Made by a program: the position numbers and the translations under genes. Source: Flavobacterium sp. (GTDB taxonomy: Bacteria; Bacteroidota; Bacteroidia; Flavobacteriales; Flavobacteriaceae). Taken from it: 64,000 bases of DNA. The stretch spans positions 1 through 64,000 of the forward strand of contig NZ_JAIXWA010000054.1 of the NCBI RefSeq assembly GCF_027482425.1, given 5' to 3'. Below are positions 1-64,000 of the stretch, in pieces. The notes beneath the pieces are model-generated. The model did not search any database. It had not been told where the DNA came from and saw nothing but the letters and a program-made list of their open reading frames with translations. The first letter of the stretch is position 1. The number at the start of each line of letters is the position of its first letter.

Positions 1-47
1 TTCATCTACCCTTTTTTATTACCTTTTAGCTTCTTTTTTACGAAACA

Positions 48-79
48 TTTGGGTTTCCCTACCGATATTGTTAACTTTG
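48..79 (+). promoter_or_regulatory. Promoter of Bacteroidota type
   Basis: TTTG at 48-51 is followed after 20 nt by TAACTTTG at 72-79, an exact match to the Bacteroidota TTG/TAnnTTTG consensus. It points toward 85-160, which contains no conventional gene but ends in a strong terminator. Confidence 0.6.
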
Positions 80-84
80 TTATA

Positions 85-160
85 CCATAGAATTTAGTAG
101 GTTAAGTTTATGGTAGATTTGGGGCAAAAAGGCGTTCGTATTCACGAACGTCTTTTTTAG
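85..160 (+). ncRNA. Candidate small RNA or mini-gene unit
   Basis: This is the predicted transcript between the promoter at 48-79 and the terminator at 126-158, about 75 nt long. It contains a 16-codon reading frame at 110-160 (MVDLGQKGVRIHERLF) whose TAG lies at the end of the terminator T-run, so most of the codons overlap the hairpin. It may be a small RNA, a leader-type peptide, or a decayed gene end. No homology is recognised. The promoter and terminator are seen directly; the transcript is inferred. Confidence 0.35.
126..158 (+). terminator. Intrinsic terminator
   Basis: A 14-nt arm at 126-139 pairs with 144-157 around an ATTC loop and is followed by a run of T. It closes the small unit that begins near 85. 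Confidence 0.75.
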
Positions 161-165
161 TATAT

Positions 166-197
166 AAAAACCCGATTGAGCGATCAATCGGGTTTTT
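166..197 (-). terminator. Bidirectional terminator after sodA
   Basis: Perfect 14-bp inverted repeat (AAAAACCCGATTGA / TCAATCGGGTTTTT) with a four-base loop, 20 nt beyond the superoxide dismutase stop. The A and T flanks make it usable in both directions. Confidence 0.85.
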
Positions 198-217
198 ATA
201 TAGCAGTGTGAAACAAA

Positions 218-826
218 TTATTTTTCAATAGCGTAAAGACGTGCCACTTCTGTCCAATTGATCACATTGAAAAATGCTTCAATATAATCGGGACGTCTGT
301 TTTGGTAGTTGAGGTAATAGGCGTGTTCCCAAACATCCATTCCCAAAATAGGCATACCTCCACAGCCCACTTCAGGCATCAACGGATTGTCTTGGTTGGG
401 TGTAGCACACACTTCTAATTTGCCTCCTTTTTGCACACAAAGCCATGCCCATCCGGATCCGAATTGTGTAGCTCCTGCCTTAGTGAATTTAGCTTTGAAT
501 TCGTCAAACGAACCAAAGTCACGGTCAATGGCTTCGGCTAATTCTCCCGTAGGTTTTCCGCCTCCTTCTGGTGTCATAATACGCCAAAAAAGATTGTGGT
601 TGTAAAACCCACCACCATTGTTGCGAACGGCAGCGTTTTTCATGTCCAAATTAATCAATATATTTTCAATGGTCTTTCCCTCCAAATCGGTGCCCGCAAT
701 GGCCGCGTTTAGGTTGGTGGTATACGCATTGTGATGTTTACTATGGTGAATTTCCATAGTGCGGGCATCAATATGAGGCTCCAATGCATCGTAAGCATAG
801 GGTAATTGTGGTAATTCAAATGCCAT
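218..826 (-). CDS. sodA: Superoxide dismutase, Fe/Mn family
   Basis: A cytosolic enzyme that dismutates superoxide to oxygen and hydrogen peroxide. Its 202 residues are the usual family length. The four metal ligands are visible: His27 (in EIHHSKHH), His77 (in YNHNLFW), Asp164 and His168 (in DVWEHAYY). The glycine-rich stretch before His77 together with Gln145 in TPNQDNP is the pattern of manganese-type enzymes such as E. coli SodA, so Mn or cambialistic use is more likely than strict Fe use; this metal call is inference. It is transcribed alone, divergently from the GNAT gene, with its own promoter and terminator. Confidence 0.95.
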
Positions 827-860
827 AACTATTTTGTTTAAAGGATTATTTAATTGACTT

Positions 861-868
861 CAAATTTA
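861..868 (-). promoter_or_regulatory. -7 element for sodA
   Basis: On the minus strand this reads TAAATTTG, an exact TAnnTTTG, giving a leader of about 30 nt before the sodA ATG. No clear -33 TTG is seen at the usual spacing. Confidence 0.5.
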
Positions 869-935
869 TACATTTAACTTCGGAATAGAAAATACTATTT
901 TTCAATTTTACTATAGGTTTAACGTATCGTTTTTT

Positions 936-1469
936 ATGTCCATTTTACTACAACCCGCTCGTCTGGAGGGCGAAAAGGTTTATACTATTCCCTTGATTCC
1001 AGCGCATTTTGAGTCGCTATATACGGTAGCTTCCGATCCTTTGGTTTGGGAACAGCATCCGAATCCCAACCGCTATCAACGTAGCGTTTTTAAAACGTAT
1101 TTTGAAGGCGCAATGGAATCCAAAGGGGCCTTGTTAGTTCTCGACAAGCAAACCCATTTGGTAGTGGGATGCAGCCGATTTTACGCCTATAATTTGGAAG
1201 AAAGGTCAATCCTTATTGGCTATACTTTTATTGGCCGAACGTATTGGGGCAAAGGGTATAATGCCGATTTAAAGCAACTTATGTTAGATTATATATTCCA
1301 ATATGTCGATACCATATACTTTCATGTGGGGTCTGAGAATATTCGCTCGCAAAAAGCTATGGTCAAGTTAGGAGCTGAAAAAATTGACGAAATTCAAGTA
1401 GCCTATTATGGCGAAGCAGAAAAAACTAACTTTGTGTATCAAATCCACCGTCCTAACCCTATTTCATGA
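936..1469 (+). CDS. GNAT family N-acetyltransferase
   Basis: A 177-residue protein resembling RimJ/RimL-type GNAT acetyltransferases, which move an acetyl group from acetyl-CoA to an amine. The acetyl-CoA loop is visible as GRTYWGKGYN at about residues 99-108, followed by the expected helix and a late VKLGAEKI strand-turn. The substrate cannot be told from sequence. Its stop overlaps the start of the following helicase gene (ATGA at 1466-1469), so the two are probably translated together from one message, although a shared pathway is not obvious. No good promoter was seen upstream. Confidence 0.85.
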   Translation: MSILLQPARLEGEKVYTIPLIPAHFESLYTVASDPLVWEQHPNPNRYQRSVFKTYFEGAMESKGALLVLDKQTHLVVGCSRFYAYNLEERSILIGYTFIGRTYWGKGYNADLKQLMLDYIFQYVDTIYFHVGSENIRSQKAMVKLGAEKIDEIQVAYYGEAEKTNFVYQIHRPNPIS

Positions 1470-4400
1470 GTACAACACCTGCATTTAATTTGTATGACGC
1501 CTCAGCCGGTTCGGGGAAGACCTATACTTTGGTAAAATCGTATTTGAAGATTATTTTGTTAGCACCCCAGCCCGATGCCTACCGGTCGATTTTAGCCATC
1601 ACATTTACCAACAAGGCCGTACACGAGATGAAAAGTCGTGTGGTTGAGAGTTTATCGCAATTTGCCGCACTTCAACCGAGTGCAAAGGCCCAAGATTTAC
1701 TTGAAGATATTGCTGCCGAAACGGGGATGTCAACCGTTGCCATTCAAGATAAATCCCGTCTGATTATCAAAAATTTGATTCACAACTATGCCGCCTTTGA
1801 TATTTCAACCATCGACAAGTTTACTCACAAAGTCATTCGGTCGTTTGCTCATGAATTAAAATTGCCTATCACCTTTGAAGTTTCTTTGGATACTGACGGT
1901 TTGCTACAAGAAGCGGTAGATGCCATAATCGCACAAGCGGGTGAAGACGAAACCTTGACGCAGTTGTTGGTGAATTTTACCATGGAAAAAACCGATGAAG
2001 ATAAAAGCTGGGATATTTCCAGGGAAATTATTGAAACGGGGAAATTGATGTTAAATGAAAATAACCGCGAAGAAATTCAACAATTGCAAGACAAGTCCAT
2101 AGAAGATTTTATTGTTCTCAAAGAAAAATTGGTTGAATTAAGACGATCTATGGAGGAAACCGCTGCGCAAGAAGCCTTATATATTCTTGGGTTATTGGAA
2201 AATAACGGGGTGGATTTAAAATCATTTTCTCGAGCAACTTTTCCCAACCATTTAAAAAGTATCGCACAAAAGAATTTCAATACCAATCAAAAAACCTATC
2301 GCGAAGCGGAGGCAATTCAAATCAATAAAACCGCTTCTGACAGAGCGCTCATCGAATCATTTATTCCAGAGATTATGTCGCATTTAACCCTAATGTATGG
2401 CGCTTTAGAAAAAATGCGGTTTTATAATGCGTTTTTAAAAAATGTCACGCCACTTTCGCTGTTTAACACCCTCCAAAAAAAGTTAAAAGTCATACAAGAA
2501 GCCCAAAATATCCTTTCGATAACCGAATTCAACACCCTAATTCAAGAGCAAATTCAACAGCAACCGGCTCCTTTCATTTATGAAAAATTGGGCGAAAAAT
2601 ACCGTCACTTTTTTATCGACGAATTTCAAGATACTTCCGAGTTGCAATGGCACAATTTGATCCCTTTAATTGATAACGCCTTAGCAGGAGAGGAAAATGG
2701 AGTGCCTGGCTCCTTACTTTTGGTAGGCGATCCTAAACAGTCCATTTACCGGTGGCGCGGCGGAAAAGCCGAACAGTTTATTGCTTTAGGAAAAGGAGAA
2801 ATTCCGTTTTCAAACAAAGATTTCGCCCGAAAAACGTTGGATACAAATTACCGTAGTTATTCGCAAATCATTGAATTTAACAATGACTTTTTCCAATTCC
2901 TATCGGGGAAGTTTCAGCATCCAGACTACCAAGAATTGTATGCAAACTATAGTTTTCAAAAAACCAATTCCAAAAAGGGAGGTTACGTTCAGTTTGAATT
3001 TTTACCCGGAAAAGCGGAAAGTTCAGATGATGAAGAAGTGTTAGAAAAAGACGACCTTTATTTGGAAGCCTTAGTAAATACAATAGATCAGATTCGATTA
3101 CAAGGATTTGCCTATCGCGATATAGCAATATTAATTCGCGGTAATAAAAAAGGAGCCCTAATAGCGCAGTATCTTACCGAAAAACAACTGCCGATTATCT
3201 CTTCGGAAAGTTTGTTGTTGGCAGCATCTGCAGAAGTTCGCGTTTTGGTAGCATCGCTTCGGTTTTTGAATAATGCGAAAGATCAAGAGGCCAAAGCCAA
3301 TGTTTTATACTATTTGGCGTGTCATTTTAATCCAACCCACGTGCATGAATGCATTGCCGAGGGAATGGCAAAAACGCTAGAAACCGACTGGGAACGATGG
3401 TTAAGCACACGGTTTGGGTCTACTTTTTCCCATTTTTCACTGCAAAACCTACGCAAAAAGTCGCTGTATGAAGTCGTAGAATACGTAAGCCATTTATTTA
3501 TTCCACCGTCTAAACATCATGCTTATGTGCAATTTTTTCAAGATGTCGTGTTGGAACATGATTTGCGCAAACAAGCTGGCATTGCCGATTTTTTAGCGTT
3601 TTGGGAACGTCAAGCACCAAAATTAAGTATTGCTTCTCCTGAAGGCAACGATGCTATCCGAATCATGACTATTCACAAGTCGAAAGGACTCGAATTTCCC
3701 GTTGTTATTTTTCCTTTTGCTGAAGAAGATTTTTCTCGAAATAAACATGACAAGTTGTGGCTCGACCTTCCCGATGCTGCTTTAGGTATTCCCAAAGCAT
3801 TGGTTACCAAAAACAAAGAGGTTGAAACGTTCAGTCCCGAAGCGGCTGCGGTGTATACGCAACGAAAGGAAGAAGAGTTATTGGACAACATCAACGTATT
3901 GTATGTTGCCATGACCCGTGCCGAAGAGCAGTTGTTTGTTATTTCTGCTGAAAATCGTACAAATAAAGGCGAATTGCCGTCCAATTTGTCATCCTTCTTT
4001 CTTTCGTTTTTAGAATCCAAAGGATACCGGCTTGAACAGGGGAAAGTTAGTTTTGGGAATCCTTTGCGACTTTCTACACCTGACGATCTTGGAATTACCT
4101 CCATGCTCATCCCCAAAGTGGAAGCCTTATTTAGTCCAAGTAACATCAAAATTGCCCAACGGGAGAGCTTAATGTGGAATACCAAACAAGGCGATGCGAT
4201 TGCTTATGGAAATTTGGTACACGAACTACTGGCTTCAGTTGCCACAATGCGTGATATAGAAATGGTTTTAGCCAAAGCCATAGAAGAAGGCGTATTAGCG
4301 ACTTCGCAAAGGGATTTGATTCAACAAACCCTTCTTTCTGTAGTGACCCATCCGGAGTTGGATGAATTTTTTTCAGAAAAAGGCCGTGTGTACAACGAGC

Positions 4401-4636
4401 AAACCTTTTTATTGCCTCATGGCCCCGTTTTTAAGCCCGATCGCGTGGTGGTTTTTGACGATCAAACCGCGGTTTTATTGGATTACAAAACAGGGAGCCA
4501 CAAAGATACCTATCGTGCACAAGTAGAAGGCTATCAAACAGCCATAGAAGCGATGGGTTGGAAAGTACGGAAAAAATGTTTGGTTTATATTGGCGAACAC
4601 GTTGAAGTTGTACATTTGCAAGAACAAACGAATTGA
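1466..4636 (+). CDS. AddA/RecB-like UvrD helicase-exonuclease
   Basis: A 1056-residue superfamily 1A helicase with a C-terminal RecB-type nuclease, expected to process double-strand DNA ends for RecA-dependent repair. Visible motifs in order: Walker [11 protein letters not shown] near residue 13, Walker [11 protein letters not shown] near 382, [14 protein letters not shown] near 425, [11 protein letters not shown] near 735, [11 protein letters not shown] near 812, and the nuclease signature LLDYKTG near 1005. Bacteroidota AddA proteins have this architecture. The likely partner AddB-like nuclease is 2.8 kb downstream, with kbl and an ompA-family gene between them. The start overlaps the GNAT stop by four bases. 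I leave the symbol blank because RecB and AddA cannot be separated rigorously here. Confidence 0.9.
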
Positions 4637-4640
4637 GATT

Positions 4641-5831
4641 ATGTACGGAAAAATTCAACAGCATTTGCAACAGGAGATTCAAGCCATTAAAGACGGAGGC
4701 TTGTACAAAAAAGAACGGATCATCACGTCGCCTCAAGGGGCTGAAATCATTGTAAACGGGGAGACCGTTTTGAACTTTTGTGCCAATAACTACCTCGGAC
4801 TATCTTCTAATCCAGAAGTCGTTCAAGCGGCCAAAGAGGCTCTAGATACACATGGTTTCGGAATGTCGTCGGTACGTTTTATCTGTGGAACACAAGATAT
4901 TCATAAAACCTTGGAGCAAAAAATTGCCGATTTTTATGGGACAGAGGATACTATTTTGTATGCGGCTGCTTTTGATGCCAATGGAGGGGTTTTTGAACCT
5001 TTGTTGGGCGAAGAAGATTGTATTATTTCTGATAGTTTGAATCATGCCTCGATTATTGATGGCGTTCGTTTGTGTAAAGCGGCACGATATCGTTATGAAA
5101 ATAATAATATGGCTGATTTGGAGGTGCAACTTCAAAAAGCTACAGCAGCAGGACATCGATTTAAATTGATTGTTACCGACGGCGTGTTTTCTATGGATGG
5201 CTTGGTTGCTCCTTTGGATAAAATATGTGATTTGGCCGATCAATACGATGCCATGGTCATGGTTGACGAATGCCATGCCGCAGGTTTTATTGGAGCTACG
5301 GGCAAGGGAACACTAGAGGCGAAAGGCGTCATGGGGCGTGTAGATATTATTACCGGAACCCTTGGAAAAGCCTTAGGTGGCGCTATGGGAGGCTATACTA
5401 CGGCTAAAAAAGAAATTATTGAAATTCTGAGGCAACGTTCTCGTCCCTATTTGTTTTCCAACTCATTAGCACCTGCTATTGTTGGCGCTTCCATTAAAGT
5501 TTTTGAACTTTTGGAGAAGGATACCACACTGCGCGATCAGTTGGAGTGGAACACAAATTATTTTAAAAAGGGCATGAAAGCGGCAGGATTTGATATCATT
5601 GATGGCGATTCGGCTATTGTTCCTGTGATGTTGTATGACGCCAAGTTATCACAAGTAATGGCCGATCAATTATTGGCCAAAGGTATCTATGTGATTGGAT
5701 TCTTTTATCCAGTGGTGCCCAAAGAAAAGGCGCGTATTCGGGTACAACTTTCGGCGGCACATACCCAAGCGCATTTGGATAAAGCGATTGCTGCATTTAC
5801 CGAAGTTGGACAAAGCTTGGGCGTAATCTAA
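4641..5831 (+). CDS. kbl: 2-amino-3-ketobutyrate CoA ligase (glycine C-acetyltransferase)
   Basis: A PLP enzyme of the alpha-oxoamine synthase family that cleaves 2-amino-3-ketobutyrate with CoA to glycine and acetyl-CoA in threonine breakdown. Starting at the ATG at 4641 gives 396 residues, the usual Kbl length; the open frame reaches back to 4590 but that part overlaps the helicase gene and is not conserved in type. Visible motifs are [28 protein letters not shown] and the PLP-lysine segment [10 protein letters not shown] near residue 243. It begins 4 nt after the helicase stop, so it is likely cotranscribed. No threonine dehydrogenase gene is adjacent. Confidence 0.93.
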
Positions 5832-5851
5832 CCGAAATGTGTCTTAACATT

Positions 5852-5881
5852 TTGATAATTCATTAATTGGTTATAATTTTG
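5852..5881 (+). promoter_or_regulatory. Promoter of the ompA-family gene
   Basis: TTG at 5852-5854, a 19-nt spacer, then TAATTTTG at 5874-5881. This exact match also shows that the upstream in-frame start at 5867 lies inside the promoter and cannot be the real start. Confidence 0.75.
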
Positions 5882-5917
5882 TACCCATATTCATATATAA
5901 ATCTAACAAAATTAAGT

Positions 5918-7333
5918 ATGAGACATCTTAAAAAATTATGTGCTATTTTGATGCTTGCCGGATTAAGCGTTCAAGCTCAGGACAGTAACAATCAATGGGC
6001 CATTTCGTTTGGAGTAAACGGAATCGATGGTGCACGAGTAAGTGCGGCCTCAAAAATTGAAGATCAGTTTTCTCAATTTTTCGATGCAAAGAGATACTGG
6101 AGTATCATGCCAGCCGTTTCGTCTATTAATGTATCCAAATATGTAGGGAATAACTTTTCTTTTGGTGTTACCGGTTCTATCAATAGAGTAAACAAAATTG
6201 TAGGGGAGCGTTTTTATGATGCTACTACAAATATCAATGATTATCCTGTTGCTAATCCTGGCGATTTGATGTATTACAGCATTGACGGGGTTGTACGTTA
6301 CAGTTTCATGAGTTTAATCAAATCAAAAACAATTGAACCATCTGCACATATTGGTGGAGGATATACCTTTTTAGGTGATGCTTCTGCAGGTACTGTGAAT
6401 GGAGGTTTAGGTTTGACCTACTGGTTTGGAAAACAAATTGGTTTAACCTACACTGCTACTTACAAGCATTCCTTTGATGATTCAAGAGATCCTTCAGTAG
6501 ATGTTGCGCCTCACGTTCAACATTTTGCAGGGTTAATCTTCAAATTTGGAGCTAAAGATTCAGATAACGATGGTTTGTATGACAACGAAGATGCTTGTCC
6601 TACAGATGCAGGAACAGCTGAATTCAAAGGATGTCCCGATTCTGACGGAGATAAAATCATTGACAAGGAAGATGCTTGTATTGATACTCCTGGTTTAGCA
6701 GAATTTGGAGGTTGTCCTGATACTGATGGTGACGGAATCCAAGATAAAGAAGATGCTTGTCCAGATGCAGCAGGTGTAAAAGCTTTAGGCGGATGTCCCG
6801 ATGCTGACGGTGATGGTATCGCTGACAAAGATGACAAATGTAAAGATGTTAAAGGGCCTAAAGAAAATGGCGGTTGTCCATGGCCAGATAGAGATGGTGA
6901 TAACGTGTTAGACAAAGATGATCAGTGTCCTGATGTAAAAGGTACTGCTGCTAACAAAGGTTGTCCTGAAGTTACCGATGAGGTAATGAAAAAATTGAAT
7001 GATTACGGTAAAACGATTCTTTTCGACACTGGTAAAGCCTCTTTCCAAAAACAAACTTTCCCTGTATTGGAAGCTATGGCAGCCATCTTGAAAGAGTATC
7101 CATCTGCACAATTCTCTATCGAGGGTCACACCGATAGCGATGGTAAAGATACCTCTAACCAAAAATTATCAGAAGAGCGTGCTGCTGCTGTGAAAAACTA
7201 TTTAGTTTCTAACGGAATTGATGCTTCTCGTTTATCTTCTAAAGGATTTGGTGAGTCTATGCCAGTTGCTTCTAATAAAACAAAAGCAGGTAAATCTCAA
7301 AACCGTCGTGTAGAGGTGAAATTGGTAAAATAA
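5918..7333 (+). CDS. OmpA-family outer membrane protein with TSP3 repeats
   Basis: Starting at 5918 gives 471 residues with a clean signal peptide ([20 protein letters not shown], cut before QDS). Residues about 22-210 form a beta-barrel-like domain. A calcium-binding type-3 thrombospondin region follows at about 215-345, with repeated DSDGD/DTDGDG and CPD motifs. The last 100 residues are an OmpA peptidoglycan-binding domain ([19 protein letters not shown], and NRRVEV at the end). The protein should link the outer membrane to the cell wall, in the manner of OprF-like proteins of Bacteroidota. It has its own promoter and terminator and is probably abundant. Confidence 0.92.
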
Positions 7334-7359
7334 TTTTCCTACACAACAATATATTGAAA

Positions 7360-7388
7360 AACGCTCCGAATTGTTCGGGGCGTTTTTT
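7360..7388 (+). terminator. Intrinsic terminator after ompA-family gene
   Basis: AACGCTCCGAA pairs with TTCGGGGCGTT (one G-U) around a TTG loop, followed by TTTTT. The AddB-like gene starts 12 nt beyond it. Confidence 0.85.
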
Positions 7389-7399
7389 ATTTTTATAGC

Positions 7400-10168
7400 A
7401 TGCAAAAGAACACATTTCTCTTTGATATCGCCGCCACACTTCTAGAGGAGCATAGCCATCAGATGGAAAACCTAACGGTTGTTCTTCCCAATAAACGTGC
7501 GCGCATTTTTTTGATTAATGCGTTGAAAGCCCAGACTAAGGTTCCTTTAGTGGCACCCGAAATTATCAGTATTGAATCTTTTGTACAAGATATCTCCGGA
7601 ATTACCGCATTGGATTCCATCGAATTGTTGTTTGAGTTTTATGCCGTGTATAGTCGTTTGACACCTGATAATCCTGAGCCTTTTGAGTCTTTTGCCCCTT
7701 GGGCTAAAACATTATTACAGGATTTCAATGAAATAGACCGCTATCTGTTGCATCCTAATGCCATTTTGACCTATCTTGAAAATATCAAAGAAATTGAACA
7801 TTGGTCGGTAAGTGTCGAGAAACACACAGCGTTGATCGAACGTCATTTGGCTTTTTGGCGAAAACTCCCGTTGTATTACAACGAGTTTTACCACCATTTA
7901 CGCAACAAGAAACGAGGGTATCAAGGGCTTATGTATCGCGAAGCCGTCACGAATCTCAATCATTTTATTCAACATTCGCCTGTTCAGAAGTATTGTTTTG
8001 TCGGGTTTAATGCTTTGACCAAAGCCGAGGAAACGATTGTACAACAATTAGTGGCCGCCAATCGCGCTTCGGTGTATTGGGATGCAGATCGTGCGTTTCT
8101 GGATGACTCATTGCATGATGCGGGACTTTTTTTACGAAGGTATCTAAAAGAATGGCCCTACTACAAAACCCAGCCTTTACAAAAGGTGTATTCCCAATTT
8201 CAAGAACCTAAAAATATAACCGTAATCGGGACCTCCAAATCCATTGGTCAGGCCAAATTGGTAGGCAGTATACTTGAAAAACATTTAGAACACCATCCTG
8301 ATACCGCTTTACAAGATTGTGCCGTAGTCTTGGGAGAGGAGAGTTTATTAGTACCTATTTTATATAATCTCCCTGCTTCTGTTCCAGCATTGAATATTAC
8401 TATGGGGTATTCCAGTAAAAACAACCCCGCTCAAGTATTGGCGCACAAATGGTTTAAAATGCACCTCAATGCCCAGCAACGTAATCCCCAACAGTATGTG
8501 TTTTATTTTCGGGATGTTTTGGATGTAATCACGCATCCGCTCGTTGAACCCTATATTCAAGCAGAAGTTTTGGTGAAATACATAAGGCAAAATAACGTCA
8601 CGTTTGTTCCCCAAAACCGATTGTTTACTTTGTTGGTAAAACCTCCAACAGCACTTTTTCAGCTCCTTTTTCAAAAATGGGAAGATCAAGCCTCCGAAGT
8701 GCTCCAAACCCTAGCGGAGTTGCTTCTGGAAATCAAAGCGCAATTGAATTATGCCTCTTCTGACGAGAAAATTGCTAATGCCTTTTTGTACTCGCTCTAT
8801 AAAATTGTCAATAAACTGATTTCGTATTTTGAGCAGCATCATATTGATAACAAACCCGAAACGGCTTTTGCGTTATACAAGCAAATTGTCGATTTGGCCG
8901 AGGTTTCCTTCGAAGGGGAGCCGCTGGAAGGACTTCAAATTATGGGCGTGCTGGAAAGTCGTGTGCTCGATTTTGAAACCGTGATTATTACTTCAGTTAA
9001 TGAAGGTAAATTTCCTTCGGGGAAGTCCAATAATTCTTTTATTCCGTATGATGTGAAGCGCGAGTATGGCTTGCCTACCTATAAAGAAAAGGACGCCATT
9101 TACACCTATCATTTCTACCATTTGTTGCAACGGGCAAAGCATATTTATTTGCTCTATAACTCTGATTCAGAAGGTCTCGATGCCGGAGAACGCAGTCGTT
9201 TTATCACGCAATTGGACGTTGAAAAACAATCCCAACACCAATTGATTTTTGAACAATACTACCCTGAAGTCCCGCAAATCGCTTACGAACCCATGGTGGT
9301 TCCCAAAGATGACGCGGTGATGCAACAATTGAAAACAATTGCTACCGAAAAATACTTCTCCCCTTCGGCCTTAACCAATTATGTGCGAAATCCTATACGG
9401 TTTTATTTCCAACGGTTGTTGCGCATTTCAGAGGCCGAGGAAGTCGAAGAAAATATAGCAGTAAACACGTTAGGAACGATTATTCATGCCGTGCTGGAGG
9501 ATCTGTACACGCCTTTTATCGGACGTGTTTTGACGGTACACGATATCGAAGCTTGTTTTTCAAAAATCGAAGCAAAAGTAATAGAGAAATTTAAAGACGT
9601 TTACAAAGAGGGTGAAATTCAAAAAGGCCGCAATTTGTTGGCTTTTGAAGTGGCGAAGCGCAACGTGTTTAATTTTTTGAAGCTTGAACTTGAAACCCTG
9701 AAACAAGGTGATGTGGTTCAAATTCTGGCCTTGGAGCAAGGATTTGAACGTGAATTTGCGCATCCGAAATTGCCTTTCCCTATAAAAATTGGTGGCAATG
9801 TCGATCGTATCGAACTTCGGAATGGTGGTGTGCGTATTATCGATTACAAAACCGGGAAAGTCGAAGCCAAGTCAGTCACTTTATCCTCCTTTGAAGGTTT
9901 GACGGAAGACATCAAAAACGACAAAATTATACAGGTTTTGGCCTATGCTTTTCTCTATGAAAATGAGGCGAAAGGGCGACCTATGGAAGTGGGAATCATT
10001 TCGTTTAAAAACTTAAAATGCGGATTTTTACCATTCAATTTCAAAGCCGATAAAGAAGTACAAACCGAAGTCACTCCAGAAATTCTTGCGGCTTATTTGG
10101 AAGAATTAGCAACGTTATTAGCGGAGATTTTTAATCCTGAAATTCCGTTTAAGGAGAAAATAAGTTAA
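7400..10168 (+). CDS. AddB-like PD-(D/E)XK nuclease-helicase homologue
   Basis: A 922-residue protein resembling the AddB subunit of AddAB. The N-terminal half is an inactivated helicase fold (VVLPNKRARIFL near residue 27 instead of a good Walker A). The C-terminal RecB-like nuclease shows GGNVDRIEL and IIDYKTGKVE near residues 795-818. The entry to the nuclease domain reads SPSALTNYVRNPIRFYFQ, with Asn where the iron-sulfur AddB proteins carry Cys, so an Fe-S staple looks absent. It probably works with the AddA-like protein at 1466-4636. It overlaps the convergent hydrolase gene by four bases at the 3' end. Confidence 0.85.
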   Translation: MQKNTFLFDIAATLLEEHSHQMENLTVVLPNKRARIFLINALKAQTKVPLVAPEIISIESFVQDISGITALDSIELLFEFYAVYSRLTPDNPEPFESFAPWAKTLLQDFNEIDRYLLHPNAILTYLENIKEIEHWSVSVEKHTALIERHLAFWRKLPLYYNEFYHHLRNKKRGYQGLMYREAVTNLNHFIQHSPVQKYCFVGFNALTKAEETIVQQLVAANRASVYWDADRAFLDDSLHDAGLFLRRYLKEWPYYKTQPLQKVYSQFQEPKNITVIGTSKSIGQAKLVGSILEKHLEHHPDTALQDCAVVLGEESLLVPILYNLPASVPALNITMGYSSKNNPAQVLAHKWFKMHLNAQQRNPQQYVFYFRDVLDVITHPLVEPYIQAEVLVKYIRQNNVTFVPQNRLFTLLVKPPTALFQLLFQKWEDQASEVLQTLAELLLEIKAQLNYASSDEKIANAFLYSLYKIVNKLISYFEQHHIDNKPETAFALYKQIVDLAEVSFEGEPLEGLQIMGVLESRVLDFETVIITSVNEGKFPSGKSNNSFIPYDVKREYGLPTYKEKDAIYTYHFYHLLQRAKHIYLLYNSDSEGLDAGERSRFITQLDVEKQSQHQLIFEQYYPEVPQIAYEPMVVPKDDAVMQQLKTIATEKYFSPSALTNYVRNPIRFYFQRLLRISEAEEVEENIAVNTLGTIIHAVLEDLYTPFIGRVLTVHDIEACFSKIEAKVIEKFKDVYKEGEIQKGRNLLAFEVAKRNVFNFLKLELETLKQGDVVQILALEQGFEREFAHPKLPFPIKIGGNVDRIELRNGGVRIIDYKTGKVEAKSVTLSSFEGLTEDIKNDKIIQVLAYAFLYENEAKGRPMEVGIISFKNLKCGFLPFNFKADKEVQTEVTPEILAAYLEELATLLAEIFNPEIPFKEKIS

Positions 10169-10947
10169 ATCGCTTTCAAAAAGGCTACAATCGTTTTCTC
10201 CAAGGCTTTTTGGTTCTCCAAATGGCTCATGTGACCATCGGGGAAGGTGGTGAGTTGCACGCGGGTATTTTCCACTTGCGTCACCGTGTCCTCATAGGGC
10301 AACACGCCATCTTTTTTGCCTAAAATTAAAGCGATAGGATACGGGCCAAAATGCAAAAGCACTTCGCGGTCGTCTCGGATTTTCATGCCTTCCAAAGCGG
10401 CGACAATGCCTTGCAAAGGAGTTTTTAACGCTTCGAGTTTTACGTTTTCGATGGTTTCGGCTAATTTTTCGCGGTTGTCTTCACTGAATAAGTTGGCAAT
10501 CGACATACGCACAAAAGCCGTGTAGTTTTGCTTTACGGCCGCAATGGCGCGATCGCGATTCAATTTACGTTCGTCACTGTCGGCGCGGGAGGTCGAATTT
10601 AAGAGCACCAATCCTTTTACGTTGTCGGGATAGTGTTCGGCAAAGGCCAACGCCACATAGCCGCCCATGGAATGCCCAATCAACACTGATTTCCGGATTT
10701 TAAGTTCGTGCAACACATGATGCACCATGTCGGCTTGGTCTTCCATGGTATGCACATAGCCCAAACAATCGGTGTTGCCATGACCCAATAAATCTATCGT
10801 AATCACGCGGTATTTGGTCGCCAACACGGGAGCCAAATGCTGCCACATGGTTTGGTTCTCCAAAAAACCATGCAACAACACCACCGCAGCACCTTTGCCA
10901 GAGGAGGTATAGTCAACCGTGATATTTTTGTAATGGATTTGTGCCAT
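10165..10947 (-). CDS. Alpha/beta hydrolase
   Basis: A 260-residue alpha/beta hydrolase. The oxyanion region VVLLHGFLENQTMW, nucleophile elbow IGHSMGGYVAL, acid LGKKDGVLP and histidine DGHMSHLE give a complete catalytic triad. The family covers esterases, lactonases and MenH-like lyases, and the substrate is not evident. I chose the ATG at 10947 over an in-frame TTG at 10959 because the latter is part of a TATTTTTG promoter element; the chosen start leaves a nearly leaderless message. It stands alone between a convergent neighbour and a repeat-containing gap. Confidence 0.85.
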   Translation of the reverse strand: MAQIHYKNITVDYTSSGKGAAVVLLHGFLENQTMWQHLAPVLATKYRVITIDLLGHGNTDCLGYVHTMEDQADMVHHVLHELKIRKSVLIGHSMGGYVALAFAEHYPDNVKGLVLLNSTSRADSDERKLNRDRAIAAVKQNYTAFVRMSIANLFSEDNREKLAETIENVKLEALKTPLQGIVAALEGMKIRDDREVLLHFGPYPIALILGKKDGVLPYEDTVTQVENTRVQLTTFPDGHMSHLENQKALEKTIVAFLKAI

Positions 10948-10956
10948 AGCCGATTG

Positions 10957-10964
10957 CAAAAATA
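10957..10964 (-). promoter_or_regulatory. -7 element of the hydrolase gene
   Basis: The minus strand reads TATTTTTG, then nine bases to the ATG at 10947, so transcription would begin at or just before the start codon. Confidence 0.5.
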
Positions 10965-11060
10965 AAGGTTATACGAAAAAGGACGGAGGGTGTTTATAAC
11001 TTTTCGGTATTTAATCAATTCCTAATTTATAATTCATCATTCAAAACAACTCCCGTCACC

Positions 11061-11180
11061 AGCCCCGATTGCAGCAGGCTATCCTGCCGGTGTCAGTCCT
11101 TGATTTGAAAAACAAAACCCTCTGCGGCAGATAGCGCGGAAAGCGGGACCATGCTGGATAGACGCAGGGTGTTCTTGCTG
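11061..11180 (+). repeat. Intergenic structured repeat, copy A
   Basis: Begins AGCCCCGATTGCAGC (11061-11075), then ATCC, an internal TGCCG/CGGCA stem, and GATAGCGCGGAAAGCGGGA (11130-11148), ending near TTGCTGC. It shares the left and right arms with copies B-F. It fills most of the 329-base gap between the hydrolase and pepP genes and sits directly behind the A-run that is the T-tract of the pepP terminator. I see no coding potential in the gap. Confidence 0.6.
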
Positions 11181-11183
11181 CAT

Positions 11184-11207
11184 AAAAAAACGGCCCAATA
11201 AGGCCGT
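11184..11207 (-). terminator. Intrinsic terminator of pepP
   Basis: On the minus strand ACGGCC, a six-base loop, GGCCGT and seven T. It lies 69 nt beyond the pepP stop, immediately before repeat copy A. Confidence 0.75.
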
Positions 11208-11276
11208 CTCTATCAATTAGTGCAATTATGTTCTTTTTATAGGAAACAAACTGTATACTGCGACTGCGACTGTATA

Positions 11277-12572
11277 CTAGTTATCGTTCATTAATGCTTC
11301 TATTTCCTCCGCTTCAATCGGGATGTTGCGCATTAAATTGAATGGTGCGCCGCTTTTTTGAATCACCACATCATCTTCCAAACGAATTCCGAAACCTTCA
11401 GCAGGAATATAAATGCCCGGTTCTACGGTAAACACCATATTTGGTTGCATGGGTTCGTACAACAAACCATAGTCGTGGGTGTCTAAGCCCAAATGGTGCG
11501 AGGTGCCGTGCATAAAATACTTTTTATACGCAGGCCATGCCGCATCTTCGTTTTGCACATCGGCTTTGTCCAACAAGCCTAAGCCAAGCAATTCGGAGGT
11601 CATGATTTTACCCACTTCCACATGGTATTCTTTCCAAAGCGTACCGGGAACCAACAGTTTTGTCGCTTCGTTTTTTACATTCAAAACCGCATTGTACACC
11701 GCACGTTGACGGTCGGTAAAACGGCCCGAAACGGGAATTGTGCGACTCAAATCGCTGGAATAGTTGGCGTATTCGGCACCGACATCCAGAAGCAATAAAT
11801 CGCCGGCCTTACATTCCTGATTGTTTTCGATATAATGCAACACATTGGCATTGGCACCGCTAGCGATAATTGGCGTATAAGCAAAACCTTTGGAGCGGTT
11901 GCGCAAGAATTCGTGGGCAAACTCGGCTTCGATTTCGTATTCCATGACGCCGGGTTTTACAAAACTCAAGATGCGGCGAAATCCTTTTTCGGTGATGTCG
12001 CAAGCCGTTTGCATCAAGGCCAATTCTTGGTTTTCTTTTACCGAACGAATGCGTTGCAAAATCGGGTTGGATTTTTCCACTTTATGCGCAGGATAGGTTT
12101 CTTTCCACCATTTGATAAAACGGTCTTCGCGCGTTTGGGTTTCTACGGCTGCACGGTAATGTTCGTTGGTGTTGATATACATCGTGTCGGCGTAGGCCAT
12201 GACTTCTTTGAGCGTTTTTTGGAAGTCTTGTAACCAAACGATGTTGCGAATGCCTGAGACTTCAAACGCGCGTTCTTTCGTTAGTTTTTCACCCTCCCAA
12301 ATGGCGATATGTTCGTTGGTTTCTCGTAAAAACAAGATTTCCCGTAAATGTGCATAGGGAGCATCGGGAAATAATAACAAGATACTTTCCTCTTGATCGG
12401 CACCCGACAAATAAAAAATATCGCGGTGTTGGGCAAACGGCAACGTGCTATCGGCCGATACAGGGTAAATGTCGTTGGAGTTAAAGATGGCAACGCTATT
12501 GGGTTTCATTTGTGCCGTGAACTTGGTACGGTTGGTGATAAAAAGTTCGCGGTCGATGGCGTGGTATTTCAT
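11277..12572 (-). CDS. pepP: Xaa-Pro aminopeptidase (aminopeptidase P)
   Basis: A 431-residue M24B metallopeptidase that removes an N-terminal residue preceding proline. It has the N-terminal AMP_N domain (about 1-130) and a pita-bread catalytic domain. The five metal ligands can be placed in LLDVGAEYANYSSDLSR (two Asp), GTSHHLG (His), VEPGIY (Glu) and RLEDDV (Glu). It is cytoplasmic and monocistronic, with a TAATTTTG promoter and its own terminator. Length and motifs are normal for the family. Confidence 0.94.
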   Translation of the reverse strand: MKYHAIDRELFITNRTKFTAQMKPNSVAIFNSNDIYPVSADSTLPFAQHRDIFYLSGADQEESILLLFPDAPYAHLREILFLRETNEHIAIWEGEKLTKERAFEVSGIRNIVWLQDFQKTLKEVMAYADTMYINTNEHYRAAVETQTREDRFIKWWKETYPAHKVEKSNPILQRIRSVKENQELALMQTACDITEKGFRRILSFVKPGVMEYEIEAEFAHEFLRNRSKGFAYTPIIASGANANVLHYIENNQECKAGDLLLLDVGAEYANYSSDLSRTIPVSGRFTDRQRAVYNAVLNVKNEATKLLVPGTLWKEYHVEVGKIMTSELLGLGLLDKADVQNEDAAWPAYKKYFMHGTSHHLGLDTHDYGLLYEPMQPNMVFTVEPGIYIPAEGFGIRLEDDVVIQKSGAPFNLMRNIPIEAEEIEALMNDN

Positions 12573-12621
12573 AATCTTTTATTTGAAGATTTTTTAATTT
12601 GAAAATTTGAAAATGATTTAC

Positions 12622-12629
12622 CAAAATTA
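12622..12629 (-). promoter_or_regulatory. -7 element of pepP
   Basis: The minus strand reads TAATTTTG about 50 nt upstream of the pepP ATG. The leader between them is very AT-rich and contains TTCAAAT three times. Confidence 0.45.
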
Positions 12630-12664
12630 AAGATAAGTCAGCTGCGATAAGTAGCCATTTGGCA

Positions 12665-13222
12665 TTATTTTATGTTTTTGCGAATGCGGCTCATGTGTCG
12701 GTTGGAAATTCCGAGAAACGAAGCGAGATAATGTAAGGGCACTTGCTGAATCAATACGGTATCGTTTTGCAATAATTTCAAATAACGCTCTTCGGGAGAA
12801 AGTGTCAGTAAGTCAATACGGTATTCGTCAATCAAACAGATTTGGCGTTCGATCAATTGAAAATAAAAATCATGAAACGGTGGATGGTTGGCGATTAAAT
12901 CCTGAAAAGTTGGTAAGTCAATCACCCACAAACGGCAATCGGAAAGCGTTTTGATGTGTTTGCGCGAAGGCAATTGGTGTAAAAAACTGTGTAAGGAAAC
13001 CGTAAACGTATGGGGTAGGGACAGATAGGTTGTTTTTTCTTCTCCATTCACGTCGATGGCATGTTGGAGCAAGCCGCTTTCAATAAAACAGAAATAGGGG
13101 CAAACTTGGTTTTCGCGAACGAGGAATTCATTTTTTGGAAGTTCCAATAGCATAAAACGATGCTGCGAAATTTCGAGCACATCGGTGAGTTGACTTTGGG
13201 TGACCTTCAAATGCGAATTCAT
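12665..13222 (-). CDS. Crp/Fnr-family transcriptional regulator
   Basis: A 185-residue protein with an N-terminal cyclic-nucleotide-binding-type beta roll (FLVRENQVCPYFCFIESGLL near residues 33-52) and a C-terminal winged helix (PLHYLASFLGISNRHMSRIR near 160-180). Bacteroidota have many such small Crp-like regulators whose ligand is unknown; the canonical cAMP-contacting Arg-Ser pair is not obvious here. It is divergent from the ChaN-like gene, with 64 nt between starts, so it may act on that promoter; this is only a positional inference. Confidence 0.85.
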   Translation of the reverse strand: MNSHLKVTQSQLTDVLEISQHRFMLLELPKNEFLVRENQVCPYFCFIESGLLQHAIDVNGEEKTTYLSLPHTFTVSLHSFLHQLPSRKHIKTLSDCRLWVIDLPTFQDLIANHPPFHDFYFQLIERQICLIDEYRIDLLTLSPEERYLKLLQNDTVLIQQVPLHYLASFLGISNRHMSRIRKNIK

Positions 13223-13286
13223 GGTTCAATATTAGGCAATTTTTAGGAATGAATCGAAAAGTGTACTTTTAGAAAAAATTAAATCC

Positions 13287-14138
13287 ATGAAAAAAGGCGT
13301 CCTTTCTGTAATCGTGCTCTTTAGTGTTTTGTTACATGCACAAGACAAGCCAGCGTATCAATTATTTGATAAAAATGGGAAAAAGGTGAGTTACGGCAAA
13401 ATGCTTAAAGCCGCTGCGGCTACTGAAGTGGTGTTGTTTGGTGAATACCATAACAATGCCATTTGCCATTGGTTGCAATTGGAGTTGACCAAGGATTTGG
13501 ATGAAGTAAAACCCTTGGTCATGGGGGCTGAAATGTTTGAAGCCGATAATCAACAAGCGGTGAATCGGTATTTGGCCGACAGTATTACCCAAAAACAATT
13601 GGACAGTACGGCGCGGTTGTGGTCCAATTATAAAACTGACTACAAGCCCTTGCTGGATTTTGCCAAAGAAAAGAAGATAAAGTTTGTAGCGACAAACATT
13701 CCCCGCCGGTATGCTTCGATGGTAGCCAAAAAAGGATTTGAAGTCTTAGAAACCTTAACGCCTGAAGAGAAATCCTGGATGGCGCCGCTACCGATGCCGT
13801 ATGATGCGAATTTACCTGGATACGTCAATATGATGAAAATGATGGGCGAACATACGAGTCCAAATATGCCCAAAGCCCAAGCCACCAAAGATGCGACGAT
13901 GGGGTATTTTATTGTACAGAACCTTCAGCCAGGAACGGTTTTTTTACATTACAACGGGACGTACCATTCCGACAATTATGATGGAATCAATTGGTATTTA
14001 AAAACCTATCAACCGGGTTTGAAAGTTATGACCATTGCCGCGGTAGAGCAAAAGGAGGTGGGAAAACTTGAAGTGGAGCATTACAATAAAGCCGACTTTA
14101 TTCTCGTTATCGATGAGGATGTAACAAAGACGTACTAG
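13287..14138 (+). CDS. ChaN-family protein (haem/iron-uptake-associated)
   Basis: A 283-residue exported protein with a signal peptide (MKKGVLSVIVLFSVLLHAQ). It resembles the ChaN/DUF399 family, related to the Tiki/TraB fold: VVLFGEYHNNAICHWLQ near residue 48, GAEMFEADNQQAVNRYL near 80, and the late FLHYNGTYHSDNYDGINWYL. Campylobacter ChaN binds haem pairs and is linked to iron uptake; whether this protein does is not shown. It lies 28 nt upstream of an orphan lipoprotein gene, probably as one operon, and is divergent from a Crp-like regulator. Confidence 0.8.
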   Translation: MKKGVLSVIVLFSVLLHAQDKPAYQLFDKNGKKVSYGKMLKAAAATEVVLFGEYHNNAICHWLQLELTKDLDEVKPLVMGAEMFEADNQQAVNRYLADSITQKQLDSTARLWSNYKTDYKPLLDFAKEKKIKFVATNIPRRYASMVAKKGFEVLETLTPEEKSWMAPLPMPYDANLPGYVNMMKMMGEHTSPNMPKAQATKDATMGYFIVQNLQPGTVFLHYNGTYHSDNYDGINWYLKTYQPGLKVMTIAAVEQKEVGKLEVEHYNKADFILVIDEDVTKTY

Positions 14139-14166
14139 TTTCGTCTAGAAGGTAAATGCAATACGT

Positions 14167-15036
14167 ATGAAAAAATGGATCGCTTTTGGAATTGCTTTAT
14201 TGGTTTTTGTGCCCTTTTACTCTTGTGATCAGGAAGAAACGGTTGCAGAGCCGTATTTGGTGGTCCGGTTTCAATTTGACCCCAATCAAGTGCGGTTAAA
14301 CAATTTGGGACAACCCGCGACGGTACCTTCAGGACATGCCGCACAATCGCCTACATTCAATACCCTTGGAGCGCATTATTTAGAGCTATCCCAAAATGCC
14401 AATACGCAATTAGGCCAAGGTTTGGTGGTTTATCATGCCCCTGAGACCAATGCTGGAGGTGCGACGGCCATTGACTTTAATCAATCTAAGATTGTTGCCG
14501 AAGGAGCGGTTTTTCTGAAAATACCCTTACGCACTTTGGCACAAGGCACCTACGAGTGGGTACGCGTTTCGTTATCCTATCAAAATTACGGCATTTCGGT
14601 TCGGCATTCGGGCACGGATTATGCGGGGACCCTGGCGAGTTTTGTGGGGTATAACACCTATATTACAAGTCATGCATTAGGAAATAATTTTTTTGCTGTC
14701 GATGGCAATCGGGCGCAAGGGTATTGGGCGTTTGCCTTGAATGATTTCCCGTATTCGTCTTCTGGACAAGCGCCTGCCGGGGCAACGACCGTACCCAATC
14801 CCCTAGCAGCTACATCGCCAATCCCTGCGGGGTCGTGTGTCGTAACAGGGAAGTTTCCCGCAGCACTACAAATCACAGGTAACGAAACCCGCGATATAGC
14901 ACTTACGCTTTCGCTTTCCAATAACAATAGCTTTGAGTGGGTAGAGGTAGTGCCCGATGGCAAGTATGAACCTGCTGCAGGTGAAACGGTAGTCGATATG
15001 GGCTTGCGGGGTTTACTTCCAACCTTTGAAAAATAA
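14167..15036 (+). CDS. Uncharacterised lipoprotein
   Basis: I do not recognise this 289-residue family. The N terminus is a lipoprotein signal (MKKWIAFGIALLVFVPFYSC, lipid cysteine 20), so the protein should be anchored to the outer or inner membrane. The body alternates hydrophobic and polar residues as in a beta-sandwich. Near the C terminus are NSFEWVEVVPDGKYEP and a conserved-looking VVDMGLRGL ending. It is probably cotranscribed with the ChaN-like gene 28 nt upstream, which hints at metal or haem handling at the envelope, but that is inference only. Confidence 0.7.
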   Translation: MKKWIAFGIALLVFVPFYSCDQEETVAEPYLVVRFQFDPNQVRLNNLGQPATVPSGHAAQSPTFNTLGAHYLELSQNANTQLGQGLVVYHAPETNAGGATAIDFNQSKIVAEGAVFLKIPLRTLAQGTYEWVRVSLSYQNYGISVRHSGTDYAGTLASFVGYNTYITSHALGNNFFAVDGNRAQGYWAFALNDFPYSSSGQAPAGATTVPNPLAATSPIPAGSCVVTGKFPAALQITGNETRDIALTLSLSNNNSFEWVEVVPDGKYEPAAGETVVDMGLRGLLPTFEK

Positions 15037-15137
15037 GCGCTCTTTTTTTCGTATTTCTATTTTTTTATCTGGTTTTGTCAACATTTTTGCAGTCCCCTAA
15101 ACGCTTTTTAAATTCATTATAAATTAGTGCGAAAAGG

Positions 15138-15168
15138 TTGTAGTTAACTGCAAGAACCCTTATTTTTG
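15138..15168 (+). promoter_or_regulatory. Promoter of the sdhCAB operon
   Basis: TTG at 15138-15140, a 20-nt spacer, TATTTTTG at 15161-15168. An upstream in-frame ATG at 15166 lies inside the element, which decides in favour of the ATG at 15208 for sdhC. Confidence 0.75.
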
Positions 15169-15207
15169 TTTGATTTTTTAAAAAACTATTACAATCAAAT
15201 AAAAATT

Positions 15208-16098
15208 ATGGCAAAATCTGCACTTCTGAAGTCCTCCATTGCAAAAAAATATTGGATGGCGCTAACGGGTTTATTTTTATGCTTGTTTTTGGTCGGTCAC
15301 TTGCTGGGGAATCTCCAGTTGATTTTCAGTGATGCCAAGCATTTCAACGATTATGCGTTGTTTATGACGACCAATCCAGCGGTAAAAATTCTTTCTTACC
15401 TCACTTACATTTCCATCATTTTCCATGCGGTAGATGGTATTTTATTGGCTTTTCAGAACAAAGCGGCTCGTCCAGTAGGCTATGCCAAAGTGAATGCGTC
15501 GGCTAGTAGTAGTTTGGCGTCTCGCAACATGGCGGTGTTGGGCACTCTTATCTTAGTTTTTATTGTAACCCACATGGCTAATTTTTGGGCTCGCATGCAT
15601 TTTGATGAAAACATGCCTATTGTAGTCAAGGAAATGAACACGGGTATGGGTGTAAAACAGCGTGTGGCTGTGGGAACTAAAGAGTCTCCTAATCCCTATT
15701 TTCAAATTGACGAAAACGGTCGTTTTGGAGCAAAAATTTTAGAAGGTATCAAAACACAATCCATGGGTCAATATGACCTAGCGGTTCGCGATTTGACAAC
15801 AGTCTACAACAAAAAAGATGGCGAAGTAATTTTTATTGGTCAAAAAGACTTATACAAAATCACCATCGACTTGTTTAAAGATAAAAAATGGGGAATGGCT
15901 GCCACAGGATTATATGTATTGGCTATGTTGGTTTTGGCTTTTCACTTGTTGCACGGGTTCCAAAGTGCCTTCCAATCGATGGGCGTAACCAGTCGTAAGT
16001 TAACGCCACTCATCAAAACATTTGGAACTGCTTTTGCTATTTTGGTTCCTGCCTTGTTTGCTGCGATTCCTGTTTACATTCATTTTTTCTTAAAATAA
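15208..16098 (+). CDS. sdhC: Succinate dehydrogenase, cytochrome b subunit
   Basis: The membrane anchor of complex II in the b558 family, 296 residues from the ATG at 15208 ([16 protein letters not shown]). Five hydrophobic segments are visible, with haem-ligand candidates in [25 protein letters not shown] and FHLLHGF. Between helices three and four lies an unusually long soluble loop of about 75 residues (about 133-210). From memory a comparable loop occurs in one of the two SdhC types of flavobacteria, so this may be a subtype marker rather than an oddity. First gene of sdhCAB. Confidence 0.92.
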
Positions 16099-16111
16099 TC
16101 AACATCACGAT

Positions 16112-18121
16112 ATGAAGTTAGATTCAAAAATACCGGAAGGTCACATTTCAGAAAAATGGACCAATCACAAGAATAACTTAAAGCTAGTAGCGCCCAATAA
16201 CCGTCCAAAAATTGACATTATTGTGGTAGGTACTGGATTGGCTGGAGCTTCTGCGGCAGCTTCTTTAGGAGAAATGGGATACAATGTAAAAGCATTCTGT
16301 TTTCAAGATTCACCCCGTCGTGCGCACTCGATTGCCGCGCAAGGAGGGATTAATGCCGCCAAAAACTACCAAAATGACGGAGACTCTGTGTACCGTTTGT
16401 TTTACGATACTATTAAGGGTGGTGACTACCGTGCTCGCGAGGCTAACGTTCATCGTTTGGCTGAAGTGTCAGGAAATATCATTGACCAATGTGTGGCGCA
16501 AGGTGTTCCCTTTGCACGTGAATACGGCGGAATGTTGGACAACCGTTCTTTTGGAGGAACTCAAGTTCAGCGTACATTCTATGCGGCGGGTCAAACGGGA
16601 CAACAATTATTACTAGGTGCCTATTCGGCTTTATCCCGTCAGATTGGATTGGGACGTGTGCAGATGTTCAACCGCCACGAAATGTTGGATTTAGTAAAAG
16701 TTGACGGAAAAGCCCGTGGTATCATTGCGCGTAATTTGGTCACCGGTGAAATCGAACGTCATTCAGCACATGCTGTAATTATTGCTTCTGGGGGATATGG
16801 AAATGTGTATTTCTTATCGACCAATGCGATGGGAAGTAACGTAACCGCAGCTTGGAAAGTACATAAGCAAGGCGCCTTGTTTTCCAATCCTTGTTTCGTG
16901 CAAATTCACCCTACTTGTATTCCCGTTCACGGAACTAACCAATCCAAGTTAACCTTGATGTCGGAGTCGCTTCGTAATTCAGGTCGTATTTGGGTGCCAA
17001 AGAAAAAAGAAGATGCGGAAGCCATTCGCGCTGGGCAATTGAAACCCACGCAAATTGCCGAAGAAGATAGAGATTATTTCTTGGAAAGAAGATACCCTGC
17101 CTTTGGTAACTTAGTTCCTCGTGACGTAGCTTCACGTGCTGCTAAAGAGCGTTGTGATGCGGGATATGGTATCGAGGCTAATGATACGAATGAAGGGGTA
17201 TATTTGGATTTCTCTACTGAAATTCAGAACAAAGGGAAACAAGCGGCGTATGCCTCTGGAAATCACAATCCTTCTGCAGAAGAAATTACCCGTTTAGGTA
17301 AAAAATGGTTGGAAGAAAAATACGGTAACTTGTTTACCATGTACCAAAAAATTACCGATGAGAATCCGTATGAAACTCCAATGAAAATATACCCTGCGGT
17401 ACACTATACTATGGGCGGTGTTTGGGTAGATTACAACTTACAATCGTCGATTCCAGGTTGTTTCGTGGCGGGAGAAGCCAACTTCTCTCATCACGGGGCC
17501 AACCGTTTGGGAGCTTCTGCCTTGATGCAAGGATTAGCCGATGGGTACTTTGTGTTGCCCTACACGGTTTCAAATTATTTGGCGGACGATATTCGTACCG
17601 GTAAAATTTCAACAAGCTTACCCGAATTTGACGAAGCAGAAAAACGCGTCAATGACCAAATTAATAGCTTCTTGTCCAATAACGGAACCAAAACAGTCGA
17701 TTATTTTCACAAACGCCTCGGATTGATTATGTGGAATAAAGTCGGCATGGGACGTAACGAGCAAGGCTTAAAAGAAGCTATTAGCGAAATCGATGCGTTA
17801 CGGGCCGAATTCTACAAAGACGTGTTTGTGCCAGGAAGTGCCGATGAATTGAATCAAGAATTGGAAAAAGCGCTTCGCGTGGCCGATTTCCTTGAATTGG
17901 GTCAGTTGATGGCGATGGATGCCCTAGAGCGTAACGAATCTTGTGGAGGTCACTTCCGTGAAGAATACCAAGACGCCGAAGGGGAAACGCTTCGTGATGA
18001 CGAAAACTACGCTTTTGTGAGTGCTTGGGAGTACAAAGGTCCCGATATCAGCAAAGAAGAACTTCATAAAGAAGAGCTGAAATACGAGTATATTAAAATT
18101 GCAGCGAGAAACTATAAATAA
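16112..18121 (+). CDS. sdhA: Succinate dehydrogenase/fumarate reductase flavoprotein
   Basis: The 669-residue catalytic subunit of complex II, which oxidises succinate to fumarate and passes electrons through FAD to SdhB. The dinucleotide fold [19 protein letters not shown] is near residues 35-53, and the covalent-FAD histidine lies in [17 protein letters not shown] near 68-84. Further conserved segments are [19 protein letters not shown] and [17 protein letters not shown]. It follows sdhC by 13 nt and precedes sdhB by 7 nt. Length and motifs are typical of the Bacteroidota-type enzyme. Confidence 0.97.
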
Positions 18122-18128
18122 TTGAAAC

Positions 18129-18890
18129 ATGGCTTCTAAAAAGAACATCAATATAAATTTGAAAATTTGGCGTCAAAAAAATGGAAACGTCAAAGGACAA
18201 TTGGTCGATTATAAGTTGGACAACGTCTCTACCGACAGTTCCTTCCTTGAAATGTTGGACCAGTTGAATGAACAATTGGTATCCCAAAAACAAGAGCCTG
18301 TTGCTTTTGATCACGATTGTCGTGAGGGAATTTGCGGTTCCTGCTCTTTGTTTATTAACGGACGTGCGCACGGACCTGATATGGGTATCACCACCTGTCA
18401 GTTGCACATGCGTATGTTTAAAGATGGCGACACCATTTACGTAGAGCCTTGGAGAAGCCGCGCGTTCCCAATCATCAAAGACTTGGTAGTGGATCGCAGT
18501 GCCTTCGACCGTATCCAACAAGCAGGAGGGTTCGTTTCAGTAAACACTTCAGGTCGTACGATCGATGCGAATACCATTCCAGTGCCCAAAGAAAATGCCG
18601 ATAAAGCGTTTGAAGCGGCCGCTTGCATCGGATGTGGAGCCTGTGTCGCCACCTGTAAAAACGGCTCGGCTATGTTGTTTGTTGGCGCCAAAGTATCCCA
18701 ATATGCTTTGTTACCCCAAGGTAAAGTTGAGGCGACACAACGTGTAATGAACATGGTACGCCAAATGGACGAAGAAGGATTCGGAAACTGTACCAATACA
18801 GGGGCGTGTGAAATCGAATGTCCGAAAGGAATTTCCTTAGAAAACATTGCGCGCATGAACCGCGAATATTTAAAAGCTAGTCTTAAATAA
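18129..18890 (+). CDS. sdhB: Succinate dehydrogenase iron-sulfur subunit
   Basis: A 253-residue electron-transfer subunit with three Fe-S clusters. A plant-type [2Fe-2S] domain carries CREGICGSC plus a later Cys in TTCQLH. The two bacterial-ferredoxin-type clusters use [11 protein letters not shown] and [14 protein letters not shown]. It transfers electrons from the SdhA flavin toward the SdhC quinone site. It is the last gene of sdhCAB and is followed by a strong terminator. Confidence 0.97.
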
Positions 18891-18914
18891 TTTCCTTACA
18901 AAAGGTTAATTCAT

Positions 18915-18946
18915 AAAAAAGCACTTCTTCGGAGGTGTTTTTTTTT
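18915..18946 (+). terminator. Intrinsic terminator of sdhCAB
   Basis: An A-run, GCACTTC pairing with GAGGTGT (two G-U) and a long T-run. Repeat copy D begins at the last T. Confidence 0.8.
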
Positions 18947-19059
18947 GGGGCGAGTCCCCGATGAAAAAGCTTCTATTTTCATAATCATTTCCCGCCATCG
19001 GGGTCGGGTCATCCGCCGTGCGCGGCACGTTGCTTCTCCCCCTCTCGCAATCCCTGCGC
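18947..19059 (-). repeat. Intergenic structured repeat, copy D
   Basis: Read on the minus strand it starts GCGCAGGGATTGCGAG, has a GTGCCGCGCAC stem and GCGGATGACCCGACCCC, and ends CATCGGGGACTCGCCCC against the T-run of the sdhCAB terminator. It is the most divergent long copy of the family (see copies A, B, C, E, F). It fills the sdhB-GH92 gap and lies 10 nt upstream of the GH92 -7 element. Confidence 0.5.
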
Positions 19060-19068
19060 AAAAAAACG

Positions 19069-19076
19069 TATATTTG
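19069..19076 (+). promoter_or_regulatory. -7 element of the GH92 gene
   Basis: TATATTTG, an exact TAnnTTTG, 23 nt upstream of the GH92 ATG. The -33 region would fall inside repeat copy D and shows no TTG. Confidence 0.5.
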
Positions 19077-19099
19077 AATACAACAAACAAACAACATAA

Positions 19100-21910
19100 A
19101 TGAAATCCCTTTTCACACTCTTACTTTCAACATGGGTGCTACTACTCCCAGCTCAAAATAATACTTCCTTTGTCAACCCTATGATCGGAACCGACGGCCA
19201 TGGGCACACCTTTCCCGGTGCCACCTTACCCTATGGAATGGTGCAACTCTCCCCCGACACGCGTATTGATGGCAGCTGGGACGGTTGTTCGGGCTACCAT
19301 TATTCCGATCCTGTAATCTACGGTTTTTCCCATACGCATTTAAACGGAACCGGCTGCTCCGATTACGGCGATATTATGCTTATGCCCACGATGGGCGATG
19401 TTTCTTTTGACCCAAAAGGCTATGGCTCTCCTTTTTTACATACCACCGAAAAAGCCAGCGCAGGCTATTATGAAGTTCGCCTCGAAAAACACCAAATACA
19501 AGCGCGATTCACGGCTTCTACACGAGTGGGTTTTCACGAATATACCTTTACAAAAGAAGGGTTAGCCAATCTAATTCTCGATTTAAACCATAGAGATAAA
19601 TTGCTATATGGCGAAATACGTGTGGTCAATAATTATACGCTCGAAGTACTCCGTCGTAGCGAAGCTTGGGCCAAAGATCAATGGGTGTTTGCCCGCATTG
19701 AATTGGATACTCCCATGAATATAGTTCGTGTTGAAGCCGATCGCTCGCAACAAAATGATTTTTATTCGGGGACAGTTTTGAAAATTGCGCTTCAAAAAAG
19801 CGTTAAAGCCGGAGACAAAATTAAGGTTAAAGTTACCCTTTCGCCTACTTCCTACGAAGGAGCTCGTTTAAACAGTAGTGAGGTGACGGGTTGGGACTTT
19901 GAGTTGGTTCGTAAAAATGCCGAAAAAGCCTGGGAAGCGGAATTGTCAAAGATTCAAATTTCAACCTCCAATGCCGACCAAAAAACGGTCTTTTATACCG
20001 CGCTTTACCATACGATGATGCAACCCAATATCGCTCAAGATATTGATGGCTCCTACCGAGGGCGTGATAATCGCATTCATAAAGCAGAAGGCTTTACCTA
20101 TTATTCGGTTTTTTCCCTGTGGGATACCTTCCGGGCCGCCCATCCCTTGTATACCTTAATCGATAAAAAACGTACGGCCGATTACATCAACACGTTTATC
20201 AAACAATACGAACAAGGAGGACGATTGCCGGTTTGGGAATTGGCGTCCAACGAAACGGATTGTATGATTGGTTACCACGCGGTCTCCGTTATTGCTGATG
20301 CGATGGCCAAAGGAATTCAAGGATTTGATTATCAAAAAGCGTTTGAAGCTTCCAAACATTCGGCGATGCTCGATCATTTGGGACTGCAAGCTTACAAAAA
20401 ACAAGGGTTTATCGCTATGGACGATGAGCACGAAAGTGTATCCAAAACCTTAGAATATGCCTATGACGATTGGTGTATAGCGCAAATGGCGAAGATTTTG
20501 GGTAAATCAGAGGATTACCACTATTTTATGAAACGCGCCCAAGCATGGAAGAATGTGTTTGATCCGAATACGGGTTTCATGCGCCCCAAGAAAAATGGGG
20601 GTTGGGATAAGCCATTTGATCCACGGGAAATCAACAATAATTTTACCGAAGGCAACAGTTGGCAGTACTCCTTTTTTGTCCCCCAAGACATCACCGGTAT
20701 GATTGAAGCCTATGGAGGTGCTGCAAAATTTGAAGCCAAATTGGATGAAATGTTCACTAGTGAAAGCAAAACCACTGGACGCGAACAAGTGGATGTGACC
20801 GGACTCATCGGGCAGTATGCACACGGAAATGAACCCAGTCATCACATGGCGTATCTCTATAATTTCATCGGAAAGCCCGAAAAAACCAAGGAAAAAGTCC
20901 ACTATATCCTAAATACCTTTTACAAAAATAGCCCCGATGGGTTGATTGGCAATGAAGATTGTGGTCAAATGAGTGCGTGGTATGTATTGAGCGCTTTAGG
21001 AATGTATGCCGTAACTCCGGGAATTCCCGAGTGGACGCAAACACAGCCTTTGTTTTCTTCGGCGACGATTCAATTGGAAGACGGATCACGTGTTGCCCTA
21101 ACTCCCGAAACCTCAAAAACGCGTTTGGGAATTTCAACGGTTTCAAAAACAGACCAAGCGAATTTCCTAACTGCACCCAAAATTGTTCCCGTTCCCGTTA
21201 TTGAAGCCGCTCATAAAGCGTTTAAAGACCAAATGCAGGTGACGATTACCGCCCAGCATCCTTCGCATACGATTTTCTATTTGGTTACCGTAAAAGGAGC
21301 CGATTATTCAAGAGTGAAGCGAACCTTCGTTCCTTATGTAGGGCCATTTACAATTGATTCAACGTCAACCGTGAGTGCTTATGTGATGGATGGGAAACAA
21401 ACGAGTCAAACGATTTATGCTGCGTTTTTCAAAAAACCCAACAATTATTCGATTGCAATAGCTTCTACCTACAATCCACAATACCATGCTGGTGGCCCTG
21501 AGGGATTGCTCGATGGAATACACGGGACAACCAATTGGCGAAAAGGCGATTGGCAAGGCTATCAATCCCAAGATTTTGAAGCCGTAGTCGATTTGAAAGA
21601 AACCAAAAGCATTAGCACGTGCAAAACCTTCTGCTTGCAAGATACCCGTTCTTGGATTGTCATGCCAACACAAGTAGCCTATTACAGTTCGCTCGATGGG
21701 GTTGATTTTACATTGTTGGGAACGCTGACGCATACGGTCGACCCGCAAGATTATGAAAATTCGATCCATGATTTTGCATTGCAGTTGCCCAAATCCATTC
21801 AAGCCCGCTATATCAAGGTAAAAGCCATCAATTACGGCAAATTACCCGAGTGGCATATCGGTGCAGGTGGAGATGCTTTTATTTTTGTGGATGAAATTGA
21901 AATCAACTAA
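19100..21910 (+). CDS. GH92 family alpha-mannosidase, secreted
   Basis: A 936-residue exported glycoside hydrolase, signal peptide MKSLFTLLLSTWVLLLPAQ. GH92 enzymes are calcium-dependent exo-alpha-mannosidases acting on N-glycan or yeast mannan. The hallmark regions are present: FVNPMIGTDGHGHTFPGA at the N terminus, NFTEGNSWQYSFFVPQD near residue 513 (catalytic acid region), GNEPSHHMAYLY, and GLIGNEDCGQMSAWYVLSA near 613-631 (catalytic base region). After about residue 700 come a chitobiase-like segment and an F5/8 type C-like carbohydrate-binding module. There are no SusC/SusD genes nearby, so this is not a full polysaccharide locus. It overlaps operonically with the amidase gene 2 nt downstream. 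Confidence 0.93.
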   Translation: MKSLFTLLLSTWVLLLPAQNNTSFVNPMIGTDGHGHTFPGATLPYGMVQLSPDTRIDGSWDGCSGYHYSDPVIYGFSHTHLNGTGCSDYGDIMLMPTMGDVSFDPKGYGSPFLHTTEKASAGYYEVRLEKHQIQARFTASTRVGFHEYTFTKEGLANLILDLNHRDKLLYGEIRVVNNYTLEVLRRSEAWAKDQWVFARIELDTPMNIVRVEADRSQQNDFYSGTVLKIALQKSVKAGDKIKVKVTLSPTSYEGARLNSSEVTGWDFELVRKNAEKAWEAELSKIQISTSNADQKTVFYTALYHTMMQPNIAQDIDGSYRGRDNRIHKAEGFTYYSVFSLWDTFRAAHPLYTLIDKKRTADYINTFIKQYEQGGRLPVWELASNETDCMIGYHAVSVIADAMAKGIQGFDYQKAFEASKHSAMLDHLGLQAYKKQGFIAMDDEHESVSKTLEYAYDDWCIAQMAKILGKSEDYHYFMKRAQAWKNVFDPNTGFMRPKKNGGWDKPFDPREINNNFTEGNSWQYSFFVPQDITGMIEAYGGAAKFEAKLDEMFTSESKTTGREQVDVTGLIGQYAHGNEPSHHMAYLYNFIGKPEKTKEKVHYILNTFYKNSPDGLIGNEDCGQMSAWYVLSALGMYAVTPGIPEWTQTQPLFSSATIQLEDGSRVALTPETSKTRLGISTVSKTDQANFLTAPKIVPVPVIEAAHKAFKDQMQVTITAQHPSHTIFYLVTVKGADYSRVKRTFVPYVGPFTIDSTSTVSAYVMDGKQTSQTIYAAFFKKPNNYSIAIASTYNPQYHAGGPEGLLDGIHGTTNWRKGDWQGYQSQDFEAVVDLKETKSISTCKTFCLQDTRSWIVMPTQVAYYSSLDGVDFTLLGTLTHTVDPQDYENSIHDFALQLPKSIQARYIKVKAINYGKLPEWHIGAGGDAFIFVDEIEIN

Positions 21911-21912
21911 CG

Positions 21913-22674
21913 ATGCAAGTAGCCTTAGTTCAAACCGCTTTAGAATGGGAAAATCCCAGTGAAAATAGAGCTTTATTGGATAAAAAATTAAGCGCTATTT
22001 CGCCACATACCGATTTAGTAGTTTTGCCCGAAATGTTTACTACAGGTTTTACCATGCATCCCAATTCCTGTGCCGAAACCATGGAAGGCCCTACGGTGGA
22101 ATGGATGCGACGTTGGGCGCATCAACTGCAAGCGGCCCTTGTTGGCAGTGTGGTCATCGAAGAAAACGGATTGTTTTATAACCGTTTGCTTTTTGTAACT
22201 CCTGAAGGTGATATTTCGATGTATGACAAAAAACACCGCTTTACCTTGGCGGGAGAAGATCGCGTATATGAAGCCGGAAGTCACCGAGTAATCATTGATT
22301 ATAAGGGATGGAAAATTTGCCCTTTAATTTGCTACGACCTCCGATTTCCAGTGTTCTCACGCAATACAGAGGAGTATGATATATCGCTATATGTGGCAAA
22401 TTGGCCAGCACCACGTATACAAGCCTGGGATGTTCTTCTACGAGCCCGTGCGGTCGAAAATATGTGTTATACCCTTGGCGTTAATCGCGTAGGAATCGAC
22501 GGTAATGGGTTGGAATACCCAGGTCATTCTCAAGCAGTCGATTGTTTTGGAAACTACCTTCTGTTACCCCAACAAATGGAAGAGGTGTTCATCGTAGAAA
22601 TGGATAAAGAAAAATTAGTAGAGGCTCGATCACGATTTCCCTTCTTAAACGATCGCGACCCTTTTACCTTATAA
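21913..22674 (+). CDS. Nitrilase-family amidase (YafV/omega-amidase type)
   Basis: A 253-residue carbon-nitrogen hydrolase with the Glu-Lys-Cys triad: Glu in VVLPEMFTTGF (near residue 40), Lys in MYDKKHRFTLAGE (near 107) and Cys in ICPLICYDLRFPVF (near 140). The PEMFTTGF and CYDLRFPVFSRN spelling is that of the YafV/omega-amidase group, which hydrolyses alpha-ketoglutaramate or similar omega-amides. It starts 2 nt after the GH92 stop, so it is cotranscribed, though no shared pathway is apparent. It ends 2 nt before the convergent lipoprotein gene. Confidence 0.88.
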   Translation: MQVALVQTALEWENPSENRALLDKKLSAISPHTDLVVLPEMFTTGFTMHPNSCAETMEGPTVEWMRRWAHQLQAALVGSVVIEENGLFYNRLLFVTPEGDISMYDKKHRFTLAGEDRVYEAGSHRVIIDYKGWKICPLICYDLRFPVFSRNTEEYDISLYVANWPAPRIQAWDVLLRARAVENMCYTLGVNRVGIDGNGLEYPGHSQAVDCFGNYLLLPQQMEEVFIVEMDKEKLVEARSRFPFLNDRDPFTL

Positions 22675-22676
22675 CA

Positions 22677-24278
22677 TCAAGGGCCTAAATCAATGGTCTG
22701 CTCGGCATCCCAATTCATGCGAACTTCAATGGGCTCAGGATAGTAATAGACTTCCTCGCTTTGTTTTAACTCCATAAAGTTACCGGGAGTCCATTTTCCA
22801 TCTTTGTCATCGTCATAAATTATGCGCACAGTAAACGTATTGGGCTGAATTAATTCAAAGGAAAAGGATGTTGATTTATCGCTATATGACGAAGCTAAAA
22901 CCTTGCCTTGATTGTCTGTTAATTCTACCAAAATGGGGAATCGCTTGGCATTTTTTAGATTGAGTTTTAAATTTCCATAATCGGCATAATCCCCCGTATT
23001 CGTATTGAGTTGAAGCGTGTCATTTTTTTGTTCAAACCAATCTGTTAGGGCACCTGGTAAAGCCGAAAATTTGTATTTTTCTTGAGGTTCTTTGTTAAAA
23101 AGGACGGCCAACGTATTGCGGTATTCATTATACTGCAACGTAAACTTAACCTCAGAGGAATCTTTTCGTAGCAAACGCATCAAACTCGGATCCCATTTTT
23201 TGAGCGGAATAGAAGGCTTTATAAGCAAGGTATCTCTAAACGGTAAATTGCCTCCCGGACCAATCCCTATTTGAAGGCTGTCTTTTTTGGCGTCTCTAAC
23301 TTTAAATCCGAAGGTTTTTTGATACTTGTCTTTTTGCATGTGTAACGTAAGGGAATCTCCTTTGGTAGCATTGAACCAAACTTCAGCCGAGTCTTTACCG
23401 GCCAGTTTCACCAAACGATGGGGGATCACCTCATTTCCTTTTTGAAGTTTCAACGAAGCCTTGGAAATAGACCCTTGAAAGCCTACCAATACCCGTGATT
23501 TTTTTTGATGCGATGTCGAAGTAATGCGTAATTCGCGCTGTGGACTAAACAATTCGAGTTGATAAACGGTATCATTGGGGATACGTACAACATCGCGTTG
23601 GAATCCAATTTTTTCTGTTTGGGGATCAAAGCGATTGTTTTTGTTGAGGTCTTTTATGGCAATTAATCGATACGTACCTGATTTAAGGTTTTCTAAACGC
23701 ACCACTTTGGCGCTATCCAGCGAATTGGCAACATATTTGGGTGCTTTTTTAAACACAATTGAGTCGGTGTAATTAGCATCCACTTCATAAAGCATTACCG
23801 ATACAAAATTATCGGATTTCCGTTCGAGAGCATCTTTAATTTTTACCCCCAAATGCAAGGTGTCAATGGCGGGTCCTGTAGAGAAAACAAAGCGAAATTG
23901 TTGGTACGGATTTCCTTCGTTATTGTCTTGAATGCTTTGTCCAAAATTGAAACTATACGTGGTATTGGGTTGTAAGGTGTCTTTAATTTTTATGGTAAGG
24001 ATTTTACTCGGGTTTTGTGGAGTCACCTCAGGGGCGGTATTCATAGGAGGCGAAACGACCAATTGCTTTTCCAAATCCTTGAGCTTAACATATTCATCAA
24101 ATTGCAGTTTTATGATATTGCCTGAAAATTGGGTGCTAAAATTCTTAGGGAAACTCGAGACCAAATGCGGCGCGAGCGAATCTTTAGGCCCCCCGGTAAC
24201 ATTCCCACGACGAGCACAAGAAGGCATCCAACCGATGAGGGTGATAAGAAGGAGGATAAATACTGCTTTTTTAAACAT
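22677..24278 (-). CDS. Ig-like domain lipoprotein
   Basis: A 533-residue lipoprotein (signal MFKKAVFILLLITLIGWMPSC, lipid cysteine 21). After the cysteine comes GNVTGGPKDSLAPHLVSSFP and a SbsA-type bacterial Ig-like domain (LQFDEYVKLKDL, PNTTYSFNFGQSIQDNNEGN) at about residues 45-135. A long beta-rich region follows, ending in a segment that resembles a calcium-bound repeat (YDDDKDGKWTPGN). Proteins like this occur widely in flavobacteria, but their job is not known to me. It follows comF by 76 nt on the same strand. Confidence 0.82.
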   Translation of the reverse strand: MFKKAVFILLLITLIGWMPSCARRGNVTGGPKDSLAPHLVSSFPKNFSTQFSGNIIKLQFDEYVKLKDLEKQLVVSPPMNTAPEVTPQNPSKILTIKIKDTLQPNTTYSFNFGQSIQDNNEGNPYQQFRFVFSTGPAIDTLHLGVKIKDALERKSDNFVSVMLYEVDANYTDSIVFKKAPKYVANSLDSAKVVRLENLKSGTYRLIAIKDLNKNNRFDPQTEKIGFQRDVVRIPNDTVYQLELFSPQRELRITSTSHQKKSRVLVGFQGSISKASLKLQKGNEVIPHRLVKLAGKDSAEVWFNATKGDSLTLHMQKDKYQKTFGFKVRDAKKDSLQIGIGPGGNLPFRDTLLIKPSIPLKKWDPSLMRLLRKDSSEVKFTLQYNEYRNTLAVLFNKEPQEKYKFSALPGALTDWFEQKNDTLQLNTNTGDYADYGNLKLNLKNAKRFPILVELTDNQGKVLASSYSDKSTSFSFELIQPNTFTVRIIYDDDKDGKWTPGNFMELKQSEEVYYYPEPIEVRMNWDAEQTIDLGP

Positions 24279-24354
24279 AAATGCCTGAAATTACTTCGCA
24301 AAGTAACAATTATAATTGGGGAAGCGAAAATCTTTTTGAGGAGATTTAACGAAT

Positions 24355-25035
24355 TTATTGACTCATGGCCATACAAACAATACTAATTTTTGCCCCTGGG
24401 ATTTTCAGCAGTTCGCGCGCACAAGCTTCCAAGGTTGACCCCGTAGTGATCACATCGTCGACCAACAGAAAATGTTTGTTATGAAAAGCCTCAGCCTCAC
24501 AAAGACCAAAAATATCATGAACCACTTCCGATCGGCCTAAAATCGATTTCTTCGTTTGCGTTTTTGAATACAGCTGCCGCACAAGTAACGAACGAAGGCA
24601 GGGAATACTAAACTGTTCTGCCAGTGCATTTGCGTAAGAATCCACTTGATTGAATCCCCTTTGCCGTTGTTTACGAGGGTGAAGGGGAACAGGAATGATA
24701 AAATCGGGATATGGCGATGGGAAATTTCGTTGTAAAACCGCGCCATGCCAATGACCGATGGCTGTCCCTATAGCTTCTTGTCCTTTGTATTTTAAGTGGT
24801 GAATGAGTTCCTGCACGGCCCCTTTTTTGTGAAAATACAACAAGGCTCCACCATACACCAACGGGATGCGGCCATAGAATTTTCGTACGATCTCATTATC
24901 GTTTTGCCGATGGTGCATCGTTTGTGGAAGCTCATGCCGGCAACGGGTACAAATCACAAATTCTTGATGGAGTAAGAGCGCTTGACAGGCAGCGCAGGTT
25001 TCGGGATAAAACAGGCGAATAAGATGCGAAAACAT
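24355..25035 (-). CDS. comF: ComF family phosphoribosyltransferase-like protein
   Basis: A 226-residue ComF homologue. The N-terminal zinc-finger-like segment has two CxxC pairs (CAAC near residue 13 and CTRC near 29), and the C-terminal PRTase fold shows HFLLVDDVITTGSTLEACARELL near 186. ComF proteins support natural transformation in several bacteria, and the catalytic activity of the family is unproven. The gene is divergent from glyS with 84 nt between them. A TATCTTTA, one mismatch from consensus, lies on the minus strand about 20 nt upstream. Confidence 0.9.
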   Translation of the reverse strand: MFSHLIRLFYPETCAACQALLLHQEFVICTRCRHELPQTMHHRQNDNEIVRKFYGRIPLVYGGALLYFHKKGAVQELIHHLKYKGQEAIGTAIGHWHGAVLQRNFPSPYPDFIIPVPLHPRKQRQRGFNQVDSYANALAEQFSIPCLRSLLVRQLYSKTQTKKSILGRSEVVHDIFGLCEAEAFHNKHFLLVDDVITTGSTLEACARELLKIPGAKISIVCMAMSQ

Positions 25036-25104
25036 GGGCGTATAAATAAAAAAATAAAGATATAAAAAACACGCTAATCCTCATCGCTACAAGGCAGTTT
25101 TTTA

Positions 25105-25112
25105 TATTTTTG
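25105..25112 (+). promoter_or_regulatory. -7 element of glyS
   Basis: TATTTTTG followed by only seven bases before the glyS ATG at 25120, so the message would be leaderless or nearly so. Confidence 0.55.
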
Positions 25113-25119
25113 CACCACT

Positions 25120-26664
25120 ATGGCAAAACAAGAAGATATTTTCAAAAATGTAGTTTCGCATGCAAAAGAGTACGGATTTATTTTTCCGTCGAGCGAAATT
25201 TATGACGGATTAAGTGCCGTCTATGATTATGCACAAAACGGTGCTGAATTAAAGAAAAACATTCGCGAATATTGGTGGAAGGCAATGGTGCAAATGCACG
25301 AGAACATTGTGGGTATTGATGCGGCCATTTTAATGCATCCTACCACTTGGAAAGCTTCAGGGCACGTTGATGCTTTTAACGACCCTCTCATTGATAATAA
25401 AGATTCCAAAAAACGCTACCGCGCCGATGTTTTGCTAGAGGATTATTGCGAAAAATTACAGCAAAAAGCGCAAAAGGAAATCGATAAAGCCCGTGAACGT
25501 TTTGGCGATTCGTTTGATGAACAACAGTTTGTCACGACGAATGGACGTGTGGTGGAGTATTTATCGAAAAAGAAATCCATTCTAGAACGCATGGCCAAGT
25601 CTTTGGACAGTGGCGATTTGGAAGATGTAAAAGCCTTGATTGAAGAATTAGAAATTGCCGATCCTGAAACGGGTTCGAAGAATTGGACAGAAGTACGTCA
25701 ATTTAACTTGATGTTTGGCACCAAATTGGGCGCTTCTGCTGAAAATGCTATGGATTTGTATTTACGTCCCGAAACCGCTCAAGGAATTTTTGTCAACTTT
25801 TTAAACGTTCAGAAAACAGGACGAATGAAAGTACCTTTTGGGATTGCTCAAACAGGGAAAGCGTTCCGTAATGAAATCGTTGCGCGACAATTTATTTTCC
25901 GGATGCGGGAATTTGAGCAAATGGAAATGCAATTCTTTGTGAAGCCAGGAGAAGAGATGAAATGGTATGAATACTGGAAAGAAACGCGACTTAAATGGCA
26001 TTTATCATTGGGATTGGGTGCAGCGAACTACCGTTTCCATGATCATGAAAAATTAGCACATTACGCCAATGCGGCGGCCGATATCGAATTTAATTTTCCT
26101 TTTGGCTTTAAAGAATTAGAGGGAATTCACTCCCGCACCGATTTTGACTTGAAAGCACACGAGCAGTATTCAGGTAAAAAATTGCAGTATTTCGATACCG
26201 AAGAAAATAAAAATTATGTGCCTTATGTGGTTGAAACTTCGGTAGGTTTGGACCGTATGTTCTTGGCGGTATTTTCTAAAGCATTACAAGAAGAAACTTT
26301 AGAAGACGGCAGCACACGAACCGTTTTGCGTTTGCCTAGTGTTTTAGCTCCGACTAAAGCTGCAGTTCTTCCTTTGGTTAAAAAAGATGGATTGCCCGAA
26401 ATTGCGCGTGCTATCATTGAGGATTTAAAATGGGATTTTAACGTAGCCTACGATGAAAAAGATGCCGTGGGTCGTCGTTACCGTCGTCAAGATGCTTTAG
26501 GAACACCATTTTGTATCACGGTAGATCACCAAACGCTGGAAGATCAAACAGTAACCTTACGCCATCGTGATTCTATGGTGCAAGATCGAGTGTCAATTAC
26601 GGCGCTTCGGGGCATTATTTTGGAAGAAGTATCGATGCGCAATTGGTTAATGCGAACGAAATAA
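25120..26664 (+). CDS. glyS: Glycyl-tRNA synthetase, class II homodimeric type
   Basis: A 514-residue class II synthetase that charges tRNA-Gly, of the alpha2 type shared by Bacteroidota, archaea and eukaryotes. The catalytic core is visible: MLHPTTW-like start of the active site (MHPTTWKASGHVDAFNDPL near residue 66), LRPETAQGIFVNF, AFRNEIVARQFIFRMREFEQ (motif 2), and VVETSVGLDRMFLAVF (motif 3). The anticodon-binding domain occupies the last 120 residues. The promoter is only seven bases from the start, and a shared terminator separates it from the convergent arsR-like gene. Confidence 0.96.
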   Translation: MAKQEDIFKNVVSHAKEYGFIFPSSEIYDGLSAVYDYAQNGAELKKNIREYWWKAMVQMHENIVGIDAAILMHPTTWKASGHVDAFNDPLIDNKDSKKRYRADVLLEDYCEKLQQKAQKEIDKARERFGDSFDEQQFVTTNGRVVEYLSKKKSILERMAKSLDSGDLEDVKALIEELEIADPETGSKNWTEVRQFNLMFGTKLGASAENAMDLYLRPETAQGIFVNFLNVQKTGRMKVPFGIAQTGKAFRNEIVARQFIFRMREFEQMEMQFFVKPGEEMKWYEYWKETRLKWHLSLGLGAANYRFHDHEKLAHYANAAADIEFNFPFGFKELEGIHSRTDFDLKAHEQYSGKKLQYFDTEENKNYVPYVVETSVGLDRMFLAVFSKALQEETLEDGSTRTVLRLPSVLAPTKAAVLPLVKKDGLPEIARAIIEDLKWDFNVAYDEKDAVGRRYRRQDALGTPFCITVDHQTLEDQTVTLRHRDSMVQDRVSITALRGIILEEVSMRNWLMRTK

Positions 26665-26678
26665 AATAGAAATCAAAT

Positions 26679-26716
26679 AAAAAAGCGGCTCATTCCTAGA
26701 ACGAGCCGCTTTTTTT
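26679..26716 (+). terminator. Bidirectional terminator glyS / arsR-like gene
   Basis: AAAAAAGCGGCTC pairs with GAGCCGCTTTTTT around an 11-nt loop. It serves both convergent genes, and on the minus strand it overlaps the stop codon of the ArsR gene. Confidence 0.85.
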
Positions 26717-27038
26717 ATGCATCTTCCTCCCGAGGAAGCGTTATGTCAGTGAGTAGAAAGTCTTTCACTTTGTCCCAAGTTTTTATATTAAGGGAATAGT
26801 AAATGTTATTTCCTTTGGATTTCCCTTTAATAAGTTTGACGCGTTTTAATTCCGATAGGTGCTTCGAAACCGTAGATTGGGCTAATGGCAGTACTTCTAA
26901 GATTTCTCCACAGGAAGAGGCAGGGGCTTGCATCAAAAACTGTAAAATTTTCAATCGTGCGGGATTTCCCATGGCCTTTAATTTGTCGGCTAAATCGTTG
27001 ATTTTAAATGAAAAACCCTGCGTTTTAGTGATTCCCAT
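26715..27038 (-). CDS. ArsR-family winged-helix regulator
   Basis: A 107-residue helix-turn-helix protein of the ArsR/SmtB type: KAMGNPARLKILQFL near residues 21-35, CGEILEVLPLAQSTVSKHLSELKRVKLI across the recognition helix (43-70), and a wing GKSKGNNIYYSL. The metal-site CVC motif of ArsR is absent; a single Cys lies at CGEIL, so it may respond to something other than metal. It is followed by the shared terminator. Its own promoter region holds a TAAATTTA, one base from the -7 consensus. Confidence 0.88.
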   Translation of the reverse strand: MGITKTQGFSFKINDLADKLKAMGNPARLKILQFLMQAPASSCGEILEVLPLAQSTVSKHLSELKRVKLIKGKSKGNNIYYSLNIKTWDKVKDFLLTDITLPREEDA

Positions 27039-27478
27039 ATCGCTAAGTATAAATTTAAAATTGCGGTTCGTGTTAATGGTAGCCTTAAAGGTAATGTAAA
27101 TCGTTCAAACGAAAAAAATTCGACAATTTTTTCAATTATAATTTTGTTTATAAAGTTGTTTAAAAATAGTATTTACAAGGCTTGAGGGACAGTTGTAATA
27201 GTTTCTATATTCATATATGTAAAAATAGCCTTTTTGCGAAAGGATATTTGAACGAAGTTTTACCAATAAAAGAAGTCATTTCTTACAAACAATACCGCTT
27301 TTATCGACCGTTTTTTCAGTTCACCTATTTTTTAGGATTGCAGAATCCGATGGTCGATTTTGGGTGCTTTTTGTGAAGCGTTTCTTTTATTTTAGCCCTT
27401 GCGTGCCCCCGCAAACAGTGAAACTTTTAGTATTTTGATTGTTATAGACTTAACCGCAATTCCCAATGGAAAGCACTA
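27039..27478. other. 440-base noncoding region before the signalling cluster
   Basis: No convincing gene. It is AT-rich, with a nested inverted repeat: ATCGACC (27303-27309) with GGTCGAT (27352-27358), enclosing GGATT-GCAG-AATCC (27335-27348). At 27466-27498 is a 10-codon frame (MESTSALLKK) ending in TAA, which overlaps the possible GTG start of the LytTR gene and ends 4 nt before its possible TTG start. This region probably carries the cluster's control sequences. Confidence 0.4.
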
Positions 27479-28513
27479 GTGCTTTGCTCAAAAAGTAAAG
27501 CTTTGAAGACCATTTCCTTTGTTGTATTGGACGATAATCCCCAACGGATGCAAAAAACAGCAGCGGTTGCGGTAGGTTTTTCGTTTATGACCTTCTTAGG
27601 TTCGGCTGCTTCGGCTGAAGAAGCTTTGGATTTAGTGCTGGAAGTTCGTCCCGACATGGTTTTTTTAGAAATAGACCCCGAAGAACCTGAAAATGGGTTG
27701 TCTTTGGCTTTGATTAGTGAATGGTACCGTTATCTTGTTCAAATACCCCAAGTTATTGTTACCACCAAAAATGACACCCTTTGTTTACAAGCTTTCAAGT
27801 ACGGTGTTTTTGATTATTTTATCCATCCAGTAACGACTTCCGAACTCCGTAAAACGCTGTTGCGCTTGGAGAAAACAATGGGTTATACACTTCACCAACC
27901 GACTGCCGTGCACGAAGTAGCGCCTGTGACAACCCCAGTTTCACAACCTCAAGCAGTTCCTTTTACTTCGCTAAATACAGAATTTCACACAGCAAAAGCG
28001 CCAGAGGAAACTCCAATTGGAACGGAAGTAGCTGTTGCAAATGAGATGCTTGAAGAGGCCAAGGTGATCCAAGAAGAGGTAGCTTCAGAAGCCGATACTT
28101 CCGAGGAAGAATCGGTTACAGTGGCCGAAAATCCAGCTACGATAATCGAAGTCAACACCCCCCAACCGTTGGTGATTTGCGTCAAATCTTACGGAGATTA
28201 TCGCTACATTGATGCCGATGAAATTTGTTATTTGCAAGCCGATAACAATTCGACGGATATCCATTTGAATACAGGTGAAATGATTACCGCGTTTAAAACC
28301 TTAAAGCACTTCGAAGGGGTATTGCAATCGCCTTTTATTCGCATTCACAACAGTTACATTGTCAATAGGAACTACATCGGTCGTATTCATACAGGAAATT
28401 CGGTGTGTCACTTAAAAAATTCGACGGTAAAACTACCTTTCTCTAAGTCCTATAAAGACAATATCGACCTCATAATCAATCAAATTGCTTCAGGGAACTA
28501 TTTGGAGATTTAA
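27479..28513 (+). CDS. LytTR-type response regulator with atypical receiver
   Basis: 344 residues from a GTG at 27479; a TTG at 27503 (MKTISFVVLDDNPQ) is an equally plausible start. There is an N-terminal receiver-like domain (about 12-135), a 90-residue Glu/Ala/Val-rich linker, and a C-terminal LytTR DNA-binding domain (about 234-340: YRYIDADEICYLQADNNSTDIHL, FIRIHNSYIVNRNYI). The acidic pair Asp18-Asp19 is kept. The usual VFLD phosphoacceptor reads VFLEID, so the acceptor is either replaced by Glu64 or shifted to Asp66. The invariant Lys is His116 (YFIHP). Control may therefore not depend on ordinary phosphorylation. First gene of the cluster, 40 nt before a second regulator. Confidence 0.88.
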   Translation: MLCSKSKALKTISFVVLDDNPQRMQKTAAVAVGFSFMTFLGSAASAEEALDLVLEVRPDMVFLEIDPEEPENGLSLALISEWYRYLVQIPQVIVTTKNDTLCLQAFKYGVFDYFIHPVTTSELRKTLLRLEKTMGYTLHQPTAVHEVAPVTTPVSQPQAVPFTSLNTEFHTAKAPEETPIGTEVAVANEMLEEAKVIQEEVASEADTSEEESVTVAENPATIIEVNTPQPLVICVKSYGDYRYIDADEICYLQADNNSTDIHLNTGEMITAFKTLKHFEGVLQSPFIRIHNSYIVNRNYIGRIHTGNSVCHLKNSTVKLPFSKSYKDNIDLIINQIASGNYLEI

Positions 28514-28553
28514 GGAAGTTTTCTTTTTTTTGTAGCCTAAAATAGTAAACGCC

Positions 28554-29216
28554 ATGACCATAAATGTATTGATCGTAGATGATCACAAATTAATTATTGA
28601 GGGGTACAAAACCATTTTTTCCAACAATCGCTTAGGGGCAGAAATCGATGTTTGTGAGGCCACCACCACCACGCAAGCCGTAGAAATTTTGAAAGCATCC
28701 GCTGTTGAAAAGACTTTCGATGTCGTTATTTTGGATTATACGCTTCCTGTTTGCGAAACCTATAAAATTTACAATGGTTTTGACTTAGTACACTACGTTC
28801 GAACGTATCAACCGCAGGCCAAATTAATGATTTTAACCTCTCACTCGGAGGCACTTATTCTGTATCGTGTGATCATGGAATCTCGGGCAGAAGCCATTAT
28901 GATTAAAAGTGATTTTTCCTCTATGGAATTGTTAGAAGCTTTTGAAAACGTGTATCAAGGCGGTACGTGTTACACCAAAACGGTAGCCGCTTTAAAACAG
29001 CAATTAAATGCCGATTACAAGGTGTTAGACGGTATTAACCGACAAATGATAGCTATGCTGGCACAAGGGTTTAAAACACGCTACATCATGGATCATTTGG
29101 GGCTATCCAAAAGCGCCATAGACAAACGAAAGGCCCTAATTCGGGAGTATTTTGCTATTGAAAAAGGCAATGATGAAACCATAGTGCAAATGGCACGCGA
29201 CCGAGGATATATTTGA
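28554..29216 (+). CDS. Response regulator, LuxR/NarL-like
   Basis: A 220-residue regulator. The receiver domain (about 3-140) has Asp9-Asp10, phosphoacceptor Asp61 (VVILDYTLP), Thr/Ser in ILTSHSE and Lys in MIKSD, so it looks competent. After the acceptor is a family-specific insertion (VCETYKIYNG) where ordinary receivers have MPGMNG. The C-terminal helix-turn-helix (about 153-210) ends in NDETIVQMARDRG. It is a paralogue of the regulator at 34567-35235, which shares the insertion and the DETxVxxAxDRG ending. The partner is probably one of the two kinases downstream. Confidence 0.9.
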   Translation: MTINVLIVDDHKLIIEGYKTIFSNNRLGAEIDVCEATTTTQAVEILKASAVEKTFDVVILDYTLPVCETYKIYNGFDLVHYVRTYQPQAKLMILTSHSEALILYRVIMESRAEAIMIKSDFSSMELLEAFENVYQGGTCYTKTVAALKQQLNADYKVLDGINRQMIAMLAQGFKTRYIMDHLGLSKSAIDKRKALIREYFAIEKGNDETIVQMARDRGYI

Positions 29217-29239
29217 ATTTTAACAAATTTTACACTTTT
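29216..29239 (+). repeat. 24-bp direct repeat, copy 1
   Basis: Starts at the 3' end of the upstream regulator gene; it differs from the copy at 29721-29744 at only two positions. It lies before a TATCTTTG element (29269-29276) and the orphan secreted gene. Candidate regulator-binding site. Confidence 0.5.
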
Positions 29240-29268
29240 TGCACACCTGAGATTGCAAAGTGCCTGGG

Positions 29269-29276
29269 TATCTTTG
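29269..29276 (+). promoter_or_regulatory. -7 element of the orphan secreted gene
   Basis: Exact TATCTTTG 55 nt upstream of the ATG at 29332; no TTG at a standard distance, but direct-repeat copy 1 occupies the region just upstream. Confidence 0.45.
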
Positions 29277-29331
29277 TCAAACGATTTGAGAATGAAAAGG
29301 ATGCTGCTGTTGCAATCAAATAATTTACGCC

Positions 29332-29721
29332 ATGATACAATATGTTCTAATTGGATTTTTTGCCTTACTATTTAATGTACTTCCCGTTCGATCACAATAC
29401 CCTTTAGATTCAGGGAAAATAGTAGTTCGGCTTGTTTTTATTACCGATACATTGCAGTTCAATTTTGATTCTAAAGCGATTTGGGAGCAAGCGTGTAACG
29501 ATTTGGATTTTTCCTATGCTGATTTTGCGTTGTCCCTTGCACCCAAAACAGGAATAGTTCCCTCGGTTACTGTAACGCTTTATGAATGGAGCCCATGGGT
29601 GGGCTTACCGTATAGTATGTTTGGATTTTGGAAACGCTACGGACCCGTTGCCTGTGAATTGGAATGTATAACACATGAAATCAATACGTTGTGGCACGTT
29701 CACAAAATTGCGTTGCGTTAA
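29332..29721 (+). CDS. Orphan secreted protein
   Basis: I do not recognise this 129-residue protein. It has a signal peptide (MIQYVLIGFFALLFNVLPVRS, cut before QYPLDS) and a mature part of about 108 residues with three cysteines (QACND, VACELEC) and several tryptophans (YEWSPWVG, FGFWKRYG, LWHVH). The length, signal and clean frame support a real gene. It lies inside the signalling cluster between a response regulator and a kinase, and identical-looking 24-bp repeats flank it on both sides, so it is a candidate extracellular component or target of the system; that is inference. Confidence 0.65.
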   Translation: MIQYVLIGFFALLFNVLPVRSQYPLDSGKIVVRLVFITDTLQFNFDSKAIWEQACNDLDFSYADFALSLAPKTGIVPSVTVTLYEWSPWVGLPYSMFGFWKRYGPVACELECITHEINTLWHVHKIALR

Positions 29722-29744
29722 ATTTTAACAAAATGTACACTTTT
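29721..29744 (+). repeat. 24-bp direct repeat, copy 2
   Basis: Matches 22 of 24 bases of 29216-29239. It begins at the last base of the orphan secreted gene's stop codon, mirroring copy 1 at the end of the preceding regulator gene. Confidence 0.5.
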
Positions 29745-29819
29745 AGTGTAGCAATAGTTAAAAATAGCCTTGTAATTTTACTGTGTACAAGCACTTAAAA
29801 TTGGGTTTCAGCCGATACT

Positions 29820-29951
29820 ATGATTAATCCCCTCACTCGGAATTCAATGTTGTCACTTTCGTTAATTCTGTTGTATACGCCCGGATTCTATGTTTTTTCT
29901 ACGCCTTTCCGAGTAGGGGATTTTTATTTATTTGTTAACTTAAGCGGATGA
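29820..29951 (+). CDS. Possible 43-residue hydrophobic peptide
   Basis: An ATG at 29820 opens a frame of 43 codons (begins MINPLTRNSMLSLSLILLYT, ends LFVNLSG) that closes 21 nt before the kinase ATG. The middle is hydrophobic enough to sit in a membrane. It runs straight through the long inverted repeat at 29827-29921, so it may be a chance frame over a structured leader. Reported because of its position in front of the kinase. Confidence 0.25.
   Translation: MINPLTRNSMLSLSLILLYTPGFYVFSTPFRVGDFYLFVNLSG
29827..29926 (+). terminator. Long-loop hairpin, terminator- or attenuator-like
   Basis: A 15-bp inverted repeat with one bulged base (arms 29827-29842 and 29907-29921) encloses 64 nt and is followed by TTTTT. 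It could end the orphan secreted gene's transcript or attenuate the kinase gene. Confidence 0.5.
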
Positions 29952-29972
29952 ATCCACTTTTTTTATAGGCTT

Positions 29973-31958
29973 ATGCGATACGTTGTTTTTATTAGTTTTT
30001 TACTTCTCTTCACCACTTGTAGTAACCCTAAAAAAACGGAGGGGCCAAGCCCTCAGGTCCTATTGAAGGTGGATAGCCTCATTGGTGTTAATCGAAGAAA
30101 CTCATTGGAGCACAGTTTAGTGCGAAGAAACTTGGATTTAGCCCTAAAGCTTATTGGTACAGCGGGAGATTCACTAACCAAAGAGTACAAGTATAAAATA
30201 CTCTGGAACAGCTTTTTTTGTTTGGAAAGTAAAAACCAAAAGTATATCGCTGATTTTGAGAAGTATTGTAAAATGTTTCCTAATGATTCGGTACTCATTG
30301 GAAGGTCGTATTTAGCAAAGGGAAGACATTTTGTGGATAAGGACCTATCAGATAAAGCTTTTGTTTATTTCAATTATGCAGATAAAGTTTTCTCTAAGAT
30401 AAAACATCTAGAGGGTATGTGTGAGACCTATTTGAATATTTCAGAGTTGCTAATGTATTTAAACGATTATTCAATTTCTGAACACTATTTAATGAAAGCG
30501 GAGAAGATATTAAAGAAATTAAAAAATGAAAGGCTATTAAAAAAACTCATTCTTATAAAGGTTGGTATTTTAAATATACATTATAAATATGGTGCATCAA
30601 AAACATTATTGGAAAATGCACTAAAATATGGAGTCGATGATATCGTTTTTGAGAAAAAACATCGAGCTGAAGTTAGAGAGGCTTTAATGTTATCGTATAG
30701 TTATAACAAAATGTACAAAGAAAGCCATCAATTAATGAATCAATTAATAAACGATGAATATAAGGGTAATTTAATGTTTGAATTAATAGTAGATATTGAA
30801 AACAAAATAAATCTTTATAAGGATTTCGATGCAATTTCAGAATATGAGTATTACCTAAAAAAATGCAAAGGATCTAATTATCTTCAATTTTTAATTTGTC
30901 GTGAGTATACCAATTATTTATTATCAATTAAATCATTTGATAAAGCTAAACAAATGGCGAATCGAGCATATCGGTTATGCAAAAATGGCTTATCTACTTT
31001 TGATTATTTAAGTTCTTTGGTGTTGTTAAGCAGAGCTGATCCTTCACAACGCCTTTTTGCAATAACAGAATACGACCGTGTAATAGATGAACTTTTGGTA
31101 AAAAAACGATACCAGCAAAATAATTTTTACAAAATACAGCTTGAAACCAATCAGTTGGCCTTAGCTAAAGTCAAAACCGAGCGCCAACGTAACCAATTGA
31201 TGTGGGGATTGGCAGGGGCCAGTTTGTTGTCGCTGATCATTTTCTTAATTTACCGTAATCGTTTGTTTCAATTACGCCATGAAATCAACAAAAAAAATCA
31301 AAAAAGCAATGCGCGTATTGAAGAGTTATTGGTCAAAAATCAAGAAATCGAGGCCCAAACCCGCAAGCATCTGCTACGGGGCATTGCGATGGAAATTCAC
31401 GACAACGTACTCAACCGCTTGGCCAGCACCCGATACCAACTTTTTAAATTGCATTTCAAGCAAGACAAACAAACGCTTCATGAAGCCATGGAAGGCATCG
31501 AGCATATTCAACAGGTGGAAAACGAATTACGTTTGTTAACCCATAACCTTACAAATGAAAGTAATTCGGCTACTATTTCTTTACTTTCTATGATTCAAGA
31601 GTTAATTGATATCCATCATGAGGTGTATGATCAAGAAGTGGAGTTTACCGTTTCGCAATGGGATTGGGAACAATTGCCCTACGATACTAAAGTGAATTGT
31701 TTGCGAATTGTACAAGAAGCCTTACTAAACATCACCAAGCATGCCAAAGCGACCCGGATATCAATTCAATTTATTCACGATACCCATCAGTTAATTTTTC
31801 GAATTTCCGACAACGGGAAAGGCATTGAAGAGGTAAAAACGACCCCTGGCATAGGCCTAAAAAACCTAGAAGAACGCGCTCAAATGATGGCTGCCAAAAT
31901 AGAAGTTTATTCGACCCCTGCCGAAGGAACGACCTTGCAAATCACACTTCCGATTTAG
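29973..31958 (+). CDS. TPR-lipoprotein sensor histidine kinase
   Basis: A 661-residue kinase. It begins with a lipoprotein-like signal (MRYVVFISFLLLFTTC), then a helical TPR-like sensor of about 380 residues, a membrane segment (LMWGLAGASLLSLIIFLIY near 409-427), a coiled coil, a HisKA_3 dimerisation domain with the phospho-His in MEIHDNVLNRL near 476, and a HATPase with NITKHAK, DNGKGIE and GIGLKNLEERA. Sensor DNA is far more AT-rich than kinase DNA (22% GC in 30541-30600, 53% in 31381-31440). It probably phosphorylates one of the flanking LuxR-like regulators. Confidence 0.9.
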   Translation: MRYVVFISFLLLFTTCSNPKKTEGPSPQVLLKVDSLIGVNRRNSLEHSLVRRNLDLALKLIGTAGDSLTKEYKYKILWNSFFCLESKNQKYIADFEKYCKMFPNDSVLIGRSYLAKGRHFVDKDLSDKAFVYFNYADKVFSKIKHLEGMCETYLNISELLMYLNDYSISEHYLMKAEKILKKLKNERLLKKLILIKVGILNIHYKYGASKTLLENALKYGVDDIVFEKKHRAEVREALMLSYSYNKMYKESHQLMNQLINDEYKGNLMFELIVDIENKINLYKDFDAISEYEYYLKKCKGSNYLQFLICREYTNYLLSIKSFDKAKQMANRAYRLCKNGLSTFDYLSSLVLLSRADPSQRLFAITEYDRVIDELLVKKRYQQNNFYKIQLETNQLALAKVKTERQRNQLMWGLAGASLLSLIIFLIYRNRLFQLRHEINKKNQKSNARIEELLVKNQEIEAQTRKHLLRGIAMEIHDNVLNRLASTRYQLFKLHFKQDKQTLHEAMEGIEHIQQVENELRLLTHNLTNESNSATISLLSMIQELIDIHHEVYDQEVEFTVSQWDWEQLPYDTKVNCLRIVQEALLNITKHAKATRISIQFIHDTHQLIFRISDNGKGIEEVKTTPGIGLKNLEERAQMMAAKIEVYSTPAEGTTLQITLPI

Positions 31959-32089
31959 TTTAAATAATTGAAAAACAGTGTTTTAGTTTAAAAAATAGAC
32001 TTTTCTCACCCTGTTTTTTAAAAACCATGCATTCACCCAAATTTGAGCCCCATTCACTCACAAATGACTATCATCCACTATATATACAT

Positions 32090-32111
32090 GTGAGGCTGTC
32101 AATTACCTCAC
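32090..32111 (+). promoter_or_regulatory. Inverted repeat, candidate operator
   Basis: GTGAGG and CCTCAC separated by 10 nt, 16 bp between half-site centres. It lies just upstream of a TAGTTTTA element (32122-32129, one base off the -7 consensus) in front of the repeat-peptide gene, so a dimeric regulator bound here would cover the -33 region. Confidence 0.4.
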
Positions 32112-32198
32112 TATGCTCTAGTAGTTTTACATCGTGAAAGCCCCAAACGAATTGGCTTTACAGCTTATAAATTAAAAAAACTATTAAAGCATACGATC

Positions 32199-32432
32199 AT
32201 GAAAAAGTCAGCAATTATTTCAGCATTATTTATGATGATGTTGGTTTTAACTTCTTTCAGTACTCCAACTGAAATAGGTGGAGGCAAAAATTCCAAAGGT
32301 GGATTAGAGTTTGAAATAGGTGGAGGCAAAAATTCTAAAGGCGGTTTAGAAATTGGAGGAGGAAAAAACTCCAAAGGTGGTTTAGAATTTGAAATTGGAG
32401 GAGGGAAAAACTCCAAAGGTGGTTTAGAATAG
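32199..32432 (+). CDS. Secreted tandem-repeat peptide precursor
   Basis: A 77-residue protein, not recognised. A signal peptide (MKKSAIISALFMMMLVLTSF, cut near S-TPT) is followed by four tandem copies of EIGGGKNSKGGL(EF), 14, 12, 14 and 13 residues long. The units are identical in protein sequence, while the DNA has drifted: units 1 and 4 differ at six positions, all synonymous. That indicates selection on the peptide rather than recent duplication. There is no Cys and no double-Gly export leader. It has its own -7 element and terminator, and it sits between two membrane kinases. A peptide-signal precursor is my best hypothesis; a surface or matrix peptide is the alternative. Confidence 0.75.
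   Translation: MKKSAIISALFMMMLVLTSFSTPTEIGGGKNSKGGLEFEIGGGKNSKGGLEIGGGKNSKGGLEFEIGGGKNSKGGLE
32271..32429 (+). repeat. Four tandem coding repeats (42, 36, 42, 39 nt)
   Basis: Units start at 32271, 32313, 32349 and 32391, each with gaaat(a/t)gg(t/a)gg. Alternating long and short units suggest that a two-unit block was duplicated once. Confidence 0.85.
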
Positions 32433-32455
32433 TTGAATAAACATAATTTTATAAA

Positions 32456-32486
32456 AAAAACCGTTACCAATTGGTAGCGGTTTTTT
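32456..32486 (+). terminator. Intrinsic terminator of the repeat-peptide gene
   Basis: AACCGTTACC pairs with GGTAGCGGTT (one mismatch that is G-U in RNA) around AATT, then TTTTTT. The upstream in-frame TTG of the next kinase (32471) falls inside this hairpin. Confidence 0.8.
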
Positions 32487-32509
32487 ATTTTTGTTTAAAA
32501 TGGTTTAAG

Positions 32510-34549
32510 TTGAAGCTAATACTTTGTATATTTATATCTTTCTTCATTATATCTTGTTCTAAGAATAAGAATACAGATAAGAATTTCCAAAGAAATGATA
32601 GTATAACATATTATTTAAGTTTGTCAAATTCAAATAGTTTAACTGGTAAAGGAAAGTTCAAATATTTATCTAAAGCATTTATAGTATTAAAAAATAGTTC
32701 AGAGAATTCGAAAATTGTAAGGAATCAATTAGCAGATATTACATTTGAGTTTTATAGACTAAAAAAACTTGAAGAATTTTATGACGGTTCAAGTATTTTG
32801 TTGTCAAAGGCAATACAAGGTAAAGACAGCTTAAATCTGGGTAAAGCATACAGATGTAAAGCAACTTATTTCAAAGATGTAAAACGATTAGATAGTTCAT
32901 TAATTTATTTTTTAAAAGCTGAAAAAGTTTACAACACTTTAAATGAACCTTTGGTTTTAGGAAATATATTATTCAATAAAGGAATTGTACAATTTGATGG
33001 TGGTGATTTTCTTGGAGCAGAATTGTCATTAACAAGTGCTTATGAAATTTTCAAGGATTCCGACAAGAAAGATAAACTATACGGTGTTTTAAATCAACTG
33101 GGATTAACTTTTAATGAGTTAAATGAATACGATAAAGCGATTTTTTATCAAAAGAAGGCTTTAGAATTAGTGCAAAAGTATAATCTAGTTACCTCTTTCA
33201 ATGAGGATATAGTTTCGTACAATAATTTAGGTTACTTATATAATAAGATTGGGAAATATGAAGATGCAATCTTTTATTTGGAGCTAGGTTTAAAAAATAA
33301 AAATATTATAACTACTGATCCAGATTTGTATTCATTATTAATTGATAATCTTGCATACTCTAGGTTAAAATCATCCAGCTTCAAAGGGTTGCCAGGCTTG
33401 TTTTTTGATTCTTTAAAAATTAGATTAAAATTAAAAAATTCTACAGGAATAGTTACGAGTTATATTAATTTGTCACAATTTTATAAATTAAAAAGGGACT
33501 ATTTAAAGTCAATTTATTATAGTGAAAAAGCTATTGAAGAAGCAAGAAAATCAAAGATTCCAATAAATCTTATTCAAGCTTTAAAGCAAGCATCCGTTGT
33601 TAATGAAAAGTTAGCATATAAATACTCCAAAGAGTTTATTAAAATTAGTGATAGTCTACAATTAGTTGAACGTAATTCTCGGGATCGATTTACTAAAATT
33701 CAATTAGAGACTAATGAAATAATCGAACAAAAAGACTCCCTCGAGAAGAAAAACCGAAATATCCTCAACTATTTTATTGGAACTATTGCCGTAGGCGGGT
33801 TGTTGTTTTTTATGCGCGCACAACGGGCGAAAAGTCGGGAATTACTGCTGCGTCAAGCGCAACAACGCGCTAATGAAGATATTTACCGCTTGATTATTTC
33901 GCAGCAAAACAAACTTGAAGAAGGACGTGTGCTCGAGAAAAACCGTATCGCCAAAGAACTCCACGACGGCGTGCTCGGGCGTCTCTTTGGATTGCGCCTC
34001 AACCTCGACGGACTCAATCACCGAAATGATGAAGACTCCATTCATGAACGAATTCGTTGCTTGGAGGAACTCAAAAATATTGAGCAAGACCTGCGGGAAA
34101 TCTCCCATGAGCTGAGTCGTGAAAAATATGTACTCGTCAATAACTTTGTTGCCATTGTCAACAACCTACTCGACGAACAAGCCAAAGTCAATCCAGCGAA
34201 ACTCAATGCCGTAATCGGAGAAAACATCGATTGGGACCAATTGAGCAATACCACCAAAATCAACCTTTACCGTATTTTACAAGAGAGTTTACAAAACATC
34301 AACAAATACGCTAATGCCAAAACCATTAAGGTTGAATTTCGTAAAGATAAAAAAGGTAATTTAGTGCTCAATATTACTGATGATGGCGATGGATTTGAAG
34401 TCGACAAAAAAAGTAAAGGCATCGGACTGAAAAATATTGTGACACGAACCCATGAAAGCAACGGTATTATTGAAATTAAATCGGCGCCTGGAAAAGGAAC
34501 CCGTATCAGTATTACCGTACCCCTTGAACATAAAAGTATTAAAAGTTAA
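32510..34549 (+). CDS. TPR-lipoprotein sensor histidine kinase
   Basis: 679 residues from a TTG at 32510, chosen because it gives a lipoprotein signal directly (MKLILCIFISFFIISC); the frame extends back to 32471, but that part lies in a terminator. TPR repeats fill about 60-390 (LGLTFNELNEYDKAIFYQKKAL, LGYLYNKIGKYEDAIFYLE). Next come a membrane segment near 420, a coiled coil, the HisKA_3 motif IAKELHDGVLGRL near 483, and a HATPase (NINKYANA, DDGDGFE, GIGLKNI). Sensor DNA is strikingly AT-rich (20% GC in 33421-33480 against 62% in 33961-34020). A TATTTTTG at 32486-32493 can drive it. The regulator follows 17 nt later. Confidence 0.9.
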   Translation: MKLILCIFISFFIISCSKNKNTDKNFQRNDSITYYLSLSNSNSLTGKGKFKYLSKAFIVLKNSSENSKIVRNQLADITFEFYRLKKLEEFYDGSSILLSKAIQGKDSLNLGKAYRCKATYFKDVKRLDSSLIYFLKAEKVYNTLNEPLVLGNILFNKGIVQFDGGDFLGAELSLTSAYEIFKDSDKKDKLYGVLNQLGLTFNELNEYDKAIFYQKKALELVQKYNLVTSFNEDIVSYNNLGYLYNKIGKYEDAIFYLELGLKNKNIITTDPDLYSLLIDNLAYSRLKSSSFKGLPGLFFDSLKIRLKLKNSTGIVTSYINLSQFYKLKRDYLKSIYYSEKAIEEARKSKIPINLIQALKQASVVNEKLAYKYSKEFIKISDSLQLVERNSRDRFTKIQLETNEIIEQKDSLEKKNRNILNYFIGTIAVGGLLFFMRAQRAKSRELLLRQAQQRANEDIYRLIISQQNKLEEGRVLEKNRIAKELHDGVLGRLFGLRLNLDGLNHRNDEDSIHERIRCLEELKNIEQDLREISHELSREKYVLVNNFVAIVNNLLDEQAKVNPAKLNAVIGENIDWDQLSNTTKINLYRILQESLQNINKYANAKTIKVEFRKDKKGNLVLNITDDGDGFEVDKKSKGIGLKNIVTRTHESNGIIEIKSAPGKGTRISITVPLEHKSIKS

Positions 34550-34566
34550 CACCAATTTCTGCAAAC

Positions 34567-35235
34567 ATGTCCCAAAAAGTCAATATTCTTATCGTAGACG
34601 ATCACCCGTTTATCATTCAAGGGTATAAAAACGTGATCAATTTATTTCCCGATAAATCAATAACATTCCAGTTTTTTGAAGCTACGGACTGCCGTTCGGG
34701 TTATGACATCATTATGCAAGCCAACGAACCCTATGATATTGCGTTTCTCGATGTAAGTATGCCCGAATATGAAGAGAAAAACATCCACACTGGAGAAGAT
34801 TTGGCCAAACTATTAAATGCCGAAATGCCCCAGTGCAAAGTGGCTTTACTTACCATGCACTCGGAATCCCTCAAGGTGCAATCCATTATCGAAGAGATTA
34901 ATCCCGTGGGCTTGGTCATCAAAAACGACCTTACCTTTGACAACATGATTTTGGCCTTGACCACCATTTTGAAAGGGGAAACCTATTACAGCGATTCGGT
35001 GATTAAATTTCTAAACAACCAACAAAAAGAAAAAGTATATGTCGATGTCATTGACCGTCAAATTCTGCATTATCTCAGTAAAGGTATCAACTACGACGAC
35101 ATCCCTTTATATATATCCATCTCTTCCAGTTCGGTGAAAACCCGCAAAGAAAACATGAAAGAATTGCTCAATATAGTGGGAAGTGACGATGAAACCTTAG
35201 TGGCCCTCGCCAAAGATCGCGGCATGTTACTCTAG
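34567..35235 (+). CDS. Response regulator, LuxR/NarL-like
   Basis: A 222-residue regulator with Asp11-Asp12, phosphoacceptor Asp62 (IAFLDVSMP), LLTMHSE and VIKND, so the receiver looks active. It has the same post-acceptor insertion (EYEEKNIHTG) and C-terminal DDETLVALAKDRG signature as the regulator at 28554-29216. The helix-turn-helix region (about 160-210) is diverged. It lies 17 nt behind the second kinase, its most likely partner, and overlaps the convergent thiL by four bases. Confidence 0.9.
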   Translation: MSQKVNILIVDDHPFIIQGYKNVINLFPDKSITFQFFEATDCRSGYDIIMQANEPYDIAFLDVSMPEYEEKNIHTGEDLAKLLNAEMPQCKVALLTMHSESLKVQSIIEEINPVGLVIKNDLTFDNMILALTTILKGETYYSDSVIKFLNNQQKEKVYVDVIDRQILHYLSKGINYDDIPLYISISSSSVKTRKENMKELLNIVGSDDETLVALAKDRGMLL

Positions 35236-36281
35236 GCTTCGTCAAGGGCATTCCAACCGCGGGCCTTCAAGGCAATTTTAGTGTTGGCACGTGTCACCAA
35301 ATGTATTCCCTCTGCCTCAGCGGTCATATGTCCGATGACGGTCAAGTTTGGATTTCCCTTGATTTTATCAAAATCGGCAATATTGATAGTGAATAACAAC
35401 TCGTAATCTTCGCCGCCGTTGATGGCCAACGTCGTGCTGTCGACATTAAATTCTTCACATGTACTAATAAATTGCGGATCAAGAGGCAATTTGTCTTCAA
35501 ATAAATTACATCCCGTTCCACTGTTTTTACACAAATGAATGAGTTCTGACGAGAGTCCGTCCGAAATGTCAATCATTGAGGTAGGGTGCACTTCCAATTG
35601 CGCCAATAATCCTTTGATATCGGTGCGCGCTTCGGGTTTTAATTGTCTTTCGATTAAATACGTATAGTTGTCTAAATCGGGTTGGTTGTTCGGATTCACT
35701 TGAAAAACTTGTTTCTCGCGCTCCAGAACTTGCAACCCTAAATAAGCGGCACCTAAGTCGCCCGTCACCACAATCAAATCATTTTCTTGGGCACCACTAC
35801 GATACACCAACTCGTGTTCTTGCGCCACCCCCAAAGCGGTAATGGAGAGAATCAACCCTTTTTGCGATGAGGTGGTATCGCCGCCAATAATGTCTACATT
35901 ATAGGTTTTGGCCGCCAAACGTATCCCTTCATACAATTCTTCCAAGGCTTCTACGGGAAAGCGATTAGAAACCGCAATCGAAACCGTAATTTGGGTGGGC
36001 GTCGCGTTCATGGCGCATATATCCGAGAGGTTGACGACCACCGCTTTGTAGCCCAAATGCTTTAAGGGCATGTACGACAAATCAAAATGAACACCCTCTA
36101 CCAGTAAATCGGTAGTCACAACCGTTTGGGTATTTTCAAAGCGCAACACCGCGGCATCATCACCAATTCCTTTGTGCGTTGTAGGCTGACCCACCTCAAT
36201 ATTCTGGGTGAGATGAGCGATTAAACCAAATTCGCCAAATTGCGATAAGGGAGTTCGTTGTGGGGATTTGTCTTCCAGCAT
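35232..36281 (-). CDS. thiL: Thiamine-monophosphate kinase
   Basis: A 349-residue cytosolic enzyme that phosphorylates thiamine monophosphate to thiamine diphosphate, the last step of cofactor synthesis. It is an AIR synthase-type ATP-binding protein. Visible motifs are GIGDDAAVL near residue 40, VTTDLLVEGVHFDL, NLSDICAMNATP, IGGDTTSS and MIDISDGLSSELIHLC. It is a single gene downstream of lepA and separated from it by a terminator and repeat copy B. No thi riboswitch was seen in the gap. Confidence 0.94.
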   Translation of the reverse strand: MLEDKSPQRTPLSQFGEFGLIAHLTQNIEVGQPTTHKGIGDDAAVLRFENTQTVVTTDLLVEGVHFDLSYMPLKHLGYKAVVVNLSDICAMNATPTQITVSIAVSNRFPVEALEELYEGIRLAAKTYNVDIIGGDTTSSQKGLILSITALGVAQEHELVYRSGAQENDLIVVTGDLGAAYLGLQVLEREKQVFQVNPNNQPDLDNYTYLIERQLKPEARTDIKGLLAQLEVHPTSMIDISDGLSSELIHLCKNSGTGCNLFEDKLPLDPQFISTCEEFNVDSTTLAINGGEDYELLFTINIADFDKIKGNPNLTVIGHMTAEAEGIHLVTRANTKIALKARGWNALDEA

Positions 36282-36379
36282 GATTCATACCATTTTAGGG
36301 GGCAAAGGTACGATAAGCCCATACGAATTGCAAGTTGTAATCGCGAGGAAGAGGAGTTTTGAAAACGACTCGTGTATAC

Positions 36380-36486
36380 AGCCCCGATCGCAGCGGCATC
36401 CTCTGGTGATTCCTTGCCAAAGGGGTCGCCAGAGATACAGCGAAGAGCGGGAGGATACGCGTAAAAAGCACAGGCGTCTGCTCCCC
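36380..36486 (+). repeat. Intergenic structured repeat, copy B
   Basis: Starts AGCCCCGATCGCAGCGGC, then a 13-bp inner hairpin (36401-36413 with 36422-36434, eight-base loop) and GATACAGCGAAGAGCGGGA, ending GCTCCCC. Three of the 13 pairs are G-U if transcribed on the plus strand and would be A-C mismatches on the other strand. It lies in the 266-base lepA-thiL gap and its 3' end touches the T-tract of the lepA terminator. Confidence 0.65.
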
Positions 36487-36488
36487 AT

Positions 36489-36514
36489 AAAAAAAGTCCG
36501 GCAAAACCGAACTT
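36489..36514 (-). terminator. Intrinsic terminator of lepA
   Basis: On the minus strand AAGTTCGG, TTTTG, CCGGACTT, then TTTTT; one G-U pair. 34 nt beyond the lepA stop. Confidence 0.8.
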
Positions 36515-36547
36515 CATTTATAATTCAAAATTTAAAATAGTCAAAAA

Positions 36548-38344
36548 CTAGTCGTTCAACTTCAACACGGCCATGAACGCCGACTGTGGAATTTCGACAT
36601 TTCCTACTTGACGCATGCGTTTTTTACCGGCTTTTTGTTTTTCCAACAACTTACGTTTACGCGAGATATCTCCCCCGTAACATTTTGCAGTAACGTCTTT
36701 TCGTAAGGCTTTAATCGTTTCACGCGCAATGATTTTGGCGCCAATTGCGGCTTGAATCGGGATGTCAAATTGTTGTCTCGGAATCAATTCGCGCAATTTC
36801 TCACACATTTTCTTTCCAATATGGTACGCATTGTCTTCGTGAATCAAGGCCGACAGCGCGTCTACCGAATTGGCATTCAACAGCACATCTAATCGCACCA
36901 ATTTCGACGTGCGCATCCCAATCGGATGGTAGTCAAACGACGCATACCCTTTGGAAACCGTTTTCAATCGGTCGTAAAAGTCAAATACAATTTCAGCCAG
37001 TGGCATGTCGAAGTTCAATTCCACACGCTCTGTCGTCAAATAGGTTTGATTCGTGATAATACCTCGTTTTTCGATACACAAACTCATGACGTTTCCAACG
37101 AAATCCGACTTGGTAATGATGGTTGCTTTGATATACGGTTCTTCTACGCGGTCGAGCTTTGAGGGCTCGGGCAAGTCCGAAGGGTTGTTGACAATAATCG
37201 GTGTTTCGGGTTCTTTTTTGGTATACGCCAAGTACGAAACGTTGGGAACTGTGGTGATTACGGTCATATTGAACTCGCGTTCCAAACGTTCCTGAATAAT
37301 TTCCAAGTGCAACATGCCCAAGAATCCGCAACGGAAACCGAAGCCCAAGGCCGCCGAACTCTCAGGAGCAAAAACCAACGAAGCATCATTCAATTGCAAT
37401 TTTTCCATAGAAGCGCGTAAATCCTCATAATCTTCGGTGTCTACAGGATAAATTCCCGCAAATACCATCGGTTTTACATCCTCAAATCCTTGAATCATTT
37501 GCGTGGTCGGCGTTTTCGCATCGGTAATCGTGTCACCCACTTTTACATCTTTCGCTTCTTTAATTCCCGAAATCAAGTAGCCTACATCGCCGCAACCGAT
37601 AACGTCTTTGGGGACTTGGTTCAATTTTAAAGTACCCACTTCATCGGCAAAATATTCGTTGCCTGTCGACATGAATTTGATTTTTTGGCCTTTGCGAATT
37701 TCTCCGTTTTTCACCCGGAAAATAACTTCAATACCGCGGAACGGATTGTACACTGAGTCAAAAATCAACGCCTGTAAGGGTTCGTCCTTGTCGCCTTTAG
37801 GTGCTGGAATGCGCTCCACAATGGCTTCTAAAATTTTATCGACCCCAAAGCCTGTTTTCCCAGAGGCATGAATAATGTCCTCCAATTTACAGCCGAGCAA
37901 GTCCACAATATCATCGCTCACTTCCTCGGGATTGGCACTGGGTAAGTCTACTTTATTCAAGACAGGAATAATTTCAAGATCGTTTTCCAACGCCAAGTAC
38001 AAGTTGGAAATCGTCTGCGCCTGAATGCTTTGCGCGGCATCCACAATCAATAACGCGCCTTCGCAAGCAGCGATCGATCGCGAAACTTCATACGAAAAGT
38101 CCACATGACCGGGCGTGTCAATCAAATTTAAAATGTATTTTTCACCTTTATAGGTATACTCCATCTGAATCGCGTGACTCTTAATGGTAATCCCGCGTTC
38201 CCGCTCCAAGTCCATATTGTCCAAAAGCTGCGCCTGCGCCTCGCGTGCCGTCACCGTTTGCGTCGAGTCCAATAAGCGATCGGCCAACGTACTTTTTCCG
38301 TGGTCAATGTGGGCAATAATGCAAAAATTCCGAATGTTCTTCAT
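36548..38344 (-). CDS. lepA: Elongation factor 4 (LepA)
   Basis: A 598-residue translational GTPase that acts on stalled or initiating ribosomes. G motifs are visible: [27 protein letters not shown] and [10 protein letters not shown], followed by the EF-G-like domains and the LepA C-terminal domain ([23 protein letters not shown]). The ATG at 38344 (MKNIRNF) gives the standard length; a TTG two codons earlier is less likely. The 370-base region upstream holds AT-rich tandem repeats and repeat copy C rather than a recognisable promoter. Confidence 0.97.
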
Positions 38345-38381
38345 CGTCAATAGTCCTTTTTTTGTAGCGCAATAATTTAAA

Positions 38382-38421
38382 AATTCAAAATTTCTAATTC
38401 AAAATTTCTAATTCAAAATTT
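38382..38421. repeat. AT-rich 14-bp tandem repeat
   Basis: Almost three units of aattcaaaatttct (38382, 38396, 38410) directly adjoining repeat copy C. Similar attcaaaattt strings flank copy B (36520-36540), and a looser ttataattcatcattcaaaa precedes copy A. Confidence 0.7.
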
Positions 38422-38431
38422 AGAATAATAG

Positions 38432-38526
38432 TTAGGGCGCTCTCGTCGTTCCTCCTCACCGGGCTTTCCGCAGTACACGCCAGCCTCACGGCAACGGCGG
38501 GGTACTTCGCTTCAATCCCTAGCGCA
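38432..38526 (-). repeat. Intergenic structured repeat, copy C
   Basis: On the minus strand GCGCTAGGGATTGAAGCG, a GTAC-bounded inner stem (GCCGTTGCC with GGCTGGC), GCGGAAAGCCCGG and the ending GAGCGCCCTAA. It lies between the divergent lepA and dusB genes; unlike the other five copies it does not abut a terminator. The rest of the 370-base gap has no gene that I can support. Confidence 0.6.
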
Positions 38527-38693
38527 ACATCGTGCAAATATAGTTTAAAGTTTACAATTTTAGGGGCCTCATTGGGCAATAGAAGCGTTTGTTTTTGTGC
38601 ATTTTTTCATGTTTATAATTGATTAACAAATGTTTAGCGCTAGCATTAATCGCTTTTCCTTTGGTTTTCATAAGATTAATTCTCTAATAGTAC

Positions 38694-38701
38694 TATTTTT
38701 G
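38694..38701 (+). promoter_or_regulatory. -7 element of dusB
   Basis: Exact TATTTTTG 20 nt upstream of the dusB ATG; no TTG at the standard distance. Confidence 0.45.
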
Positions 38702-38721
38702 CACTCAGAAAAAAGACGTGT

Positions 38722-39711
38722 ATGCCCAAAATTGGCTCCATCGAACTCCCGGATTTCCCGCTTTTACTCGCGCCTATGGAGGATGTGAGTGATCCGCCGT
38801 TTCGCCGTTTGTGTAAAATGCACGGCGCCGATTTGATGTATTCGGAGTTTATTTCCTCCGAAGGCTTAATTCGTGACGCCATCAAAAGTCGGATGAAATT
38901 GGACATCTTCGATTACGAACGTCCGGTTGGCATTCAAATTTTTGGAGGCGATGAAGAGGCAATGGCCATGAGTGCGAAAATTGTCGAAGCGGTAGAACCC
39001 GATTTATTGGATATCAATTTTGGTTGCCCTGTAAAAAAAGTGGTGTGTAAAGGTGCCGGCGCGGGTGTTTTAAAAGATGTCGATTTGATGGTGCGACTCA
39101 CCAAAGCTGTTGTAAAAAGTACGCATTTGCCCGTTACCGTAAAAACCCGTCTAGGTTGGGACGAGAGTTCGATCAATATTGATGAGGTAGCCGAACGGTT
39201 GCAGGATGTTGGGATTCAAGCCTTGACCATTCACGGACGTACGCGCGCGCAAATGTACAAGGGACATTCTGATTGGACACACATCGCACGGGTCAAAAAC
39301 AACCCGCGTATTCATATTCCGATATTCGGAAATGGCGATATTGATTCACCCGAGAAAGCCTTGGAGTACAAGAACAAATTTGGATTGGACGGCATCATGA
39401 TCGGTCGTGCTGCCATTGGTTATCCTTGGATTTTTAACGAAATCAAACATTTTTTTCAAACCGGGCAACACCTGCCAGTTCCTACCCTTGTCGATCGGGT
39501 GGAAGCAGCACGCAATCACTTGCTTTGGTCGATGGAATGGAAAGGGGAACGCTTGGGCATTGTAGAAATGCGCCGCCATTATACCAATTATTTCAAAGGG
39601 ATTCCCAATTTTAAAGAATACAAAAATCGCTTAGTCACCACCGATGATCGCGATGCTTTACTGGGTGTTTTTGATGAAATTATTGAATCGTTTTCTGGCG
39701 TAGTATTTTAA
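38722..39711 (+). CDS. dusB: tRNA-dihydrouridine synthase
   Basis: A 329-residue FMN enzyme that reduces uridine to dihydrouridine in the D loop of tRNAs. The TIM-barrel motifs LLAPMEDVSDPPFRRLC near residue 14, the catalytic-Cys segment NFGCPVKKVVCKGAGAGVLKD near 95-115, TVKTRLGW, TIHGRTRAQMYKG and GNGDI are all present. The catalytic cysteine is most likely the second one (VVCKGAG). DusB is the closest bacterial type. It overlaps the convergent permease gene by four bases. Confidence 0.93.
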   Translation: MPKIGSIELPDFPLLLAPMEDVSDPPFRRLCKMHGADLMYSEFISSEGLIRDAIKSRMKLDIFDYERPVGIQIFGGDEEAMAMSAKIVEAVEPDLLDINFGCPVKKVVCKGAGAGVLKDVDLMVRLTKAVVKSTHLPVTVKTRLGWDESSINIDEVAERLQDVGIQALTIHGRTRAQMYKGHSDWTHIARVKNNPRIHIPIFGNGDIDSPEKALEYKNKFGLDGIMIGRAAIGYPWIFNEIKHFFQTGQHLPVPTLVDRVEAARNHLLWSMEWKGERLGIVEMRRHYTNYFKGIPNFKEYKNRLVTTDDRDALLGVFDEIIESFSGVVF

Positions 39712-40907
39712 TCCAACATTTTCTCGGAAACGCGACTGCTGGCAATACCGCTCGACAACATTCCCAAAACAATAACGGTAAGCCATACTAAGGCCAAATT
39801 TTCCCAATGAAATTCGATGGGATAGGCCAAGGTTTCGGTAATCATAATGAGTTGGTATTGCTGTTGCATAACCACCAACAGCGATCCTAGGAGAAGGCCA
39901 ACCATTCCCCCGAAAACGCTCAAAAGGGTTCCTTGTAAAAAGAAAATTTGCCGTAATTGAGGTAAAGTTACACCCAAACTGAATAGGGTTTTTAGATTGT
40001 TTTTCTTGTCCAAAATCATCATGATTAAAGCGCCTGCTAAACTAAAAAGCGCCATGATGATCACAAGGGTAAAGATGAGGTACACTGCGACATTCTCCGA
40101 ATTCAACATTTTGTATAATGTTTCATTAAGCTGGGCACGATTTTTCACCACAGTATTCGGAATATATTTTTCGAGTGTAGCGACAATTTGCTCCTCAGAA
40201 GCGTTGGGTTCAAGTCGGATCTCGAGATTGGTAATTTCATAGGGTTTTAATTGCACTACTGCTTGCGCCAACCGTAAGTCGGCAAACACATAACGGTTGT
40301 CCATTTCTTCATTAATGGCATAAATCCCTACAGGATAAATGCGCTCTATGATAAAGGAGTCCTCCGGATTTAATCCCAAATCACCGCGACCGGGTTTGGG
40401 CGCATACACTTCAAAAGCATTTTGGTAATCTAGGAGTCCCAACGACAGTTTTTCCGAGAGGCCATAACCAATCACCACTTGATCCGTATTGGGTTCGAGC
40501 CACTGCCCATTAAATAATTTTTCAGGAGTTTTGGAAACCTGACCAAACTGGGTATCGACCCCCTTGAGTAAAGAAAATTGCGTTTTCCCATCAAATAAAA
40601 ACATGACGCGTTTTTCGACAACCTGACTGAAATGGGCCACTCCCTCAATTTTTTTTATTTTTTGAGCTTGCGCAGGCGTGAAGGAAAAATGAGTGCCCGA
40701 TTTAGGAAATACTTTCAAATCAGGGTCCAAGTCATTGGAAAAAGACAGGCTAAATGTCCGTAGACCACTAAAAACAGACAGCACAACAAACAGCGCTAGG
40801 GCGCCTACAATAATACTTAAGGAAGCAATACCCGTAATGATATTGATGGCGGTGTTTTTACTGCGTGAAAACAAATACCGACGGGCGATGTAGAGCGAAA
40901 GGTTCAC
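39708..40907 (-). CDS. ABC transporter permease, LolC/E-FtsX type
   Basis: A 399-residue inner-membrane protein with an N-terminal helix (AINIITGIASLSIIVGALAL near 17-36), a periplasmic MacB_PCD-like domain (about 45-265), and three C-terminal helices (about 275-390) in FtsX arrangement. The family includes LolC/LolE, which release lipoproteins from the inner membrane, and this is the likeliest role in a lipoprotein-rich bacterium. No ATPase gene is adjacent; LolD would have to be elsewhere. It immediately follows rbfA (no gap), so the two are cotranscribed. Confidence 0.88.
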   Translation of the reverse strand: MNLSLYIARRYLFSRSKNTAINIITGIASLSIIVGALALFVVLSVFSGLRTFSLSFSNDLDPDLKVFPKSGTHFSFTPAQAQKIKKIEGVAHFSQVVEKRVMFLFDGKTQFSLLKGVDTQFGQVSKTPEKLFNGQWLEPNTDQVVIGYGLSEKLSLGLLDYQNAFEVYAPKPGRGDLGLNPEDSFIIERIYPVGIYAINEEMDNRYVFADLRLAQAVVQLKPYEITNLEIRLEPNASEEQIVATLEKYIPNTVVKNRAQLNETLYKMLNSENVAVYLIFTLVIIMALFSLAGALIMMILDKKNNLKTLFSLGVTLPQLRQIFFLQGTLLSVFGGMVGLLLGSLLVVMQQQYQLIMITETLAYPIEFHWENLALVWLTVIVLGMLSSGIASSRVSEKMLD

Positions 40908-41300
40908 TTACGATTTTTTGCGTTTGGCTAAAAGGTCGCGGTTTTCAATAGGATTTTCTTCACCCGCTAAAGCGCGGTCAATTTTTTCAATGTATTCTAA
41001 GGAGTCATCAATGTAAAAAAGCAAGTTGGGGACTTTTCGCAATTGCAACTTCACCCGTTGTGATAAATCGTGTTTGATCAAAGGGGTGTTGGAACGGATT
41101 GCTTCAAGAATTTCGGGTCCTTTTTCGGCGGGAAAAATGCTGAGAAAAACTTTCGCAATGGACAAGTCCGTGGTTACATTGACTTTGGAAACCGATATGA
41201 TCAAATTGGCAATACCATTTTTACGAACTTCGCCTTGCAAAATATCGACCAAGTCTTTTTGCAATACGCTTCCTATTTTTTTCTGTCTATTCGATTCCAT
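40908..41300 (-). CDS. rbfA: Ribosome-binding factor A
   Basis: A 130-residue KH-type protein that matures the 30S subunit by aiding 16S 5'-end processing. Conserved features are ESNRQKKIGSVLQKDL at the start, VTTDLSIAKVFLSIFP and RKVPNLLFYIDDSLEY. The ATG at 41300 is preferred over the frame's upstream codons because those lie within or upstream of the TATTTTTG element at 41305-41312. The message would then be leaderless, with only four bases between promoter element and ATG. It is followed directly by the permease gene. Confidence 0.93.
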   Translation of the reverse strand: MESNRQKKIGSVLQKDLVDILQGEVRKNGIANLIISVSKVNVTTDLSIAKVFLSIFPAEKGPEILEAIRSNTPLIKHDLSQRVKLQLRKVPNLLFYIDDSLEYIEKIDRALAGEENPIENRDLLAKRKKS

Positions 41301-41304
41301 GCGA

Positions 41305-41312
41305 CAAAAATA
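41305..41312 (-). promoter_or_regulatory. -7 element of rbfA
   Basis: The minus strand reads TATTTTTG, then TCGC, then ATG. This is the closest promoter-to-start spacing in the window. Confidence 0.55.
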
Positions 41313-41378
41313 CAATATTAATCGGAATATGCTTTCCGACTTCTACGACAAAAACACGACTACCTTTTTGGGTTTTAC

Positions 41379-41386
41379 TATCTTTG
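41379..41386 (+). promoter_or_regulatory. -7 element of the epimerase gene
   Basis: Exact TATCTTTG 15 nt before the ATG at 41402. The frame's earlier start at 41384 overlaps this element. Confidence 0.5.
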
Positions 41387-41401
41387 TGGGAAAGAATTAA
41401 A

Positions 41402-41803
41402 ATGCAAAAAATAGAACACATCGGAATTGCTGTAAAATCGTTAGCTGAATCCAATCTCCTTTTTGAAGCTTTGCTGGGCGTGCCGTCTTATAAAGAGGAA
41501 GAAGTGAGTAGTGAAGGCGTAAAAACCTCTTTTTTTAGGAACGGCCCCAATAAGATTGAACTCTTAGAGGCTACCCGACCCGACAGTCCCATAGCAAAAT
41601 TTATTGAGAAAAAAGGTGAAGGGATTCATCACATTGCTTTCGATGTGGCTGATATTGAAGCCGAAATGGAACGGTTAACCGCAGCAGGATTTGTATTGCT
41701 CAACGAGCAGCCTAAGCGCGGCGCAGATAATAAATTGGTGGTTTTTCTTCATCCCAAATCGACCAACGGTGTTTTGATTGAGTTGTGTCAAGACGCAGGG
41801 TGA
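41402..41803 (+). CDS. mce: Methylmalonyl-CoA epimerase
   Basis: A 133-residue vicinal-oxygen-chelate protein that interconverts (R)- and (S)-methylmalonyl-CoA between propionyl-CoA carboxylase and the mutase. MQKIEHIGIAVKSL carries the first metal His, GEGIHHIAFDVADIEAEM the second, and FLHPKSTNGVLIELCQ the closing Glu. Length is normal. The mutase and carboxylase genes are not in this window. It is divergent from rbfA with about 100 nt between the starts. Confidence 0.92.
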   Translation: MQKIEHIGIAVKSLAESNLLFEALLGVPSYKEEEVSSEGVKTSFFRNGPNKIELLEATRPDSPIAKFIEKKGEGIHHIAFDVADIEAEMERLTAAGFVLLNEQPKRGADNKLVVFLHPKSTNGVLIELCQDAG

Positions 41804-41913
41804 TGTTAACTCCAAAAAAGTATTGCAAGAAACTATAATTAATAGTAATATTGCATCGCTGAATGCTTGACGAATTACGATAAATTCATACCATAGCAAA
41901 TAAACAGCCCATA

Positions 41914-41987
41914 GGTCCTATAGCTCAGTTGGTTAGAGCACCTGACTCATAATCAGGTGGTCCTTGGTTCGAGCCCAAGTGGGACCA
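41914..41987 (+). tRNA. tRNA with CAT anticodon (Ile2 or elongator Met)
   Basis: A complete 74-nt cloverleaf: acceptor GGTCCTA/TGGGACC, D arm GCTC..GAGC, anticodon stem CCTGA/TCAGG with loop CTCATAA (CAT at 41948-41950), T arm CTTGG/CCAAG and discriminator A. CCA is not encoded. Pairs C4-G69 and C5-G68 are present; these are the determinants that TilS uses in E. coli tRNA-Ile2, so lysidine modification and an Ile (AUA) identity are more likely than elongator Met. The structure is certain; the identity is inferred. Confidence 0.93.
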
Positions 41988-41991
41988 CGTT

Positions 41992-42022
41992 AAAGCCTTG
42001 CCTTTTCTGCAAGGCTTTTTTT
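41992..42022 (+). terminator. Intrinsic terminator after the tRNA
   Basis: AAAGCCTTGC pairs perfectly with GCAAGGCTTT around CTTTTCT, then T7. Confidence 0.9.
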
Positions 42023-42029
42023 ATAGCGT

Positions 42030-42084
42030 TTAGGGCGAGCTCCGAAGTCTTGGAATTACCCCGAGAGGGACGATTCGGGGAGCC
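42030..42084 (-). repeat. Intergenic structured repeat, short copy F
   Basis: On the minus strand GGCTCCCCGAATCG, a CCCCGA/TCGGGG hairpin, and ACTTCGGAGCTCGCCCTAAA, seven bases from the tRNA terminator T-run. The GCTCGCCCTAA end matches copies C, D and E. The core is shortened, so this may be a deletion derivative. The remaining 250 bases before the next gene hold nothing else I can support. Confidence 0.4.
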
Positions 42085-42305
42085 AATTAATAAATCGATT
42101 TCACTATAAATAAGAAATGTCAATTGAAGTAAAAAAAGGGTATAGATTTCATGGATATGACAATCCTTAGTCAATTTTGGTTGTAAATTTTATCCTCGGG
42201 CACAAACCAAAAACCTATTTTTTTCGTTATTACTAGGGAAGCATGATAAAGGCTACGATATTGTGAAATGTTTTACAACTCGTTTAAAATATGAAGTAAA
42301 AAATT

Positions 42306-42334
42306 TTGACAAAGCGTTTTTTTTTATACTTTTA
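42306..42334 (+). promoter_or_regulatory. Probable promoter of the small sorting-signal gene
   Basis: TTG at 42306-42308, an 18-nt T-rich spacer and TACTTTTA at 42327-42334 (one base off TAnnTTTG), six bases before the ATG. Confidence 0.45.
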
Positions 42335-42340
42335 CGCCCT

Positions 42341-42544
42341 ATGAAAATTGACCCATCGAAAGTAATTCTAATCACTCTAGCGATTTTGTGCGGTAATATA
42401 ACCTTTGCAGCACCTAATCCGCCTGCGCCAATTCCACCACCACCACCAGGACTTCCGGTGGATGAAGGGTTGGTTTTTTTAGCCCTTTCGTCAGTTGCGT
42501 ATGTATTATATAAATTCACACAATATAAAAAAGCTTCAAATTAA
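42341..42544 (+). CDS. Small exported protein with PID-CTERM-like tail
   Basis: A 67-residue protein from the ATG at 42341; the frame extends to 42263, but that part covers the promoter. A signal peptide (MKIDPSKVILITLAILCGNI) is followed by a proline run (NPPAPIPPPPPGLPVDEG), one hydrophobic helix (LVFLALSSVAYVLYKF) and a basic end (KKASN). The PxG-P(V/I)D-xGL-helix-basic layout is what I recall for the PID-CTERM putative sorting signal of Bacteroidota. Almost the whole mature protein is the signal. No sortase-like protease gene is in the window. The terminator overlaps its stop codon. Confidence 0.7.
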   Translation: MKIDPSKVILITLAILCGNITFAAPNPPAPIPPPPPGLPVDEGLVFLALSSVAYVLYKFTQYKKASN

Positions 42545-42566
42545 TTTTTGAAGCTTTTCTTTTTTA
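42529..42566 (+). terminator. Intrinsic terminator of the small sorting-signal gene
   Basis: AAAAGCTTCAAA pairs perfectly with TTTGAAGCTTTT around TTAATT; T-run CTTTTTT follows. It also lies at the 3' side of ribE on the other strand, with A-flanks that could serve both. Confidence 0.85.
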
Positions 42567-42585
42567 TTTAAACGAATTTCTAGGA

Positions 42586-43176
42586 TTACTTTCCTATTTC
42601 ATAGAGTCGAGCGACATATTTTCCAATAACATCAAACTCTAAATTGACAGGCGTGCCTATAGTAAAGGTGTGAAAATTCGTGTGTTCGTATGTGTAAGGA
42701 ATAATGGCGACACTAAAAGCATTCTTTTTCGAATCAACTACGGTCAAACTAGTACCGTTTACAGTAATCGATCCCTTCTCGATAGTCACATTGTTGGTCT
42801 GCGCGTCATATTCAAAGGTAAAATACCAACTTCCTTCGGCTTCACGAATTGCTGTGCAGGTGCCTACTTGATCTATGTGTCCTTGAACAATGTGTCCGTC
42901 CAATCTGTCGCCTAATTTCATTGCGCGTTCGAGGTTCAATTTATCTCCAACTTTCCATTGCCCTACATTTGTTTTCAAAAGGGTTTCCTGAATAGCCGTT
43001 ACGGTGTATTGATTGCCATCGATGGCGACTACGGTTAAACACACCCCGTTGTGGGCAACACTTTGGTCTATTTTAAGTTCGGAAGTAAGTTCGGAAGCCA
43101 CCGTAATATGAAGGTTTTCCTGTTCTTTTACTAGTGCTGTTATGGTTCCAAGGGTTTCTATAATGCCTGTAAACAT
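42586..43176 (-). CDS. ribE: Riboflavin synthase
   Basis: A 196-residue enzyme that converts two 6,7-dimethyl-8-ribityllumazine molecules to riboflavin. Two lumazine-binding repeats are visible: MFTGIIETLG with SVAHNGVCLTVV at 1-50, and HIVQGHIDQVG with GSITVNGTSLTVVD at 97-148. The length is typical. It is divergent from pdxA, and no FMN riboswitch was seen in the 64-base spacer. Confidence 0.95.
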   Translation of the reverse strand: MFTGIIETLGTITALVKEQENLHITVASELTSELKIDQSVAHNGVCLTVVAIDGNQYTVTAIQETLLKTNVGQWKVGDKLNLERAMKLGDRLDGHIVQGHIDQVGTCTAIREAEGSWYFTFEYDAQTNNVTIEKGSITVNGTSLTVVDSKKNAFSVAIIPYTYEHTNFHTFTIGTPVNLEFDVIGKYVARLYEIGK

Positions 43177-43193
43177 TTGTCGTTTTTATTTTC

Positions 43194-43201
43194 TAAATTT
43201 G
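43194..43201 (+). promoter_or_regulatory. -7 element of pdxA
   Basis: Exact TAAATTTG 39 nt upstream of the pdxA ATG, downstream of the ribE start on the opposite strand. Confidence 0.45.
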
Positions 43202-43240
43202 TCCATCAAAAGTACGCATTTAAATCGACTTCATTTACCC

Positions 43241-44305
43241 ATGAAAAAAGCGGAGAATATTATAGTAGGAATTGCAGTTGGAGATCTTAACGGGATTGGT
43301 TGTGAAGTGATTTTAAAAACCTTTGAAGACACTCGTATGTTGGAATTGTGTACGCCCGTTTTGTTTGCTAACGTTAAAGTAATTTCTTTTATCAAAAAAA
43401 GCATGCAGTCGGAGTTGCCGCTTCATGGGATTGACCGTTTGGATCAATTAATTGTTGGAAAAGTTAATGTACTTAATGTGTGGAAGGAATCGGTAGACAT
43501 TCAGTTTGGACAATTGGATGATCAAGTGGGAAGCTATGCTATTAAATCGTTTGTAGCCGCCACCGAAGCTTTAAAAAGTGATGCTATAGATGTGTTGGTT
43601 ACGGCACCCATCAACAAGTATTCGATACAATCGGAGGATTTTTCATTTCCTGGCCACACCGATTATCTCGATCAACAATTAGAGGGCAATGCCTTAATGT
43701 TGATGGTTCACGATCGATTGCGTGTAGGTTTGTTGACCGACCATGTTCCTGTTAATGAGGTATCGCAACACTTAACGCGCGAAAGGGTTCATCAAAAGAT
43801 TCGAACGGTTTATGAAACCTTAAAACAAGATTTTCGCATCAATCGTCCAAAAATTGCGGTCCTTGGATTGAATCCTCATGCTGGGGATAATGGCGTTATT
43901 GGTAAAGAAGATCAAGAAATATTAAAACCTGAAATACAAAAATTGTTTGATCAAGGTGTGTTAGTGTTTGGGCCCTATTCCGCAGATGGCTTTTTTGGCT
44001 CGGGACAGCATGAAAAGTTTGATGCCGTAATTGCCTCCTATCACGACCAAGGGTTGATTCCTTTTAAAACGCTTTCTTTTGGTTCGGGAGTGAATTACAC
44101 CGCGGGCTTGCATAAAATTCGCACCTCACCCGATCACGGAACAGCCTTTGAAATTGCGGGGAAAAATCAAGCAGATGCCACTTCTTTTAAAGAAGCAGTA
44201 TACCTTGCTCTTGACATTTATAAGGCCCGTCATGAATATAAGGAATGGTCGAAAAACCCCTTAAAAATTAAAGAAAAACAGTTGGAATCAAAAAAAGGGC
44301 ATTAA
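43241..44305 (+). CDS. pdxA: 4-hydroxythreonine-4-phosphate dehydrogenase
   Basis: A 354-residue enzyme of pyridoxal-phosphate synthesis that oxidises 4-phosphohydroxy-L-threonine with NAD. Visible are GIAVGDLNGIGCEVILK near residue 9, the metal-site segments FPGHTDYL (near 141) and ASYHDQGLIPFK (near 266), and NPHAGDNGVIGKED. The ATG at 43241 (MKKAENI) is chosen because the earlier part of the frame overlaps the ribE start and the promoter. It is followed by the yceD-rpmF-fab cluster. Confidence 0.94.
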   Translation: MKKAENIIVGIAVGDLNGIGCEVILKTFEDTRMLELCTPVLFANVKVISFIKKSMQSELPLHGIDRLDQLIVGKVNVLNVWKESVDIQFGQLDDQVGSYAIKSFVAATEALKSDAIDVLVTAPINKYSIQSEDFSFPGHTDYLDQQLEGNALMLMVHDRLRVGLLTDHVPVNEVSQHLTRERVHQKIRTVYETLKQDFRINRPKIAVLGLNPHAGDNGVIGKEDQEILKPEIQKLFDQGVLVFGPYSADGFFGSGQHEKFDAVIASYHDQGLIPFKTLSFGSGVNYTAGLHKIRTSPDHGTAFEIAGKNQADATSFKEAVYLALDIYKARHEYKEWSKNPLKIKEKQLESKKGH

Positions 44306-44310
44306 GGCTT

Positions 44311-44338
44311 TTGAATTTGATATAAATTTATATCTTTG
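44311..44338 (+). promoter_or_regulatory. Promoter of yceD-rpmF
   Basis: TTG at 44311, a 17-nt spacer and TATCTTTG at 44331-44338, 44 nt before the yceD ATG. Confidence 0.6.
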
Positions 44339-44382
44339 CACTCCCAAAGTTGAGGCTTGCAGTTAGGCAAATTGGTGAAACG

Positions 44383-44922
44383 ATGAAAGTTACAAATGAA
44401 TTTTTAATTCCTTTTACAGGATTAAAATTGGGAAAACACCAATTTGACTATCAAATTAGCCAGAAGTTCTTTGAATCGTATGCGTATTGCGATTTTGAAA
44501 ATTGTGCGGTAGACGTAAAAGTGGTTTTAGATAAAAAGTCAACTTTTATGGAGTTATCATTCAAACACAAAGGAACCGTTTTTGTTCCCTGCGATGTAAC
44601 GGGTGAGAAGTTCGATTTACCTGTCAAAGGCGCTATCAAAGTGGTCGTTAAGTTCGGTGACGCATTTAACAATGAAAATGAGGAGCTTCTTATTTTGCCC
44701 CACGGTGAGCACCAAATTGATATTACGCAATATGTTTATGAGTTGATTGTGTTGTCGGTTCCCCAAAAAAGGGTTCATCCTGGCGTTAAAGACGGATCAC
44801 TCAAAAACGAAGCCCTAGAAAAACTGTCTGTTACCTCGGTGAAAACCAAAGAAACAACACAAAAAGAAGAAAATATAGATCCCCGTTGGGATAAATTAAA
44901 ACAACTATTAACGGATAAATAA
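44383..44922 (+). CDS. yceD: YceD/DUF177 family protein
   Basis: A 179-residue DUF177 protein, from the ATG at 44383 (MKVTNEFLIPFTGLKLG). The family is the customary neighbour of rpmF and the fatty-acid genes and has been linked to 23S rRNA processing in plants and bacteria. Cys residues in YCDFENC and VPCDVTGE and the C-terminal DPRWDKLKQLL helix fit the family. It lies 8 nt upstream of rpmF. Confidence 0.88.
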   Translation: MKVTNEFLIPFTGLKLGKHQFDYQISQKFFESYAYCDFENCAVDVKVVLDKKSTFMELSFKHKGTVFVPCDVTGEKFDLPVKGAIKVVVKFGDAFNNENEELLILPHGEHQIDITQYVYELIVLSVPQKRVHPGVKDGSLKNEALEKLSVTSVKTKETTQKEENIDPRWDKLKQLLTDK

Positions 44923-44930
44923 TATAAAAA

Positions 44931-45125
44931 ATGGCACATCCTAAGAGAAGACAATCTGCGTCAAGAAGAGACAAAAGAAGAACGCACTACAAGGCTACTG
45001 CTGCGACTATCGCTACTTGCCCTGTAACTGGTGAGGCTCACTTGTATCACAGAGCATACTGGCATGAAGGTAAAATGTATTACAGAGGTCAAGTAGTTAT
45101 TGATAAATCAGTAGCTGAGGCTTAA
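44931..45125 (+). CDS. rpmF: 50S ribosomal protein L32
   Basis: A 64-residue L32 with the standard [17 protein letters not shown] start and a [15 protein letters not shown] middle. Only one Cys is present, so it is a zinc-free type, as usual in this phylum. It is cotranscribed with yceD and followed by a perfect terminator, so fabH is expressed from its own start. Confidence 0.97.
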
Positions 45126-45144
45126 TATATACGGTAAAAAATCC

Positions 45145-45180
45145 CTCAAACTCTCACTATGTGAGAGTTTTTTGTTTTTT
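45145..45180 (+). terminator. Intrinsic terminator of rpmF
   Basis: AAACTCTCAC pairs perfectly with GTGAGAGTTT around TAT; TTTTGTTTTTT follows. Confidence 0.88.
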
Positions 45181-45224
45181 ACACCTTAAAAAGTATAACT
45201 CAATTATTTTTTGTAATTTCCACC

Positions 45225-45249
45225 CTCTGAAAGTGAATCCTTTTCAGAG
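45225..45249 (+). promoter_or_regulatory. Inverted repeat upstream of fabH
   Basis: CTCTGAAA, eight bases, TTTCAGAG: a perfect palindromic pair ending 17 nt before the fabH start. Its place between the rpmF terminator and fabH-accBC suggests an operator or leader hairpin for the fatty-acid genes. Confidence 0.4.
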
Positions 45250-45266
45250 TGCTATTAAACCAAACT

Positions 45267-46265
45267 ATGAGTACAATTACAGCCGCTATTACTGCCGTAG
45301 GCGCTTATGTCCCCGAGTATGTTTTGTCCAATGAGGTGCTGGAGCAAATGGTAGATACCAACGATGAATGGATTACTACCCGCACCGGGATCAAAGAGCG
45401 CCGCTTGTTAAAAGAAGCGGGGAAAGGCACTTCTTATTTAGCCATCAAAGCGGCCCAAAATCTTTTTGAAAAAAACAATATTGATCCGTTAGAAATTGAT
45501 TTAATTATCATGGCAACGGCAACACCGGATATGCCCGTAGCTTCAACTGGAGTATATGTGGCTTCTCAAATTGGTGCTGTTAATGCTTTTGCCTTTGATT
45601 TGTCAGCCGCTTGTTCAAGTTTTCTTTACGGAATGTCGACGGCTGCCGCTTATATTCAATCGGGGCGTTATAAAAAGGTGTTGTTAATTGGAGCCGATAA
45701 AATGTCTTCCATTATCGACTACACCGATCGAGCCACTTGTATCATTTTTGGTGATGGTGCGGGAGCTGTTTTGTTTGAACCCAACACTGAAGGCTTGGGG
45801 TTGCAAGATGAGTTTTTGCGCTCGGATGGAATCGGTCGAGAGTATTTAAAGATCGATGCGGGCGGTTCGATTTTGCCAGCTTCAAAAGATACGGTGGATA
45901 ACGGACAGCATTTTGTATTTCAAGATGGGAAAACGGTCTTCAAATACGCCGTTTCTGGAATGGCAGACGTGAGTGAAAAAATCATGCAACGCAATAATTT
46001 GACCCATGACGATATTCATTGGTTGGTCGCCCATCAAGCCAACCGACGTATTATTGATGCTACGGCGCAACGCATGGGGTTGGATGAATCCAAAGTGTTG
46101 ATTAATATTCAACGGTATGGAAATACAACTTCGGCCACCTTACCCTTGTTGTTGAGTGATTTTGAAAATCAATTAAAAAAAGGTGATAATCTAATTTTTG
46201 CTGCTTTTGGGGGTGGATTCACTTGGGGAGCCATTTACCTAAAATGGGCGTATAACAAACAATAA
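45267..46265 (+). CDS. fabH: Beta-ketoacyl-ACP synthase III
   Basis: A 332-residue enzyme that starts fatty-acid chains by condensing acyl-CoA with malonyl-ACP. The catalytic Cys is in FDLSAACSSFLYG near residue 114, the His in HWLVAHQANRRII near 252, and the Asn in YGNTTSATLPLLL near 287. The start at 45267 (MSTITAA) is chosen because the longer frame would begin within the inverted repeat. accB follows 23 nt later. Confidence 0.95.
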   Translation: MSTITAAITAVGAYVPEYVLSNEVLEQMVDTNDEWITTRTGIKERRLLKEAGKGTSYLAIKAAQNLFEKNNIDPLEIDLIIMATATPDMPVASTGVYVASQIGAVNAFAFDLSAACSSFLYGMSTAAAYIQSGRYKKVLLIGADKMSSIIDYTDRATCIIFGDGAGAVLFEPNTEGLGLQDEFLRSDGIGREYLKIDAGGSILPASKDTVDNGQHFVFQDGKTVFKYAVSGMADVSEKIMQRNNLTHDDIHWLVAHQANRRIIDATAQRMGLDESKVLINIQRYGNTTSATLPLLLSDFENQLKKGDNLIFAAFGGGFTWGAIYLKWAYNKQ

Positions 46266-46288
46266 ACGATAACTAAAACGAAAGAACT

Positions 46289-46774
46289 ATGGATTTAAAA
46301 GAGATTCAAAATCTGATCAAATTCGTATCCAACTCGGGTGTTGCTGAGGTAAAATTGGAGACTGGCGATGTAAAAATTACCATCCGCACCACTTTAGAAG
46401 GAAATACTCCTGATATTACGTATGTACAATCTGCACCTGTGGCTCCTGTCATTTCTCAAGTGGCGGCTCCTGCTCCTGCAGCAGCTCCCGTATCGCCAGT
46501 CGCTCCTGCGGCTCCTGCGGCAGATGATGCAAAATATATTACCATCAAGTCACCTATGATAGGTACTTTTTACCGCAAACCCGCCCCCGACAAATCTCCA
46601 TTTGTTGAAGTTGGTTCAACCATCGGTAAAGGAGATGTGTTGTGTGTGGTAGAAGCGATGAAATTATTCAATGAAATTGAATCGGAAGTATCGGGTAAAA
46701 TCGTCAAAATATTAGTAGACGATATGTCTCCCGTAGAGTTTGATCAACCGCTATTCTTGGTCGATCCGTCTTAA
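46289..46774 (+). CDS. accB: Biotin carboxyl carrier protein of acetyl-CoA carboxylase
   Basis: A 161-residue biotin carrier. The N-terminal dimerising part is followed by an Ala/Pro-rich linker (about 55-82) and a biotinyl domain with the acceptor Lys in VVEAMKLFNEI near residue 127. It carries CO2 from AccC to the carboxyltransferase, whose genes are not in this window. It lies between fabH and accC. Confidence 0.96.
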   Translation: MDLKEIQNLIKFVSNSGVAEVKLETGDVKITIRTTLEGNTPDITYVQSAPVAPVISQVAAPAPAAAPVSPVAPAAPAADDAKYITIKSPMIGTFYRKPAPDKSPFVEVGSTIGKGDVLCVVEAMKLFNEIESEVSGKIVKILVDDMSPVEFDQPLFLVDPS

Positions 46775-46849
46775 TTTGTAGCGATTTCCACACGACGAGG
46801 AATGCCTATGCCGTGTTTGAAATCTAGGTTTAATTTAAATTGAAACAGG

Positions 46850-48196
46850 ATGTTCAAGAAAATATTAATCGCCAATAGAGGCGAAATCGCTTTGCGTGTG
46901 ATTCGCACCTGTCGTGAGATGGGGATTAAAACCGTTGCGGTATATTCTACCGCGGATGCCGAAAGTTTACACGTGAAATTTGCCGATGAAGCGGTGTGTA
47001 TCGGACCTGCGCCGAGCAACTTATCGTATTTGAAAATGTCCAATATCATCGCAGCAGCTGAAATCACGAATGCAGATGCGATTCACCCAGGATATGGATT
47101 CCTTTCTGAAAACGCTAAGTTTTCTAAAATTTGTCAGGAACATGGTATCAAATTTATTGGTGCCTCGCCAGAAATGATTGATAAAATGGGGGATAAAGCA
47201 ACCGCTAAAGCTACTATGAAAGCAGCGGGAGTTCCTTGTGTGCCTGGTTCGGATGGAATTTTAGAGTCTCTAGAAGAAGCCAAAAAAGTAGCCAAAGAAA
47301 TAGGGTATCCTGTAATGATGAAAGCTACAGCAGGCGGTGGAGGAAAAGGGATGCGTGCCATTTGGAAAGAAGAAGAGCTCGATAAAGCTTGGGAAAGTGC
47401 CCGATTAGAAGCTGCAGCTGCCTTCGGAAACGATGGGATGTATATGGAAAAATTGATTGAAGAGCCCCGTCATATTGAAATTCAAGTGGTTGGTGACTCC
47501 TATGGAAAAGCATGTCACTTATCTGAACGGGACTGTTCGGTGCAACGTCGTCACCAAAAATTAACCGAAGAAACCCCTTCTCCATTTATGACCGATGATT
47601 TGCGTCAGCGTATGGGGGATGCAGCGGTGAAAGCAGCAGAGTATATTCAGTATGAAGGTGCAGGAACGGTGGAGTTTTTGGTAGATAAGCACCGCAATTT
47701 CTACTTTATGGAAATGAATACCCGTATTCAAGTAGAACACCCAATTACCGAGCAAGTAATTGATTACGATTTGATTCGTGAGCAAATATTGGTTGCTGCT
47801 GGGGTGCCTATTTCAGGTAAAAACTACTTACCGCAATTGCATTCGATTGAATGTCGTATCAATGCAGAAGATCCGTATAATGATTTCCGTCCCTCGCCAG
47901 GTAAAATTACAGTTTTGCATGCGCCAGGAGGTCACGGAGTTCGTTTAGATACACACGTTTATGCAGGGTATACGATTCCGCCCAACTATGACTCCATGAT
48001 AGCCAAGTTGATAACTACGGCACAAACCCGTGAAGAGGCAATCAACAAAATGAAGCGCGCATTGGATGAGTTTTACATTGAAGGCATTAAAACCACCATA
48101 CCTTTCCACCGTCAGTTGATGGATGAACCGGATTATGTGGCCGGAAATTATACCACAAAATTCATGGAATCCTTTAAAATGAAAGATCCCAATTAA
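46850..48196 (+). CDS. accC: Biotin carboxylase of acetyl-CoA carboxylase
   Basis: A 448-residue ATP-grasp enzyme that carboxylates the biotin on AccB. Conserved regions: [44 protein letters not shown] near 162-174, [22 protein letters not shown] and [13 protein letters not shown]. Standard length. It is the last gene of the lipid cluster, followed by a terminator. Confidence 0.97.
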
Positions 48197-48202
48197 AAAT
48201 AA

Positions 48203-48228
48203 AGCCACCTTTCGAGGTGGTTTTTTTT
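48203..48228 (+). terminator. Intrinsic terminator of accC
   Basis: AGCCACCT, TTCG, AGGTGGTT, then a T-run. Confidence 0.85.
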
Positions 48229-48270
48229 ACCTTCTGCTGAAGATAGTTGCAAGTGGTTTAATGATACAAT

Positions 48271-48298
48271 AAAAAAACCCGCTCCAATGGAACGGGTT
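48271..48298 (-). terminator. Intrinsic terminator of rplU-rpmA
   Basis: On the minus strand AACCCGTTCC, ATTG, GGAGCGGGTT, then T7 (one wobble pair). 24 nt beyond the rpmA stop. Confidence 0.85.
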
Positions 48299-48321
48299 GA
48301 TTTATATTCTAATACGAAGTA

Positions 48322-48582
48322 TTATGCTTTGAAGGGCTCAATAGATACAAATGATTTATTATCCCCTTTTTTCTGGAATTTTACAATTCCATCAACCTTA
48401 GCGTGTAGTGTATGGTCTTTCCCCATGTACACGTTTTCACCTGGATTGTGTTTTGAACCACGTTGTCTAACGATAATGTTACCTGCGATAGCCGCTTGGC
48501 CACCATAGATTTTTACACCAAGTCGTTTCGACTCTGATTCTCTACCGTTCTTGGAACTACCGACACCTTTCTTGTGAGCCAT
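48322..48582 (-). CDS. rpmA: 50S ribosomal protein L27
   Basis: An 86-residue L27 that reaches the peptidyl-transferase centre. It starts [20 protein letters not shown] with no N-terminal extension, so it does not need the prepeptide cleavage known from Firmicutes. Second gene of the rplU-rpmA operon, 22 nt after rplU. Confidence 0.98.
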
Positions 48583-48604
48583 GATGTTTTGGTTTTATAA
48601 GTTA

Positions 48605-49063
48605 TTATTCTTCAGTTTTTTTGGTTTTCTTCGGTGCTTTTGGTGCAGCATCCTCTGATTTTTCAGCTTTAGGCGCTTTTGCTTTTTTAGGCGCTTCTTC
48701 TGTAACTTCTACAGCAGGAGCAGCTTCTTTTTTAACCGCTTTTTTTGGACCTGTGGCTGCAATGCCTTCAATAATGATTTGGGTTAAAGCTTGACGGTGA
48801 CCGTTTTTCTTTTTGTACCCTTTTCTACGTTTTTTCTTGAAAACGATTACTTTTTCACCTTTAAGGTGTTGTAAAATTTTGGCTTCTACGGAAGCACCTT
48901 CTATAGCTGGGGCGCCGATTGTAATTGTTCCGTTGTCGTCTAATAAAAGAACTTTTTCAAAAGAAACTTTTGAACCTTCTTCGTTCGCTAAACGGTGAAC
49001 AAAAACTTTCTGGTCTTTGCTTACTTTGAATTGTTGCCCTGCTATCTCTACGATTGCGTACAT
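48605..49063 (-). CDS. rplU: 50S ribosomal protein L21 with C-terminal extension
   Basis: A 152-residue protein. Residues 1-103 are ordinary L21 (MYAIVEIAGQQFKVSKDQKV, KKKRRKGYKKKNGHRQALT). The last 45 residues are a low-complexity Lys/Ala/Glu/Pro tail ending in KAPKKTKKTEE. Such tails occur in Bacteroidota L21, and their role is not known to me. It has a perfect promoter and shares a terminator with rpmA. Confidence 0.96.
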   Translation of the reverse strand: MYAIVEIAGQQFKVSKDQKVFVHRLANEEGSKVSFEKVLLLDDNGTITIGAPAIEGASVEAKILQHLKGEKVIVFKKKRRKGYKKKNGHRQALTQIIIEGIAATGPKKAVKKEAAPAVEVTEEAPKKAKAPKAEKSEDAAPKAPKKTKKTEE

Positions 49064-49096
49064 AACAATAATGTTTAGTTAAAAATTTTAAGGATG

Positions 49097-49126
49097 CAAA
49101 TATACAAATTAATTTCATTGAAACAA
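49097..49126 (-). promoter_or_regulatory. Promoter of rplU-rpmA
   Basis: On the minus strand TTG, 19 nt, TATATTTG. A full match to the consensus, with a leader of about 30 nt. Confidence 0.75.
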
Positions 49127-49220
49127 GCTAATTCTCAAAATAGTCGACCTTAGGATCAAAGGTTTAGATTGCAGTATAACTCGAGACGTAAAAAAATACA
49201 GAAACCCAATTAAAAAAATC

Positions 49221-49228
49221 TATTTTTG
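49221..49228 (+). promoter_or_regulatory. -7 element of the M16 operon
   Basis: Exact TATTTTTG 85 nt upstream of the first M16 ATG; no good -33 TTG. The leader is longer than is usual here. Confidence 0.45.
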
Positions 49229-49312
49229 TGTAACAATATGACCATGGGTGTGACTTATGGGCATTCGATTTAACGCTGGGTTCAACCCCGAAAAAACAAA
49301 CAACGAATTCTT

Positions 49313-50641
49313 ATGAAAAAATCTTTAATCGCTTTAAGTTCATTGCTTATGCTTGGAGGTACAGCTCATGCTCAAAAAGTTGCTTTTGAAGAGTATGACT
49401 TAGACAACGGAATGCATGTCATTCTCCACAACGACCCTTCGGCGCCTGTAGTGATTACCTCGGTAATGTATCATGTAGGAGCCAAAGACGAAAACCCAGA
49501 ACGTACAGGTTTTGCCCACTTTTTTGAGCACTTACTGTTCGAAGGGACTCAAAACATTAAACGAGGGGAATGGTTCAAAATCGTTACCGGTAATGGGGGG
49601 ACAAACAATGCCAATACCACTGATGACCGTACGTATTATTTTGAAGTTTTTCCTTCTAATAACCTTGAGTTAGGCTTATGGATGGAATCAGAGCGATTGA
49701 TGCATCCTGTAATTAACCAAATTGGAGTTGATACTCAAAATGAAGTGGTTAAAGAAGAGAAGCGTTTGCGCGTAGACAATCAGCCTTATGGGCAATTGAT
49801 TGCTGAGGTAAAGAAAAATATGTTTGTGAAACACCCGTATCGTTGGGCTACCATTGGTTCTATGGAGCATTTGGATGCGGCTACTTTGGAAGAGTTTCAA
49901 GCTTTCAACAAAAAGTTTTATACCCCAAACAATGCCGTTTTGGTAGTGGCGGGGCAAATTGATATTGCGCAAACGAAAGCTTGGATTCAAAAGTATTTTG
50001 GACCCATTCCTCGTGGGGAAGAGGTGAAGCGTCAGAAGTTTGAAGAGGCACCGATTACGCAAGAAATCCGCGCTACGTATGAAGATCCCAACATCCAGAA
50101 ACCCATGGTGGTGGCTTCGTACAGAACCCCTTCCATGAAGTCACGTGATGCTCGTGTATTGGACATGATTTCAACGTATTTAAGCGATGGAAACAGTTCC
50201 AAATTGTACAAGAAAATTGTCGATGATAAAAAAATGGCTTTACAAATCGGAGCTTTTAATTATTCACAAGAAGATTATGGAATGTACATTCTTTATGGAA
50301 TGCCTCAAGGGGATACTACATTGGCGCAGTTGGTAAAAGAAATGGATGAGGAAATTGTGAAATTGCAAAACGAACTTATTTCGGAGAACGATTATAAGAA
50401 GTTGCAAAATAAAATTGAAAACAATTACGTAAACAACAATTCTAGTGTTGAAGGGGTAGCTGAAAATTTGGCGTCTTACTATATGTTGTATGGCGATGTT
50501 AATTTAATCAATACCGAAATCGAAATGTATCGCTCTATTACACGAGAAGAAATTCGTGACATTGCCAAAAAGTATTTGAATCCCAACCAGCGTTTAATTC
50601 TGGATTATGTTCCAGCCAAAGACAAAGCAGACGCTAAATAA
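49313..50641 (+). CDS. M16 family zinc peptidase, active subunit
   Basis: A 442-residue pitrilysin-type peptidase with a signal peptide (MKKSLIALSSLLMLGGTAHA). The inverted zinc motif HFFEHLLFEG is near residue 68, and the distal Glu lies in the VVKEEKR segment near 145. It is therefore a competent exported peptidase, expected in the periplasm. The neighbouring gene, 10 nt downstream, encodes an M16 homologue without the zinc motif; together they form the active/inactive pair typical of heterodimeric M16B enzymes. Confidence 0.92.
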   Translation: MKKSLIALSSLLMLGGTAHAQKVAFEEYDLDNGMHVILHNDPSAPVVITSVMYHVGAKDENPERTGFAHFFEHLLFEGTQNIKRGEWFKIVTGNGGTNNANTTDDRTYYFEVFPSNNLELGLWMESERLMHPVINQIGVDTQNEVVKEEKRLRVDNQPYGQLIAEVKKNMFVKHPYRWATIGSMEHLDAATLEEFQAFNKKFYTPNNAVLVVAGQIDIAQTKAWIQKYFGPIPRGEEVKRQKFEEAPITQEIRATYEDPNIQKPMVVASYRTPSMKSRDARVLDMISTYLSDGNSSKLYKKIVDDKKMALQIGAFNYSQEDYGMYILYGMPQGDTTLAQLVKEMDEEIVKLQNELISENDYKKLQNKIENNYVNNNSSVEGVAENLASYYMLYGDVNLINTEIEMYRSITREEIRDIAKKYLNPNQRLILDYVPAKDKADAK

Positions 50642-50651
50642 TTGAATTATC

Positions 50652-52709
50652 ATGAGAAAATCTATTATACTTTTATCAGGCTTGTTTCTGACATTCATTA
50701 TGCAAGCACAAGACAGACCTCAACCACAGCCTGGACCGGCACCAAAAATTAGTATCAAAAAACCAGAAACGTTTACGCTTCCCAACGGATTAAAGGTGAT
50801 GGTGGTAGAAGATCACAAATTACCTCGCGTTTCCTTTAGTTTGACTATTGATAATGCACCGTATGCTGAAGGCAATAAAAAAGGAATTGACGATTTGACT
50901 AGCAGTTTGATGGGAATGGGTTCTACCAAAACCCCAAAAGATGCGTTCAATGAAGAAGTTGACTTTTTAGGAGCCGACATTAGTTTCAGTTCTAGTGGTG
51001 CTTATGCTAGTGGTTTGTCTAAATATTCGAAGCGCATTTTAGAATTGATGGCCGAAGGATCTTTGATGCCTAATTTCACGCAAGAAGAGTTTGAAAAAGA
51101 AAGCGATAAATTAATCGAAGGGTTAAAAACACAAGAGAAAAGTGTTCCTGCTGTGGCTGGTCGCGTTGAAAATGTATTGGTTTACAGCAAGAATCATCCT
51201 GCGGGAGAATATTTGTCAGAGGAAACCATTAAAAATGTAACCTTAGACGACATCAAGAAAAATTATGTGACCTATTTTGTGCCTTCTCGTGCGTATTTGG
51301 TCATCATTGGTGATGTAAAATTTAAAGAAACCAAGAAGTTAGTCGAAAAATTATTTGGCTCATGGACCAAAGCTACAGCGCCTGCGGTTACGTATACCCA
51401 GCCTAGTAATGTTCAGTACACGCAACTCAATTTCGTCGATATGCCCAACGCAGTGCAATCGGAGATTTCGGTAGTTAATACTGTGAACTTGAAATTGTCT
51501 GATCCTGACTTTTTCCCTGTTATCGTGGCGAATCAAGTGTTAGGAGGTGATTTTAATAGTTATTTAAACATGAATTTGCGTGAAGCCCATGGTTGGACGT
51601 ATGGCGCCCGTTCCAATGTAGGGTCAAATAAGTACATGATGAGCAAATTCAAAGCAAACACCCAAGTACGTAATTCGGTTACGGATAGTGCTGTGGTTGA
51701 AATCATGAAAGAAATCAAACGTATTCGCACTGAAAAAGTGACCGATGAGGCACTTCGAAATGTGAAAGCTGGCTATATCGGTCGTTTCGTAATGCAAGTT
51801 GAAAAGCCGCAAACCGTAGCGCGATATGCTTTAAACATTGAAACCGAAAGTTTACCTGCCGATTTTTATGAAAATTACATCAAAAATATTGAGGCAGTAA
51901 CTGCAGAAGATGTCATGCGTGTCATGAATAAATACGTATTGGCCGATAACTTACGCATTATCATTACAGGGAAAGCGGCTGAAGTTGTACCTGCTTTAGA
52001 AAAGTTGAAAATTCCAATGTTCTTCTTTGATAAGTTTGGTAACCCAACAGAAAAGCCAAAAATGAAAATGCCAGTTCCTGCTGGGGTAACGGTAAAAACG
52101 GTTTTGGATAAATACATGGCCGCCATTGGAGGCGAAAAAGCAGTAATGGCTGTAAAATCAATCGCGGTAAATGGAACATCAGAAATTGAAGGTGCTCCCG
52201 CTCCATTAGCGTATGTTTCTAAAAAAGATAGCAAAGGACGCACGTTGATGAAATTAGAACTTACAGGGATGATGGAGTTGTCCAAACAAGTTATAGGGGA
52301 TAAATCGGGGTATTCTGCAGGTCAAGGCCAGAAAAAAGAAATGACCGCAGAGGAATTTGCAGATAAAAAAGTATTGGCGGGTACCTTTGAAGAATTAGGC
52401 TTGGCTAAGAAAACCGATGTGGTTTTAGATGGAATCGAACCCTTTAATGGCGTGGATGCTTACGCATTGAAAAGTGGTAAAACAATCTATTATTACGATG
52501 TGAAAACGGGATTGCGTGTGGGTTCAACAACAACACAAGAGCGCAATGGACAGCAAATGACCTCTTCCATTTTATTGTCGGATTATAAAGATGTAAAAGG
52601 AGTTAAAGTACCTTATATTATTGTACTTTCTCAAGGAGGTCGTGATTTAGAAATCAAAGTTTCGGATGTAAAAATCAACGAAGGAGTTACCGACGCTGAT
52701 TTTCAATAA
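50652..52709 (+). CDS. M16 family homologue, non-catalytic subunit with extra domain
   Basis: A 685-residue exported protein (signal MRKSIILLSGLFLTFIMQAQ). Residues about 35-460 are an M16 fold in which the zinc motif position reads GIDDLTSSLMGMG, so no zinc site remains. It has the substrate-side features of the partner subunit (NLREAHGWTYGARS near 305). Residues about 470-685 add a separate beta-rich domain of the outer-membrane lipoprotein-sorting/LolA-like kind (VDAYALKSGKTIYYYDVKTG). It probably pairs with the active M16 protein encoded upstream. A terminator follows. Confidence 0.88.
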   Translation: MRKSIILLSGLFLTFIMQAQDRPQPQPGPAPKISIKKPETFTLPNGLKVMVVEDHKLPRVSFSLTIDNAPYAEGNKKGIDDLTSSLMGMGSTKTPKDAFNEEVDFLGADISFSSSGAYASGLSKYSKRILELMAEGSLMPNFTQEEFEKESDKLIEGLKTQEKSVPAVAGRVENVLVYSKNHPAGEYLSEETIKNVTLDDIKKNYVTYFVPSRAYLVIIGDVKFKETKKLVEKLFGSWTKATAPAVTYTQPSNVQYTQLNFVDMPNAVQSEISVVNTVNLKLSDPDFFPVIVANQVLGGDFNSYLNMNLREAHGWTYGARSNVGSNKYMMSKFKANTQVRNSVTDSAVVEIMKEIKRIRTEKVTDEALRNVKAGYIGRFVMQVEKPQTVARYALNIETESLPADFYENYIKNIEAVTAEDVMRVMNKYVLADNLRIIITGKAAEVVPALEKLKIPMFFFDKFGNPTEKPKMKMPVPAGVTVKTVLDKYMAAIGGEKAVMAVKSIAVNGTSEIEGAPAPLAYVSKKDSKGRTLMKLELTGMMELSKQVIGDKSGYSAGQGQKKEMTAEEFADKKVLAGTFEELGLAKKTDVVLDGIEPFNGVDAYALKSGKTIYYYDVKTGLRVGSTTTQERNGQQMTSSILLSDYKDVKGVKVPYIIVLSQGGRDLEIKVSDVKINEGVTDADFQ

Positions 52710-52728
52710 ACTAAAAGCTTTTATAACA

Positions 52729-52760
52729 AGAAGGCTGTTCTTTGGAGCAGCCTTTTTTAT
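52729..52760 (+). terminator. Intrinsic terminator of the M16 operon
   Basis: AAGGCTGTTC, TTTG, GAGCAGCCTT, T-run (one imperfect pair). It overlaps the stop of the convergent transporter gene. Confidence 0.8.
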
Positions 52761-53623
52761 TTTTTACTCGAGAGGTAAACACCAATCAATATGATCAGTG
52801 CCCCAATGCCCTGTACTGCGGTCAATTTTTCGCCATCAACCATACCCCAACACACGGCAACCACCGGAATTAAATAGGTTACAGAAGTGGCAAAAACAGG
52901 AGAAGAGATTTGAATTAATTTGTAAAAAAGAATGTTAGCTATTCCTGTTCCAATTACGCCCAAAATCATAATGTAAAGCAACGCTTCTTGGGTAGCAGGT
53001 GCCATAATAATTTCCTGAATGTTGGTACTCAACAGAATGGCTAATGCGGGGAATAGCATGACCAAAAAGTTACCGGTAGTAATGCTTAACGGTTTCACAT
53101 CAGAAAGGTGTTTTTTGATCAAATTCACATTGGTTGCATAACAAAATGAAGCAATAAGCACCAACACCGTATACATATAATTTTGATTGGGGTATGAAAG
53201 GGCTCCGTCGATAATGAGTAACAGTGTTCCTGAAAATCCGATGATTACCCCGAAAATCTGACTGCGTTTAAAGGTAAGTCCAAAGGCAAATGCTCCTAAA
53301 ATAAGCGTGTTTAGGGGAGTCAAGGAATTTAGGATGGAACTCACAGCGCTGCTGATTTGTGTTTGCGCAATGGCAAAAAGAAAAGCCGGAATAAAGGTGC
53401 CAAACAATGAAGTAAGTGCAATAAATTTCCATTGATAATGGCGAATGTCTTTTAAACTCTGAAAGCCAATTAAGAGTAAAAAAAGGGCAGAAAACACGAT
53501 TCGAGCGGCTCCCAATTGAAGTGGCGACAAGCCCAACAATCCTCTTTTTATCAAAATAAATGAACTTCCCCATGTAAGCGCTAGGATGATGAGGAATAAC
53601 CATTTTACTTGTTGTTGGGTCAT
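52757..53623 (-). CDS. DMT/EamA-family transporter
   Basis: A 288-residue inner-membrane protein with about ten hydrophobic helices arranged as two EamA repeats (LTWGSSFILIKRGLLGLSP near residue 16; repeat 2 from about 150). Members export amino acids, metabolites or drugs; the substrate is not evident. It ends in a dilysine-like SSKK. Monocistronic. Confidence 0.9.
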   Translation of the reverse strand: MTQQQVKWLFLIILALTWGSSFILIKRGLLGLSPLQLGAARIVFSALFLLLIGFQSLKDIRHYQWKFIALTSLFGTFIPAFLFAIAQTQISSAVSSILNSLTPLNTLILGAFAFGLTFKRSQIFGVIIGFSGTLLLIIDGALSYPNQNYMYTVLVLIASFCYATNVNLIKKHLSDVKPLSITTGNFLVMLFPALAILLSTNIQEIIMAPATQEALLYIMILGVIGTGIANILFYKLIQISSPVFATSVTYLIPVVAVCWGMVDGEKLTAVQGIGALIILIGVYLSSKK

Positions 53624-53686
53624 AGCAAAGATGTTAAGGTTTGCAAAATTGGGATTATTTTATGAATGCTGGTATAAAAAAAAATT

Positions 53687-53694
53687 TATTTTTG
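53687..53694 (+). promoter_or_regulatory. -7 element of the HMA lipoprotein gene
   Basis: Exact TATTTTTG 22 nt upstream of the ATG at 53717; no standard -33. Confidence 0.45.
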
Positions 53695-53716
53695 TTTGCA
53701 ATTCAAAGAAATTACC

Positions 53717-54091
53717 ATGAAAATATCCTCTGCATTCAGTATCCTAGCGGCTATGGTTTTGACATTAACCGCTTGTAAACAAGAGATCGCTGCTGCTCCA
53801 AACGGCAAAGACGTTGCTAGTACAGCCAAAACGCCTGCTACCAAACCTGAAACGGCTTCTTTGCAAATTGATGGAATGACTTGTGCCATTGGGTGTGCCA
53901 AAACGATTGAAGAAAAGCTTGTAGAAATGCCTGGTGTTCAAGAGGCGAAAGTCGATTTTGAAACCAAAAAAGCGGTCGTGTATTTTGATGCCGATCAACT
54001 TTCAGGTACTGAATTAAAATCGGCTATTGAATCCTGTGCCGATGGTAAAACGTACAAAGTCACCGATATGAAAGTGGCTAAAAAAAGTTAA
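53717..54091 (+). CDS. Lipoprotein with heavy-metal-associated domain
   Basis: A 124-residue lipoprotein (MKISSAFSILAAMVLTLTAC, lipid cysteine 20) with an Ala/Thr linker and one HMA domain from about residue 47. The metal loop reads GMTCAIGCAKTIE, a CxxxC rather than the usual CxxC, so metal geometry may differ; from memory the CxxxC form recurs in Bacteroidota HMA proteins. A periplasmic copper or other soft-metal chaperone is likely. The start at 53717 is chosen because earlier in-frame codons lack a signal. It is a single gene with its own terminator. Confidence 0.87.
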   Translation: MKISSAFSILAAMVLTLTACKQEIAAAPNGKDVASTAKTPATKPETASLQIDGMTCAIGCAKTIEEKLVEMPGVQEAKVDFETKKAVVYFDADQLSGTELKSAIESCADGKTYKVTDMKVAKKS

Positions 54092-54116
54092 CAACTTACT
54101 TAATTATACTCTTCCC

Positions 54117-54148
54117 AAGGATTCCATTTCTACTGGAATCCTTTTTTT
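54117..54148 (+). terminator. Intrinsic terminator of the HMA lipoprotein gene
   Basis: AAGGATTCCA, TTTCTAC, TGGAATCCTT and a T-run; perfect 10-bp stem. It abuts the gldD stop on the other strand. Confidence 0.85.
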
Positions 54149-54741
54149 TATTTCCATTTTAAAGATTCCATCAAGGATTGCATGTCATTTTTAATATAAT
54201 CGGCGGCAGGCATAATCGAGTCAAAATTAGGGCGCGCATAAAAATACATAGAGCCACTTAAAAAATGGCGGGTGCTGTCGGTCACATAGAATTGTGCATT
54301 AGTAGCAGCATTCCCACCCACGCGATAAAACATACCATATACCTTGTCTTTGGCGTTCATAAAAGGTTGTTCCAATATATTATCGGCTTTAATTACATGT
54401 TTATAAGTAAGCTTTTGCGTGTCGCGTAACAATTGTTCTAAATTTCCTTGAATCGGTTTATACGTAAGAAATAGCGTTGCCTTCATTTTGGGATACGTGA
54501 TCGTAAACGAGCAGTCGCCTTTTTCCTTAATTAGTGCTTCTTTATTTCGAGCAAATGATAAAGGGCAAGGGCCGTTGTAGGAAGTGTAAGCGGCCATAGG
54601 ATACTCCAAACGCAAATGACCAGGCGGTTTTGGAATGGTTTCTTCTTTGCAACTCGAAGTGCAAAACAAGAGCAAAGTCAAAAAAAAACCAAAGCTATAA
54701 AAGCGATGGTGCGCCGAGAAAATGGAGGTATAATGGTTCAT
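54148..54741 (-). CDS. gldD: Gliding motility lipoprotein GldD
   Basis: A 197-residue lipoprotein (lipobox FCTSSC, lipid cysteine near 31) with the GldD pattern KPPGHLRLEYP, NGPCPLSF, CSFTITYPKMKATLFLTY and GGNAATNAQFYVTDS. In Flavobacterium johnsoniae GldD is required for gliding and type IX secretion function. It is the last gene of an HU/mutY/ssb/gldD neighbourhood. From memory gldE normally lies between ssb and gldD, and here that place holds only 292 bases with a structured hairpin. Confidence 0.92.
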   Translation of the reverse strand: MNHYTSIFSAHHRFYSFGFFLTLLLFCTSSCKEETIPKPPGHLRLEYPMAAYTSYNGPCPLSFARNKEALIKEKGDCSFTITYPKMKATLFLTYKPIQGNLEQLLRDTQKLTYKHVIKADNILEQPFMNAKDKVYGMFYRVGGNAATNAQFYVTDSTRHFLSGSMYFYARPNFDSIMPAADYIKNDMQSLMESLKWK

Positions 54742-54905
54742 CTAATGATTATAATTATAGGTGCACAAAGGTATCATTTAGCTACGACAATTTATTCTTT
54801 TTATCAAAGGGGTTAACGCTAAGCTAGTCGTATTATTTTAAAAATAGAGAATGTAAGTTGAAAATATAGAAAGACACCAGCAGATTCTAGTGTTTATGAA
54901 AAAAA

Positions 54906-54991
54906 GAACTGCAATTGCTTTTTGGGTTGTTTTGTAGAAACAATATTATATTCTCACAACGGGAATATAATCCAAGAAGCAACTGCAGTTT
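54906..54991 (-). terminator. Three-way-junction hairpin, probable terminator of mutY-ssb
   Basis: An 86-nt structure. The outer stem P1 pairs 54907-54925 with 54972-54990 (19 pairs, 17 of them Watson-Crick). Inside it are P2 (54927-54932 with 54938-54943) and P3 (54945-54953 with 54963-54971, nine perfect pairs), joined by single unpaired bases. On the minus strand the P1 closing side runs into CTTTTTTTC, so it can end the transcript from ssb. The rest of the 292-base gap shows no gene. Confidence 0.65.
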
Positions 54992-55033
54992 GACTTTTTA
55001 CCCTTTTAATGCAATACATTAAAACGGAGTGGT

Positions 55034-55465
55034 TTAGAAAGGCATATCGTTTTCAACATGCGAGCTTGGCGTTTCATAGCTAGCATTTCTAGGTTCGTGG
55101 TTGGGTACCGCACGGCTTTCTAAATCTTTTTTCACATTTAGAAATGTAAACTCAGTCACCTGAATTTCTGTAGTGTATTTAGTAATACCCTCCTCGGTAG
55201 TCCATTGACGCGATTTGATACGCCCTTCGACATAAATTTTATCGCCTTTGGATAAAAAGCGTTCGCAGATTTCAGCTGCTTTGTTGCGTACAACCAAATT
55301 GTGCCATTCGGTTGATGTAATTTTTTCGTTAGTGGATTTATTGATATAAATCTCGTTTGTTGCTAATGGAAAGCGTCCAATGCAATTACCGCCTTCGAAA
55401 TAGTGCATTTTAACATCATCCCCCAGATGACCAATCAGCATAACTTTGTTAAGTGTCCCGTTCAT
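55034..55465 (-). CDS. ssb: Single-stranded DNA-binding protein
   Basis: A 143-residue OB-fold SSB. MNGTLNKVMLIGHLGDDVKM opens it, with WHNLVV and KGDKIYVEGRIKSRQW in the fold and an acidic tip ending in VENDMPF, the partner-binding tail. It follows mutY by 45 nt on the same strand. The window may not contain the only ssb of the genome. Confidence 0.94.
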   Translation of the reverse strand: MNGTLNKVMLIGHLGDDVKMHYFEGGNCIGRFPLATNEIYINKSTNEKITSTEWHNLVVRNKAAEICERFLSKGDKIYVEGRIKSRQWTTEEGITKYTTEIQVTEFTFLNVKKDLESRAVPNHEPRNASYETPSSHVENDMPF

Positions 55466-55510
55466 AATTAAATTGGCGTGTTTATATCACACAAAAATAC
55501 GAATTAATAC

Positions 55511-56542
55511 CTAATACGTCTTAATAAAATTATAAATTACTATTGGAAAAGGGTAATCCTCAAGAGATTCTCTTGGAACTCCAGTCGCCAATTCTTTATT
55601 AAGACTAATCTTATAAAAACGAATGTACAAATTTTGATGAGAAAGTTTATGTAAAATGGCTGTTTTATTCATTTCAACTATAGAATTGATGGTTTCACTA
55701 GGCCAAATGGATTCTATTTTTTGTTGTAAATCCTCCCAAGATGAGGATGAGATAGTTTCAATTAATGGGAATTGGTAGAGGTTGTGCCATATGCCTTTTT
55801 CCGTTCTTTTTTCAAGCAAAATCTTACGTTGTGGGTCTTCAACAACAAGGTAATGGAAGTAGCGGTCGGTCACTTTAGTTTTTTTAGTTTTTACAGGCAA
55901 TTCATCTACTTTTTGATCACGATAAGCAATGCAGCTCCACTGAAGAGGACATTGGTGGCATTGCGGATTTTTGGGTGTGCATTGTAGGGCTCCAAATTCC
56001 ATGAGTGCTTGATTGAATTGAGCGGGGCGCTTGGGGTCCAATAGTGTATTGGCTAAGGCAGAAAATTCCTTTTGAGCGGAAGTAGAGGCGATATCTGTTT
56101 CTATCCCAAAAAAGCGTGCTAACACCCGATAAACATTTCCATCGACCACAGCTACGGGTTCGTCAAACGCAATAGAAGCAATAGCGGCAGCGGTATAGGC
56201 TCCGATGCCTTTGAGTTTTAGGAGTTCGTGATAAGTTGTTGGAAATTGACCATGGTAATCAAAGGCAACTTGTTTGGCGGTATGATGAAGGTTCCTAGCC
56301 CGAGAATAATACCCTAGCCCTTGCCATAGTTTGAGCACTTGTTCTTCGGAGGCTTTGGCTAAATCGACTACTGTAGGAAAGGCTTCAAGAAAGCGCAAAT
56401 AATACGGTGTGGCTTGAGCGACGCGGGTTTGTTGCAGCATGATTTCTGAGAGCCAAATACAATAAGGGTCGCGTGTTTGACGCCAAGGGAGATCGCGTTG
56501 GTTTTCTAAATACCAAAGTAATAGTGAGTTAGTAAATTCCAT
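55511..56542 (-). CDS. mutY: A/G-specific adenine glycosylase
   Basis: A 343-residue base-excision repair enzyme that removes adenine opposite 8-oxoguanine. The helix-hairpin-helix LKGIGAYTAAAIASIAFDEPVAVVDGNV (positions about 107-134) contains the catalytic Asp. The iron-sulfur cluster uses the four Cys of the segment CTPKNPQCHQCPLQWSC near residue 190, and the C-terminal third is the NUDIX-like 8-oxoG recognition domain. It is divergent from the HU gene and leads the mutY-ssb unit. Confidence 0.95.
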   Translation of the reverse strand: MEFTNSLLLWYLENQRDLPWRQTRDPYCIWLSEIMLQQTRVAQATPYYLRFLEAFPTVVDLAKASEEQVLKLWQGLGYYSRARNLHHTAKQVAFDYHGQFPTTYHELLKLKGIGAYTAAAIASIAFDEPVAVVDGNVYRVLARFFGIETDIASTSAQKEFSALANTLLDPKRPAQFNQALMEFGALQCTPKNPQCHQCPLQWSCIAYRDQKVDELPVKTKKTKVTDRYFHYLVVEDPQRKILLEKRTEKGIWHNLYQFPLIETISSSSWEDLQQKIESIWPSETINSIVEMNKTAILHKLSHQNLYIRFYKISLNKELATGVPRESLEDYPFPIVIYNFIKTY

Positions 56543-56601
56543 GGATAATTTGAGTTTAACAAAAGTATAACTTTATGTATTTAAATTTTAATAGATTATA
56601 C

Positions 56602-56633
56602 TTGAAAATTTGTTTTTTTAATTCCTATATTTG
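56602..56633 (+). promoter_or_regulatory. Promoter of the HU/IHF gene
   Basis: TTG at 56602, a 21-nt spacer and TATATTTG at 56626-56633, 42 nt before the ATG. Confidence 0.6.
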
Positions 56634-56675
56634 CACTCTCAAAAATTTACACATAATTATTAAATACGAAAGAAA

Positions 56676-56969
56676 ATGACGAAAGCAGATATCGTAGCGA
56701 AGATTTCAGAGAAATTAGGTCTTGAAAAAGGAGATGTTCAATCTACTGTAGAAGCATTGATGGAAGAAGTAAAGGCTTCATTAGAGAACGGAGACAATGT
56801 ATACCTAAGAGGATTCGGTAGCTTCATCATCAAAACAAGAGCAGAGAAAACGGGTAGAAATATTTCCAAAAATACTACCATCAAAATTCCAGCCCACAAC
56901 ATTCCTGCCTTTAAGCCAGCTAAAGTATTTGTTGAAGGTGTAAAAGCTAAAACTGAAGTTACAGTCTAA
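56676..56969 (+). CDS. HU/IHF-family DNA-binding protein
   Basis: A 97-residue histone-like protein that bends DNA as a dimer. MTKADIVAKISEKLGLEKGDV starts the helical body, and GFGSFIIKTRAEKTGRNISK forms the arm base with PAHNIPAFKPAK at the arm tip (Pro in place). HU and IHF cannot be separated with confidence. The adjacency with mutY is common in flavobacteria. A 30-residue basic protein gene lies 31 nt downstream. Confidence 0.94.
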   Translation: MTKADIVAKISEKLGLEKGDVQSTVEALMEEVKASLENGDNVYLRGFGSFIIKTRAEKTGRNISKNTTIKIPAHNIPAFKPAKVFVEGVKAKTEVTV

Positions 56970-57000
56970 AAATATTTATTAATCACTAACAAATTAACCT

Positions 57001-57093
57001 ATGCCAAGCGGTAAAAAAAGAAAAAGACATAAGGTTGCGACGCATAAACGTAAGAAAAGAGCGAGAGCAAACCGTCATAAAAAGAAAAAGTAG
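57001..57093 (+). CDS. 30-residue basic protein, AURKAIP1/COX24 (mS38/bS22-like)
   Basis: A very small frame of 30 codons (starts MPSGKKRKRHKVATHKRKKR, ends in four Lys); more than half the residues are Lys, Arg or His. I recall proteins of this spelling annotated in Bacteroidota as AURKAIP1/COX24-domain proteins, the family of mitochondrial mS38 and mycobacterial bS22 that sits on the small ribosomal subunit. It follows the HU gene by 31 nt, and its last codons form the left arm of a terminator. The short length makes gene finders miss it. Confidence 0.8.
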   Translation: MPSGKKRKRHKVATHKRKKRARANRHKKKK

Positions 57094-57115
57094 TTTTTAA
57101 CTACTTTTTTCTTTT
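57085..57115 (+). terminator. Intrinsic terminator after the basic small protein
   Basis: AAAAGTAGTT pairs with AACTACTTTT around a short T loop, then TTCTTTTTT. The stem includes the TAG stop codon. Confidence 0.75.
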
Positions 57116-57176
57116 TTCACGTTCCTTGAAATTACGGGAAAAACTTAAAAAAATTCGAAATAAATACCGTTTTTTG

Positions 57177-57245
57177 GGTTGTTTTACGTTGCAAACCTAA
57201 ACAATAGTTAATTTTTTTTTCATTTTTCCCAACGGGTAAACAACC
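57177..57245 (+). promoter_or_regulatory. Inverted repeat in the RNase G leader
   Basis: GGTTGTTTTAC (57177-57187) and GTAAACAACC (57236-57245) pair over ten bases with one bulge, enclosing 48 nt. It lies 68 nt before the RNase G start. No TAnnTTTG was found in the 219-base gap; a leader hairpin for self-control is a guess. Confidence 0.3.
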
Positions 57246-57312
57246 TGTATAAATGTTTAATCCATCCTAAAATTGGTCTTTAATGATCTGTTCCGGGATA
57301 AAAATTTACATC

Positions 57313-58863
57313 ATGAATAAAGAACTTATCATCCGAAAGGGTGACGATGCTGTAGATTTTGCCTTATTAAAAGATGGAAAACTCATTGAATTACACAAAG
57401 AAGAAGAAGATCGAAGCCAATTTTTGGTAGGCGATATTTTTATTGCCAAAATTCGAAAACCAGTCCCAGGACTCAACGCAGCCTTCGTTAACGTTGGATT
57501 CGAGAAAGATGCATTTTTGCATTATCATGATTTGGGACCCAATCTCACTTCTTATTTGAAATTCATTAAACTTGTAAGCACAGGTAAATTAAAAGATTTC
57601 TCCCTAAAAAACTTTCCGTTTGAAAAAGAGATTGATAAAAATGGTGCTATAGCCGATGTGTTGAGCGCCAATCAATCGGTACTAGTTCAAGTGGTCAAAG
57701 AACCCATTTCCACCAAAGGACCGCGCATCAGCTCTGAGCTGTCGTTTGCCGGACGTTATTTGGTGTTAGTGCCGTTCTCCGATCGGGTTTCGGTTTCACA
57801 AAAAATCAATTCTCGAGAAGAAAAAGACCGACTTAAAAAATTAGTTACCGCCGTCAAACCGAAAGGATTTGGTGTTATTGTGAGAACAGTAGCCGAAGGC
57901 AAATCAACAGCCGAACTCGAAAAAGACTTGCAAAATCTGATGAACAGATGGATTGCAATGTGCAAACGATTACCTACGGCACATCATCCGTCGAAAGTGT
58001 TGAGCGAACTTACCAAAGTTTCTTCGATGCTTAGAGACATTTTCAACGATACCTTCACGGGAATCACCGTTGATGATGAAGTGTTGTACCAACAAACCAA
58101 GGACTATTTAGCCGAAATAGCGCCGGAGAAACAAAAAATTGTGAAGCTTTATCAAGCCGTCGATCATCCGATTTTTGAACGGTTTCATATTGAACGACAA
58201 ATCAAAACTTCCTTTGGGAAAACGGTTTCCATGAGTAAAGGAGCCTATTTGATTATCGAACATACGGAAGCGCTCCATGTCATTGATGTGAATAGTGGCA
58301 ACCGCTCCAATAAAGCAACCAGTCAAGAAGGCACCGCTATGGAAGTCAATTTGATTGCAGCTTCAGAAATTGCGAGACAGTTGCGACTGCGCGATATGGG
58401 TGGGATTATTGTGATTGATTTTATTGATATGCAAAATCCTGAAAATCGCAAAGTCCTCTATGATCATCTCAAAGCAGAAATGAGCGATGACAAAGCAAAA
58501 CACAAAATTTTGCCTCCGAGTAAATTCGGATTGGTCCAAATTACACGACAACGGGTGCGACCTGAAGTCAACATTAAAACACAGGAAGAAGATCCTAGCC
58601 AAGGATCACAAGGCGAAGTCGATGCGCCCATTTTGTTAATCGACCGCATTGCTTCCGATATTGAACGATTAAAAGACAGTCAAAATAAGTTGGTGCTTAA
58701 TGCCCATCCTTTTGTGGCTGCCTACCTTACCAAAGGTTTTCCATCTTTACGTTTGAAGTGGTTCTTCGAACATAAAAAATGGGTGAAAATCATACCTCGT
58801 GATGCTTACACGTACCTCGAATACCGTTTCTTTAACGAAGAAGGAAACGAGATTAAAGAATAA
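57313..58863 (+). CDS. rng: Ribonuclease E/G family protein
   Basis: A 516-residue endoribonuclease that processes rRNA and decays mRNA. The start at 57313 (MNKELIIRKGDDAVDFALL) gives the family length. An S1 domain spans about 35-130 (GDIFIAKIRKPVPGLNAAFVNVG). The catalytic Asp pair lies in HVIDVNSGN near residue 320 and VIDFIDM near 365. The RNase E scaffold tail is absent, so it is RNase G-like. The Zn-link CxxC of RNase E (CPxCxGxG) is not seen. Downstream is a terminator, then repeat copy E. Confidence 0.93.
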   Translation: MNKELIIRKGDDAVDFALLKDGKLIELHKEEEDRSQFLVGDIFIAKIRKPVPGLNAAFVNVGFEKDAFLHYHDLGPNLTSYLKFIKLVSTGKLKDFSLKNFPFEKEIDKNGAIADVLSANQSVLVQVVKEPISTKGPRISSELSFAGRYLVLVPFSDRVSVSQKINSREEKDRLKKLVTAVKPKGFGVIVRTVAEGKSTAELEKDLQNLMNRWIAMCKRLPTAHHPSKVLSELTKVSSMLRDIFNDTFTGITVDDEVLYQQTKDYLAEIAPEKQKIVKLYQAVDHPIFERFHIERQIKTSFGKTVSMSKGAYLIIEHTEALHVIDVNSGNRSNKATSQEGTAMEVNLIAASEIARQLRLRDMGGIIVIDFIDMQNPENRKVLYDHLKAEMSDDKAKHKILPPSKFGLVQITRQRVRPEVNIKTQEEDPSQGSQGEVDAPILLIDRIASDIERLKDSQNKLVLNAHPFVAAYLTKGFPSLRLKWFFEHKKWVKIIPRDAYTYLEYRFFNEEGNEIKE

Positions 58864-58865
58864 AG

Positions 58866-58904
58866 AAAAACCGTCTTTCTACCTGAAGGGCGGTTTTTTT
58901 ATTT
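58866..58904 (+). terminator. Intrinsic terminator of rng
   Basis: AACCGTCTTTC pairs with GAAGGGCGGTT (two G-U pairs) around TACCT; a T-run follows. Repeat copy E begins at its end. Confidence 0.85.
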
Positions 58905-58905
58905 T

Positions 58906-58984
58906 TAGGGCAGCTATTCCGGCTTTCGGCTGTATCTCCCTCCTTCGTCGGGAGGATGCCGCTTCAATCCGGGCTGCAAGCTGC
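58906..58984 (-). repeat. Intergenic structured repeat, copy E
   Basis: On the minus strand AGCCCGGATTGAAGCGGC, ATCC, a CCTCCC/GGAGGG hairpin with GACGAA loop, GATACAGCCGAAAGCCGGA and the end AGCTGCCCTAA. The cleanest copy of the family. It fills the rng-pbpC gap, three bases short of the pbpC stop, and its 3' end faces the rng terminator. Confidence 0.65.
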
Positions 58985-58986
58985 TA

Positions 58987-61392
58987 TCAATCGCGTATCA
59001 ACTCAACTTTACGCTTTATTTCATTCCCTTTGTCATCCACCACCGTCACCCGATGTACCCCCGTTTGAGCCGTGATCTGCATTTCGTGAAAGGTTTGGGT
59101 CGTTCCCAAATAACGGTTGTCTACATACCAATATAATTTCGCTTCACTGTTGGAATGCGCCACTTTAAAAACTACCGGCTGCATCACCCCATTGAAGTTC
59201 TTCGTCAAGTAAATTTTACTTGTCGCCCTCGGATAAATAAAATCCATTTGTACCTGCGCTTCACCCACACAATCCGGTCGAAAGGGCGGTAAAGGTTGGT
59301 AATCTATATGCAAACTTTTGTAATACCATTCCCAAACAGGTGGTAACACAAACCATTTTTTATTTACCATTCGATCGACCGATTCACAATTGCTGTTTAC
59401 GCGAAACTGTTCGGTTGGGTCCAAATGCACCAATTTATGATACGGGCACACTTTGGTTTTTAACCCTTTTAAAGGGATCCATTGTTTTGATTTCGGACAG
59501 TCGTCTTGGGCAATATGGCCACTTTGAATACAGATATCCGCTTGTTCCAAATCATTCAATGGCGCTTTAAACCAACCTGATTTGGGTAAGGTGTTGAACA
59601 CATCAAACAAAATCGGAGCCGCACTGTCTACCCCTGTCAACTCAGGCCGTCCTTCTCCTGAAGCATTGCCCACCCAAACGCCCACCACATAGCGCGAATT
59701 GGTTCCAATTGCCCAGGCGTCCCGGTTCCCAAAACTGGTTCCTGTTTTCCATGCAATCGGTAAAGCGGAATCATAAAATTTCCAAGCCTCATCGCCTTCG
59801 GGACGATTGACTTCTTTCATCGCATTGTAGGTCAAATAAATCGAACCCGCTCCATAAATCGTTTTGTCATAGGAATCCAATCCAAAATCGTGTTCAAATC
59901 CTTGGATGAAATTCAAGTCAGTAAATTCATTGGAACGGTATTTTTTGGTTCGGTTGTAATAATTTAAGGTTGATGTCATATTCGCATATGTCTTCGTTAA
60001 ATCCCATAAATTACTTTCGGCGCCGCCCAAAATCAAGGACAACCCATAATGATCGGGGTGTTTGTTAATGTTTTTTTGTCCCAGTTTTTGTAACGTTTCA
60101 TAAAACTTCGGGATACCGTGTTCTTGCAACATCAATACCGCTGGAATATTTAAAGAACGCGATAAAGCACGCTGTGCAGGAACCGCACCGTCAAAGGTTT
60201 GGTTAAAGTTTTGTGGAGCATAACCCGAGATTTGCGTTGGAATATCAGCTACTAAGGTGTTGGGTAAGAGTTCGCCTTCATCCAACATTGAAGCAAATAA
60301 CAAGGGTTTTAAAATACTTCCCGTACTTCGTGGCGCTCCAATGATATCTACATCTTTTCCGTGTTGCGGGTCGGTAGGCGCATTGCCAACATAACTCACA
60401 ATATTGCGGTTTTGCACGTCGATCACAATCACCGCCAAATTATGAACTTCGTTTTGTTTGTATTGGTTATAATAATAACTCGCAATCTGATTCACCCGAT
60501 TTTGCAAAGGCAACTCAATCGTTGTGGTCATGCGCTCACCCGGATGTTTTTTAACTACCCGTTCTAATAAATGGGGTGCCAACTGCGGTAAATCATAGGG
60601 TTTTTGAGGTAAGGGTTCTTTGAGCGCCAATTCGTAAGTAAGCTGGTCGATCTCTTTATTCTGATACAATTTTAACAATAATGCATTGCGTTTTTTCAAC
60701 AGTTTCTCTTGATTCTTTCCAGGGTAAATCAGTCGAGGCGCATTAGGTAGTACTGCCAATGTTGCACTTTCAGCCCACGATAGTTGATGCGCCTGAACCC
60801 CAAAATACCGCCAAGAGGCCATTTCCAATCCCACCACATTTCCACCAAAAGGCGCATGCGCTGCATAGAGTTCGAGTATCGTATCCTTAGAATGGCGAAA
60901 CTCCAATCGCGTCGCCAACACGATTTCTTTCATTTTTTCCCAATAGGTGCGGTCTTGATTATTTCGTGATAAACGAATAACTTGTTGGGTCAACGTACTG
61001 CCACCGCGGACTACTTTTCCTGTCGCCCGGTTTTGTTGCACTGCTTTGTACATGGCTACTAGATTGAATCCCCAATGCTGATAAAAATGTTCGTCTTCAT
61101 AATAGACAATACATTTTTTAAATTTTTCAGGGACACTATCCTTTGCAGGAAAACGCCATTGTCCATCGGTTGCTATTTTGGCCGCCAACAATTGTCCGTC
61201 ATTACTCTCAATAACGGTTGAGTAGGGGACATGAAACAGCGTACGTGGCAATGAAAAATAATACACTACTAGTACTATAAAAAGCACTGCCGATTTTTTA
61301 GGATTTTTTAGGATACGGACTTTTCCTTTTTGAAAGCCAACAATAATCCTATTTTTTAACCTATCGATAAAATAATTACTTTTTGTTTTCAC
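58987..61392 (-). CDS. pbpC: Penicillin-binding protein 1C
   Basis: An 801-residue bifunctional peptidoglycan synthase in the inner membrane, from a GTG at 61392 (VKTKSNYFIDRL); the longer frame begins at a TTG within a hairpin loop. There is a membrane anchor near residues 33-50, a glycosyltransferase domain (YEDEHFYQHWG, GGSTLTQQVIRL), a transpeptidase with SxxK in STGSILKP, and KTGTSFGNRDAW. The C-terminal BiPBP_C domain is present. It lies directly downstream of the alpha-2-macroglobulin gene; this pairing is well known in bacteria and links a defence-type protease trap with wall repair. Confidence 0.93.
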   Translation of the reverse strand: MKTKSNYFIDRLKNRIIVGFQKGKVRILKNPKKSAVLFIVLVVYYFSLPRTLFHVPYSTVIESNDGQLLAAKIATDGQWRFPAKDSVPEKFKKCIVYYEDEHFYQHWGFNLVAMYKAVQQNRATGKVVRGGSTLTQQVIRLSRNNQDRTYWEKMKEIVLATRLEFRHSKDTILELYAAHAPFGGNVVGLEMASWRYFGVQAHQLSWAESATLAVLPNAPRLIYPGKNQEKLLKKRNALLLKLYQNKEIDQLTYELALKEPLPQKPYDLPQLAPHLLERVVKKHPGERMTTTIELPLQNRVNQIASYYYNQYKQNEVHNLAVIVIDVQNRNIVSYVGNAPTDPQHGKDVDIIGAPRSTGSILKPLLFASMLDEGELLPNTLVADIPTQISGYAPQNFNQTFDGAVPAQRALSRSLNIPAVLMLQEHGIPKFYETLQKLGQKNINKHPDHYGLSLILGGAESNLWDLTKTYANMTSTLNYYNRTKKYRSNEFTDLNFIQGFEHDFGLDSYDKTIYGAGSIYLTYNAMKEVNRPEGDEAWKFYDSALPIAWKTGTSFGNRDAWAIGTNSRYVVGVWVGNASGEGRPELTGVDSAAPILFDVFNTLPKSGWFKAPLNDLEQADICIQSGHIAQDDCPKSKQWIPLKGLKTKVCPYHKLVHLDPTEQFRVNSNCESVDRMVNKKWFVLPPVWEWYYKSLHIDYQPLPPFRPDCVGEAQVQMDFIYPRATSKIYLTKNFNGVMQPVVFKVAHSNSEAKLYWYVDNRYLGTTQTFHEMQITAQTGVHRVTVVDDKGNEIKRKVELIRD

Positions 61393-61402
61393 GTTACAAA
61401 AC

Positions 61403-61433
61403 AACCCAACAGATTCCAAAAATCTGCTGGGTT
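61403..61433 (-). terminator. Hairpin between macroglobulin and pbpC genes
   Basis: On the minus strand AACCCAGCAGATT and AATCTGTTGGGTT (13 pairs, one wobble) with a five-base loop, followed only by GTTTTG. A weak terminator or attenuator, or an mRNA-stability element, that lets some transcription reach pbpC. Confidence 0.5.
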
Positions 61434-61449
61434 AATATTATTTTACACC

Positions 61450-64000
61450 TTATTCATTCACCACTTCCACCCATTGTCCCTTAGTTCGGGCAATGAATTC
61501 ATGATCGTACATCGCTTCACATTGTAATCCGGGCAAATAGTATTTCCCAAGATAGGAAGCGTTCAATAACAACTTAAACGTTCGGGTTTCACCGCCTTTT
61601 AGACCAAAATAATAGTTGGCACGATCATCGCGAATATCCATATAATCTACGGTATTTCCTGTTGCATTGCCGTAGTCGGTATACCTTGTATTCACAATTT
61701 CAAATCCTGAAGGGATGATTTGGGTTAATGCAATATTTTCCACATAATCATTCTTCAAATTCGTTAACGTAACAACAGCAATAAATTCAGTACCCTGTGC
61801 AATTTTAGTTATATCTATTTTATTGCCTTTACGGTCTTTAAATACCAAAGAAGCTTTTACATTATTTTCCATTGGTTTTTCTTTTCCTACCGGAAGAATG
61901 CCGCTATTGTAGACACGGACAAATAAGGTGTTTTTCAAATTGTTTTTCAAGGTGACTTTGTTTGACCCGTTTTGAACGATTAAAGTGCGTTGCGAAAGCG
62001 ATTTTGCTGAATTGATCGTTTCCGAATTCCCTTTTTGTATCACATTGACATTTATTCCTTTTCCGCCATTAAATTCAGCAAATTTTGACATGGCATATAA
62101 AGAATAAGCCGTTGTTTGCGTACTCATCCATTCGTCAGAAGCCATGTTTTTGGCCAATTTAGTTGCCAATTGAAATGCTTTCGCTTTTTGACCCAAAAGT
62201 AGTAATGTCTCTAATGCCATAGCACGATTGCGTTCCCGCGAACCATAATAATAGTCGTAATAGCGGTCATCCGAATATTCTTCGTCTATTTTTGCTCGAG
62301 ACAATAAGGCCATCCCCGCATTGTTTTGTTTTATCAACGCAAAGGTTGCCGCTAAACGCAATTTGGCTTCATTCGAGATATCACGGGTTTCTCGCAATCG
62401 GTTCATCGAAGCCAAATCGGGATTTCCTGCCAAAGCCAACGTATACAATCGATAGGCTTGCGCGATATCGTTATGACTTTCGAAACGCCATTGTTTGGCA
62501 GCCCGTTGTTGGTAAGCAATCCATTTCGCTTTAAATGTTGGGGGCAAAGCATACCCTTTTTTCTCAGCTTCAATCATAAAATGACCTGCATAACTGCTTC
62601 CCCAATCGTCGGAATAGTTACTACCGGGCCAATAACTCAAACCGCCACTCGCTGTTTGGAATTTAGACAAACGCTGTATTCCTGCGGCAACATTTCGTTG
62701 GATACGATTTTTGCGACTCGTGTCCAAATCCATTATATCCATCAAATACAACTGTGGGAAAACCGAGGATGTCGTTTGCTCTACACATCCATGGGGATAT
62801 TGAATCAAATACTCCATACGACGACCAAAATCAACGGTAGGCATGGACGAAATTTCGACTACCGCTTTATTACTTCCCGTAATTCCGAAGGTTTTCCAAT
62901 TCACCGTTTTACTCGAGTTCGGACTTAAAACCACGTCAGTATAAGCAGTCGTTACCGGATTCGGATTAAAAATATCGACTTCAATTTCATAAACAGAGCG
63001 CTCTTTACCCGAGGTAGCAATGACTTGTACTTTTCCAATGCCTGTGACATTGGCAATTTTCAAATTGAAATACGCCATTTTTTCATCGGGACGTGCAAAA
63101 GTTACCGATTGCGTTGCTTTACTGGCGAGAACAATGCCACCACTCGTTTTTACTTGAACCGTTACATTTTTCACCTGATTTTCCATGGCGAAAAGGGTAA
63201 CGGGTAAGGTCACTTGTTCAGAAGGTGTCACTTTTCTTGGGAATGAGGCTAAAACCATCAAGGGACTACGTACAGGCGTTGTTTTTTCCACACTTCCATA
63301 GGCATTACTCTCGGCATTGGCGGCAACCACCATGGTGCGCACCGAGCCGATGTATTTCGGCAACTTGATTTCGTGGGTTTTTTCGGCGCCTTTTTCCAAT
63401 TTAAACGGGCCCAAGAATACAACCACAGGTTTGAATCGGTTGGCTTTTTTCGATTTGCCACCGCCCGCATCGGCATCTCCACCAATACTGAAAACCTGAT
63501 TCACACGACCACCATAGGCTCCAATCACATCATTGTAAATATCCCAAGTTCGCACACCCAAGGCTTCGCGTTTGTAAAAATCATCCCATGCGTTGGGGGT
63601 TTGGAAACGGGTAAGATCCAATAACCCTTCATCGACTATTGCGATGGTATAGGTCATCGATTTGCCTTGTTGTTCACTCACTTTTATGTTTACAGTTTGC
63701 TCGGGTTTTAATACTTCAGGCATCGTAATTTTAGGCTGTAAAACCGTTGACTTATCCGTTACTCCAATAGGAACCACACCATACATACGTATCGGCGCAT
63801 CGTTTTTGGTAGAGGCATGCGGTTGTAATAAGGTTACATTGATGTATACATTGGGCGCCATATCTGCAGTAATGGGTACATCCACTGTGGTTTCACCTGA
63901 TTTTGTTTTGGTCCAAAGGGTTTTTACAACTTTAGAACCATTTTCTATCGAAATTAAAGCCCGTCCACCATCACTGGAAGGCAAAAAGACTTTGGCGGTT
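61450..64000 (-). CDS. Alpha-2-macroglobulin family protein, C-terminal part
   Basis: The frame is open through the window edge, so at least 850 C-terminal residues are seen and the N terminus is missing. It is an MG-domain protein with the bacterial A2M thioester CVEQ in YPHGCVEQTTSS near 62785, followed by the helical thioester domain and the receptor-like C-terminal domain. Family members trap external proteases that enter the periplasm. The thioester Cys-Gln pair is intact. It leads an operon with pbpC; 57 nt and a hairpin separate them. Confidence 0.92.
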   Translation of the reverse strand, partial: TAKVFLPSSDGGRALISIENGSKVVKTLWTKTKSGETTVDVPITADMAPNVYINVTLLQPHASTKNDAPIRMYGVVPIGVTDKSTVLQPKITMPEVLKPEQTVNIKVSEQQGKSMTYTIAIVDEGLLDLTRFQTPNAWDDFYKREALGVRTWDIYNDVIGAYGGRVNQVFSIGGDADAGGGKSKKANRFKPVVVFLGPFKLEKGAEKTHEIKLPKYIGSVRTMVVAANAESNAYGSVEKTTPVRSPLMVLASFPRKVTPSEQVTLPVTLFAMENQVKNVTVQVKTSGGIVLASKATQSVTFARPDEKMAYFNLKIANVTGIGKVQVIATSGKERSVYEIEVDIFNPNPVTTAYTDVVLSPNSSKTVNWKTFGITGSNKAVVEISSMPTVDFGRRMEYLIQYPHGCVEQTTSSVFPQLYLMDIMDLDTSRKNRIQRNVAAGIQRLSKFQTASGGLSYWPGSNYSDDWGSSYAGHFMIEAEKKGYALPPTFKAKWIAYQQRAAKQWRFESHNDIAQAYRLYTLALAGNPDLASMNRLRETRDISNEAKLRLAATFALIKQNNAGMALLSRAKIDEEYSDDRYYDYYYGSRERNRAMALETLLLLGQKAKAFQLATKLAKNMASDEWMSTQTTAYSLYAMSKFAEFNGGKGINVNVIQKGNSETINSAKSLSQRTLIVQNGSNKVTLKNNLKNTLFVRVYNSGILPVGKEKPMENNVKASLVFKDRKGNKIDITKIAQGTEFIAVVTLTNLKNDYVENIALTQIIPSGFEIVNTRYTDYGNATGNTVDYMDIRDDRANYYFGLKGGETRTFKLLLNASYLGKYYLPGLQCEAMYDHEFIARTKGQWVEVVNE

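Follow-up and report, generated by a model that had tools for sequence, protein, structure and literature searches.

A candidate peptide-pheromone precursor and its TPR histidine kinase in Flavobacterium: repeat units that vary between species together with the sensor

A short reading frame in the window (the whole analyzed stretch of Flavobacterium sp. DNA, 64,000 nucleotides) encodes a small protein in which one peptide occurs four times, and a histidine kinase is encoded on either side of it. What is the product of this gene, and which of its neighbors might respond to it? With a probability of roughly three in four, the ORF encodes the precursor of a secreted peptide pheromone and belongs to a peptide-pheromone/TPR-histidine-kinase system with species-specific pherotypes, of which cleavage, binding, and response would be the putative steps.

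The repeat precursor and its family

The ORF at 32199..32432 (+ strand) translates to MKKSAIISALFMMMLVLTSFSTPT + EIGGGKNSKGGLEF / EIGGGKNSKGGL / EIGGGKNSKGGLEF / EIGGGKNSKGGLE, i.e., a hydrophobic, Sec-type signal peptide (residues 1 to ~21), the residues TPT, and four units. Translation places unit 1 (EIGGGKNSKGGLE, followed by F) at 32271..32309, unit 2 (EIGGGKNSKGGLE) at 32313..32351, unit 3 (EIGGGKNSKGGLE, followed by F) at 32349..32387, and unit 4 (EIGGGKNSKGGLE), which forms the C-terminus of the protein, at 32391..32429, all on the + strand. Units 2 and 3 have one Glu in common, the last E codon of the former being the first codon of the latter, and the spacing of the units alternates between 12 and 14. 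The tandem array reaches a TRF score of up to 234. Any two units differ by one to six codons, every difference being synonymous. The translation and the codon comparison thus agree with the earlier note, made from the sequence alone, which had described a signal peptide followed by four identical units and counted six synonymous and zero amino-acid changes between units 1 and 4. The window belongs to contig C62 of a genome of 2.59 Mb. The closest named relative found is F. fontis DSM 25660 (L002): its precursor differs by one residue (FQ for FE), and its downstream kinase (HK2, see below) is 97% identical to that of the window over residues 19-679. No precursor among those tested (the one in the window and seven others) exceeded a curated cut-off in Pfam or NCBIfam, PHROG returned weak matches only, no phage record matched the precursor, and none of six sequence strings was found in the literature searched.

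A profile of the precursor family (A2), built from 11 homologs, matches 242 of 398 Flavobacterium genomes. The neighborhood was analyzed in 100 loci out of these 242 positive genomes, taken from among the best-scoring places and in most cases distant from a contig end. The leader MKK..LTIGLFSLVMVLTSFT is common to the family, whereas the unit is not: EIGGGKNSKGGLE in the window corresponds to SIGGRGEVGTGSF in F. stagni (L004) and to IIGGQSAGGNMKLD, NIDGGSRQIKTDN, or ETGGKQDPTPTMLTY in other loci. A unit was assigned in 91 sequences, those of 90 loci and that of the window; with register allowed for, they contain 88 distinct units, which form 77 groups at a unit distance >0.1.

Within genes, the unit is highly constrained. 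Codon comparisons in 80 sequences (those with a period of 20 or less and a repeat zone) gave 2538 identical, 708 synonymous, and 119 non-synonymous pairs, a ratio of 0.17 against 2.58 expected without selection, in a zone bounded by identical 6-mers, which favors low ratios. As the row of the window is misframed in this count owing to its 12/14 spacing, the separate codon comparison given above was used for it. A count that began at the first repeat and ran to the C-terminus (79 loci, the window not among them) gave 2544 identical, 726 synonymous, and 191 non-synonymous pairs (ratio 0.26); over the whole mature region, including the lead part, the ratio is 1.23 because the lead is not repeated. 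The claim that the repeated peptide itself is under selection is thereby upheld, within-gene ratios of 0.17-0.26 standing against a neutral 2.58. In most members, as judged from these codon counts, selection keeps one peptide sequence per gene, and this sequence changes between species.

In several precursors (e.g., L064, L077, L083, and L121) the spacers differ while the core stays constant, and the last copy often coincides with the protein end, which suggests the boundaries of the core. Internal repeats are absent from 13 of the 100 members: four carry a single C-terminal unit (L108-L110 and L118), one has a unit followed by a tail (L139), and eight have no clear unit (L117, L124, L127, L132, L140, and L142-L144). 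Two other accounts of the repeats were discarded. A spurious ORF or a repeat kept at the DNA level is ruled out by the mostly synonymous within-gene differences. Paralogs of the family within one genome were also rejected, the extra A2 matches in 12 multi-match genomes being mostly overlapping repeats of one gene; the remainder, five rows in G006 and G086, are weak (E >= 6.9e-4), and four of the five lie within frames of 416-738 aa.

The neighboring kinases and the promoter region

HK2, a lipoprotein TPR histidine kinase, is encoded directly downstream of the precursor (32510..34549, + strand, with a probable TTG start). Its 679-aa model contains a lipobox, a TPR sensor (about 32591-33710), a long transmembrane helix, and HisKA_3/HATPase kinase domains (about 33842-34546), and the gene is followed by a response regulator (34567..35235, + strand; Pfam Response_reg 1.3e-11). 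An HK2-family ORF lies downstream of the precursor on the same strand in 100/100 Flavobacterium loci, although that of L126 is only distantly related and the HK2 frame of L138 is broken. A homolog of the response regulator is found downstream in 99 of the loci, the exception being L084, whose stretch stops at the contig end; a second kinase is located between HK2 and the response regulator in six. The locus lies between glyQS and thiL in 86/100 fetched stretches, some of which end too early to tell, and compact examples, such as L071, show glyQS, LytTR, precursor, HK2, response regulator, and thiL closely spaced. A scan for small secreted ORFs was positive upstream of 97/100 HK2 genes; the same scan was positive upstream of 45/719 other ORFs of >=200 aa, or 23/719 with overlaps with larger ORFs removed. 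Homologs scattered without kinases, which the earlier note had named as evidence against its proposal, were not seen in the 100 loci examined. With the genes of the window as probes, no transporter, protease, modification enzyme, or immunity gene was recognized in the locus.

An intrinsic terminator (32455..32486, + strand; a 14-pair stem, then T's) separates the precursor from HK2, as had been noted at first sight. Terminator-like hairpins with a T run occupy this place in 99/100 loci, compared with 8/100 stretches shuffled once. TTG is the apparent HK2 start in 93/100 loci (start codons were chosen by a lipobox rule), typically ~100 nt past the precursor stop; such a start behind a terminator suggests low expression of the receptor.

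The second kinase of the window, HK1, belongs to an insert between the LytTR gene and the precursor (28554..31958, + strand). The insert comprises three genes, all of which occur also in L062 and L068: a response regulator (28554-29216, + strand), a small secreted protein of 129 aa without a Pfam or NCBIfam match (29332-29721, + strand), and HK1 (29973-31958, + strand), which matches the HK2 profile at 1.1e-73. The precursor had been described as flanked by two TPR-lipoprotein kinases on the same strand. Both flanking proteins are indeed kinases of the HATPase/HisKA_3 type, HisKA_3 in HK1 remaining below the Pfam cut-off, but Pfam TPRs were found in HK2 and not in HK1. Any second kinase upstream of the precursor is present in only 14/100 loci (L061, L062, L068, L096, L105, L114, L119, L122, L125, L130, L135, L136, L138, and L141), which rules out HK1 as a general partner; the proposal that a neighboring kinase reads the peptide therefore holds for the downstream kinase and not for the upstream one. 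Sensing of the peptide by HK1 is still conceivable in the lineage of the window. Elsewhere in the window, an 81-nt tandem repeat (2.5 copies, 6628-6831) has a consensus that reads Cys/Asp-rich and presumably resembles the calcium-binding repeats of outer-membrane proteins.

The candidate activator of the precursor promoter is a LytTR-domain response regulator (27479..28513, + strand; Pfam LytTR 3.3e-16, Response_reg 1.5e-5 and below cut-off). A LytTR domain is encoded on the same strand no more than 6 kb 5' of the precursor in 97/100 loci, and in 84 of these 97 its end is less than 700 nt away. Three CATTCAC-like direct repeats in 21-bp steps (32030..32083, starting at 32030, 32051, and 32072, with no strand assigned), read by eye and two of them also located by the motif comparison across the genus, might constitute the LytTR site. 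The genus consensus of the upstream regions is TCATTCACTATCAAAC(N5)CATTCTACCATA. Of 101 upstream regions, 95 had both repeat boxes scored, and 81 of these 95 show them at a distance of 20 bp; a regex pair of boxes is found in 79/101 regions against a mean of 0.75 in shuffles. A candidate -7 promoter element, TAGTTTTAC (32122..32130, + strand), recurs in the genus: it is exact in 65/101 upstream regions, has one mismatch or fewer in 92/101, and is located 50-51 bp past the second repeat box in 75/91 scored. In a stringent whole-genome scan the promoter repeat occurred once in 9/12 genomes, in each case just 5' of the precursor and nowhere else at that stringency, and was absent in three.

The promoter-like element of the earlier note thus survives as the recurring TAGTTTTAC box, but not as a sigma-70-like promoter, the single scan match (31968-31996) being within chance. 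Likewise, an upstream inverted repeat exists (imperfect, 17 nt, 32112-32128 / 32177-32193, similar by eye in L062 and L068), but the element that recurs across the genus is the direct repeat with copies ~20-21 bp apart. The inverted repeat joins the region of the -7 box to the sequence just 5' of the precursor ATG, and may form a leader hairpin. Direct repeats spaced two helical turns apart are characteristic of LytTR proteins, which makes autoregulation via the neighboring LytTR gene the natural expectation; judging from the arrangement of these sites, the precursor would be autoregulated through the LytTR protein.

Covariation of unit and sensor, cassette-like exchange, and predicted sensor structure

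HK2 was divided by alignment into sensor and kinase, and the distances of each part were compared with those of the units. Loci with an ambiguous unit (L112, L117, L124, L127, L132, L140, L142, L143, and L144) or a broken HK2 frame (L138) were left out; in 13 others, the core of the unit was assigned manually. Averaged over pairs, sensors differ by 0.55 and kinases by 0.36. Across 91 sequences, unit distance correlates with sensor distance at r 0.69 and with kinase distance at 0.50; the corresponding partial correlations are 0.56 and -0.08 (0/999 permutations). Since the species are related, 32 disjoint closest pairs by kinase were also taken, for which the Spearman correlation is 0.85 for unit and sensor, 0.22 for unit and kinase, and 0.84 for the partial (0/9999 permutations). 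The eleven of these pairs with similar units (distance <0.2) differ on average by 0.18 in the sensor and 0.09 in the kinase, while the eleven with different units (>=0.4) differ by 0.50 and 0.12, respectively. Exceptions are L109/L058 (unit 0.25, sensor 0.50), L108/L063 (unit 0.21, sensor 0.46), and L139/L090 (unit 0.08, sensor 0.34). With comF, thiL, the response regulator, and the kinase as controls (all pairs among the 71 loci that contain every control gene), the partial for unit and sensor drops to 0.31, and the unrelated protein comF keeps a partial of 0.20 in the same analysis, so that shared ancestry explains part of the all-pairs signal. Repeats that vary freely between strains had been named beforehand as a sign against a signal. 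The units do vary between species, but they do so with the HK2 sensor and not with the kinase domain, which argues for pherotypes.

Profiles along the genes (HK2 identity for 17 pairs and DNA identity for 7 pairs, all chosen by hand) locate the divergence. In pairs with close kinases whose units clearly differ, identity is 10-60% in most HK2 bins between residues 30 and ~380, while the kinase bins are mostly at 80-100% and glyQS, the response regulator, thiL, and lepA at 79-98%. In L130 versus L119, for example, glyQS (98%), the response regulator (97%), thiL (95%), and the kinase bins (91-100%) are nearly the same, and the sensor bins are at 12-44% up to residue ~380 and at 76% in the last bin. 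In the DNA of this pair, identity amounts to 47-62% between 0 and +1600 and to 86-93% across kinase and regulator; on the upstream side it is 89% at first and 66-75% farther out, at the second kinase, so that the precursor-sensor block is the lowest, yet not the sole divergent part. The window and F. stagni (L062) likewise show kinase bins of 84-96% and sensor bins of 10-57%, whereas pairs whose units are identical or almost so (L076/L088 and L048/L049) show no dip or a shallow dip only.

The reverse pattern is seen in one pair, L097/L090, which has the same unit, with the sensor 7% and the kinase 25% different. At the DNA level, a block that extends from about +200 to +1400, counted from the precursor ATG, and so over nearly the whole sensor, has 93-97% identity. 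The bin with the precursor has 83% (the copy number is three versus four), the 1000 nt upstream have 63-77%, the stretch between +1400 and +3200 has 68-78%, and the next 800 nt have 83-87%. Such a block is the footprint that a joint transfer of the sensor with some or all of the precursor would be expected to leave, and the exchange in this pair is cassette-like, as after cassette transfer.

AlphaFold2 prediction on 81 HK2 sequences gave a mean pLDDT of 85, mostly 90-97 in the solenoid. The HK2 model consists of a TPR solenoid from residue 28 to ~390 and a long helix that passes through the membrane segment to the kinase. The lipobox Cys at position 16 is invariant in 81/81 HK2 rows, and since the N-terminal lipobox and the TPR domain precede the transmembrane helix, the modeled sensor should face the periplasm. 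VIA-align of the sensor ranked LGN first (Z 29.7), followed by RapI (27.1), NprR (26.0), and Rap with CSF (24.1); as LGN is unrelated and has the same fold, the likeness to Rap and NprR is weak evidence of kinship. TPR solenoids are widely alike, so the fold is suited to peptide binding and does not in itself establish that function. Comparison of the sensor sequence with the PDB returned generic TPR proteins only (kinesin light chain, APC subunit, LGN, and designed TPRs). Positions changed between pherotypes are spread along the sensor over both TPR helices and no single face, with no concentration on helix A, the presumed concave face (A 0.43, B 0.48).

Interpretation, known systems, and relatives in other genera

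Conserved linkage, selection on the units, unit-sensor covariation, the cassette-like exchange in one pair, and the predicted TPR fold, all of them computed, are consistent with the following scheme. Proteases outside the cytoplasm would cut the precursor into peptides of ~11-14 residues with the core IGGGKNSKGGLE, and the released peptides may reach the TPR superhelix of HK2 in the same or a neighboring cell. HK2 might then pass phosphate to the adjacent response regulator and/or to the LytTR protein, and the latter, on binding the direct repeats, would raise transcription of the precursor in a quorum-sensing-like positive feedback. Each species would possess its own peptide/sensor pair (pherotype), and the precursor-plus-sensor block could be exchanged as a cassette. 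The original proposal of a multi-copy signal read by a neighboring kinase is favored by synteny, by selection on the units, and by their covariation with the sensor, but it loses the part that made partners of both kinases, HK2 alone being conserved.

The predicted orientation of the sensor weighs against this scheme, as a periplasmic sensor requires a peptide of 1-1.6 kDa to cross the outer membrane for signaling between cells, and no transporter or protease was recognized in the locus with the window genes as probes. Further points against it are the spread of sensor changes over both TPR helices, the drop of the unit-sensor partial with four control proteins, the exceptions to the covariation, the 13 members lacking internal repeats, the HK2 loci that have no precursor, and the likeness of TPR superhelices to many unrelated proteins. 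Alternatively, the precursor may be a sacrificial protease substrate, with HK2 reading the peptides of its own cell as a gauge of proteolysis or envelope state. The lipobox Cys of all 81 rows and the TPR domain before the transmembrane helix, which point to a periplasm-facing sensor, agree with such a private role, as does the absence of a recognized exporter from the locus when probed with the window genes; private sensing, however, leaves species-specific peptide/sensor pairs and cassette transfer unexplained, such diversity being a trait of pherotypes, and it is unlikely. Should the diversity instead reflect an arms race, the gene could encode a multi-core antimicrobial peptide, with the kinase controlling its production or self-protection. 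Small secreted, Gly-rich, diversified peptides adjoin two-component systems in peptide-regulated bacteriocin loci, and the present locus recalls them in each of these traits. Yet no transporter, modification enzyme, or immunity gene was recognized with the probes from the window, compact loci (e.g., L071) leave little space for further genes, database matches are below cut-off (Pfam/NCBIfam) or weak (PHROG), and the fixed chromosomal site between glyQS and thiL (86/100 loci) is unlike that of most bacteriocin loci; an antimicrobial role is accordingly quite improbable. Least probable of all is an uncut repeat protein serving HK2 as an accessory ligand or multivalent scaffold, similar to periplasmic co-sensors, with no free peptides. 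The covariation data would fit it equally, and the whole repeat protein always adjoins HK2 in the examined loci; the single-unit members (L108-L110 and L118) and the mostly one-copy precursors of other genera, however, indicate that multivalency is not required, and the spacers between identical cores differ in several precursors.

The pheromone reading finds its nearest known counterparts in RRNPPA and ComCDE/Agr systems. With ComCDE and AgrBDCA of Gram-positive bacteria, the locus has in common a variable peptide and a variable sensor, a conserved kinase, a LytTR regulator, and, putatively, promoter feedback; precursor, histidine kinase, and response regulator lie in one locus, and the peptide changes in step with the sensor while the kinase domain is conserved, as in two-component pheromone systems. 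It differs from them by a TPR solenoid sensor instead of a polytopic membrane domain, by a Sec-like signal peptide and tandem units, and by the lack of a recognized dedicated exporter or peptidase in the locus. In contrast to ComC-type GG leaders, the leader is hydrophobic and Sec-like, and no C39 ABC transporter was recognized with the window genes as probes. Yeast alpha-factor is likewise made from one secreted precursor with several identical copies and spacers more variable than the core; a conserved dibasic spacer was not seen here, and no sequence relation is claimed between such different organisms.

The likeness to RRNPP(A) systems of Firmicutes (Rap, NprR, PlcR, AimR) consists in a small secreted propeptide gene adjoining the gene of a TPR receptor (100/100 loci, and 29/29 in other genera) and in the TPR superhelix. 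Some RRNPPA systems even carry several pheromones on one propeptide, the "chatterers" (PMC9765709). RRNPPA receptors are cytoplasmic, whereas in these Bacteroidota a lipobox and TPRs are fused to a transmembrane histidine kinase; the available text of one account delimits RRNPP(A) receptors as intracellular proteins of 250-500 aa (PMC10075063), which HK2 is not, and because its receptor is a membrane kinase the present system falls outside the RRNPPA definition. According to the same text, peptide quorum sensing is known mainly from Firmicutes (PMC10075063). According to passages of a genome paper, quorum sensing had not been proposed in a systematic way for the genus Flavobacterium; FaRpfC-FaYpdB is put forward there for Flavobacterium akiainvivens (PMC6801697). 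This system has the genus and a LytTR-type regulator in common with the one described here; it differs as an Rpf-type system (found with Xanthomonas Rpf queries) with a CHASE3 hybrid kinase, and a peptide precursor is not mentioned in those passages (PMC6801697). No description of the present system was found among the matches listed in the literature searched (titles and abstract starts; bioRxiv and most subscription papers lay outside its scope).

It seems fairly probable, though less so than the pheromone reading itself, that Flavobacteriaceae possess a peptide quorum sensing of a kind undescribed for Bacteroidota in the literature searched, with a secreted precursor (often of three to six copies in Flavobacterium), a periplasmic TPR-solenoid kinase, dozens of pherotypes, and horizontal exchange of cassettes. 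If so, a large group of environmental bacteria would have a testable communication code with dozens of readable pherotypes. Every unit could be synthesized from its sequence, and specificity for self versus non-self could be assayed directly. The system would unite the designs of TPR peptide receptors and of membrane kinases, each already known, and would offer a rich natural data set on peptide-receptor specificity.

The link to other genera rests on a search anchored on HK2 and on inspection, rather than on precursor homology. In 199 genomes of the family, the A2 search matched 10, two of them Flavobacterium, the eight matches in other genera being weak (E >= 5.8e-4). The HK2 profile (E <= 1e-100) matches 71/120 Flavobacteriaceae genomes, including that of the window. 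A small secreted or lipoprotein ORF lies just upstream in 29/29 inspected best HK2 loci of other genera. These precursors are mostly one-copy, many with a single C-terminal sequence that contains GG; several copies occur in three (L183, TDGDDTPTDDRQS; L190, ATDDDDDYVDVDGRS; L195, TGGGVDERDTEATTF). A LytTR domain is located within 1.5 kb in 14 of the 29 loci, and the spacing regex of the promoter, which matches 3/14 LytTR-bearing and 0/14 other loci (L176 omitted), is no more than suggestive. At E <= 1e-70, the profile matches at least 8/60 genomes of the order (seven from the family, and G052 from a different one) and at least 9/99 of the phylum (all in the family), the genome of the window counted in both; these are lower bounds because scoring was limited to some of the first-look candidates. 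Among the 13 loci L199-L211, a small secreted ORF precedes the kinase gene in ten and is missing from L207 and L211; L208 is HK1 of the window, and the 43-aa frame upstream of it is of doubtful meaning.

Within Flavobacterium, 12 of 18 genomes without an A2 match have an HK2 relative, and nine of the 14 HK2 loci in such genomes are accompanied by another small secreted ORF, while five are not. In three loci (L156, L158, and L159, from Flavobacterium G032, G012, and G023, respectively) two small secreted precursors with similar C-termini, e.g., PLVIVIKKD and PIIIIKKD in L159, lie upstream of one HK2 relative; possibly, one pheromone is released from two leaders. Five HK2-family kinases are arranged in tandem at G479:C1:3337578-3347757, the matches being separated by no more than a few to roughly a dozen bases.
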